Assembly (NCBI GenBank): GCA_027482995.1
Contig: JAIXVM010000159.1
Location: 1-38,374 of the forward strand
Length of the DNA: 38,374 nt
Reading direction: 5' to 3'
DNA from: Hyphomonadaceae bacterium
Lineage (GTDB): Bacteria > Pseudomonadota > Alphaproteobacteria > Caulobacterales > Hyphomonadaceae
This document shows positions 1-38,374 of the stretch, in pieces (the first letter of the stretch is position 1; every line of letters starts with the position of its first letter). Both the position numbers and the translations under genes were made by a program. The notes under the pieces are model-generated. The model saw nothing but the letters and a program-made list of their open reading frames with translations. It was not told where the DNA came from and made no database searches.

Positions 1-1
1 G

Positions 2-643
2 CCGGAATTCTCGTCTCAGGTGCTCGACAGCCTGCGCCAACCGCTCGAGGCCGGCGAAGCTGTCATCGCCCGCGCGAACCGGCATGTTCGCTATCCCGCG
101 CGCTTCCAGCTGATTGCGGCGATGAACCCGTGCCGCTGCGGGGGAGGACCGGGGGCGGCGGCCTGCCAGCGCGGCCCGCGCTGCGCGCAGGACTACCAGT
201 CGCGTATCTCCGGCCCGTTCCTCGACCGGATCGACCTCTTTTACGAAACGCCTCCCGTGACCGCCGTCGATCTCAGCCTGCCCGCGCCAAGCGAAGGGTC
301 TGAGGAGGTTCGCGCGAGGGTGGCCCGTGCGAGAGAACGCCAGGCTGGCCGGTTCGAAGCCGGCCCGGAAGGCCGGCGGCTGGTGAATGCCGACATGCCG
401 CCCGCGGCCATCGACCTGTTTGCCTTGCCGGACAGTGCGGGCGCCGCGCTGCTGTCTGAGGCGGCGGTCAAGCTTGCCCTCACGGCCCGGGGTTATACCC
501 GCGTGCTGAAGGTCGCGCGCACGATTGCCGACCTCGACAATTCGGACGCCGTCCGGCGGGTGCATGTCGCGGAAGCGCTGAGCTACCGGTTCCGCCCGGC
601 CAGCGGCGCGTCTGCCCAAAGCGGTGCGGCCATAGCCCGGTGA
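2..643 (+). CDS. YifB/ComM family AAA+ ATPase, C-terminal part (5' end outside window)
   Basis: This is the 3' part of a Mg-chelatase-like AAA+ ATPase of the YifB/ComM family. The frame is open from the first bases of the window, so the GTG the ORF track uses at 20 is probably internal. The family signature NPCRCG is seen early, followed by a cysteine-containing stretch and SGPFLDRIDL, which matches the conserved ISGPLLDRID region. The C-terminal half resembles the Mg_chelatase_C domain (TARGYTRVLKVARTIADLD). Walker A and B must lie upstream of the window. In naturally competent bacteria ComM is a hexameric helicase that promotes branch migration of incoming DNA; whether this copy does so cannot be told here. 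It ends 75 bp before the next gene. A small inverted repeat (CCGGT/ACCGG, 667-680) follows but is too weak to call a terminator. Confidence 0.92.
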   Translation, partial: PEFSSQVLDSLRQPLEAGEAVIARANRHVRYPARFQLIAAMNPCRCGGGPGAAACQRGPRCAQDYQSRISGPFLDRIDLFYETPPVTAVDLSLPAPSEGSEEVRARVARARERQAGRFEAGPEGRRLVNADMPPAAIDLFALPDSAGAALLSEAAVKLALTARGYTRVLKVARTIADLDNSDAVRRVHVAEALSYRFRPASGASAQSGAAIAR

Positions 644-718
644 CGGGCCCGGCACACGGCCAAGGCCCGGTCTTTACCGGTTAAGGCTCTGATCAGGCCT
701 TTGGATTAGGCTCTTCGG

Positions 719-2206
719 ATGACCTCTTCCAAGAACGACACGACTGCGAATGGCTCACCCGAGCAGGCCTTCCTGGCCACGGCCAGCCATGAGATTCGAA
801 CGCCGCTCAACGGCATTCTCGGCACGGTTTCGCTGCTGCTTGAAACCGACCTGACACCGGCCCAGCGCGAATATGCCGAGACGATCCGGCTGTCGGGCGG
901 CCGGCTGCTCGACCTGCTGAACAATGTGCTCGACTATGCCCGCCTCGACGCCTCGGCGGTTGAGCTGGAATCCGAAAACTTCTGTCCGTTGCGGCTCGCG
1001 CGGGAAGTCGTGGAACTCCTGTCGCCGCGCGCGCATGCCTCCGGGCTCGATCTAGCGGTGCGCTCCCTGAAATGGCCGGTGCCCGTTTACCGCGGCGATG
1101 CCGGGCGCCTCCGGCAGATCCTGTTCAATCTCGTCGGCAATGCGCTGAAGTTCACGACCCAGGGCGCCGTCCTCGTCGATATCGAGCCCGGGCCGGATGC
1201 GCTGGTGTTCCGGGTCCGCGACACCGGGCCGGGCATCGCGCCGGAGGATCAGGCTCGCTTGTTCGAAGCGTTCCGCCAATCCTCCTCGTCCGACGCCTAC
1301 CGCGACGGCGGCGTGGGCCTCGGTCTCGCCATCGTGAAACGGCTTGCCGACCTGCTCGGTGGCAGCGTCAGCGTGACTTCGCAACCTGGCGACGGCGCGG
1401 TGTTCTCTTTGGAGGTGCCGCTGCGCGTGGCCGATGCGCCGCCGCTGCATGACGCCGTGCATCTCGGCGGCCGGATCGGACTCGCCGGCCTGCCGCCCGC
1501 GACCGCGCTGGCGCTGGCCTCGGTCATCTCGGGTTTCGAGGCCGAGCCTTGGCAGATCGACTTGTCCTCCGGCCCGTTGCCTCCGGGGCTGGACGTCGTG
1601 CTGCTCGGCGCCGATCTGCCCGAGGCGCTGGTGGCCAAGCTGGCCGAGCAGGCGCCCGCGCTCGTGGTGCTCCGTCCCGAGGATCGAGGCGCCCTCGGCC
1701 GGTTCCGCGAACTGGGCTGCCTGGGCTGGCTCGTGCGGCCCCTGCGCACCGCGTCGCTGGCCGAGCGGATCGTGCTGGCGCGCAGCGGGCGCCTCGTTCC
1801 GGAAGAGCCGGCCTCCGAAGACGGGGCGGGGCGCGTGCTCATCGCCGACGACAACCCGGTCAACGCCCTCATTGCACGCCGCGCCTTGGAATCGGCCGGA
1901 TTTACGGTCACTGTGGCCGCCACGGGAAGCGAAGCGCTGGACGCGGCCGAGCGGACCCGGCCTGACCTTGTGCTGATGGATCTGAGGATGCCCGTGATGG
2001 ATGGATTCGAAGCGATGCGGCGTCTCCGGGCCGGGGGCTTCAAGGCGCCGATCATCGCGGTCTCGGCCGAAATCAATCCGGATATCGAACGCCGCGCGCG
2101 CGAGTGCGGAGCAAGCGGCGTGGCCGCCAAGCCGCTGGACGCCGCCGCACTGAGAGCGCTGGCCCGCGACTGGACCACTGCCGGCCGCCTGACGGGCGCT
2201 GCATGA
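719..2206 (+). CDS. Soluble hybrid sensor histidine kinase with degenerate and intact receiver domains
   Basis: Hybrid histidine kinase of 495 residues with no membrane segment and no recognisable input domain. A HisKA dimerisation domain begins almost at the N-terminus, with phospho-acceptor His24 in the H-box SHEIRTPLNG. The HATPase domain follows, with N-box near 138-146, G1 DTGPGIA near 168-174 and G2 GVGLGLAIVK near 198-207. Residues about 250-355 look like a receiver domain that has lost its phospho-acceptor: a Gly occupies the Asp position (VVLLGADLP) and Arg replaces the conserved Lys (VRPL). A canonical receiver follows at about 371-490, with acidic pair Asp377/378, acceptor Asp421 (LMDLRMP) and Lys471. 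Output would pass to an Hpt protein; one is encoded at 28.6-29.0 kb, but a partnership is inference. The ATG is the first in the frame after the intergenic gap; its ribosome binding site is weak. The stop overlaps the start of the next gene. Confidence 0.93.
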   Translation: MTSSKNDTTANGSPEQAFLATASHEIRTPLNGILGTVSLLLETDLTPAQREYAETIRLSGGRLLDLLNNVLDYARLDASAVELESENFCPLRLAREVVELLSPRAHASGLDLAVRSLKWPVPVYRGDAGRLRQILFNLVGNALKFTTQGAVLVDIEPGPDALVFRVRDTGPGIAPEDQARLFEAFRQSSSSDAYRDGGVGLGLAIVKRLADLLGGSVSVTSQPGDGAVFSLEVPLRVADAPPLHDAVHLGGRIGLAGLPPATALALASVISGFEAEPWQIDLSSGPLPPGLDVVLLGADLPEALVAKLAEQAPALVVLRPEDRGALGRFRELGCLGWLVRPLRTASLAERIVLARSGRLVPEEPASEDGAGRVLIADDNPVNALIARRALESAGFTVTVAATGSEALDAAERTRPDLVLMDLRMPVMDGFEAMRRLRAGGFKAPIIAVSAEINPDIERRARECGASGVAAKPLDAAALRALARDWTTAGRLTGAA

Positions 2207-3936
2207 CGGACGCTGCGGCGAGCCCCGGTCCGGAAAAGTCCCCGCCGCGCTTCATCCGTGCGCTGAAGGCCATGCGTGACCGGCGCATGGCGGCGATGTT
2301 CCTGCTCGCGCTCTCGGCGGGCCTGCCTTACGGCGCGGTGCTCGGCACGCTGAACGCCTGGCTAACGACCGAGGGCGTGACGCCTTCGACCATCGGCGTG
2401 CTTTCCATCGTGACGATCGGCTATGCCTTCAAGTTCCTCTGGTCGCCGGCCTTCCAGACGGCCCGCCATCCCTTTCCATTCCTTGGGCCGCGCCGCACCT
2501 GGCTTATGAGCCTTCAGCTGCCCATCGCCGGCCTCCTGTTCCTGCTCGCCTTCTCCCGCCCCGGCGAGAATATCGGTTTCGTCGCCGTCATCGCGCTGCT
2601 CGCGGCGCTCTTCTCGGCCACGCACGACATTGTGCTCGATGCTTGGCGGATCGAGGTTGCGCGCTCCGAAGAAGACAAGGACCTGATGGCCGCGCTTTAC
2701 CAGTTCGGTTACCGGATCGCGGGCTTCATCACCGGCTTTCTCGCGCTGCTGCTGGCGGGCTATTTCGGCTGGGTCGTCGTCTACCTGATGATTGCGGCGA
2801 TGATGCTTCTGTCGATTGCGGGCACGTTCGTCGCGCCTGAGCCGGAAATCCAGACGGGCGACGGCAATCGGCGGCTGACCTTCCAGGCGCGCATCCCTGA
2901 GCGCGAGCGCAATGTCGCCACCCTGCTCGTCTCGGCCGGCTGGGTCGCTGCTTTTCTGATGATTGCCGGCTTCGTGATCGCCTCCTTCACGCAGGTGCCT
3001 CCGCCGAAGGGCGGAGCTTTTGTCACCGAACAGGGCCCGTGGATTGTCGGCCTCACCGTGCTGCTGCCGGCGGCCGGCGCGCTGTTCCTGCTCCTGCGTC
3101 ACGGCCGCGAACCGGCGGAGATTGTCGACGGGCCAAGCAGTGAGCCCGCTCTCGCGCGCACGATGCGCGCCGTCTTCCGGTCGATCTTCGATCCGCTGAT
3201 GGACCTGATCGGCCGTCTCGGCTGGGGCGCCTTGCTGGTCCTGTTGTTGGCGCTCACGTACCGGTTCACCGACTCGGTCTGGGGCTCGTTTGCCTATCCG
3301 TTCTATCTGGATGACCGGTTCGGCGCCCTGCATCACACAATGGCGGATGTGGCGGTCGCGTCCAAATTCTTCGGCGTCCTGATGACCGTCGCGGGCGCCG
3401 CGCTCGGCGCGGTCGTCATCAGCTTTCTTGGACGGATGCCGGTGCTCGTGCTGGGGGCGATCCTTGCGGCGGCGACAAACCTTCTGTTTGCGGACCTTTC
3501 GCGCGGCGGTCTGGGGATCGATGCCTTCCTCGAGTGGACGCAGCTCGCCGAGCCGTTCCGCGCCTTTGCCGGTTGGGCGGCGGCGATCTCGCCCGAAGGG
3601 CAGGGCGCCGAAGCGGGCGACCGGATGGCGCGCCTGATGATCGCGATTGCGGGCGAGAACCTCGCAGGCGGTTTTGCCAGCGTTGCGGTCGTCGCCTACC
3701 TCACCTCGGTGGTGAACCCGCGATTTGCGGCCGTGCAATATGCGTTGCTCGCGTCACTGACGATGCTGATCGGCACGCTTGGCCGCCCTTGGCTTGGCGC
3801 GTTAATCGAGAGCGAAGGCTACTACGCCGTCTTCATCATCACCTTCTGGCTCGGCGGCGTGGCCGTCGCCCTGTCCGTGCTCGAATGGATCCGTCAGGCG
3901 CTTGAGGCGCCGCCCGTTTCAGAGGCGGCGGCCTAA
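2203..3936 (+). CDS. AmpG-like MFS permease
   Basis: Polytopic membrane protein of about 577 residues in the major facilitator superfamily, resembling AmpG, which imports GlcNAc-anhydroMurNAc peptides for peptidoglycan recycling. Supporting features are the N-terminal AGLPYGAVLGTLNAWL segment, YAFKFLWSP, and ATHDIVLDAWRIEV, which corresponds to the AmpG motif around SQDIVIDAYR. It is longer than E. coli AmpG (about 490 residues), with an extended hydrophilic loop near the middle. I chose the ATG at 2203 rather than the ORF-track start at 2104: the extra 33 residues are a basic, low-complexity reading of the kinase gene, while 2203 overlaps the kinase stop as ATGA, typical of translational coupling. 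Coupling of a soluble kinase with a muropeptide-type permease suggests, without proof, a link to cell-wall sensing. Exact substrate unknown. Confidence 0.85.
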   Translation: MTDAAASPGPEKSPPRFIRALKAMRDRRMAAMFLLALSAGLPYGAVLGTLNAWLTTEGVTPSTIGVLSIVTIGYAFKFLWSPAFQTARHPFPFLGPRRTWLMSLQLPIAGLLFLLAFSRPGENIGFVAVIALLAALFSATHDIVLDAWRIEVARSEEDKDLMAALYQFGYRIAGFITGFLALLLAGYFGWVVVYLMIAAMMLLSIAGTFVAPEPEIQTGDGNRRLTFQARIPERERNVATLLVSAGWVAAFLMIAGFVIASFTQVPPPKGGAFVTEQGPWIVGLTVLLPAAGALFLLLRHGREPAEIVDGPSSEPALARTMRAVFRSIFDPLMDLIGRLGWGALLVLLLALTYRFTDSVWGSFAYPFYLDDRFGALHHTMADVAVASKFFGVLMTVAGAALGAVVISFLGRMPVLVLGAILAAATNLLFADLSRGGLGIDAFLEWTQLAEPFRAFAGWAAAISPEGQGAEAGDRMARLMIAIAGENLAGGFASVAVVAYLTSVVNPRFAAVQYALLASLTMLIGTLGRPWLGALIESEGYYAVFIITFWLGGVAVALSVLEWIRQALEAPPVSEAAA

Positions 3937-3942
3937 AGGCGC

Positions 3943-6219
3943 CTAGGCGCTATGCACCTGGTCGATATCGAAGGCGGCCAGCGTTGCCAGGTCCACGATG
4001 TCGCCCACCGTGGCGCCGAGCGAGGCAATCTGCACCGGCTTTTCGAGACCCAGCAGCATCGGGCCGATCACGATGGAGCGGCTCATCTGCTCGAGCAGGT
4101 TCGTCGCAATCGAGGCCGAATGGATCGCAGGCATGATCAGCACGTTGGCAGGCCCCGTCAGGCGCGAGAACGGATACTGAAGGCGCAGGTTCGGATTCAG
4201 CGCGACGTCGGCATTCATGTCGCCTTCGTATTCGAAGTCGATGCCCGGCGTGCGGTCGAGGATCGCCACGGCCTCGCGCACCTTGTCGGCGCGCTCGCCC
4301 ATCGGGTTGCCGAAGGTTGAGTAGGACAGGAACGCCACGCGCGGGGTGAAGCCCATGCTGCGCACCGCGCGCACGGCTTCCAGCGCAATGTTGGAGAGTG
4401 TCTGGCCGTCCGGCAGTTCGTTGACGCTGGTATCGGCGATGAAGATCGTCTTGCCGAGATTGATCACCATCGACATGCCGATCACGGCCTGTCCGGGGAT
4501 CGGGTCGAGCACGAGGCGCGCATCGGTCAGCGCCGCGTCATAGCTGCGGGTCACGCCCGTCACCATGCCATCGGCGTCGCCATTCTTCAGCATGCAGCAG
4601 CCGAACACGTTGCGGTCCTGGTTCACAAGGCGCTGCACGTCGCGCTTGAGGTAGCCTTTGCGCTGCAGGCGGGCGTACAGCATGTCCACATAGACCGGGT
4701 TGTTGTCAGACAGGCGCGCGTTGATGATGTCGAGCGAGCCGGCGGGTACGCCCATCTGCTCCATCATGGTCACCACCTGCGCCTCGCGCCCGATCAGGAT
4801 CGGGTGGCCGAGACCCTGGTTCTTGAAGCTCCAGGCGGCGCGCACGACGGCGGCCTCTTCGCCTTCGGCAAACACGATCCGGCGTTTCACATCGCGGCAG
4901 CGCGCCTGCACGCCTTGCAGGAACCCGGCAGCCGGATCGGCCCGGCGCACAAGACTGCGGCGGTAGGCGTCCATGTCGGCGATCTGCTTGCGGGCGACGC
5001 CGGAATCCATGGCGGCCTGCGCCACCAGCGGCGGCACGAAACTGATCAGGCGGGGGTCGAACGGTGAGGGGATGATATAGTCGCGGCCGAAGCTCGGCCG
5101 GGCGCCGTGATAGGCGGCGGCAACTTCGTCCGGCACGTCCTCGCGGGCCAGTTCGGCGAGCGCGCGCGCAGCCGCAACCTTCATTTCTTCGTTGATGCTC
5201 CGTGCCCGGACATCCAGCGCGCCGCGGAAGATGTAAGGAAAGCCAAGCACGTTGTTGACCTGGTTGGGATAGTCCGACCGGCCGGTGGCGATGATCGCAT
5301 CATCGCGCACGGATTTGATATCTTCAGGTGTGATCTCCGGATCGGGGTTTGCCATCGCGAAGATGATCGGGTTCTTGGCCATCGACTTGACCATGTCCTT
5401 CGTCACCGCGCCCTTCACCGAAAGGCCGAGGAAGACGTCGGCGCCCTCCATCGCTTCCGACAGTGTGCGTTTCGCGGTCTTGACGGCGAAGGCAGACTTG
5501 AACTGGTCCATTTTCTGCGTGCGGCCTTCAAAGACCACGCCGGCTGTATCGCAGAGCAGGATGTTCTCGCCCTTCACGCCAAGGTGGCGGATGAGGCCCG
5601 CGACAGACAGGCCCGCCGCGCCGGCGCCAGAGATCGCCACCTTCACGTCCGACAGTTTGCGACCGGTGATATGGCAGGCATTGATCAGACCGGCGGCTGC
5701 GATGATTGCCGTGCCGTGCTGGTCGTCATGGAAGACCGGAATGTCGAGTTCTTCGCGCAGACGGCTCTCGATGATGAAGCAGTCCGGCGCCGAAATGTCT
5801 TCAAGGTTGATGCCGCCCCACGTGGCGCCAATATTGCGCACGGTACGGATGAAATCCTCCGCATCCGTCGTATTCACCTCGATGTCGAAACTGTCGATGT
5901 CGGCGAAGCGCTTGAACAGCACCGCCTTGCCTTCCATCACTGGCTTCGAGGCCATCGGCCCCAGGTTTCCGAGACCCAGGATGGCCGTGCCATTCGAAAT
6001 CACGGCGACGAGGTTGCCTTTGGACGTATAGTCATACGCACGGTCAGGGTTTTCCGCGATCGCCAGAACCGGAACCGCCACGCCCGGGCTATAGGCCAGC
6101 GACAAGTCACGCTGCGTGCTCATCGGCTTCGTCGGGTTCATCGAGATCTTGCCCGCCGTCGGGTGCGAGTGGAAATCGAGGGCTTCCTGATCGGTGAAGC
6201 TCGGGCGTTGCGTGGTCAT
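3943..6219 (-). CDS. maeB: NADP-dependent malic enzyme, MaeB type with phosphotransacetylase-like domain
   Basis: Cytosolic malic enzyme converting malate to pyruvate, CO2 and reduced cofactor, 758 residues. The N-terminal malic domain carries Tyr43 in LSLAYSPGVAVP and Lys98 in GKAVLFKRF, the usual catalytic pair. Metal-site sequences NLEDISAPDCF and DDQHGTAII follow, then a Rossmann fold with GAGAAGLS. From about residue 430 to the end there is a phosphotransacetylase (PTA_PTB) domain, including VFGCCMLKNGDADGMVTG and FIADTSVNELPDG. This hybrid architecture and length are normal for MaeB. In characterised MaeB proteins the C-terminal domain is usually regulatory (acetyl-CoA sensing) rather than catalytic. 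The gene converges on the AmpG-like gene with a 6-bp gap and diverges from mutS, with 131 bp between the starts. Confidence 0.95.
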   Translation of the reverse strand: MTTQRPSFTDQEALDFHSHPTAGKISMNPTKPMSTQRDLSLAYSPGVAVPVLAIAENPDRAYDYTSKGNLVAVISNGTAILGLGNLGPMASKPVMEGKAVLFKRFADIDSFDIEVNTTDAEDFIRTVRNIGATWGGINLEDISAPDCFIIESRLREELDIPVFHDDQHGTAIIAAAGLINACHITGRKLSDVKVAISGAGAAGLSVAGLIRHLGVKGENILLCDTAGVVFEGRTQKMDQFKSAFAVKTAKRTLSEAMEGADVFLGLSVKGAVTKDMVKSMAKNPIIFAMANPDPEITPEDIKSVRDDAIIATGRSDYPNQVNNVLGFPYIFRGALDVRARSINEEMKVAAARALAELAREDVPDEVAAAYHGARPSFGRDYIIPSPFDPRLISFVPPLVAQAAMDSGVARKQIADMDAYRRSLVRRADPAAGFLQGVQARCRDVKRRIVFAEGEEAAVVRAAWSFKNQGLGHPILIGREAQVVTMMEQMGVPAGSLDIINARLSDNNPVYVDMLYARLQRKGYLKRDVQRLVNQDRNVFGCCMLKNGDADGMVTGVTRSYDAALTDARLVLDPIPGQAVIGMSMVINLGKTIFIADTSVNELPDGQTLSNIALEAVRAVRSMGFTPRVAFLSYSTFGNPMGERADKVREAVAILDRTPGIDFEYEGDMNADVALNPNLRLQYPFSRLTGPANVLIMPAIHSASIATNLLEQMSRSIVIGPMLLGLEKPVQIASLGATVGDIVDLATLAAFDIDQVHSA

Positions 6220-6350
6220 GAGGGCTCTGCATCAGTTGGAATGGCGATGCACCCGTCTAGGCCGCGCCGATGCGGCTGCCAACAGCCAAATCCGCACAGA
6301 TGACCCCTCCGGCTTTGCGAATCTCCCGGCCCGGGCTAGCGTGCGGCCCC

Positions 6351-9050
6351 ATGTCGGACACCGCCCCGAAACCCCCGCCCGCTGCGGCTGCTGCGTCCGA
6401 GCCGACGCCGTTCATGGCGCAGTACCTGTCGATCAAGGCGGCCCAGCCGGACGCGCTCCTGTTCTTCCGGATGGGCGATTTCTACGAGCTGTTCTTCGAG
6501 GATGCCGTCACCGCGGCCAGGATCCTCGACATCACATTGACCGCCCGCGGGGAACATGACGGCGCGCCCATCCCGATGGCGGGCGTGCCGTATCACGCGG
6601 CCGACGGCTATCTCGCCCGCCTGATAAAGGCCGGCTGCCGGGTCGCGGTGTGCGAGCAGACGGAAAGCCCGGCGGACGCGCGCAGGCGTGGCTCGAAATC
6701 CATTGTCCGGCGCGAAATCGTGCGGGTTGTGACACCGGGCACCCTGACCGAGGACACCCTGCTGCCCGCCCGCCAGGGCCAGGCGCTCGCCGCGCTGGCC
6801 TTCACCGGGCAGGGCGAGGCGGCGCTCGCCGTGTGCGACGTGTCCACCGGCCTGTTCGAATTGACGGCGCTGGACCCCGCCCGTGTCGGTGACGCGCTGC
6901 TGGCCTGGCCGCTGAGCGAATTGCTGGTCTCGGACGCCGACCGCGATCGTCCCGCGCTCTCGGGCCTGCGCGAGGTGGTCACAGCGCCCATCACCGAACG
7001 CCCCGCCCGGACAGGCACGCCAAAGTCCGGCGAGGCCCTCCTCAAGGAAGCTTTCGGCGTCGCCGCCCTCGACGGCCTCGGCAGTTTCGCGAAGCCGGAA
7101 CTGGCCGCCGCCGGCCTGCTGCTCGACTATGTGAAGCTCACGCAGGCGGGGCGCCCGGCACGCCTCGCCGTGCCCCGGCGCGCGGAGCCGGGCGACACGC
7201 TGCTGATCGATCCCGCCACCCGCGCCAGTCTCGAGATCGACCGGTCCTATGCGCGCGGCCGTGAAGGCACGCTGCTTGCGGCCATCGACCGGACCGTCAC
7301 GGCCCCTGGCGCGCGGTTGCTCGCCGCCCATCTGTCACGCCCGTCTCGCCATCGTGACGAGATCGAGGCCCGCCTGGACGCGGTCAGCTTCTTTGCCGCC
7401 GAACGCTTGGCACTGGCCGATGTGCGCGCCGCCCTGAAAGCTGCACCGGATCTTGAGCGCGCCTGCATGCGCCTCGCGCTTGGCCGAGGCGGTCCCCGCG
7501 ACCTGCAAGCGCTGGCGCGCGCGCTGACATCCGGCGCGAAATCGGCGGCAATCCTGACCGCGTCTGGCGCATCGCTCCCGCAACGCCTCGGATCTGCGGC
7601 CCGCGTGCTCAGCCTTGACGGCATGACCGGGCTTCAGGCGCTCGCGGCGGATCTGTCAGCCGCGCTCGTGGAAACACCGCCCCTGCTCGCCCGCGAGGGC
7701 GGTTTCGTTGCCCCGGGCTGGGATCGGTCGCTCGATGATGTCCGCCAGCTGCGCGATGGCAGCCGCCGGGTGATCGCCGAGATGCAGGGCCGGTATGCCG
7801 AAGCCACCGGAATCAATGCGCTGAAGATCAAGTTCAACAATGTCCTCGGCTACTTCATCGAAGTGCCCGCGCGGCTTGCCGATCCGATGCTGAAGCCGCC
7901 GCTCGCCAACGACTTCATCCACCGCCAGACGATGGCCGGCGCCGTGCGGTTCTCGACCACGGAACTCGCCGAACTGGCGGGCCGCATCAGCCGCGCCGAG
8001 GAAGAGGCCAAGGCGCTCGAACTTGCCGTCTTCGAAGGGTTTTGCGCGCGGGTCTCGGCGGAAAGCACCCCGCTCGCGGCTGTGGCTGCGGCCCTCGCCG
8101 AAATCGACGTGGCAGCGGGCAATGCCGTCTGGGCCGCCGAAGCCGGCGCGTCGCGTCCGGTCATCGCAACCGAGCCGGTGTTCGAGGCAAAGGGCCTTCG
8201 CCATCCGGTCGTCGAAGCCGCGCTGCGACGGGACGGGAAGGGCTTCACCGCCAATGACCTTACTCTCGATGCGGCGGGCCAGTCCGCGCCGCGCTTCCTG
8301 CTGGTCACCGGGCCCAACATGGCCGGCAAATCCACCTACCTGCGCCAGGCCGCGCTCGCGGTCATTCTCGCGCAGGCCGGGTGCTTCGTGCCGGCGGCTT
8401 CGATGCGGCTCGGCCTTGCGGACCGTGTCTTCTCGAGGGTCGGCGCCTCGGACGATCTCTCACGCGGCCGGTCCACCTTCATGGTCGAGATGGTCGAGAC
8501 CGCCGCCATCCTCAACCAGGCTACCGCGAGCAGCTTCGTGATCCTCGATGAAGTGGGCCGCGGCACGGCGACCTGGGACGGCCTCGCGATCGCCTGGGCG
8601 GCGGTCGAGCACCTGCACGAACACACCCGCTGCCGCGCGGTCTTCGCCACGCACTATCACGAACTCACCGCGCTCGCGGCCGAACTGCCGGGCGCCGCCA
8701 ATGCGAGCCTCAGGGCGCGGGAATGGAAGCAGGACCTGATCTTCCTGCACGAAGTCCAGCCCGGGCCGGCCGACCGTTCTTACGGCGTTCAGGTCGCCCG
8801 GCTCGCCGGCCTGCCGCGCAGCGCCGTCCAGCGCGCCGCCCAGATTCTCAAGCAATTGGAGGCAGGGCCAAAGGCCGCGGAAAGCCTGCCGCTGTTCGCC
8901 TCCGTTCCCGCCGAAACTATGTCCGAACTTTCACCGGAAGCTGAGGCGATGCTCGCCGCGCTCGACGCCCTCGATCCCGACGCGATGACGCCGCGCGACG
9001 CGCTGGTGGCGCTTTACGATCTCAAGGCGTTGGGAAAAGGGAAAGCCTGA
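6351..9050 (+). CDS. mutS: DNA mismatch repair ATPase MutS
   Basis: MutS, the mismatch-recognition ATPase, 899 residues. The mismatch-wedging Phe-X-Glu motif is Phe44-Tyr45-Glu46 in MGDFYELFFEDA. The connector, lever and clamp domains follow; INALKIKFNNVLGYFIEV marks the core. Walker A GPNMAGKS lies at 654-661, followed by SRVGASDDLSRGRSTFMVEM, the Walker B region VILDEVGRGTATWDG and ATHYHEL. The C-terminal region after about residue 800 is the helix-turn-helix and tetramerisation tail. The ORF track opens at 6270, but the extra 27 residues do not look like MutS; the ATG at 6351 gives an N-terminus reaching PFMAQYLSIK at the expected distance. No strong Shine-Dalgarno precedes 6351, so the start is probable rather than certain. 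A GGCTG/CAGCC mini-hairpin lies upstream at 6275-6288. It converges on the XRE gene with only 7 bp between stops. Confidence 0.96.
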   Translation: MSDTAPKPPPAAAAASEPTPFMAQYLSIKAAQPDALLFFRMGDFYELFFEDAVTAARILDITLTARGEHDGAPIPMAGVPYHAADGYLARLIKAGCRVAVCEQTESPADARRRGSKSIVRREIVRVVTPGTLTEDTLLPARQGQALAALAFTGQGEAALAVCDVSTGLFELTALDPARVGDALLAWPLSELLVSDADRDRPALSGLREVVTAPITERPARTGTPKSGEALLKEAFGVAALDGLGSFAKPELAAAGLLLDYVKLTQAGRPARLAVPRRAEPGDTLLIDPATRASLEIDRSYARGREGTLLAAIDRTVTAPGARLLAAHLSRPSRHRDEIEARLDAVSFFAAERLALADVRAALKAAPDLERACMRLALGRGGPRDLQALARALTSGAKSAAILTASGASLPQRLGSAARVLSLDGMTGLQALAADLSAALVETPPLLAREGGFVAPGWDRSLDDVRQLRDGSRRVIAEMQGRYAEATGINALKIKFNNVLGYFIEVPARLADPMLKPPLANDFIHRQTMAGAVRFSTTELAELAGRISRAEEEAKALELAVFEGFCARVSAESTPLAAVAAALAEIDVAAGNAVWAAEAGASRPVIATEPVFEAKGLRHPVVEAALRRDGKGFTANDLTLDAAGQSAPRFLLVTGPNMAGKSTYLRQAALAVILAQAGCFVPAASMRLGLADRVFSRVGASDDLSRGRSTFMVEMVETAAILNQATASSFVILDEVGRGTATWDGLAIAWAAVEHLHEHTRCRAVFATHYHELTALAAELPGAANASLRAREWKQDLIFLHEVQPGPADRSYGVQVARLAGLPRSAVQRAAQILKQLEAGPKAAESLPLFASVPAETMSELSPEAEAMLAALDALDPDAMTPRDALVALYDLKALGKGKA

Positions 9051-9057
9051 CGCCGCT

Positions 9058-9465
9058 TCAGCGCGGTTTCAGGGCGAGCGCTTCCAGAACGCGGACCGCC
9101 GCCTGCAGGCTTTCGACATCGCCGATCTCTTCGACCAGCCGGCGTGCATCCCGTTTCAGGTCATGCGCCTGCAAGTCACGGCCGCGGGCGCCATCGGCGG
9201 TTTCGGCAATCTCGAACGGCTCGTAGAACCAGCCGATCGGGCGTCCGAGAGCCTGTGCGATTTCGAGCAGGCGCCCGGCCGACATGCGGCTGTGGCCGGC
9301 TTCGTACTTCTGGATCTGCTGGAACGTGACGCCGAGCAGCGCGGCCAGCGCTTCCTGGGTGAGGCCGAGTTCGCGGCGGCCCTGGCGCAGGCGCTGGCCC
9401 ACAAACCGGTCTGCATCGGTCGGCTTGCGCGCCTCGTGGGCGGGCGATGTGTCGGTTTTCGACAT
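9058..9465 (-). CDS. XRE-family transcriptional regulator (PraR-like)
   Basis: Small DNA-binding protein of 135 residues with a Cro/C1-type helix-turn-helix at about residues 20-75: VGQRLRQGRRELGLTQEALA, then VTFQQIQKYEAGHSRMSAGRL. The TFQQIQKYE core followed by a short IGWFYEPF segment is characteristic of the alphaproteobacterial PraR-type regulators described in rhizobia. The remaining C-terminus is short and helical with no ligand domain. I chose the ATG at 9465 (MSKTDTS) over the ORF-track start at 9531, because the upstream 22 residues look non-coding and this start gives the family's normal length. Target genes are unknown. A 6-bp inverted repeat (TGCAGG/CCTGCA) about 55-75 bp upstream could be an operator. 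Confidence 0.88.
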   Translation of the reverse strand: MSKTDTSPAHEARKPTDADRFVGQRLRQGRRELGLTQEALAALLGVTFQQIQKYEAGHSRMSAGRLLEIAQALGRPIGWFYEPFEIAETADGARGRDLQAHDLKRDARRLVEEIGDVESLQAAVRVLEALALKPR

Positions 9466-9520
9466 GGTTGATGGGCCTCCGGCGACCACAAGACGGGACA
9501 ACGGCGCAATTTCATGCAAT

Positions 9521-9542
9521 CTGCAGGCCAACCACTACCTGC
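9521..9542. promoter_or_regulatory. Possible operator, TGCAGG-N10-CCTGCA inverted repeat
   Basis: A perfect 6-bp inverted repeat with a 10-bp spacer lies between the XRE gene start (9465, minus) and the VOC gene end (9590, minus). It is placed where an autoregulatory operator would sit, and XRE repressors bind inverted repeats of this scale. Chance occurrence is quite possible. Confidence 0.25.
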
Positions 9543-9589
9543 ACGCGATTTCTGCCGTGAAGCTCTCCGGCAGCATATCCCCGGTTGTT

Positions 9590-10276
9590 TCAGTTCAGAA
9601 CTTTCACCGGCGGCTCGAACTTCGTGGTCTTGAGGATCACGTCATCGGGCGCGGCGATCATCGCCTTGTACATGGGCTCCGGATAGGCCTGATGCGGTTT
9701 CGCCGGATCGTAGGGCGGCTGCTTCACCGCGCCGCCTTCACCTGCGTAAGGGTCGGGATGGGTGAAGGTCTCGAGTTGTGCCGGCGTGATGCCGACCTTC
9801 TCGACGACCGCCGGATCAATCCACGCGCGCGGATCAATCGGCACGGTCGAGCAGGCGACTTCCAGCGTCATCTGGTCGGGCCCCGCAAAGTAGATCGAGT
9901 GGCACATTGCATGGTCGAGCGGGCCGATCACGTTGATGCCCTTGGTGCGGATCCGGTCCCGGATCGCCAGTAGGTCGTCGAGCGTATCGACGCGGAAGGC
10001 GAGGTGCTGCATCGTGCCGGGGGCGGACGGGCCCGCGCCGGTACCCGCATGCGTCACGCCCAGCTGGATCGGGATATCCTTCACCGCCGGCAGCTGCACC
10101 ACCGAGAAATAGGAATGGTCGTCCATGTGCAGGAAGGCGTGCACACCGCCCGGCACGCCGTGCATGTCGAACAACGCCGACAGCTGGAAGCCCATCACGT
10201 CCGAGAAGAAGGCGATATGCTCACGGATATCCGCCGCCATGATCGCAATATGGTGAATGCCGTTCGCCTTGATCAT
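9590..10276 (-). CDS. VOC-superfamily protein, possible extradiol dioxygenase or glyoxalase-like enzyme
   Basis: Vicinal-oxygen-chelate fold protein of 228 residues. Candidate metal ligands are visible: the His pair in IHHIAIMA near residues 8-9, the His of MQHLAFRVD in the second repeat and the Glu of MTLEVAC. About 85 residues after the VOC domain form a proline-rich tail (HPDPYAGEGG, PPYDPAKPHQAYPEP) not typical of minimal VOC enzymes. The 513-residue ORF in the track is a read-through of the antisense of the next gene. The ATG at 10276 is preceded by a good AGGGAGGAA Shine-Dalgarno and begins exactly at the first VOC strand. It is divergent from an alpha/beta hydrolase. Ring-cleavage dioxygenases are often paired with C-C hydrolases, so a shared catabolic step is plausible; the substrate is unknown. 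Confidence 0.85.
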   Translation of the reverse strand: MIKANGIHHIAIMAADIREHIAFFSDVMGFQLSALFDMHGVPGGVHAFLHMDDHSYFSVVQLPAVKDIPIQLGVTHAGTGAGPSAPGTMQHLAFRVDTLDDLLAIRDRIRTKGINVIGPLDHAMCHSIYFAGPDQMTLEVACSTVPIDPRAWIDPAVVEKVGITPAQLETFTHPDPYAGEGGAVKQPPYDPAKPHQAYPEPMYKAMIAAPDDVILKTTKFEPPVKVLN

Positions 10277-10324
10277 GGCGCGTTCCTCCCTTGACCCTGC
10301 GGCCACATGGACAGGGCCGTTCTG

Positions 10325-10346
10325 CCCCATAATGTGCACCCCATAA
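10325..10346. promoter_or_regulatory. Direct repeat CCCCATAA in a divergent promoter region
   Basis: Two copies of CCCCATAA, 14 bp from start to start, lie in the 96-bp gap between the VOC gene and the alpha/beta hydrolase. TGCCCC at 10323-10328 also mirrors GGGGCA just before the hydrolase Shine-Dalgarno. The position suits a shared operator, but this is inference from the repeat alone. Confidence 0.25.
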
Positions 10347-10372
10347 CCAAAAGGGGCAAGGAGGCACGCATC

Positions 10373-11542
10373 ATGGCTGGCGCAACGGAAATCATCCGGG
10401 AACCCTATCTCGTCATCCACAAGGACCCGTCGAGCTTCAAGGATGTATATGGCGGGGCAGGCGACAATGTCGCCGTGGAGTGCATGCGTATCTATCCGGC
10501 GGGCACGAAGGCGGCCAGCGTCATCGTCTTCACCCACCCGATCGGCGGCGGGGCTTTCCTGCCCTTGGTATCTGCGCTCGCCCGGGCGGGCCACCACGTC
10601 ATTTATGCCAACACACGCTACCGGGGCAACGACACCGCGCTGATCATGGAGAAGTGCATCGCTGATCTCGGCGCGTGTCTCGAGCACGCGCGAAGCCGCC
10701 TCGGCTACACGCGCGCCATCCTTGGGGGCTGGTCCGGCGGCGGATCCATGTCGCTCTTCTATCAGGACCAGGCCGAGCATCCCACGATCACCCACACGCC
10801 AGCCGGTGACGCGTATGACCTGACGAAAAAGGCATTGCCGCCTGCCGACGGCATCATGCTGCTCGCTGCACATGTCAGCCGCGCCATCACGCTGACCGAA
10901 TGGATGGACCCGTCGATCACCGATGAGGCCCGTCCGTTCGACCGCGATCCAGCCCTCAACATCTACGATCCTGCCTGTCCGGCGCAGCCTCCCTATACGG
11001 ACGATTTCGTCGCAAGGTTCCGCGCCGCGCAGCTCGCGCGCAACCGCCGCATCACAGCCTGGGTAAAAGACTCGCTCGACGATCTGCGCCGCAAGGGCGA
11101 CGTGAACGCCGAACGCGCCTTCACCGTTCATGGCACGATGTCGAATGTCTGCTGGACGGACCCGGCTCAGGAGCCGTCAGACCGCCGGCCTTATACCTGT
11201 TATCTCGGAGAGCCCCGTATCGCGAATGACGGACCGGTCGGTCTCGCGCGCTTCACCACCTTGCGATCCTGGCTCTCCCAATGGGGCCATGACACCACGC
11301 ATGCGGACGGTCTTGGCAATGCGGCGCGGATTTCGTGCCCCGTCCTCGTAATCAACAATACCGCCGACCTCGCCTGCACGCCGAGCCATGCGCGGCGCCT
11401 GTTCGATGCCGTAGGCCACAGCCGCAAGGTTTACCGCGATATTCAGGGGGCGGATCATTACTACATCGAGCGCCCGGACTTGCTCCCGGCGGCGGTGACG
11501 GTCTGCTCGGAGTGGATGGACGCCGAAGCCCTGTCGGGCTGA
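10373..11542 (+). CDS. Alpha/beta hydrolase
   Basis: Alpha/beta-hydrolase fold enzyme of 389 residues without a signal peptide, so probably cytosolic. The nucleophile elbow is GGWSGGG with Ser121; an oxyanion-type segment THPIGGGAF lies near 55-61. The acid residue is probably the Asp in VINNTADLAC, and the catalytic His is near residue 362 in GADHYYIERP. A lid-like insertion of about 150 residues separates the nucleophile from the acid. I chose the ATG at 10373 because a strong AAGGAGG sits 8 bp upstream; the extra 22 residues of the ORF-track version include this ribosome binding site. It is divergent from the VOC gene, with which it may share a pathway, and convergent with a small lipoprotein gene. 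It could be an esterase or a C-C bond hydrolase; the sequence alone does not decide. Confidence 0.88.
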   Translation: MAGATEIIREPYLVIHKDPSSFKDVYGGAGDNVAVECMRIYPAGTKAASVIVFTHPIGGGAFLPLVSALARAGHHVIYANTRYRGNDTALIMEKCIADLGACLEHARSRLGYTRAILGGWSGGGSMSLFYQDQAEHPTITHTPAGDAYDLTKKALPPADGIMLLAAHVSRAITLTEWMDPSITDEARPFDRDPALNIYDPACPAQPPYTDDFVARFRAAQLARNRRITAWVKDSLDDLRRKGDVNAERAFTVHGTMSNVCWTDPAQEPSDRRPYTCYLGEPRIANDGPVGLARFTTLRSWLSQWGHDTTHADGLGNAARISCPVLVINNTADLACTPSHARRLFDAVGHSRKVYRDIQGADHYYIERPDLLPAAVTVCSEWMDAEALSG

Positions 11543-11552
11543 CGCTCCCGCC

Positions 11553-11930
11553 TTACTGGGGCAGGCGGACGATTTCGTCTTCGTCGGACGTTGCGGCCGG
11601 CGTCTCGAGAACTGTCTCGGGGCCGGTTTCGATATCCACACCGAGGTCTGCGACGCCTTCGAAGTTTCCGCCCGTCCCGCCGGGTGCCACGATCAAGCCG
11701 CCGTTCGATCCGACAGAGTCCGTGCTGATGATCGGCCGAGCCGGCTCGCTTCCGCCGCGTCCGATGTTCAGGTTCAACGTGCCCTCGACCTCAGAGCCCG
11801 CCTCGGCGGTCTGGATGATTTCCTCAGCGGGGGCGGCTTCAGCCTCGGCGCTGGAGACAGTGGCGGAACACGCAGTGCCCAGACCGGCCAGCGCGGCGAG
11901 AAGCAGGAAAGAGATCGGTTTCATCGGCAT
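11553..11930 (-). CDS. Small putative lipoprotein of unknown function
   Basis: Protein of 125 residues that I do not recognise. It starts with a short basic n-region and a hydrophobic stretch (ISFLLLAALAGLG) ending at Cys21 in GTAC. That is an imperfect lipobox, because Leu is at -4 rather than -3, so it could be lipidated or simply secreted. The mature part is acidic and rich in Ala, Glu, Gly and Ser with no predicted catalytic motif, which suggests a disordered envelope protein. It lies 3 bp downstream of gshB on the same strand, so it is probably co-transcribed and may be translationally coupled. An alternative start is the ATG two codons later (MKPIS). Confidence 0.7.
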   Translation of the reverse strand: MPMKPISFLLLAALAGLGTACSATVSSAEAEAAPAEEIIQTAEAGSEVEGTLNLNIGRGGSEPARPIISTDSVGSNGGLIVAPGGTGGNFEGVADLGVDIETGPETVLETPAATSDEDEIVRLPQ

Positions 11931-11933
11931 TCC

Positions 11934-12902
11934 TTAAGCATGATGCTCCAGCGACCGGGCTGCAAGCTTGGTTTCCACAACGTCCCAGAATTTGGCAGTC
12001 GCATCAATGCCCGACAACCGCTTCAGGGCCTGCAGACCCGTCGGTGATGTGACATTGACCTCGGTCAGGCGCCCGCCAATCACGTCGATCCCGGTCAGCA
12101 CCAGCCCGCGCCGTTTCAGTTCCGGCCCGATGCGTGCGCAGATATGTCTGTCGGCCGCTGACAGCTCCGTCGCCTCTGCGGTGCCGCCAACGACGAGATT
12201 GGAGCGCACTTGCCCGGCCTTCGGCTTGCGGTTGATCGCGCCAATCGGCTCGCCGTCGATCAGGATGACGCGCTTGTCGCCGTCGGCCACGGCGGGAAGG
12301 AAGGCTTGCACCATGACGGGCTCTCCCGAGCGGCCGAGGAAAAGTTCCAGCAGGGAATCAAGGTTTGAATCCTCGGCGGTCAGCCGGAACACGCCGGCGC
12401 CGCCATGTCCGTAGAGCGGCTTGACGATGATATCGCGGTGTTTCTCGCGGAAGGCATCAATCACACCCCGGTCGCGCGTCACCAGAGTGGGCGGCATGAT
12501 GTCCGGGAACATCAGCGGAAAGATCTTCTCAGGGCTGGAGCGCACACCGGCCGGATCGTTCAGCACCAGCGTCTTGCCGGACACTTCCTCCAGCAGGTGG
12601 CAGGCCGTGATGTAGCCCATGTCGAACGGCGGGTCCTGCCGCATCAGGATGACATCGGCGTCCTCGGCGAGGTCCAGCGTGCGCGGCTCTCCGAATACGC
12701 CCGGCGTCTCGCGCACGCGTTGCACGCGGGCAGGGCGTACGCGGGCGGTCACGCGGCCTTCGGTCCAGGCGAGATCGCCCGGGCCGTAGACGAAGATCTC
12801 ATGGCCGCGCGCCTGCGCGGTTTCGGCAAGGGCGAAGGTCGTATCGCCGTCGATGTTCACCCGCTCGAGCGGGTCCATCTGAATGGCTATGCGCAGTGTC
12901 AC
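11934..12902 (-). CDS. gshB: Glutathione synthetase
   Basis: ATP-grasp ligase of 322 residues that joins gamma-glutamylcysteine and glycine to make glutathione in the cytosol. The N-terminal domain opens with RIAIQMDPLERVNIDGDTTF, the GshB signature around the substrate site. The ATP-grasp part shows VKPLYGHGGAGVFRL, PVMVQAFLPAV and the metal-binding end motif LTEVNVTSPTGLQAL. The length matches bacterial GshB (about 315 residues) and the start is the natural ATG. It follows the BON lipoprotein gene by 39 bp and precedes a small lipoprotein by 3 bp. The product supplies glutathione to the YghU-type and GST-fold enzymes elsewhere in the window. Confidence 0.97.
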   Translation of the reverse strand: MTLRIAIQMDPLERVNIDGDTTFALAETAQARGHEIFVYGPGDLAWTEGRVTARVRPARVQRVRETPGVFGEPRTLDLAEDADVILMRQDPPFDMGYITACHLLEEVSGKTLVLNDPAGVRSSPEKIFPLMFPDIMPPTLVTRDRGVIDAFREKHRDIIVKPLYGHGGAGVFRLTAEDSNLDSLLELFLGRSGEPVMVQAFLPAVADGDKRVILIDGEPIGAINRKPKAGQVRSNLVVGGTAEATELSAADRHICARIGPELKRRGLVLTGIDVIGGRLTEVNVTSPTGLQALKRLSGIDATAKFWDVVETKLAARSLEHHA

Positions 12903-12941
12903 GCGGTGAATGCCCCCGTCCTTGCGGAAGGCTCGCGGGGT

Positions 12942-13667
12942 TCAGCGGCTTCCTGTGTCGTAACTCGCGCCCGAAAGCTCGGGCATCGGCTCCGTCGTAT
13001 ATGCAGCGTCCGGAGCCGGTTGATAAGTGGGGGGCGGCGCTTCTGTCGTGATCGGCGCAGCCTGGCGCGCGGCCGAGTCGCGAACGCGCACATAGGAGAC
13101 GACCTGTTTGACGCCGCCGACCACGCTGGCCTCTTCGGCCGCCGCGCGCACTTCGTCCGCGTCGCGCGCAAAGCCCATCAGGTAGACCACGCCGCCATAC
13201 GTCTCGATATTGATGTTGACGCTCCGCACGCTGGACGACCCGATCAGCCGGGCCCGGACGCGCCCGGTGATGATCTCGTCAGACACGTTCGACATGAAGC
13301 CGCCCGGCGGCTCGATGCGGATTTCGTTCGCCACATCCATGGTCCGCGAGGAACTCCAGGCAATGCCTTCGGCATAGGTGCGGTCTGCCGGCTCGTTCAC
13401 GCGGCCAGACAGGAGGACGAGTCCATTGGCGACTTCCACGTCCACTTCGGCAAATTTGGCGCCGCTTTCATTCAGCAGCTTGGCCTTGATCTCGTTAGAG
13501 GCGGTCGCATCGTCGATGGCCTCGCCCATTGTTTTCTCCTGCACCGACGTCAGCCCCACGGCGCCCGCTGTGCCGAGAACGGCGGCGGCGCAGCCAGAAA
13601 GGGACAGGGCGGCCAGCAGGCAGGCCGGCGCAAGAACAGCACGCATGGGAGTTTTCCTGACGTTCAT
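12942..13667 (-). CDS. BON-domain outer-membrane lipoprotein (DolP/YraP-like)
   Basis: Lipoprotein of about 241 residues with two BON domains. The signal peptide ends in a canonical lipobox LSGC (Cys26). BON1 spans roughly 60-120 (IKAKLLNESGAKFAEVDVEV, VLLSGRVNEPADR) and BON2 roughly 130-195 (VRARLIGSSSVRSVNINIET, VVYLMGFARDADE). The C-terminal 40 residues are Pro/Thr-rich and probably disordered. The architecture matches DolP (YraP), which binds anionic phospholipid and supports outer-membrane integrity, although this protein is longer than E. coli DolP (191 residues). Two starts are plausible: ATG 13667, and ATG 13646, which has a better-placed AGGAAA. Both keep the whole lipobox. It probably leads the operon BON-gshB-lipoprotein. 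Confidence 0.88.
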   Translation of the reverse strand: MNVRKTPMRAVLAPACLLAALSLSGCAAAVLGTAGAVGLTSVQEKTMGEAIDDATASNEIKAKLLNESGAKFAEVDVEVANGLVLLSGRVNEPADRTYAEGIAWSSSRTMDVANEIRIEPPGGFMSNVSDEIITGRVRARLIGSSSVRSVNINIETYGGVVYLMGFARDADEVRAAAEEASVVGGVKQVVSYVRVRDSAARQAAPITTEAPPPTYQPAPDAAYTTEPMPELSGASYDTGSR

Positions 13668-13827
13668 GGGAGACCCGCTTTCATTACACCCCAGATAGGG
13701 CGAAACTCGGGCATCTTCCAAATGAAACCCTGTACAGGAAGTGAACGCGCTGCGGCGGTGCCTGGGCGCTGCGCCTTTTTGCTGGTTGCTGAGGCACCGT
13801 CATGGTAATAATGCGCCAACGCAGCAA

Positions 13828-13844
13828 AAGGAGCCGTTGCCCTG
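13828..13844 (+). promoter_or_regulatory. Ribosome binding site pointing to a CTG start for rsfS
   Basis: AAGGAG followed by an 8-bp spacer and CTG, which is in frame with rsfS and open through to the GTG at 13881. No ATG, GTG or TTG in the rsfS frame is better placed. This suggests a non-canonical initiation codon but does not prove it. Confidence 0.45.
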
Positions 13845-13880
13845 TCATCCGCCAAAAGCCGGGTTGAGCCCCCCAAGACC

Positions 13881-14240
13881 GTGTCGCTCGCAGATATCAA
13901 GCTGCTTGCTGAATCGCTCTCGAAGGTCCTCGAAGACGACAAGGCCGAAGATCTGGCCTTCATCGAACTTCAAGGCAAATCCTCCCTCGCCGATTTCATG
14001 ATCATTGCGTCGGGCCGTTCCGGACGGCACGTGGCTGCGCTTGCCGACCATGTCGCGCAGGAAGCAAAACGCCTGACCGGCCGCCCGGCCAGTGTCGAAG
14101 GCATGGCCAATGCGGACTGGGTCCTGATCGATACAGGCGACGTGATCGTGCACCTGTTCCGCCCGGAAGTGCGCGAGTTCTACAATCTCGAGAAAATCTG
14201 GATGTCAGACCAGGCCCCGCACCGGGTCCGCGCGTCCTGA
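13881..14240 (+). CDS. rsfS: Ribosomal silencing factor RsfS (Iojap family)
   Basis: RsfS binds ribosomal protein uL14 and blocks subunit joining when nutrients are limiting. From the GTG used here the product is 119 residues. The core shows DDKAEDLAFIEL, SSLADFMIIASGRSGRHVAALAD, ANADWVLIDTGDVIVHLFRPEVREFYNLEKIW, all family hallmarks. The GTG has no Shine-Dalgarno. In contrast AAGGAG (13828-13833) sits 8 bp before an in-frame CTG at 13842, which would add 13 residues (SSAKSRVEPPKT linker) and give the longer N-terminus common in alphaproteobacteria. The true start may therefore be 13842. It is followed 3 bp later by rlmH, a pairing common among bacteria. Confidence 0.95.
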   Translation: MSLADIKLLAESLSKVLEDDKAEDLAFIELQGKSSLADFMIIASGRSGRHVAALADHVAQEAKRLTGRPASVEGMANADWVLIDTGDVIVHLFRPEVREFYNLEKIWMSDQAPHRVRAS

Positions 14241-14243
14241 TCC

Positions 14244-14708
14244 ATGCGGCTTCAGATTGTCGGGGTGGGGCGCCTGAAAGACGGCCCCGAGCGCAGTCTG
14301 GCCGATGACTACCTTGCCCGCGCCCTGCCGCTGGCCCGGCAACTCGGCTTTCGGGGCCCAGACGAGCATGAAGTCGCCAGCGGCAATGGCCTCGAGGCCG
14401 AAGGCGCCCGCCTGATTGCGAAAGTGCCGGACGGCGCGATTTGCCTTCGGCTCGATGAAGGCGGCGACAATCTCACCTCCCAGCAACTCGCCGCAAAGCT
14501 CGCCCGCTGGCGGGACGACGGCCAGCGCGATGCGGTTTTCCTGATCGGGGGGGCCGAAGGCTACAGCCAGGACGTTCGCCGCAAGTTCCCGTCCACCCTT
14601 GCCTTCGGTGTCCAGACCTGGCCGCACCGGCTGGTGCGCGCGATGCTGGCGGAGCAGATCTACCGCGCGATGACCATCCTGGCGGGCACCCCTTACCATA
14701 AAGCCTGA
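14244..14708 (+). CDS. rlmH: 23S rRNA (pseudouridine1915-N3)-methyltransferase RlmH
   Basis: SPOUT-class methyltransferase of 154 residues that modifies pseudouridine 1915 in helix 69 of 23S rRNA. The start MRLQIVGVGRLK matches the family N-terminus. The knotted SAM-binding region is at LIGGAEGYSQDVR, and the conserved C-terminus is WPHRLVRAMLAEQIYRAMTILAGTPYHK, ending in the invariant YHK-type tail. It lies 3 bp after rsfS and is surely co-transcribed with it, so the pair couples subunit-joining control with ribosome maturation. Confidence 0.97.
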   Translation: MRLQIVGVGRLKDGPERSLADDYLARALPLARQLGFRGPDEHEVASGNGLEAEGARLIAKVPDGAICLRLDEGGDNLTSQQLAAKLARWRDDGQRDAVFLIGGAEGYSQDVRRKFPSTLAFGVQTWPHRLVRAMLAEQIYRAMTILAGTPYHKA

Positions 14709-14730
14709 TGACCGGTCGCGGAGGGGTAGG

Positions 14731-14770
14731 CAGGCCCCGGCGTTCAGGGGGGAGGAACCGCCGGGGCCTG
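14731..14770 (+). terminator. Perfect 12-bp stem-loop after rlmH
   Basis: CAGGCCCCGGCG (14731-14742) and CGCCGGGGCCTG (14759-14770) form a perfect GC-rich stem with a 16-base loop, 22 bp after the rlmH stop. No U-tract follows, so it is not a standard rho-independent terminator. It could be a 3'-end stabilising hairpin or a pause/attenuation element for the gene downstream. Confidence 0.5.
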
Positions 14771-14937
14771 GTGAACATCCGGGCTTGGAGAGGGCGAGCC
14801 ATTGAGGCGCCGCCCGGAAATTCACTCTCTTTACGCCGCACCCTGCAACTGGATCACCTCTCCGGCGAATTTCTTGTCCGTTGCCGCCAGTGCCTCAACC
14901 GCATTAAGGAATGGCGGCGGCGCAGGAGACAGGATCA

Positions 14938-16233
14938 ATGCCAAGCGGCGGAATGTGGCGCATCTACGGGCCGGTGATCCTGATTGCTCTGGCGGGGTTC
15001 GTGCTGACCTTGTTCCTGATGGATCCGGCACCGCCGAAGAAAATCCGGTTCGGGGCAGGGGCGCAGGGCGGCGCGTATCATGCCTATGCCGAGCGCTATC
15101 AGCGCCTGCTCGCCGAACAGGGCGTCGAAGTCGAACTCGTCGATACCGCCGGCTCGATCGATAATCTGCGGCTGCTGGAAGACGACTTTCTCGATGTTGC
15201 GCTGGTGCAAGGCGGGCTGTCCGGGGTCACCGAACGCAAGCAGCTGCGCTCGCTCGGCGGCCTGTTCGAGGAGCCGTTCTGGGTCTTCGTCCGGTCTGAT
15301 CTCGCCGTTGACGACTTCGGGGACCTGAAAAACCTGCGCGTCTCGATCGGCCCGGAAGGCTCCGGGACCCGGGCGCTAGCGACCATCCTGCAAACCGAAT
15401 ATGGCGGTGAATGGTCTGACAGCGCCCGCGCCGCCCTGGTCAGCGCCGACGCCGAAGCCGCCCTGCGGAAAGGCGAACTCGACGCGGCGGCTTTCGCGGC
15501 CTCGCCGCAGGCGCCGTACGTCCAGTCGCTATTGCGGGCCGACGGCATCCGGCTGCTGCCGTTCGACCGCGCGGAAGCCATCGCGCGGCGGACCGATGGG
15601 CTGTCCTCTGTCACCCTCCTGCGCGGCATCGCCGATGTCGGCGCCGATATTCCGGCGCGGGATGTGCCGCTGTCCGCCGCCGTCGCCCAGCTGGCCGTGC
15701 GCAGCGACATTCACCCGGCGATCGAAGCGGTGCTGCTCGACGCCGCGACCGCGATCCACGCCGAACGCAGCCTGTTTGCGCCCGCCGGCCGGTTCCCGAA
15801 TGTCCACAACGCCGACTTGCCGGTCAGTTCGCAGACAACGCGGTATTACCGCGATGGCCCGTCCTTCCTGAGACGGTACTTTCCGTTCAGTGTTGCCAAC
15901 TTCCTTGACCGGGCCTGGGTGCTCGCCATTCCGCTGCTGACCCTGGCATTCCCGCTCGTGCGCGCCGCGCCGCCGATCTATCGCTGGCGTGTCCGGCGGC
16001 GGATCTACATCTGGTACAAGGACCTGCGCGCGCTGGAAGATGAAGGCCGCTCGACCCCGCCGGGCGAGCCGCGCGTCTCCGTCATCAGCCGGCTTGAACA
16101 GCTGCAGGCCGATATCGGCCAGCTGGACGTGCCGCTCTCCTACACGGACGACCTTTACCGCCTGCGCGGCCATGTCGAGTTCGTGAAACAATTGCTGCGC
16201 ACGGCGCCGGTCGAGGCGGCGGTGACGGCCTAG
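14938..16233 (+). CDS. TAXI-family TRAP-type solute-binding protein with membrane anchors
   Basis: Protein of 431 residues. An N-terminal hydrophobic segment (about 9-28) serves as signal anchor. The following 280 residues are a TAXI-type periplasmic binding domain (FGAGAQGGAYHAYAERYQRLL, VELVDTAGSIDNLRLLEDDFLDVALVQGG, VSIGPEGSGTRALA). After about residue 320 there is a second hydrophobic segment (AWVLAIPLLTLAFPLV), then a basic, helical, probably cytosolic tail. TAXI proteins normally feed a DctQM-like permease; none is encoded nearby. I chose ATG 14938 because AGGAG lies 10 bp upstream; the ORF-track start at 14911 has no properly spaced site. The upstream gap 14709-14937 holds the rlmH hairpin and a CTGGATCACCTC match to the 16S rRNA 3' end, otherwise nothing clear. 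The stop overlaps that of the convergent LytTR gene in a shared CTAG. Confidence 0.82.
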   Translation: MPSGGMWRIYGPVILIALAGFVLTLFLMDPAPPKKIRFGAGAQGGAYHAYAERYQRLLAEQGVEVELVDTAGSIDNLRLLEDDFLDVALVQGGLSGVTERKQLRSLGGLFEEPFWVFVRSDLAVDDFGDLKNLRVSIGPEGSGTRALATILQTEYGGEWSDSARAALVSADAEAALRKGELDAAAFAASPQAPYVQSLLRADGIRLLPFDRAEAIARRTDGLSSVTLLRGIADVGADIPARDVPLSAAVAQLAVRSDIHPAIEAVLLDAATAIHAERSLFAPAGRFPNVHNADLPVSSQTTRYYRDGPSFLRRYFPFSVANFLDRAWVLAIPLLTLAFPLVRAAPPIYRWRVRRRIYIWYKDLRALEDEGRSTPPGEPRVSVISRLEQLQADIGQLDVPLSYTDDLYRLRGHVEFVKQLLRTAPVEAAVTA

Positions 16234-16982
16234 AGCAGGCCAGCGGCCTTCGCGTCTGCCTGAAATGTCCGCGAGACGGGCGCGAGCTTGCCCGATGGCA
16301 AGACCAGCGAGACGCGGCCGCCCTCGCGTTTGACATCCTGCACCGCTGCCTTGGACACCCACCAGGACCGGTGCACCTGCAAACCGCCAGCGCCGTCCAG
16401 CTCGCGGATCGCATCGGCCAGCCGCATCAGGACAAGTTCTTCCCCGAGATTGGTGTGCACGCGCAGGTAATGGTCTTCCGACGAGATCGCGTGGAGTTCG
16501 GCTTGCCGGAACTTGAGGGGAAGGCGCGCCAGAAAGGCGCGTGTGGCGTCCGGCGCCGTCAGGTCGGACGAGCCCGCCGGCTTCTGTGACGCTAGGGCAA
16601 GGACGTATCCGCCCACCACCATCACGAGGCAGACGGCGAAGACGTAAAGGAACTGGACTGGCAACACCGCGAACGACATCGCCCCGCCCAGCAGGGCCGA
16701 ATAGGCATAAAGCGCGGCGGTGACGGGTACGGCGATCAAGGCTGCACCCGCCGCAATCCGCACCGGCAGCGGCCAGGGCTCGAAGCGGGTGCCGAAGATG
16801 AACGGGATGATGAAGGCGGACGAGGCCGTTCCGGTGCCGATTGTGATCAGCCACATGGAATATCGCAGCCAGAGCGGCCCGGTGACGCCATAAATTCCGA
16901 ACCAGGTGAACACGCCGGCCAGCACGATGACGAGCGCCACGTTCTGCAGCAGGCTTCGCAACTGGGAAGTCACCGGGTTCAC
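16230..16982 (-). CDS. Membrane-bound LytTR-family transcriptional regulator
   Basis: Protein of 250 residues with four predicted N-terminal membrane helices (QNVALVIVLAGVFTWFGIYG; WLITIGTGTASSAFIIPFIFG; a segment around AGAALIAVPVTAALYAYSALL; FLYVFAVCLVMVVGGYVLALA), followed from about residue 150 by a LytTR DNA-binding domain. LytTR hallmarks are ISSEDHYLRVHT, RLADAIRELD, LQVHRSWWVSKAAV and LPSGKLAPVSRTF. It lacks a receiver domain, so the membrane part itself is likely the sensor or tether. It is divergent from a DUF2306 membrane protein gene, and a tandem 11-bp repeat lies between them, so it probably regulates itself and that neighbour. The signal is unknown. Confidence 0.9.
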   Translation of the reverse strand: MNPVTSQLRSLLQNVALVIVLAGVFTWFGIYGVTGPLWLRYSMWLITIGTGTASSAFIIPFIFGTRFEPWPLPVRIAAGAALIAVPVTAALYAYSALLGGAMSFAVLPVQFLYVFAVCLVMVVGGYVLALASQKPAGSSDLTAPDATRAFLARLPLKFRQAELHAISSEDHYLRVHTNLGEELVLMRLADAIRELDGAGGLQVHRSWWVSKAAVQDVKREGGRVSLVLPSGKLAPVSRTFQADAKAAGLL

Positions 16983-17104
16983 CTCTGCATTTGACGCTTC
17001 GCGAACGGTAATGGCGTCATTTCACGAAGGATTCCAGCCGGAACACGTAGTTGCCGTGGCGAGCCGCCCGGCGGCCTGCGAGGACGAACTGGCCGGGCGG
17101 CAAA

Positions 17105-17126
17105 CCGTCCATAACCCGTCCATAAC
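17105..17126. repeat. Exact tandem 11-bp repeat, candidate LytTR binding site
   Basis: CCGTCCATAAC occurs twice back to back, ending 19 bp before the DUF2306 start codon and inside the 163-bp gap shared with the divergent LytTR gene. An 11-bp period places both copies on the same face of the helix, and LytTR regulators bind direct repeats. The use as an operator is inference. Confidence 0.5.
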
Positions 17127-17145
17127 CTCTGGAGAGTCCAAACCC

Positions 17146-17700
17146 ATGACGACCGTTGAAGCCCACCTGTCCGCCCGCCCCCAATTCTCCCTCTGGGCCT
17201 GGCGCAAAGCCAACGTCAACAAGATCAACATCGCGATCGGTACCGTCGCGTTTGGCGTCATCAGCTGGCTGATCCTGCAGCAGATGCCGCCCGTTTATTT
17301 CCGGCTGGACCTGACACCCCTGCTGACGGCGCCCGCCATGGTGCAGGTGCATGTGGCCGCGGCCATCACCGCTTTTAGCGTGGGCTGCATCCTGATGGCG
17401 GGTGTCAAAGGCAACACGATGCACCGGGTGCTCGGCTATGGCTGGGTGGTGGCGATGGCGACCACCGCCATCAGCTCATTCCTGCTGTTCGGCCCGGTCG
17501 GCAGCCATCTCAGCCTCATTCATGCGCTGTCAGCCTGGACACTGATCGTCCTGCCGATGGGCATTGCGGCCGCGCGCGGCGGCAACATCAAGGCGCACCG
17601 CCAGACAATGACCGGCGTGTTCACCGGCGGCATGCTGATCGCGGGCCTGTTCACCTTCCTGCCGGGCCGCCTGATGTGGGACATTTTCTTCACGACCTGA
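17146..17700 (+). CDS. DUF2306-like membrane protein
   Basis: Integral membrane protein of 184 residues of unknown function, with about four helices (INIAIGTVAFGVISWLILQQ; VQVHVAAAITAFSVGCILMAG; VLGYGWVVAMATTAISSFLLFG; the last around GVFTGGMLIAGLFTFLPGR). The pattern of conserved His residues at membrane faces (VQVHVAAA, MHRVLGYGW, SLIHALSAW, KAHRQTM) resembles DUF2306/YozB-like small membrane proteins, in which metal or haem binding has been suspected but not shown to my knowledge. I chose ATG 17146, which has GGAGAG about 9 bp upstream; the longer ORF-track start at 16906 would run through the intergenic region and into the LytTR gene. It is probably controlled by the divergent LytTR protein. 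Confidence 0.75.
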   Translation: MTTVEAHLSARPQFSLWAWRKANVNKINIAIGTVAFGVISWLILQQMPPVYFRLDLTPLLTAPAMVQVHVAAAITAFSVGCILMAGVKGNTMHRVLGYGWVVAMATTAISSFLLFGPVGSHLSLIHALSAWTLIVLPMGIAAARGGNIKAHRQTMTGVFTGGMLIAGLFTFLPGRLMWDIFFTT

Positions 17701-17741
17701 TTTTTAACCAAGCCTTACGGCTGTTGCAGAAGCCCGCTACA

Positions 17742-17775
17742 AGCCTCCTCAACACATCGGGTCGTTGAGGAGGCT
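17742..17775 (+). promoter_or_regulatory. Perfect 12-bp hairpin burying the Shine-Dalgarno of the PhoD-like gene
   Basis: AGCCTCCTCAAC (17742-17753) and GTTGAGGAGGCT (17764-17775) are perfectly complementary with a 10-base loop. The right arm contains the whole Shine-Dalgarno GAGGAGG, and the start codon is 4 bases after the stem (17780). In mRNA this would block initiation unless opened, as in RNA thermometers or protein-relieved riboregulators. It is not a terminator, as no U-tract follows. Confidence 0.7.
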
Positions 17776-17779
17776 AATC

Positions 17780-18949
17780 ATGAAACACATCACGGCAATC
17801 GCGGCGCTGTCGCTGCTTGCAGCCTGTCAGTCACCGGCGGAGATCCCGCTCATCGGCGATGCATTTGCGCCGAAAAGCGCGGAAGACGCCCTCGAGCCAT
17901 ATTACCGCTCGCTGCCGGACGATTTCTTCCCTCATGCGCCGAAAGGTCCTGTGCTTCCGGCGGCCGATACCGTGCTGACGCGCATTCTGGTCGGCTCGTG
18001 CCTCGACGAGGAAAAGGGCGAAAGCACCACGCTGCGGACGATTGCGGCCCAGCAGGCGGATCTGTTCCTGATGATCGGCGACAACGTCTATGGCGACAAG
18101 GACGGGCCCGCCAACATCAACAACCAGCCGGAGCTCGACGAGCTGCGCGCGAGCTTCCGTGATCTTGCGGCGCGCGAAGACTTCAAGGCCGTGCGCGCAA
18201 AGTTTCCGATGATGGTCGCCTGGGACGATCATGATTACGGCGCCAATGATGCTGGCAGGGGCTTTGTTTTCAAGCGGCTCGCCGAGCGCATCCATGAGCG
18301 CTTCTGGGGCCTCGATGACAAGGATGTCGGCGCCTATCCGGGCACCTATTATGCGCGCACGTTCGGCCCGGAAGGCCAGCGCACGCAGGTGATCGTACTC
18401 GACACGCGTTTTTTCCGGTCGAACCTGACGCCGACCGACGAATGGAACAAGAAAGGCAAGGAACGCTACATCCCCTCCGCCGATCCCGAGCAGGACATGC
18501 TGGGCAACGACCAGTGGACCTGGCTGGAAAACCGGCTGCAGGACCCGGCCGATGTGCGCCTGATCGTCTCCTCGATCCAGGTGCTGACCACGGACGGTCA
18601 TGGCTTTGAGGCCTGGTCCACGCTGCCGAAAGAACAGGCGCGGCTTTATAATCTTGTCCGCGAAACCGAGGCCAAGGGCGTTGTGTTCGTCTCGGGCGAT
18701 CGCCACACGGCCTTCCTCTACAAGGACGAGGCGGCGCTGCCTTACCCGGCCTTTGAACTCACGGCCTCGTCGATGAACCTGTCGTTTGCCGAAACCACGA
18801 CCGAGATGGACAAGGCGCAGCTCGGCGAAGGCTATCCGCCCGAGAATTTCGGCGCCATCGGCATCGACTGGGCGGCCGGAACGGTCAGCCTTGAGGTCAA
18901 GTCCAACACCGGCGAGACGGTCCGGCAGGCCACCACCTCGTTCCGCTGA
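17780..18949 (+). CDS. PhoD-like metallophosphatase lipoprotein
   Basis: Exported phosphoesterase of the alkaline phosphatase D family, 389 residues. The signal peptide ends in a lipobox LAAC with Cys16, so it should be a lipoprotein rather than the Tat-exported form typical of PhoD. Metal-site motifs are ILVGSCLDEE, LFLMIGDNVYGD, MVAWDDHDYGANDAG and VFVSGDRHTAF. The later segment YPAFELTASSMN also fits the family. Family members hydrolyse phosphomonoesters or diesters with Fe/Ca centres; the substrate here is not known. I chose ATG 17780 over the ORF-track start because GAGGAGG lies 6 bp upstream. That site is enclosed in a perfect 12-bp hairpin. An MFS gene begins 13 bp after the stop. Confidence 0.9.
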   Translation: MKHITAIAALSLLAACQSPAEIPLIGDAFAPKSAEDALEPYYRSLPDDFFPHAPKGPVLPAADTVLTRILVGSCLDEEKGESTTLRTIAAQQADLFLMIGDNVYGDKDGPANINNQPELDELRASFRDLAAREDFKAVRAKFPMMVAWDDHDYGANDAGRGFVFKRLAERIHERFWGLDDKDVGAYPGTYYARTFGPEGQRTQVIVLDTRFFRSNLTPTDEWNKKGKERYIPSADPEQDMLGNDQWTWLENRLQDPADVRLIVSSIQVLTTDGHGFEAWSTLPKEQARLYNLVRETEAKGVVFVSGDRHTAFLYKDEAALPYPAFELTASSMNLSFAETTTEMDKAQLGEGYPPENFGAIGIDWAAGTVSLEVKSNTGETVRQATTSFR

Positions 18950-18962
18950 ACCCGCAACGCCG

Positions 18963-20204
18963 ATGTCGGGTTACCGGAATGTGATCACGCTGATCTTCGC
19001 GATCTGCCTCATGCAGGCGGCGGCGAGTTTTCTTGGCGTGATCACACCGGTCGGGCTGACCGAACTCGAGGCCGGCGAAGCGCTCACCGGACTGATCGGT
19101 GCCATTTACTCGGCGGGTTTCATGGCCGGCGCCTGGGCCGGGCCGGCCTTGCTCGGCCGTTATGGCACCATCCGGCTCTACGCGGCGGCGGCGGCGATCA
19201 CCGCGGTTTGCGCGCTGGCGATGGGCATGGTGCCGGGCATTGCCGCCTGGGGCGCGGCGCGCGTGATGCAGGGTATCGGCTTCGGCCTGCTGTTCGCCAG
19301 TGCCGAAAGCTGGCTCGGTCACGCTGCGCCGAACGACCGGCGCGGCGACATCATGGGGTTTTATTACTTCCTGTCCCGCATTGCCGGCATGCTCGCCCCG
19401 TTCCTCGCCTTCGGACTGTCCGCGCTCGATCCGCGCGGGCTTAGCTGGGTGTCGATCCTGCTCTGCCTGTCGCTCGTCACGCTCTGCCTGACACGGCAGG
19501 AGGAACCGGCACCGCCGGCCCGCGAGGTCATGAACCCGGTGGATCTTTTCCGGCTCGCCCCGTCGGCGGTCACAGGGTGTTTCCTGGCCGGTCTGCTCAA
19601 CACAGGCACGCTGGCCCTGCTGCCAACGTGGACCAGCACGTTTGCGATTGCGGGCGGTGGCACCGCCGCTGCGGCCTGGGCGGCGGCAGCGGCAGCGGGC
19701 GGCGCGCTGCTCGTGCAATGGCCGGCCGGGCGGATCTCCGACCGGGTGGAGCGGCGCATCGTGGTCGCGGTGCTGTCCCTGTTCTCGGGCGCTGCGGCGC
19801 TCGCCCTCGCGGCCGGCGGCACGCGGTTCAGCGAGCCGGCAGTGCTCGCCTTGCTGTGCCTGTGGGGGGCAGGGGCGTTTGCCTTTTACGGCGTGTGCGC
19901 CGCCCATGCGATTGACCGCGGCGGCCCGGGCCGGATTCCCCAGGTGATGAGCGGTATCCTGTTCATCTGGGCGGCGGGGTCGGTGATCGGTCCGGTGCTG
20001 TCGGGCATCGCGATGAGCCTCGGCGGGCCGCAGGCCCTTTTCGGGGTCGCCGCGTTCGGTCTTTTCCTGCTGGCCGGCATCATGCTGGTGCGCAGCCGCG
20101 TGCGCCCGGCGCCTGTGCCGATGGCCTCCGAAGGCTTCATGCCCGCGGAGGCGACATCCTCCACATTGGCCAATCCCGACGCGCGGCAGGCTGGGCAAAC
20201 ATGA
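18963..20204 (+). CDS. MFS transporter (YcaD-like)
   Basis: Major facilitator permease of 413 residues with about 12 membrane helices. The N-terminal half shows GLIGAIYSAGFMAGAWAGP, RVMQGIGFGLLFASAESWL and a basic loop NDRRGDIMG; the ASAESWL segment is characteristic of the YcaD-like group. The second half begins near PVDLFRLAPSAVTGCF. The C-terminal 30 residues are hydrophilic. The start ATG 18963 is 13 bp after the PhoD-like stop with no clear Shine-Dalgarno, so its translation may depend on the upstream gene. The ORF-track start at 18786 reads through the phosphatase gene and is not credible. Substrate unknown; co-location with a phosphatase could mean uptake of the released product, but that is a guess. 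Confidence 0.87.
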   Translation: MSGYRNVITLIFAICLMQAAASFLGVITPVGLTELEAGEALTGLIGAIYSAGFMAGAWAGPALLGRYGTIRLYAAAAAITAVCALAMGMVPGIAAWGAARVMQGIGFGLLFASAESWLGHAAPNDRRGDIMGFYYFLSRIAGMLAPFLAFGLSALDPRGLSWVSILLCLSLVTLCLTRQEEPAPPAREVMNPVDLFRLAPSAVTGCFLAGLLNTGTLALLPTWTSTFAIAGGGTAAAAWAAAAAAGGALLVQWPAGRISDRVERRIVVAVLSLFSGAAALALAAGGTRFSEPAVLALLCLWGAGAFAFYGVCAAHAIDRGGPGRIPQVMSGILFIWAAGSVIGPVLSGIAMSLGGPQALFGVAAFGLFLLAGIMLVRSRVRPAPVPMASEGFMPAEATSSTLANPDARQAGQT

Positions 20205-20421
20205 CAGCGCCCGGCAACAGCTGCTTTATTCGTGTAGGGCGAGACTGACGCGCCGATCGCTCGCGCCCGGCGTGTCTTAACGGCAAGCTGGCGCTCTGGG
20301 TTCGTGAATTGATACCCAGACTGTTGCGGCGCCTGCGACGACTGGTATACAGCGGCGCGAACCATAGGGATGACGAACTGGCGAAGGGCGACCAGACCTC
20401 GCATCCAACAGGGAAAACTCC

Positions 20422-21615
20422 ATGAACATTCACGAATACCAGGCCAAGGCGCTGCTGAAGTCCTTCGGTGCGCCGGTTGCAGAAGGCGTGCCTGTCCTCT
20501 CGCTGGCAGATGTCCAGAAAGCCGTTGATACCTTGCCGGGACCCCTCTGGGTCGTGAAGAGCCAGATCCATGCGGGTGGGCGCGGCAAGGGCAAGTTCAT
20601 CGAGAAGGAAGCCGGCGAAAAGGGCGGCGTCCGCCTCGCCTTCAACAAGGAAGACGTGAAAAAACACGCCGAAGCGATGCTCGGCAAACACCTCGTGACC
20701 GCGCAGACCTCTGCCGCGGGCAAGCAGGTGAACCGGCTTTATGTGGAAGACGGCGCGGACATCGAGAAGGAACTCTACCTCTCGATCCTCGTCGACCGTT
20801 CGACCTCGAACGTGGCCTTTGTGGTCTCGACCGAAGGCGGCATGGATATCGAAGCCGTCGCGCATGACACGCCGGAGAAAATCCTCACCGTGCAGATCGA
20901 TCCGCTGGTCGGCGTGACCAAGGCGGATGCCGAGAAGCTCAACGCTGCACTGCACCTGACCGGCACGGCCGCCGAAGACGGCCTGAAACTCTTCCCGATC
21001 CTCTACAAGGCCTTCACCGAGAAGGACATGGCGATGCTGGAGGTGAACCCCCTCATCGTGATGAAGAACGGCCACCTGCGCGTGCTGGACGCGAAAGTCT
21101 CGTTCGATGGCAACGCGATCTTCCGCCATCCGGATGTCGCCGCCCTGAAGGACGAGACCGAACAGGACGCCAAGGAACTCGAAGCCGCTGAATGGGACCT
21201 CGCCTATATCGCGCTCGACGGCACGATCGGCTGCATGGTGAACGGCGCCGGCCTCGCCATGGCGACGATGGACATCATCAAGCTCTACGGCGAAGAGCCC
21301 GCGAACTTCTGCGATGTCGGCGGCGGCGCCGGCAAGGAGAAGGTGGCGGCCGCCTTCAAGATCATCATGAAGGACCCGAACGTGAAGGGCATCCTCGTGA
21401 ACATCTTCGGCGGCATCATGAAATGCGATGTCATCGCCGAAGGCGTGATCGCAGCCGTCAAAGAGACCAACCTCGCCGTTCCGCTGGTCGTGCGCCTTGA
21501 GGGCACGAACGTCGATCTCGGCAAGAAGATCATCCGCGAAAGCGGCCTGAACGTCATCCCGGCAGACGATCTCGACGATGCCGCCCAGAAAATTGTCAAA
21601 GCGGTGCGGGGATAA
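20422..21615 (+). CDS. sucC: Succinyl-CoA synthetase beta subunit (ADP-forming)
   Basis: Beta subunit of succinyl-CoA ligase, 397 residues, the nucleotide- and Mg-binding partner of SucD in the TCA cycle. It begins [19 protein letters not shown], the family start, and contains the ATP-grasp segments [24 protein letters not shown] and the C-terminal ligase part around [21 protein letters not shown] and [19 protein letters not shown] lies ahead of the ATG. It opens the sucCDAB cluster, with sucD 6 bp downstream. The 217-bp gap ahead of it (20205-20421) must hold the operon promoter, but I cannot assign -35/-10 boxes with confidence. Confidence 0.97.
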
Positions 21616-21621
21616 CGCGTC

Positions 21622-22524
21622 ATGTCCATTCTGATCGACAAGAATACCAAGGTTCTCACGCAAGGCATGACCGGCAATACCGGCTCGTTCCACACGAGCC
21701 AGGCGCTCGAATACTACGGCACGCAGATGGTCGGCGGCATCAACCCCAAGAAGGGCGGCGAGATGTGGACGGCGGCGAATGGCAAGGAATTGCCGATCTT
21801 CACCAGCGTCGCTGAAGGCAAGGCCAAGACCGGCGCCACGGCGTCTGTGGTCTACGTGCCGCCTGCCGGCGCTGCCGCCGCCATCGAGGAAGCGATTGAC
21901 GCGGAAATCCCGCTGATCGTCTGCATCACCGAAGGCGTGCCGGTCATGGACATGGTTCGCGTGAAGGCGAAGCTGAAAAAATCGAAGTCGCGCCTGATCG
22001 GGCCGAACTGCCCGGGCATCATCACGGCCAACGAGTGCAAGATCGGCATCATGCCGGGCTCCATCTTCAAGAAGGGCTCGGTCGGTATCGTCTCGCGTTC
22101 CGGCACGCTGACCTATGAAGCCGTGTTCCAGACCACGAACGCCGGCCTCGGCCAGACGACGGCGGTCGGTATCGGCGGCGACCCGGTCAAGGGCACCGAG
22201 TTCATCGACATGCTCGAGATGTTCCTCGCGGATGACGAGACGAAATCGATCATCATGATCGGCGAGATCGGCGGCTCTGCCGAAGAGGAAGCCGCCCAGT
22301 TCCTGATCGACGAGGCCAAGCGCGGCCGCAAGAAGCCGATGGCCGGCTTCATCGCGGGCCGCACGGCGCCGAAGGGCCGCACAATGGGCCATGCTGGCGC
22401 AATCGTGTCTGGCGGAAAAGGTGATGCCGAGTCTAAGATTGCCGCGATGGAAGCTGCGGGAATCCGTGTAAGCCCAAGTCCGGCACGACTCGGTACAACC
22501 CTGGTCGAAGTCTTGAAGGGCTAG
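21622..22524 (+). CDS. sucD: Succinyl-CoA synthetase alpha subunit
   Basis: Alpha subunit of succinyl-CoA ligase, 300 residues. The CoA-binding Rossmann part starts with [20 protein letters not shown] and includes [22 protein letters not shown] and [12 protein letters not shown] follow. The phospho-histidine is in [18 protein letters not shown], about residue 257. With SucC it makes the alpha/beta ligase that converts succinyl-CoA to succinate with ATP formation. It begins 6 bp after sucC and is followed by a 117-bp gap with two stem-loops before sucA. Confidence 0.97.
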
Positions 22525-22542
22525 AACAGCCCGGCTGATATA

Positions 22543-22614
22543 CCCGCAGCGCGCGGATACGTGCTGCGGGGCACAAACGGAAACGTAAGGCCCCCGACAA
22601 TCTCTCCCGGGGGC
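22543..22614 (+). promoter_or_regulatory. Two stem-loops between sucD and sucA
   Basis: The first is an 11-bp stem (22543-22553 with 22560-22570, one G-U pair, 6-base loop CGGATA). The second is a 7-bp stem GCCCCCG/CGGGGGC (22590-22596 with 22608-22614, 11-base loop). Neither is followed by a U-tract. They could be processing or partial-termination elements that set the SucCD to SucAB ratio. Function is inferred. Confidence 0.45.
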
Positions 22615-22641
22615 GGCAGGCTCTGGAAGGATTGAATTTCG

Positions 22642-25600
22642 ATGGCAGACGATGGCAGCCCGGTGAACGGCCCGCGCAGCTCCGGCAACTCGGCGATGCT
22701 GGAAACCGCGTTCCTCTACGGGGCGTCCGCCCTCTGGATCGAGCAGATGCAGGCCGCCTATGCCAAGGATCCGGCCTCGGTTCCGGAAAGCTGGCGCGCC
22801 TTCTTCGCCGAACTGGGTGATGACGGGGCCACCGCGGTTCAGAACGCCGAAGGCGCAAGCTGGAAGCGCGAAGGCTGGCCGAAAGCCATGAGCGATGACC
22901 AGGTCGCCGCGTTTGACGGCAACTGGGCGCTGCTCGAGCCGAAACTCGAGAAGAAGATCAAGGCGATCGCTCCGGCGGCGCCGCCCGCCGACATTTCGCA
23001 GGCTGTCACCGATTCGATCCGCGCGCTGATGATGATCCGCGCCTACCGGATCCGGGGCCACCTGGCCGCCCAGCTCGATCCGCTGCGCCTGTCCAGCTTC
23101 GGTGACCAGCCGGAACTCGACCCCGCGACCTACGGCTTCAAGCCGGAAGACCGCGACCGTCCGATCTTCATCGACAACGTGCTCGGCCTCGAGCGCGCCT
23201 CGATCAACACGATGCTTGAAATCCTCAAGCGCACCTACTGCTCGACCCTCGGCATCGAGTTCATGCACATTTCGGACCCTATCGAGAAAGCCTGGCTGCA
23301 GGAGCGTATCGAAGGCCCGGACAAGGGCGTGGCGTTCACGCGCGAAGGCAAGTTCGCGATCCTCCGCAAGCTGATCGAAGCGGAAACCTTCGAACGCTTC
23401 CTGCACAAGCGCTTCCCGGGCACCAAGCGGTTCGGCCTTGATGGCGGCGAAGCGGCGGTGCCGGCGCTGGAGCAGATCATCAAGCGCGGCGGCGCGCTCG
23501 GCGTGAACGAGATCGTCGTCGGCATGCCGCACCGCGGCCGCCTCAACATGCTCGCGGCTGTGATGGGCAAGGGCTATGACAAGATATTCCACGAGTTCCA
23601 GGGCGGCTCGACGCAAGGCGTCGGCGAATTCGGCTCGGGCGATGTGAAATACCACCTCGGCGCCTCCTCGGACCGCGAGTTCGACGGCAACACCGTCCAC
23701 CTCACGATGAGCGCCAACCCGTCGCACCTTGAGGCGGTCAACCCCGTCGTGCTCGGCCGCACGCGCGCCAAGCAGTTCATCGAGTGGCGCGAGTCGGGCA
23801 AGCTCGACCGGTCGAAGAAGCTGCCGCTTCTGCTACACGGCGATGCCGCCTTCGCGGGGCAGGGCGTCGTGGCCGAGTGTTTCGCGCTGTCGGGCCTTCA
23901 GGGCTATCGCACGGGCGGCACCATCCACTTCATCGTCAACAACCAGATCGGCTTCACCACAAGCCCGATGTACTCGCGCTCCTCGCCCTATCCTTCGGAT
24001 GTGGCGCTCGCGGTCCAGGCGCCGATCTTCCACGTCAACGGCGATGACCCGGAAGCAGTCGTCTATGCCGCGAAGGTCGCGACCGAGTACCGGCAGAAGT
24101 TTGCCAAGGATGTCGTCATCGACATGTTCTGCTATCGCCGCTTCGGTCACAACGAGGGCGATGACCCGACGATGACGCAGCCGGTGATGTACCGCGTCAT
24201 CCGCGATCTTCCGTCCACGCGCGAACTCTATGGCAAGCGGCTCGTCGCCGAAGGCCTGATGACGGCCGAGGAAGTCGACGGGCAAGTGAAGGCCTTCGAG
24301 GCCTTCCTCGAACAGGCCTTCACGGCCGCCAAGGATCTCAAGACCAACAAGGCCGACTGGCTGGAAGGTCACTGGTCAGGCTTCAGCCTGCCAATCGATG
24401 ATGACCGCCGCGGCAAGACAGGTGTTGCGAAGGCAAGGCTGAAAGAACTCGGCGACCTGATTACCCGCGTGCCGCCAAAGCTCGACATGCACAAGACCGT
24501 CGAGCGGGTGATCGCGCGGCGCCGCGAGAGCTACGAGACGGGCAAGGACATCGACTGGGGCGGCGCCGAGCACCTCGCGTTTGCCAGCCTCCTCGATGAA
24601 GGCTTCCCGGTCCGCCTGTCCGGCCAGGACTGCGGGCGCGGGACGTTCGTCCAGCGCCACAGCCACCTGATCGACCAGACAACGGGTGACCGCCACACAC
24701 CTCTGAACTTTATCGGCCCCAAGCAAGCGCCATATGAGGTGATCGACTCGCTGCTCTCCGAGGAAGCGGTGCTCGGTTATGAGTATGGCTACTCGCTTGC
24801 AGACCCGAACACGCTCACCCTCTGGGAGGCCCAGTTCGGAGACTTCTGCAACGGCGCGCAGGTCTATTTCGACCAGTTCATCTCGAGCGCCGAGCGCAAG
24901 TGGCTGCGTATGTCCGGTCTCGTGATGCTGCTGCCGCATGGCTATGAAGGTCAGGGTCCGGAGCATTCCTCGGCCCGCCTCGAGCGCTTCCTGCAGATGT
25001 GCGCGGAAGACAACATGCAGGTCTGCAACCTGACGACGCCGTCGAACTATTTCCATGCACTGCGCCGCCAGATCCACCGCGAGTTCCGCAAGCCGCTCGT
25101 GATCATGACGCCGAAGTCGCTGCTGCGCCACAAGCTGGCGACCTCGACCTTCGACGACATGAACGCCAAGTCGACGTTCCACCGCGTCCTCTGGGATGAC
25201 GCTGAAACGCCCGGCCGCGAAGGCAAGGTCAAGCTGGTGCCGGACAAGAAGATCCGCCGCGTCGTGCTCTGCTCGGGCAAGGTCTATTACGACCTGTTCG
25301 AGGCCCGTGAAGCATCGGGTGCGGACGATATCTATCTCCTGCGCGTCGAGCAGTTCTATCCCGTGCCGCGCAAGTCGCTGATCACGGAGCTGAAGCGCTT
25401 CACGCAGGCCGAGATCGTCTGGTGCCAGGAAGAGCCGCGCAACATGGGCGGCTGGACCTTCATCCGTGACGAGATCGAATGGTGCGCGGGTCAGGCCGGC
25501 GTCAAGCAGCCGCGCCCGCGCTATTCGGGCCGTCCGCCCAGCGCCGCCACGGCGACCGGCCTCCTGTCGAAACACCAGGCCGAGCAAGCCAGCCTTATCC

Positions 25601-25650
25601 GCATCGCGCTGTCGCCAGACCCGGTCGATGACCGGAACGTCACGCCCTGA
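22642..25650 (+). CDS. sucA: 2-oxoglutarate dehydrogenase E1 component
   Basis: Thiamine-diphosphate-dependent E1 of the 2-oxoglutarate dehydrogenase complex, 1002 residues. The N-terminal E1 segment is [24 protein letters not shown], followed by [19 protein letters not shown]. ThDP-domain sequences include [42 protein letters not shown] and the Mg/ThDP motif [12 protein letters not shown]...[14 protein letters not shown]. The transketolase-like domain has [14 protein letters not shown] and [15 protein letters not shown], and the C-terminus [14 protein letters not shown] is typical. GGAAGGA lies about 11 bp ahead of the ATG. It catalyses decarboxylation of 2-oxoglutarate and transfers succinyl to the E2 lipoyl group made by the next gene. 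Confidence 0.98.
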
Positions 25651-25682
25651 TCCCTCCTGCAATCTCTCCGGACCCTGAACCC

Positions 25683-27209
25683 ATGTCAGACATTGTTGTA
25701 CCCACACTCGGCGAAAGCGTTACCGAAGCGACGGTCGGCCGGTGGCTGAAGGCGAAGGGCGACACCGTCAAGAAAGACGACGTGCTGGTTGAGCTGGAGA
25801 CCGACAAGGTCTCTGTCGAAGTCTCTGCGAGCGAAGACGGTGTACTGTCGGATATCTCTGTGCCCGAAGGCGAGACGGTCGGCATCGGCGCCCTCCTTGG
25901 ACGGATCAATGGGGCAGGGGCAGCCGCCACCCGGCCGGCCGCTGCGCCCGCGCCGGTCCAGGCCGCGCCCGCGGCTCCGGCCCCGGCCGTAGCTGCGCCC
26001 GCACCGTCGGCCGCAGGCGGTGTGACCGATGTGAAAGTTCCGGTGATGGGCGAAAGCGTCGCCGAAGGCACCATTGCCTCCTTCAGCAAGAAGGTCGGCG
26101 ACAAGGTGTCGAAGGACGAGACGATTGCCGAGATCGAAACCGACAAGGTCGCGCTTGAAGTGCCGTCGCCGGCCGATGGTGTGATCCTCGAACTGCTCGT
26201 CCTGCCGGGCGCCAGCGTCGCGCCGGGTTCGGTGATCGCGCGCATCGGCGCGGCTGGCGCTGCCTCCGTTGCGACGGCTCCGGTCGCCGCGCCGCCCAAG
26301 GCCGCCGCTGTGCCCGCCGCCACCGGCGCGGATCGCCCCGTGGCGCCCTCCGTCCGCCGCATTGCGGCCGAGGCGAATGTCTCGCCCGCCGCCATTCCCG
26401 GGTCCGGCCGTGACGGCCGCGCGACCAAAGCCGACGCCCTTGCTTATGTGAACCAGCCGAAAGTCCCTGCCATGCAAGATACCCAGCTGCGCCCGCCGCG
26501 CGAGACCGGCCCGCTTGAAGAACGTGTACGGATGACGCGTCTGCGTCAGACCATCGCGCGCCGCCTGAAGGAGGCCCAGGATTCGGCCGCGATGCTGACC
26601 ACGTTCAATGATGTCGACATGTCGGCCATCATGGACCTGCGCAAGAAGCACCAGGACGCTTTCGTCGCCCATCACGGCATCAAGCTCGGCTTCATGAGCT
26701 TCTTCGTGAAGGCCGTGACCAGCGCCTTGAAGGAAGTTCCCGCCGTCAATGCCGAGATCGACGGCCAGGACATCATCTACAAGAATTACTATGACATCGG
26801 CGTCGCGGTCGGCACCGACAAGGGCCTCGTCGTTCCGGTCGTGCGCGGCACCGATGCGATGTCGCTCGCTGATGTCGAGAAGGCCATCGCCGCACTCGGC
26901 AAGAAGGCCCGCGACGGCGCGCTCACCATCGGCGACCTGCAGGGCGGCACCTTCACGATCTCCAATGGCGGCATCTACGGCTCGCTGATGTCCACGCCGA
27001 TCCTCAACCCGCCCCAGTCCGGCGTGCTCGGCATGCACCGGATCGAGGATCGCCCGATCGTCCGCGCCGGCCAGATCGTCATCCGCCCGATGATGTATCT
27101 CGCGCTCAGCTATGACCACCGCATAGTCGACGGCAAGGAAGCCGTGACCTTCCTCGTGCGCGTCAAGGAAGCGCTCGAAGATCCCGACCGGATGCTGCTG
27201 GACGTCTAG
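25683..27209 (+). CDS. sucB: Dihydrolipoyl succinyltransferase E2 with two lipoyl domains
   Basis: E2 of the 2-oxoglutarate dehydrogenase complex, 508 residues. Two lipoyl domains are present, with lipoylation lysines Lys42 ([11 protein letters not shown]) and Lys155 ([11 protein letters not shown]), separated by an Ala/Pro linker of about 30 residues. The E3/E1-binding domain is near 218-257 ([23 protein letters not shown]). The catalytic domain follows, with [17 protein letters not shown] and the active-site His479/Asp483 in [14 protein letters not shown]. coli SucB has a single lipoyl domain and about 405 residues, so this one is longer by one domain. It ends the suc cluster; no lpd (E3) gene follows, so E3 must come from elsewhere. 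A good terminator lies 22 bp downstream. Confidence 0.97.
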
Positions 27210-27230
27210 GTTCAAAGGAAATCGCGAGGT

Positions 27231-27276
27231 CAGCCACGCTGAAGGGTCACTTCAGCGTGGTTGCCCCTTGTATTTT
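27231..27276 (+). terminator. Rho-independent terminator after sucB
   Basis: A 14-bp stem (27231-27244 with 27250-27263; 11 perfect inner pairs CCACGCTGAAG/CTTCAGCGTGG, then G-U, A-U and C-G) with a 5-base loop GGTCA. It is followed by CCCCTTGTATTTT. The position just after the last suc gene supports the end of the sucCDAB transcript. Confidence 0.85.
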
Positions 27277-27327
27277 CCGTCCAGCGTCAGACCTTAGCGC
27301 CAGAGCGATCAACGCCGGAGACGCAAG

Positions 27328-28200
27328 ATGACCGACACGACCTACGAGCCCCCGAAAGTCTGGACCTGGAACAAGGAAAGCGCGGGACGCTTTGCCGCCA
27401 TCAACCGGCCCATCGCCGGTCCGACGCATGACAAGGACCTCCCGGTCGGCAAGCATCCGCTGCAGCTCTATTCGCTGGGCACGCCCAATGGGGTGAAAGT
27501 CACCATCCTGCTCGAGGAACTCCTGGCCAAGGGCCACTCAGGCGCCGAGTATGACGCGTGGCTGATCAACATCATGGAGGGCACGCAGTTCTCCTCAGGC
27601 TTCGTGTCCGCCAACCCGAACTCCAAGATCCCGGCGCTGATGGATCATTCCGTCAGCCCGCCGCAACGCGTCTTCGAGTCCGCATCGATCCTGATGTATC
27701 TCGCCGAGAAGTTCGGGGAGTTCCTGCCGAAGGATCCGCGCAAGCGCACGGAAGCGATTTCCTGGCTGTTCTGGCAGATGGGGTCGGCCCCGCTGCTCGG
27801 CGGCGGCTTCGGGCACTTCTATGCCTATGCTCCGATCAAGATCGAATACGCCATCGACCGGTACGCGATGGAGGTGAAGCGCCAGCTGGACGTGCTCGAC
27901 CGCCATCTCGCCGAGAACGAATACATGGCCGGCGACGAGTACTCGATCGCCGACATGGCCATCTGGCCGTGGTACGGCGCGGTGGTGCTCGGCGTCGTCT
28001 ACAACGCGGGCGAGTTCCTCTCGGTGCACGAGTACAAGAACGTGCTGCGCTGGACCAAACAGATCGGCGAGCGTCCGGCCGTGAAGCGGGGGCGGATGGT
28101 CAACTCGGTCAATGGCAAACCCGAAACCCAGCTGCGCGAACGCCACGATGCCAGCGATTTCGAGACCAAGACGCAGGACAAGCTCGAAGCGAAAACCTGA
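27328..28200 (+). CDS. yghU: YghU-like glutathione-dependent disulfide-bond oxidoreductase
   Basis: Glutathione-transferase-fold protein of 290 residues of the YghU (nu-class) group, which reduces disulfides using glutathione and binds two GSH molecules per subunit. The N-terminal extension (YEPPKVWTWNKESAGRFAAINRPIAGPTH) and the thioredoxin-like start LQLYSLGTPNGVKVTILLEEL match YghU, as do NIMEGTQFSSGFVSANPNSKIPAL and the GSH-binding VFESASILMYLAEKFG. The helical domain contains YSIADMAIWPWYG. GGAG about 7 bp upstream supports the ATG. It is transcribed separately from the suc genes, between two terminators. GSH would come from gshB in this window. Confidence 0.92.
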   Translation: MTDTTYEPPKVWTWNKESAGRFAAINRPIAGPTHDKDLPVGKHPLQLYSLGTPNGVKVTILLEELLAKGHSGAEYDAWLINIMEGTQFSSGFVSANPNSKIPALMDHSVSPPQRVFESASILMYLAEKFGEFLPKDPRKRTEAISWLFWQMGSAPLLGGGFGHFYAYAPIKIEYAIDRYAMEVKRQLDVLDRHLAENEYMAGDEYSIADMAIWPWYGAVVLGVVYNAGEFLSVHEYKNVLRWTKQIGERPAVKRGRMVNSVNGKPETQLRERHDASDFETKTQDKLEAKT

Positions 28201-28212
28201 CACTGGCACTGC

Positions 28213-28257
28213 GGCGAGGCGCCCCGTCCCTTGCGCGGGGCGCGCCGCCTATATATC
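28213..28257 (+). terminator. Probable terminator after the yghU-like gene
   Basis: GCGCCCCG/CGGGGCGC (28219-28226 with 28236-28243) with a 9-base loop, extended by GGCG/CGCC across a 2x2 internal loop, then TATATAT. It lies 12 bp after the stop. The short A/T tail makes it a weaker example than the sucB terminator. Confidence 0.6.
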
Positions 28258-28288
28258 GGGGCAGTCTTCCGATGAAAGGCGCGTGCCG

Positions 28289-28633
28289 ATGACGACCTAT
28301 TCCAGCGATCCGCGCCATCATACGGCCGAAACAGCCACCTCGATGGCGGACGTTCGCTATGAAATCGACCGGATCGACCGGCTGCTGGTCGAGATCATTG
28401 CCGAGCGCCAGTCCTTCATGGATGCCGCCGCCCGCATCAAGGGGGACCGCGCCGTGGTGCATGACCGCGCCCGGATCGAGGATGTGGTCGCCAAGGTGAA
28501 GGCGGAATGCCCGAAACACGGCCTGTCGCCGGCCATCGCCGAGCCGGTCTGGCGCACGATGATCGACCGTTGTATCGCCTATGAATTCGAAAGCTACGAC
28601 GCGCTGCGCCGTCCCGCCGACGTCAAATCGTAA
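28289..28633 (+). CDS. Chorismate mutase, AroQ type
   Basis: Monofunctional all-helical chorismate mutase of 114 residues, converting chorismate to prephenate for Phe and Tyr synthesis. The AroQ pattern is seen in YEIDRIDRLLVEIIAERQSFMDAAARIKG, with the first-helix Arg and the Lys of helix 2, then RARIEDVVAKVKAECPKHGL and the last helix IAEPVWRTMIDRCIAYEF. The short isochorismate-pyruvate lyase PchB has the same fold, so that activity is an alternative, but no salicylate or siderophore genes are nearby. I chose ATG 28289, with AAAGG about 9 bp upstream; the longer ORF-track version runs through the terminator of the gene before. Its last 40 bp overlap the 3' end of the Hpt gene on the other strand. 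Confidence 0.9.
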   Translation: MTTYSSDPRHHTAETATSMADVRYEIDRIDRLLVEIIAERQSFMDAAARIKGDRAVVHDRARIEDVVAKVKAECPKHGLSPAIAEPVWRTMIDRCIAYEFESYDALRRPADVKS

Positions 28634-28983
28634 GCGGCCCGCGCGGCCTCCTCGAGCGTTTCGCCGAGCGCATCCTTCACATCCCCCAGCAGCACGGCCG
28701 CCAGCGCCGGGCTTGGCGCTTCGGCGCTTCGCCCCGCCCGTTCGGCCCGCTCGCAGGCGGCGGCCAGCTTCAGCGCGCCGATGCCAAGGCTTGCGCCCTT
28801 GATGCTGTGCGCGGCGTCGGACCATTCGCGCCGCTCGAGCCGGGGGTCGAGCAGGCGCGACCAGAGCTGCGCCTGATGCTGGAACAGGCCGATCACTTCG
28901 ATCGCGAGATCGGTGTCTCCACTGGTCATCGCCGAGAGATGATCAAGATCCATCACAGGGAGGGGCGGGCGAGGCTCGGACAT
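28594..28983 (-). CDS. Hpt-domain histidine phosphotransfer protein
   Basis: Protein of 129 residues consisting of one Hpt domain. The phospho-accepting His59 is in SDAAHSIKGASLGIGALKLAAACERAE, a clear Hpt signature, with preceding helices TDLAIEVIGLFQHQAQLWSRLLD. It would carry phosphate between a hybrid-kinase receiver and a response regulator. No kinase or regulator lies next to it; the hybrid kinase at 0.7 kb is a candidate partner. I chose ATG 28983; a GTG five codons upstream (28998) is possible, and neither has a good Shine-Dalgarno. The gene converges on chorismate mutase with a 40-bp antisense overlap. Confidence 0.87.
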   Translation of the reverse strand: MSEPRPPLPVMDLDHLSAMTSGDTDLAIEVIGLFQHQAQLWSRLLDPRLERREWSDAAHSIKGASLGIGALKLAAACERAERAGRSAEAPSPALAAVLLGDVKDALGETLEEAARAAYDLTSAGRRSAS

Positions 28984-29086
28984 GACGGGCGCATCCACAA
29001 GGTCAGCTTTACCCGAGAATCCTGAACGGCGCCGATTAGCATCCTGTTAACGATGCGAATGGCGCAAAAAATTCACGCTTTATCGA

Positions 29087-29115
29087 TTGTCGAAAAGGTA
29101 CAATTCTTGTATGTG
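29087..29115 (+). promoter_or_regulatory. AT-rich promoter region for the small membrane protein
   Basis: The gap 28999-29165 between the divergent Hpt gene and the small ORF is unusually AT-rich for this window. TACAAT at 29099-29104 is a good -10 candidate; alternatively TTGTCG (29087-29092) with a 17-bp spacer to TATGTG. TTGT-N5-ACAA (29108-29120) is a small dyad at the likely transcription start. A GAATC (GANTC, the CcrM target) lies at 29017-29021. None of these is proven. Confidence 0.35.
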
Positions 29116-29165
29116 ACAAATTGAGGAACGTTAATTCGCCTCATTGCCGTTCGGGGACCAAAGAC

Positions 29166-29306
29166 ATGACTGACCTGCTGATTGTAATCCGCAATGTGGT
29201 GCTGGCAGCGATCCTGGGCTGGATCGGTCTTGAGTTCGCGCCGGATGCGACCGACAAGGACGAAAAGCCGAGCGAGCAGTCCTACGCCATGGCCATCCTC
29301 GGCTAA
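29166..29306 (+). CDS. Small membrane protein, 46 residues
   Basis: I do not recognise this short ORF. It encodes one hydrophobic helix (LLIVIRNVVLAAILGWIGLEF) after a four-residue N-terminus, then a charged tail with DATDKDEKPSEQ. The start ATG 29166 was chosen because the extra 15 residues of the ORF-track version are basic and lie in the AT-rich promoter region. GGGGA lies about 8 bp upstream. The next gene on the strand, a TipN-like polarity protein, begins 77 bp later, so co-transcription is possible. Candidate single-pass small protein; its reality rests on a plausible start, promoter and membrane helix. Confidence 0.5.
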   Translation: MTDLLIVIRNVVLAAILGWIGLEFAPDATDKDEKPSEQSYAMAILG

Positions 29307-29383
29307 GCCATCCTGCCAAGCCTTAATCTTGTGCCGTGCATTCTGCGCTCGCAGCAGACTGCAAGCCGCGATATACATCTGTC

Positions 29384-31303
29384 ATGAACGATGCCTCTTC
29401 CTTGCGCTCCTCGGGCCGGGACGACCTTGCACGCCATCGGGCGTCTCAGAACTATGAGATGGCCCGGCATGGCGGCGGTTGGATGGTTGCGGCGTCGGCC
29501 GTCCTTGCCGCGCTCTGGATCGGCGGTCTGGCGCTCGGCTTTTTCGCGCTCGGCGGCCCGGCCCTCGCGGCGCAGTTTTCCCCGCTCATTCTTGCTGCAG
29601 CTGGCATTTCCGCGGTCATCCCAGCCGGCCTGATCCTCATGGCCGGCTTCATGGGGCGCTCCAGCCGCCGCGCTGCTGCCGCCAATGCGCTCGTGCTGGA
29701 AGCGGCCTCACGCCTGATGGCGCCCGCGCGCGAGGCTGGCACCGAGGGTATCGCCTTCGCCGAGCAGATGAAACAGGCCGCCAGCGAAATAGACCGCGCG
29801 ATGGAGCAGGCGATGGCGGCGATGCGCGAGATGGCCGGCGAGATCAATGACGAGCGCCTGCGCCTCGAATCGGTCTCCTACGCGACCTCCGACAATGCCC
29901 GCGACCTCTCGGTCCGGCTCGCCGCAGAGCGTCAGGCGCTTGAAGCGCTCGCCCGCGAACTGCGCGGGCAGATCAGCACGATGAGCGAAGCCATTCCGCG
30001 TCAGGCCCAGCTGATGGTGTCCGCCGCGCGCCAGGCGAGCGATGAAGTCGGACGCGCCGATACCGCGCTCGAAGCCCGGCTCGGCTCCATGGGCCGGGCA
30101 GGGGAGGATCTGTCCCGCCGCCTCGAAGCGCTGGACGGCCTCGCCCGCGAAGCGGCCACCCGTACCGAAACGCTGACCTTCGCGATCACGCGCGTCGAGG
30201 ACAAGCTCGAACAATCCCGCCGCACGGTGGACGCCGCGGTCCGCGCTAGCGAAGTCGCCGCCACCGCCGCCACGTCCACGGGCGATGCCCTGAAAGGCGC
30301 GGTCGCTTCGGCGATCGAAGGCGCCCGGCAGGCGAATGCCGAAATCCATGCGACCACGCGCGGCGCCGCCGAGGAAGCCGCGCGCGCGCTCACCCGTCTG
30401 CGGGAAGCGGGCGAACAGGCCGCCTACGCGCTGCGCACGGCCAGCTACGCGGCCCGGATCGAGGGCGAAAACCTCGAGCGCCGCACCGGCATCGCGCCGC
30501 CCGAACCGGCTCCGGTCTTGCCGGCTGCGCCAATCCGTCCGAGCATTTCGGCTCCGTCCACGGAGTATACGAACGGTCACGCACCCTCCGCCCACGCGCC
30601 CGTCTATGCGAACGGCAATGGTCACGCGGCCGCGCACTTGAATGGCAATGGCAGCGATGCCGCCGGACTGTCGCAGAGCCGCAGTTTCCTGGATGACGAT
30701 CTCTTTGAGGCCAGCGCCGACGCGGTGATTGCCGCAACAACCGCTCCGGATGCGGACGATGTGCCGCTCGTGCTCGGCCGCGAGACGTCCGCGCGCGATG
30801 GTGAGCCGCTGATGCTGCGCCGCCGGCACGAAGATCCGCCGGTTGCCCCGGGCACCGCGCCGCGCCGGCGCGCGAGCGATCACCTTCCCGGAAATGGCGC
30901 CAACGGCTCCGCGCTGCGTGACATCATCTCCGACATCACGCGCGAAGAGGCCGGCGATGTCGATGAAGACCGCGAGCATATTGCCGAAACCATCGTTGCC
31001 CGGCTTGAATCCGCCGGCATTCCGCTCGGCGAGGTTTTCCGTCCTAGGTCCAAGAAAAAGATCGCGGCGGCAAACCAGAAGAGCAACGCCTCCCGCCGGG
31101 ATGCCATCCGCGATCAGGCGCGCAAGGAAGTCGAGCGGGTATCGCACCGCCTGCGCAGTGATGCGAAACTGATGGGCATGGCACGGCGATTTGCCGAGCT
31201 CGAAAAGTCCGATGCGCTGGTCGCCCTCGCGCAAACGCAAAGCACCAGCCGCAACGCCAGCGCGCGCCTCGCCGCTTTCCTTCTGGTGGACGCCGCTCTC
31301 TGA
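29384..31303 (+). CDS. TipN-like polar coiled-coil membrane protein
   Basis: Protein of 639 residues with two N-terminal membrane helices (about 33-55 and 66-90). A long Ala/Glu/Arg-rich coiled-coil region at about 100-385 contains repeated heptad-like stretches such as EQMKQAASEIDRAMEQAMAA and RLEALDGLAREAATRTETL. A low-complexity linker rich in Asn-Gly-His follows (TNGHAPSAHAPVYANGNGHA), and then a conserved-looking helical C-terminal domain (SDITREEAGDVDEDREHIAE, KLMGMARRFAELEKSDALVA). Two membrane helices plus a large coiled coil is the architecture of TipN, the Caulobacter birth-pole landmark that orients the division axis and flagellum placement; Caulobacter TipN is longer (about 880 residues). 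The identification is by architecture and general resemblance, so it is moderate. The start ATG 29384 removes an implausible 16-residue extension. A small VOC gene follows 20 bp later. Confidence 0.6.
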   Translation: MNDASSLRSSGRDDLARHRASQNYEMARHGGGWMVAASAVLAALWIGGLALGFFALGGPALAAQFSPLILAAAGISAVIPAGLILMAGFMGRSSRRAAAANALVLEAASRLMAPAREAGTEGIAFAEQMKQAASEIDRAMEQAMAAMREMAGEINDERLRLESVSYATSDNARDLSVRLAAERQALEALARELRGQISTMSEAIPRQAQLMVSAARQASDEVGRADTALEARLGSMGRAGEDLSRRLEALDGLAREAATRTETLTFAITRVEDKLEQSRRTVDAAVRASEVAATAATSTGDALKGAVASAIEGARQANAEIHATTRGAAEEAARALTRLREAGEQAAYALRTASYAARIEGENLERRTGIAPPEPAPVLPAAPIRPSISAPSTEYTNGHAPSAHAPVYANGNGHAAAHLNGNGSDAAGLSQSRSFLDDDLFEASADAVIAATTAPDADDVPLVLGRETSARDGEPLMLRRRHEDPPVAPGTAPRRRASDHLPGNGANGSALRDIISDITREEAGDVDEDREHIAETIVARLESAGIPLGEVFRPRSKKKIAAANQKSNASRRDAIRDQARKEVERVSHRLRSDAKLMGMARRFAELEKSDALVALAQTQSTSRNASARLAAFLLVDAAL

Positions 31304-31323
31304 AGTGAACCGGGGTTTTCCTC

Positions 31324-31686
31324 ATGGCTGACCGGATCACGGCAAACCTGCCGGCCATCGATTTTGACCAGACTGAAGCCTTCTATGCCAAACTGGGGTT
31401 CGAGACAGGCTTCAAGGATGACGGCTGGATGATCCTCAATCGGGGATCGCTCGAGATCGAATTCTTTCCGCATCCCAAGCTCAATCCAAGTGAGTCCTGG
31501 TTCAGCGCCTGCGTCCGGGTCGCCGATCTTGATGGCGTGTTCGCGGATTTTCTGGCTGCAGGTCTTCCCGGTTTCGGTATCCCGCGCCTGACGGCGCCCG
31601 CGCTCGAACCCTTCGGTATGCGGATGTTCGCGCTGGTTGACCTAAACGGCAGCCTTCTGCGCTGTATCGAGGAAGACCCCCTCTAA
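31324..31686 (+). CDS. Small VOC-family protein, bleomycin-resistance-like
   Basis: Single-domain VOC protein of 120 residues: ANLPAIDFDQTEAFYAKLGFETGFKDDGWMIL, GSLEIEFFPHPKLNPSESWF and FGMRMFALVDLNGSLLRCIEE follow the layout of bleomycin-binding proteins (Ble family), including the FYAKLGF segment. Metal ligands of enzymatic VOC proteins are not evident, which fits a ligand-binding rather than catalytic role. Such chromosomal homologues are common and usually of unknown function, so drug resistance should not be assumed. It begins 20 bp after the TipN-like gene and converges on the LysR gene. Confidence 0.85.
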   Translation: MADRITANLPAIDFDQTEAFYAKLGFETGFKDDGWMILNRGSLEIEFFPHPKLNPSESWFSACVRVADLDGVFADFLAAGLPGFGIPRLTAPALEPFGMRMFALVDLNGSLLRCIEEDPL

Positions 31687-31697
31687 GGCCCACCGGC

Positions 31698-32630
31698 CTA
31701 CACCCCGATCACTTCGCTGTCGGAGGCCTCGTCCTTGATCCACTTGATGAAGGCGCGCACGTCCGCCGAGAGGTGCCGGCCTTTGGGCCAGACCAGCCAA
31801 TAGCCAAAGTCGATGGGGATCGAGCCATTCGCGAACGGCGCGGCGAGGCGCCCGGCGGCGATGTCGTTCGCTGCAATGGCCTGCTTGGCCAGCGCGACGC
31901 CCCGGCCGGCCGCTGCCGACTCGATCACGAGGATGCCCTGGTTGAACCGCGGACCCTTGGTGCCATCCACGCCCGAGACACCATGCGCGCGCAGCCAACT
32001 CGCCCAGTCGGGGCAGGAGGGGTCATTCTCCGAGCTTTCGTCATGCAGCAGCGTATGATGCTTCAGGTCTTCGGGCTTGCGGATGGCGTCGGGGCCTTCC
32101 AGCAGCCGCGGCGAACAGACCGGAAGCACGGTCTCATCCAGTAGCTTCTCTGATTTCAGGCCGTCATAGTTGCCACGGCCATAGCGAATGGCGAGGTCGG
32201 CATCGGCGGTGTTGAAATCGGTCAGCGACATGTCCGCCGAGATCCACGCCTCGGTGCCCTCGTTGAACCGGTGGAATTTTTCGAGGCGCGGCGCCAGCCA
32301 CTTGGCGGCAAAGGACGGCGCGCAGGACACCATCACGCGTCCCTTCCGGGCCGGTGCCTGCATGATGCGGCCGGCTTCCGAGATCCGCTCGAACGCCTCC
32401 CGGACGAGGGGCAGGCTCGCCTGCGCCGCATCTGTCAGCAGAACGGAACGGCCGGTGCGCTTGAACAGGGGTGTTCCGGCGAAGTCTTCCAGCTGCCTTA
32501 TCTGCTGGGAAATTGCGCCCGGTGTGACGTTCAATTCCTCTGCCGCCTGTGTAAACGAAAGCCGGCGCGCAGCGGCTTCAAATGCCCTGAGAGCGTTCAA
32601 TGGCGGCAGGCGGTCTGTGGGCTCGGACAT
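31698..32630 (-). CDS. LysR-family transcriptional regulator, GcvA-like
   Basis: LysR-type regulator of 310 residues. The N-terminal winged helix-turn-helix is LPPLNALRAFEAAARRLSFTQAAEELNVTPGAISQQIRQLED, with the LNALRAFE start and FTQAAEELNVTPGAIS helix typical of the GcvA subgroup. The substrate-binding domain follows from about residue 92 (GRVMVSCAPSFAAKWLAPRL, ADLAIRYGRGNYDGL). It is divergent from the cysG operon, with 110 bp between the two start codons, so it may regulate that operon, itself, or both. Its inducer is not evident; it is GcvA-like rather than CysB-like in sequence. Confidence 0.93.
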   Translation of the reverse strand: MSEPTDRLPPLNALRAFEAAARRLSFTQAAEELNVTPGAISQQIRQLEDFAGTPLFKRTGRSVLLTDAAQASLPLVREAFERISEAGRIMQAPARKGRVMVSCAPSFAAKWLAPRLEKFHRFNEGTEAWISADMSLTDFNTADADLAIRYGRGNYDGLKSEKLLDETVLPVCSPRLLEGPDAIRKPEDLKHHTLLHDESSENDPSCPDWASWLRAHGVSGVDGTKGPRFNQGILVIESAAAGRGVALAKQAIAANDIAAGRLAAPFANGSIPIDFGYWLVWPKGRHLSADVRAFIKWIKDEASDSEVIGV

Positions 32631-32634
32631 GGAT

Positions 32635-32655
32635 AGTTTCTCTAAAAGATAGACT
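32635..32655. promoter_or_regulatory. Imperfect dyad, candidate LysR operator
   Basis: AGTTTCTC-TAAAA-GATAGACT is an inverted repeat with 6 of 8 matches per arm and an A/T centre. It lies just upstream of the LysR start codon in the gap shared with the cysG leader. LysR regulators bind A/T-rich dyads of about this size. Candidate only. Confidence 0.35.
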
Positions 32656-32699
32656 TAGGGGTTGCCCGTTGCTGCCGGGGCGTCAAGGAGGTTTGTAGC

Positions 32700-32741
32700 A
32701 TGTGTCCTTCCAGAACCGCTAAACGTGAAAGTTGCGCCTGA
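32700..32741 (+). CDS. Putative cysteine-containing leader peptide upstream of cysG
   Basis: A 13-codon ORF too short for the ORF track, encoding MCPSRTAKRESCA. A near-perfect Shine-Dalgarno AAGGAGG (32685-32691) lies 8 bp before its ATG, the best ribosome binding site in this operon. Two of 13 codons are Cys (positions 2 and 12), and the stop TGA shares its last base with the cysG ATG (TGATG). cysG has no convincing ribosome binding site of its own, so ribosomes probably reach it through this ORF. The arrangement is what one expects of a leader peptide that reads cysteinyl-tRNA supply and couples it to the sulfur-assimilation operon. AAGGA can also pair weakly with TCCTT inside the ORF. Function is inference; the ORF, its signal and overlap are seen directly. 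Confidence 0.6.
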   Translation: MCPSRTAKRESCA

Positions 32742-34174
32742 TGCGCCAGTTCCCGGCATTCTTTAATCTCGAAGGGGCCCGGATCGTGGTGTTCGGCGAC
32801 GGGGACGAAGCGGCGCGCAAACTCCGCCTGCTGGTCACCTCGCCCGCCGAGCTCGTCCTGATCGGCGGATTTACGGATGCGTCGCTGGCCGCCGAATTTG
32901 CCGGCCGCGTCATCGTTGTCGGCCGGGGCGAGACGGAAGCGGGGCTGCAAGGCGCCCGCCTCGCGATCATCGCCGAGACGGACGAGACCTTGCGCGCCAG
33001 CGCGCTGGCCGCTGTACGCGCGCGAAACATCCCTGTGAATGTCGTGGACCAGCCGGACTCCTGCGATTTCACGGTGCCCTCGATCCTCGACCGGGGCGAG
33101 ATCGTCGCCGCCATCGCCTCGGGCGGCGCGGCGCCGGTGCTGGCCAAGGCCGTGCGCGCCAAACTCGAAGCGCTGCTGCCGGCCCGGATCGGGGAACTGG
33201 CGGCGCTCGCCCGGCGCCTGCGGCCGTTCGTGTCGGAAGCCATCCCGGACAAGTCGGCGCGCCGCCTGTTCTGGGAACGCGCCCTGACGGGTCCCGCCGC
33301 CGAGGCCGCCTATGCCGGCGAACTTGCGAAGGCCGAAGCGCTGCTGAAGTCCGAAGCCCTTGGCAGCGCCCGGGCGGATGGTGTTGTGCACATCGTCGGG
33401 GCAGGGCCCGGAGACCCGGAGCTCCTGACGCTGAAGGCGCTCCGCGTGCTGCAGGAGGCGGACGTGGTCTACTTTGACCGGCTCGTTGGCCCCGGCATCC
33501 TTGATCTCATTCGCCGCGATGCGACGCGCGTCCCGGTCGGCAAATCGAAGGGCGACCATTCTGTTCCGCAGACGGAGATTCATCACCGCCTGATCGCGTC
33601 CGCGCGGGAAGGCCTTCGCGTCGTGCGGTTGAAAGGCGGGGACCCGTTCATCTTCGGGCGCGGCGGCGAGGAACTCGAAGCGGTACGGGCGGCAGGTATC
33701 GCCGTGCACGTCGTGCCGGGCATATCGTCCGCCCTCGGATGTGCCGCCTCGGCCGGCGTGCCCCTGACACACCGCGATCATGCCCAGACGCTGACCTTCG
33801 TCACCGGCCATGCGAAAGCCGGCGGTGTGCCGGACCTTGACTGGGCCGCGCTTGCACGCCCGGCGCAGACGGTTGTCGTGTTCATGGGCGTCGATACGGC
33901 GCCCGCGATCGCCGAACGGCTGATCGCTGCCGGACGCAGCCCGCGCACGCCGATTGCCGTGGTCGAAAATGGGACGCGCCCGGAGGAAGTGCGCGTCTAT
34001 GGTGAATTGTCCGAGCTGCCATCCCTGATCATCGAAGAGGGGATCACCGGCCCCGCGCTCCTGATCATCGGCGAAGTGGCCGGCATTCCGCTCGCCAGTG
34101 TCCAGATCAGCCAGTTTCTGCCAGCCGAGACGGCGACTTCGCCGCGCCTCGCAGCCCTGGCCATTGAGGAGTAG
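32741..34174 (+). CDS. cysG: Siroheme synthase (precorrin-2 dehydrogenase/ferrochelatase plus uroporphyrinogen methyltransferase)
   Basis: Trifunctional enzyme of 477 residues making siroheme, the cofactor of the sulfite reductase two genes downstream. The N-terminal dehydrogenase/chelatase part (about 1-200) has the nucleotide-binding FGDGDEAARKLRLL, NVVDQPDSCDFTVPSILDRG and ASGGAAPVLAKAVRAKLE. The methyltransferase part starts near residue 214 with VHIVGAGPGDPELLTLKALRVLQEADVV, then VGKSKGDHSVPQ, VRLKGGDPFIFGRGGEE and VPGISSALGCAASAGVPLTHRD. I chose ATG 32741 over the TTG at 32732 because it overlaps the stop of the leader ORF. It is the first large gene of the operon; the next begins 6 bp after its stop. 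Confidence 0.95.
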   Translation: MRQFPAFFNLEGARIVVFGDGDEAARKLRLLVTSPAELVLIGGFTDASLAAEFAGRVIVVGRGETEAGLQGARLAIIAETDETLRASALAAVRARNIPVNVVDQPDSCDFTVPSILDRGEIVAAIASGGAAPVLAKAVRAKLEALLPARIGELAALARRLRPFVSEAIPDKSARRLFWERALTGPAAEAAYAGELAKAEALLKSEALGSARADGVVHIVGAGPGDPELLTLKALRVLQEADVVYFDRLVGPGILDLIRRDATRVPVGKSKGDHSVPQTEIHHRLIASAREGLRVVRLKGGDPFIFGRGGEELEAVRAAGIAVHVVPGISSALGCAASAGVPLTHRDHAQTLTFVTGHAKAGGVPDLDWAALARPAQTVVVFMGVDTAPAIAERLIAAGRSPRTPIAVVENGTRPEEVRVYGELSELPSLIIEEGITGPALLIIGEVAGIPLASVQISQFLPAETATSPRLAALAIEE

Positions 34175-34180
34175 TCCGCC

Positions 34181-34483
34181 ATGAGTTCCGTTCGTCCCAA
34201 GCTGAAGCCTGAAACGCCCAAGGCCGTGACCGGGTGGGCCACGGCGACGGGCCGCTCCGTCTGGCTGCGCGCCGATGGTACGTGGACGGAGGAGGCCGGT
34301 CTCCTCGGTGTCTTCACCGGCGATGAAGCCGAGGCGAGGCTGGCGGCCGCGCTCAAGCAGGAGGCGGTCGTCACCGATCCATACTTCATGGAAGTCACCG
34401 CCGACGGCAAGATTGCGGGCCGCGAGACCTTGCGCGAGTCGATGCGCGCCGAGCCAACATTGTCTTTCGGCGGCGCGGCATGA
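34181..34483 (+). CDS. DUF2849 protein of the sulfite-reductase operon
   Basis: Small protein of 100 residues matching DUF2849, known mainly as a neighbour of cysG and cysI in alphaproteobacteria: AVTGWATATGRSVWLRADGTW, LGVFTGDEAEARLAAALKQEAVVTDPYFMEV. No membrane segment, cysteine or catalytic motif is seen. It is probably a cytosolic accessory of sulfite reduction, a role inferred only from gene context. It starts 6 bp after cysG, and its stop overlaps the start of the GST gene as ATGA. Confidence 0.88.
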   Translation: MSSVRPKLKPETPKAVTGWATATGRSVWLRADGTWTEEAGLLGVFTGDEAEARLAAALKQEAVVTDPYFMEVTADGKIAGRETLRESMRAEPTLSFGGAA

Positions 34484-35091
34484 TCCGCATCTTCGGCGAC
34501 AGCATCTCGGGCAACTGCCTGAAAGTGAAATGGGTGGCCGAGCGTCTCGGCCTTGCCCATGAATGGATCGAGATCGACATCTTGAAGGGTGAGACGCGCA
34601 CCGACGCATTTCTGGCGCTCAACCCGTTCGGGCAGGTGCCGGTTGTCCAGTTCGATGACGGCCGCACGCTCTCGCAATCCAACGCGATCATCCTGCACTT
34701 CGCCGAAGGCTCCGACCTCGTCCCGCAAGACGCCTTCGAGCGCGCCAAGATGCTGGAGTGGATGTTCTGGGAGCAGTATTCGCACGAGCCGACGATCGCC
34801 GTGCGCCGCTTCCAGAAGCACTACCTCAAGAAATCCGATGACGCGATTGACGCTGACCTGATGGCCAAGGGCCGCCGCGCGCTGGGCCGGATGGAGATGG
34901 CGCTGATCTCGAGCGATTTCATCGCGGGCGGCGCAGCGATAACGCTCGCCGATATCGCGCTGCTCGCCTACACGCGCATGGCGCACGAAGGCGGCTTTGA
35001 CCTGACCGAGTTTCCGGCGGTGCATGCCTGGGTCGCGCGCTGCGAGCTTGAACTTGGCCTGCCGCACCTGCATGAGGTCACGCATGTATAG
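34480..35091 (+). CDS. Glutathione S-transferase family protein inside the cys operon
   Basis: GST-fold protein of 203 residues. The thioredoxin-like domain begins MIRIFGDSISGNCLKVKWVAERLGL, with a Ser/Cys-containing DSISGNC turn at the usual active-site position, then LNPFGQVPVVQF (cis-Pro) and the GSH-contact SQSNAIILHFAEG. The helical domain contains ITLADIALLAYTRMAHEGGFDLTEFPAV, the N-capping box region. It is translationally coupled at both ends (ATGA with DUF2849; 8-bp overlap with cysI), which argues for a role within sulfur assimilation, for example handling glutathione-linked sulfur intermediates. That role is inference. Confidence 0.92.
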   Translation: MIRIFGDSISGNCLKVKWVAERLGLAHEWIEIDILKGETRTDAFLALNPFGQVPVVQFDDGRTLSQSNAIILHFAEGSDLVPQDAFERAKMLEWMFWEQYSHEPTIAVRRFQKHYLKKSDDAIDADLMAKGRRALGRMEMALISSDFIAGGAAITLADIALLAYTRMAHEGGFDLTEFPAVHAWVARCELELGLPHLHEVTHV

Positions 35092-36742
35092 ATATGACCA
35101 GTTTGATGCCCGCCTCGTCTCTGAGCGCGTGGCGCAGTTTCGCGGCCAGGTGGAGCGGCGCCTGTCGGGCGCGTTGACGGAGGACGAGTTCAAGCCGCTG
35201 CGGTTGCAGAACGGGGTGTACCTGCAGCTGCACGCCTACATGCTGCGCATCGCAATCCCCTACGGCCAGCTCTCGCCGCGCCAGTTGCGCCGCCTTGCCG
35301 AAATCGCCCGCGACTACGACCGCGGGTTCGGCCACTTCACGACGCGCCAGAACATCCAATTCAACTGGGTGGCCTTGCAGGACATTCCGGAGGTTCTGGA
35401 AAAGCTCGCGGAGGTCGAGATGCATGCCATCCAAACCTCGGGCAACTGTATCCGCAATACGACCACGGATCATTTCGCGGGCGCCGCGCAGGACGAAGTC
35501 GTCGATCCCCGCGCCTGGTGCGAGATCATCCGCCAGTGGAGCACCTTCCATCCGGAATTCGCGTTCCTGCCGCGCAAGTTCAAGATTGCGGTGACGGCTG
35601 CCGAACACGACCGCGCCGCAATCCGCGTGCATGATGTCGGCCTGCATATCCGGCAGCAGGACGGCGTCACCGGCTTCGAAGTGCACGTCGGCGGGGGGCA
35701 GGGGCGCACGCCGCACATTGCCGCGCTGGTGAATCCGTTCGTACCCGAGACGCAGATCCTCGACTACCTTGAGGCGATCATGCGCGTGTACAACCGCTAC
35801 GGACGCCGCGACAACAAGTACAAGGCGCGGATCAAGATCCTCGTCTCGGAGCTTGGCGAGGCCGAATACATCCGCCAGGTCGAGGAAGAGTTCGCGGCGC
35901 AGCGCGCGAGCGAGAAAATCGATCTGCCTGCGGCAGAGGTCGCCCGCATCCATGCCTATTTCGCCCCGCCCGCGCTGGCGACCAAGGCCGCGTCTTCGAA
36001 ACAACTCGATGCGGCGAAAGCGGCGGATCCGGCGTTTGCCCGCTGGACGCGCGCCAACCTGCATCCGCACAAGGTCGCTGGCTATGCGTCCGTCACGGTC
36101 AGCCTGAAGCCGATCGGCGTTGCGCCGGGCGATGCGACGGACACTCAGATGGAGCTGGTCGCGGATCTTGCTGAAAAGTACGGGTACGGAGATATCCGCG
36201 TGAGCCATGCGCAAAACCTGATCCTGCCGCATGTCGCGCTGGACGACCTGCCGGAGGTGTACAAGGCGCTCGACGCGGCCGGTCTCGGCGCGGCCAATGA
36301 GAGCCGGATCACCGACATGATCGTCTGCCCCGGTCTCGACTATTGCAACCTCGCCAATGCCCGCTCGATCCCGGTGGCGCTGGCCGTGCAGAAAGTGTTC
36401 GCCGATCCCGCCTATGAGGAGGACATCGGCAAGCTGCACATCAACGTGTCCGGTTGCATCAATGCCTGCGGTCACCACCATGTCGGCCATATCGGTATCC
36501 TTGGCGTCGATAAAAAAGGGGAGGAGTTCTACCAGATCCTCCTCGGCGGGCGCGCCGACGAGAAGGCGGCGCTCGGCGAGATTGTAGGCCCCGGCCTCAA
36601 GGCAGAGGACGTGCCCGCCGCCATTCACCGGGTTGTCGAATTCTACCGGACCCAGCGCACCTCGCCGTCCGAGAAATTCATCGACACGCTGGAACGGCTC
36701 GGCCACCAGACCTTCCAGGAGGCTTTGTATGCCGCTGGTTAA
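35084..36742 (+). CDS. cysI: Sulfite reductase hemoprotein (nitrite/sulfite reductase family)
   Basis: Siroheme and [4Fe-4S] enzyme of 552 residues that reduces sulfite to sulfide. Siroheme-contacting segments include GFGHFTTRQNIQFNW and QTSGNCIRNTTTDHFAG. The cluster ligands are Cys415, Cys421 (CPGLDYC) and Cys458, Cys462 (SGCINACGHH), the C-X5-C and C-X3-C pattern of the family. Context with cysG, cysH and DUF934 makes sulfite rather than nitrite the likely substrate. No cysJ-like flavoprotein is encoded next to it, so the electron donor is probably ferredoxin or another partner. I chose ATG 35084, which has GAGG about 7 bp upstream and begins at YRYDQFDARLV; the ORF-track start at 35024 reads through the GST gene. 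Confidence 0.95.
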   Translation: MYRYDQFDARLVSERVAQFRGQVERRLSGALTEDEFKPLRLQNGVYLQLHAYMLRIAIPYGQLSPRQLRRLAEIARDYDRGFGHFTTRQNIQFNWVALQDIPEVLEKLAEVEMHAIQTSGNCIRNTTTDHFAGAAQDEVVDPRAWCEIIRQWSTFHPEFAFLPRKFKIAVTAAEHDRAAIRVHDVGLHIRQQDGVTGFEVHVGGGQGRTPHIAALVNPFVPETQILDYLEAIMRVYNRYGRRDNKYKARIKILVSELGEAEYIRQVEEEFAAQRASEKIDLPAAEVARIHAYFAPPALATKAASSKQLDAAKAADPAFARWTRANLHPHKVAGYASVTVSLKPIGVAPGDATDTQMELVADLAEKYGYGDIRVSHAQNLILPHVALDDLPEVYKALDAAGLGAANESRITDMIVCPGLDYCNLANARSIPVALAVQKVFADPAYEEDIGKLHINVSGCINACGHHHVGHIGILGVDKKGEEFYQILLGGRADEKAALGEIVGPGLKAEDVPAAIHRVVEFYRTQRTSPSEKFIDTLERLGHQTFQEALYAAG

Positions 36743-37217
36743 GGGGGGCGAGGAGATCGCCAATGACTGGATCTTTGCAGCCGATGGCACCGTCTTGCCT
36801 GAAAGTGCCCAGATCTCCGTATCACTCGCCCGGTTCCTCGCCCTCAAAAAGGGACAGGAAAATGGACCCTTGCCGGTCGGCGTGCGGCTCGGACCCGCCG
36901 ATGATCCGGCCGAACTGGAGCCTTACCTGCCGGAACTGCGGCTGATCGAGATCGATTTTCCCCGCTATACGGACGGGCGCGGTTTCAGCCAGGCCCAGCT
37001 GCTTCGCCGCCGCTACGGCTATTCCGGCGAAATCCGGGCGGTCGGTCATGTGCTCCGCGATCAGATATTCTACATGCACCGTTCAGGCTTCGATGCTTAC
37101 GAGACGCGCCGCGCAGGACTATCTGAGGTGCTGGAAGCGCTCGCCGAGTTCTCTGAGGTCTACCAGCCTGCAGCAGATGGCCCGGCGGCGGTCTTCCGCA
37201 AGCGGCACGGAGCATGA
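36729..37217 (+). CDS. DUF934 protein, sulfite-reductase accessory
   Basis: Protein of 162 residues of the DUF934 family, almost always encoded between cysI and cysH in proteobacteria that lack cysJ. It shows LPVGVRLGPADDPAELEPYLPELRLIEIDFPRYTDGRGFSQAQLLRRRYGY split by no gaps, the family core, and GHVLRDQIFYMHRSGFDAYE near the C-terminus. It contains no cysteine cluster, so it is not an obvious electron carrier. Its requirement for sulfite reduction has been suggested by context and genetics in other bacteria; the mechanism is unclear. Its start overlaps the cysI stop by 14 bp and its stop overlaps the cysH start as ATGA. Confidence 0.9.
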   Translation: MPLVKGGEEIANDWIFAADGTVLPESAQISVSLARFLALKKGQENGPLPVGVRLGPADDPAELEPYLPELRLIEIDFPRYTDGRGFSQAQLLRRRYGYSGEIRAVGHVLRDQIFYMHRSGFDAYETRRAGLSEVLEALAEFSEVYQPAADGPAAVFRKRHGA

Positions 37218-37966
37218 CTGAGATGCCATTCGAAACCCTGATCGAAAGCCCGGCGGCCGACCCTGCCGAGCGTCTTGCGCGTTTGAATGGCGAACTGCGT
37301 CAGGCCTCCGCCCAGACCATCCTGCGCGCCGCCATCGTGCGCGAATGGGTGGGGGACCTGACTTACGTCTCGAGCTTCGGCGCCGAAAGCGCGGTCATGC
37401 TGGCGCTGATCGCCGATGTGGACCCGTCGCTGCCAATCCAGTTCATCGATACCGGCATGCACTTTCCCCAGACGCTGGACTACCGGGACGAGCTGATCGA
37501 GACGCTTGGCCTGACCGGCGTGCGCACGCTGGTACCAAACGATGCCGAGCGGCGCGCGGAAGATCCCAAGTCCATGCTCTGGAAAACCAACACCGATGCC
37601 TGCTGCGACCTGCGCAAGGTGCGCCCACTCGAGCCGGCACTGAACGGCTATTCCGCCTGGATCACGGGCCGCAAACGCTTCCATGGTGGCGCGCGCATGA
37701 GCCTGCCGGTGTTCGAGTTCGCTTCGGGCCGCTACAAGGTCAATCCGTTGGCCAGCTGGAACCAGGACGATGTCGACCTGTTCATGGAGCAGCGCAACCT
37801 GCCGCGCCATCCGCTGGTCGCACAGGGCTATCCGTCGATCGGTTGCTGGCCGTGCACTCAGCCTGCGGATGATCCGGACAATCCGCGCGCGGGTCGTTGG
37901 GCAGGTCAGGAGAAGACCGAGTGCGGTCTTCACGTCGAGCGCAACGAACGCCCCAGAGTGTTCTGA
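37214..37966 (+). CDS. cysH: Iron-sulfur type adenylyl-sulfate (APS/PAPS) reductase CysH
   Basis: Thiol-dependent reductase of 250 residues that releases sulfite from activated sulfate. The PP-loop-like site is SSFGAESAVMLALI, followed by FIDTGMHFPQTLDY. Two cysteine pairs, Cys130-Cys131 (DACCDLRKV) and Cys211-X2-Cys214 (GCWPCTQP), are the ligands of a [4Fe-4S] cluster, and the catalytic Cys237 is in KTECGLHV. This four-cysteine set marks the assimilatory APS-reductase group rather than the cluster-free PAPS reductase of E. coli, so APS is the likely substrate. It ends the cys operon. The sulfate-activating genes cysD/cysN are not in the window. Confidence 0.95.
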   Translation: MTEMPFETLIESPAADPAERLARLNGELRQASAQTILRAAIVREWVGDLTYVSSFGAESAVMLALIADVDPSLPIQFIDTGMHFPQTLDYRDELIETLGLTGVRTLVPNDAERRAEDPKSMLWKTNTDACCDLRKVRPLEPALNGYSAWITGRKRFHGGARMSLPVFEFASGRYKVNPLASWNQDDVDLFMEQRNLPRHPLVAQGYPSIGCWPCTQPADDPDNPRAGRWAGQEKTECGLHVERNERPRVF

Positions 37967-37979
37967 GCGTTTTCTGAGC

Positions 37980-38374
37980 TCAGTTCCGTGAATTGAAGAC
38001 GTGGGCGAGCGCGAGCGCTGCCGCGGTGGCAACGTTCACGCTGTCAAAACCGTCCGTCATCGGAATGCGCACAGGCCGCGCCCGGGCGATCAGGTCGCGG
38101 GGCAGGCCCGGTCCTTCCGCGCCCATCAGCAGCGCGACGCGTTCGGGCACGCGCACCGAGGGCAGGGGCTCGGCCCGCGCGTCCGGGGTCAGCGACCAGA
38201 CTTCGTAACCCCGCGCTTCGGCGGCCTCGATCAGGTCGCCGCCGGTTCCACCCTGAGCGAAGGGCAGCCATAGCGCGCTGCCGGACGAGACGCGGATCGC
38301 CTTGCGGTAAAGCGGGTCGCACGACTCGGCGTCGAGCAGCACGGCGCCCGCGCCGAACGCCGCGGCATTGCGGA
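37980..38374 (-). CDS. TrmH/SpoU-family RNA methyltransferase, C-terminal part (5' end outside window)
   Basis: C-terminal part of a SpoU/TrmH 2'-O-methyltransferase. The frame is open to the window edge and reads RNAAAFGAGAVLLD, the conserved first motif, so the ORF-track start at 38342 is internal. The other SPOUT motifs are present: ALLMGAEGPGLPRDLIARA (motif 2) and IPMTDGFDSVNVATAAALAL (motif 3, with SVNVATA). It would methylate a ribose in tRNA or rRNA; which one cannot be told from this part. It converges on cysH with 13 bp between stops, where CTGAGCTCAG (37974-37983) is a 10-bp palindrome. Confidence 0.93.
   Translation of the reverse strand, partial: RNAAAFGAGAVLLDAESCDPLYRKAIRVSSGSALWLPFAQGGTGGDLIEAAEARGYEVWSLTPDARAEPLPSVRVPERVALLMGAEGPGLPRDLIARARPVRIPMTDGFDSVNVATAAALALAHVFNSRN

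Follow-up and report, generated by a model that had tools for sequence, protein, structure and literature searches.

In IS10/Tn10, the transposase start site is hidden in read-through RNA but not in RNA made from the internal promoter. RNA thermometers (ROSE, fourU) have stems that are imperfect and weak, opening at about 30–42°C. In bacteriophage T4, long transcripts of gene e (lysozyme) and I-TevI that are initiated upstream bury the Shine-Dalgarno (SD) sequence in a hairpin, and a promoter within the DNA for the 5′ strand of this hairpin gives transcripts which lack that strand and are translated; the repression measured for gene e was 100-fold (PMC3014915). A hairpin in Bacillus subtilis sigG has been proposed to block translation of RNA reading through from the upstream operon, and this hairpin is unable to form in RNA made from the gene's own promoter (PMC5942855). 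Silencing of read-through by a hairpin arm placed in the promoter is known but rarely described, the documented cases being a few genes of phages, of transposons and of sporulation.

We analyzed a hairpin at the ribosome binding site of a phoD-like gene in a stretch of 38,374 nucleotides (the window) from a marine bacterium, whose draft genome was assigned to Hyphomonas on the basis of its relatives. Features of the locus are listed in Table 1. The gene order in the window is LytTR (−), DUF2306-like (+), phoD-like (+) and MFS transporter (+), and this order, including DUF2306–phoD–MFS, was kept across Hyphomonas and also in part of Henriciella. The LytTR gene is divergent from the DUF2306 gene (16230–17700) and the pair is kept in Hyphomonas; the two genes may represent a LytTR-type regulator/membrane-protein pair. 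In one relative (L048:1790–1985), a deletion took most of the LytTR and DUF2306 genes just upstream of phoD. The gap between the DUF2306 and phoD-like genes of the window is 79 nt, and the region 16900–19000, including this gap, showed no terminator-like site on the plus strand.

Table 1. Coordinates of features at the phoD-like locus (positions in the window).
Feature	Positions	Strand	Remarks
LytTR-domain gene	16230–16982	−	Divergent from the DUF2306-like gene
DUF2306-like membrane protein gene, co-directional, upstream, presumed source of read-through	17146–17700	+	PF10067 match slightly under curated cut-off
Predicted −35 element CTTACG	17714–17719	+	TTA essentially invariant across the genus
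CTGTTGC, position of second PhoB-like half-site	17721–17727	+	Degenerate in the window; sister species have CTGTCGC, related genera CTGTCAC/GTCAT repeats
Predicted −10 element GCTACA	17736–17741	+	Matches GCTANA of Caulobacter sigma73 consensus GCTANAWC
Left (anti-SD) arm AGCCTCCTCAAC	17742–17753	+	Adjoins predicted −10 element; predicted start site within
Predicted transcription start	17748–17751	+	Inferred from the Caulobacter spacing, in which the −35 motif begins at −34 to −37 (PMC4287350)
Loop ACATCGGGTC	17754–17763	+	10 nt
Right arm GTTGAGGAGGCT	17764–17775	+	Holds SD core GGAGG (17769–17773)
PhoD-like phosphatase gene (controlled gene)	17780–18949	+	389 aa; PF09423, E 9e-26

The hairpin is a perfect 12-bp inverted repeat at 17742–17775, with 12 uninterrupted Watson-Crick pairs and a 10-nt loop. 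As the original prediction had stated, its right arm is the SD region (GAGGAGG), followed by AATC and the ATG at 17780, i.e., a spacing of 4 nt. The hairpin by itself folded at −22.0 kcal/mol and the surrounding 131-nt region at −47.4 kcal/mol (z = −3.1; 1 of 200 shuffles was equally good). The predicted probability that the SD is unpaired was 0.00 for window RNA with both arms, in agreement with the claim that the SD is buried: the stem would hide the SD of any mRNA that carries both arms. The claim that this is not a terminator also held, as the GC-rich stem plus U-tract of an intrinsic terminator was not found at this site, where AATCATG directly follows the stem. The inverted repeat occurred only once in the 3.0-Mb genome, and an SD-covering stem of at least 12 bp was seen in one other of 175 clear-SD genes, where it was terminator-like; this background set comprised approximately 840 kb of Hyphomonas DNA from three congeners and the window, with genes called by a rough home-made gene caller. 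A chance origin of the hairpin is unlikely. In particular, chance complementarity or a decayed terminator fixed in one lineage would be in line with the fully paired SD of approximately 6% of background genes and with a terminator-like hairpin in the same gap of several Henriciella species; however, both the perfect 12-bp stem and its recurrence with changed letters in several lineages (see below) make this explanation most improbable.

Orthologues of the phoD-like gene were identified in 40 of 42 genus genomes and 78 of 101 sampled family genomes, and the 40 upstream regions of the genus were compared. A promoter-like element, CTTAC-N17-GCTACA, was conserved genus-wide, with 16 nt from CTTACN (or TTTAAA) to the G of GCTACA in 39 of 40 orthologues, and the distance from GCTACA to ATG varied from 35 to 44 nt. 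Clade-weighted information reached approximately 2 bits at TTA in the first box, at TA in the second box and at a single A between them, and dropped to approximately 0.1 bit directly after the second box, past +6; the leader downstream of the boxes was without conservation. For the main sigma factor of Caulobacter, the published −10 consensus is GCTANAWC (PMC8144410), and 93% of Caulobacter RpoD motifs begin 34–37 nt before the start (PMC4287350). With this spacing applied to the window, the predicted start falls inside the left arm. The assignment of the boxes as a putative promoter is based on conservation and spacing, because the −35-like box is a poor match to TTGACG and neither GCTANA nor TTGAC/CTTAC pairs were enriched upstream of genes generally (with crude gene calls); a literature search yielded no Hyphomonas start-site or transcript data. 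Since the left arm overlaps the promoter-like element, it may be missing from the gene's own mRNA.

This placement bears on the proposal that the hairpin acts as a switch within the 5′ UTR of the phoD-like gene, which found no support in our analysis: the predicted start lies inside the left arm of the window, a position that the original prediction had itself named as contrary to its reading, and in other lineages the arm lies between the boxes. Two specific versions of this proposal, a thermometer and a ligand switch, fared no better. The stem stayed closed from 10 to 80°C in silico (probability of an unpaired SD 0.000 at 10–60°C and 0.004 at 80°C), and no Rfam family reached threshold, with only two sub-threshold, chance-level matches to known riboswitch or leader families, both on the opposite strand. 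A regulated leader switch, in which transcription starts upstream of the left arm and the full hairpin in the gene's own mRNA is opened by some factor such as a protein, a helicase or a small RNA, would account for a very strong stem exactly on the SD and for recurrent occlusion in the genus, but the position of the left arm at or between conserved promoter boxes, the lack of conservation in the leader, the lack of an Rfam match and a stem too stable for a thermometer all make it unlikely.

Folding of two RNAs for each orthologue, a read-through RNA and a start-site RNA (beginning 12–15 nt after the G of GCTACA), gave a mean predicted probability of an unpaired SD of 0.20 versus 0.53, with the higher value for the start-site RNA in 33 of 40 cases. 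In the window, truncation at the predicted start lifted SD exposure from 0.00 to about 0.7; predicted exposure was 0.01 with the 5′ end at 17744, 0.65 at 17748 and 0.76 at 17750. Comparable truncation of 174 control genes (cut at −30) changed the median only slightly, from 0.36 to 0.40; 6% of these genes were below 0.01 and only 2 of 174 went from <0.01 to >0.4. In several relatives the SD was still partly paired in the shortened RNA (0.2–0.4).

Taken together, we consider it probable that this hairpin upstream of the phoD-like gene serves to silence read-through. A promoter belonging to the phoD-like gene itself would lie in the gap that follows DUF2306, and the anti-SD arm would be encoded within the promoter/start-site region. 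mRNA from this promoter, without all or a decisive part of the arm, would be translatable, and mRNA reading through from DUF2306 would contain both arms, fold and have its SD hidden. The phosphatase would then be produced only upon firing of its own promoter. Because half of the hairpin lies within the predicted own promoter, it most likely blocks only the read-through mRNA. Alternatively, phoD may be mainly the second gene of a DUF2306–phoD mRNA, with the hairpin constitutively damping its translation or coupling it to that of DUF2306. Co-directional genes with a short gap, a conserved order and no terminator-like site between them would suit such an arrangement, but in the window 41 nt separate the end of the DUF2306 stop codon from the left arm, which is beyond the footprint of a terminating ribosome, and the gap contains conserved promoter-like boxes. 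We regard damping or coupling as quite unlikely.

SD pairing was compared across Hyphomonas, where the SD was predicted to be fully paired (probability unpaired <0.02) in the read-through RNA of 24 of 40 orthologues; in the remaining 16 (most of clades C, D and E) it was not fully sealed. Arm sequences and positions differed among lineages while SD occlusion stayed. Counted from the first base of GCTACA, the anti-SD core occupied +7 to +14 in clade A, which comprises the window and nine others, as well as in the polymorpha-type clade N. Clade B and L069 (a member of clade C) had it between the boxes, at −8 to −16. In each of these lineages it was at or upstream of the predicted start. The arm of clade B and L069, being between the promoter boxes, would therefore be wholly missing from the gene's own mRNA. 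For example, CCCCTCCAAAGACC pairs with GGTCTTTTGGAGGGG in L052, CTGCCCTCCCCAAAG with CTTTGGAGGAGGGCAG in L056, and CTGCCCTGCCGAAA with TTTCGGAGGGCAG in L065, and letters changed with pairing kept between B2 and B3 (CCCTCTCCAAA/TTTGGAGGAGGG versus CCCTGCCGAAA/TTTCGGAGGG). Clade B pairing was read from individual folds, as the MAFFT alignment mis-registers right arms. Pairing was kept through sequence change across relatives, but formal covariation within clade A was slight, with one two-sided pair switching A-U/G-C. In most members of clade A and nearly all of clade B, native pairing was better than every cross-clade arm swap. Shuffling of the anti-SD arm gave significant results for most of A1, B and some of C, and results that were not significant for A2, N, D and E (the N-clade arm is clipped by the region limits); pair counts in clade C were no better than shuffles. 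In L048, which has lost most of DUF2306, the hairpin is kept with one mismatch that is absent from its three closest relatives. This mismatch after DUF2306 loss is suggestive, although L045 also has a stem mismatch with DUF2306 intact. Support is phylogenetically uneven and independent origins are few.

The same comparison is relevant to a DNA-level explanation, in which a transcription factor binds the inverted repeat as a promoter dyad and folding of the RNA is incidental. The repeat does overlap the promoter boxes, and palindromes surround the −10 region in Henriciella too. However, a single protein needs one motif, whereas the arms here vary in sequence by lineage, shift in position and contain small bulges in some lineages, and the right arm tracks the SD; an operator is thus very unlikely.

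With regard to phosphate, a phosphate-linked switch in the RNA was not supported, and the link, if any, would be transcriptional, through a PhoB-like box that is seen in related genera and is weak in the window. Compared with a PhoB box (tandem 11-bp CTGTCAT-like repeats at −35), L182–L187 of the related genera showed 11 of 14 matches (p about 0.01 or less); clade A had a single half-site, CTGTCGC, only, and the window had 7 of 14 matches, not above shuffles. In L181–L187, PhoB box-like GTCAT/GTCAC repeats stand in tandem at an 11-bp spacing, 55–70 nt upstream of the phoD-like start. In Hyphomonas, one half-site of the PhoB-like repeats is left in clades A and N, and the repeats are lost in B and C. 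CTGTCGC/CTGTCAC repeats were also present upstream of a pstS-like gene in clade A species; in searches for the pstS gene, family TIGR00975 was absent and the TIGR02136 matches, upstream of which these repeats lie, were below cut-off. Because the half-site resembles the repeats at the pstS-like gene and at phoD of related genera, an ancestral PhoB-type promoter for phoD is plausible. Where the half-site is kept (clades A and N) the arm is downstream of the −10 box, and where it is lost (B and C) the arm is in the spacer; arm placement is consistent with a constraint imposed by the half-site. If the promoter is of PhoB type, silencing of read-through would make biological sense, keeping an exported phosphatase off at plentiful phosphate despite a transcribed neighbor.

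Related arrangements were seen elsewhere. In a Henriciella group (L169, L171–L174 and L180), the SD AAAGG pairs with the −35 region, 20–24 nt upstream of GCATAA and upstream of the predicted start. In these and in L085–L088, the whole phoD-like promoter region is one extended imperfect palindrome, CCCTTTATCTAT...GACGCCC-GCATAA-GGGCGTC...ATAGTGAAAGGG, with the −35 region pairing with the SD. Besides, terminator-like hairpins with a T-run occur directly before a start codon at L119:11123–12178 (minus strand; G020:C14 about 191123–192178; GCCTCCCG..CGGGAGGCTTTTTC-ATG) and at L143:9808–11091 (minus strand; G019:C1 about 269808–271091; CCCTCCG..CGGAGGGTTTTTTC-ATG), the latter a gene which we take to encode an RtcB-like RNA ligase. 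In both, the next gene has its SD in the 3′ arm, which it makes up, and therefore terminator and SD occlusion coincide. It is conceivable, though doubtful, that promoter-embedded anti-SD arms are a general and repeatedly re-evolved means of translation-level insulation from neighbor read-through in Hyphomonadaceae, by way of non-homologous arms (−10/+1, −35/−10 spacer or −35 box) or of terminators in which the SD of the following gene serves as 3′ arm. A genus-wide chromosomal case with a moving arm and kept SD pairing would suggest that transcriptional leak from a neighbor is a real selective pressure. It would also give a simple sequence test for more cases, in which start-site maps are searched for an anti-SD that coincides with the start or precedes it.

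Compared with known systems, the window resembles an RNA thermometer in that the SD is buried in a hairpin, and differs in that its stem remains closed to 80°C in silico. It would share with IS10/Tn10 the protection from external promoters, but IS10/Tn10 is a mobile element and no transposase is involved in the window. In T4 gene e and I-TevI, too, the SD is buried in upstream-initiated mRNA and the gene's own promoter (predicted in the window) is at the 5′ arm; the T4 cases involve phage early/late timing, a phage sigma factor and measured repression, whereas the window has a chromosomal phosphatase and a promoter deduced from sequence. sigG is likewise a chromosomal gene with the same proposed read-through logic, but it has a hairpin of 20+ bp under sporulation control, whereas that of the window is 12 bp long and belongs to an alphaproteobacterium. 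Also different from sigG is that, in Hyphomonas, the arm is found within the promoter spacer or immediately ahead of the predicted start and is re-sited between lineages.
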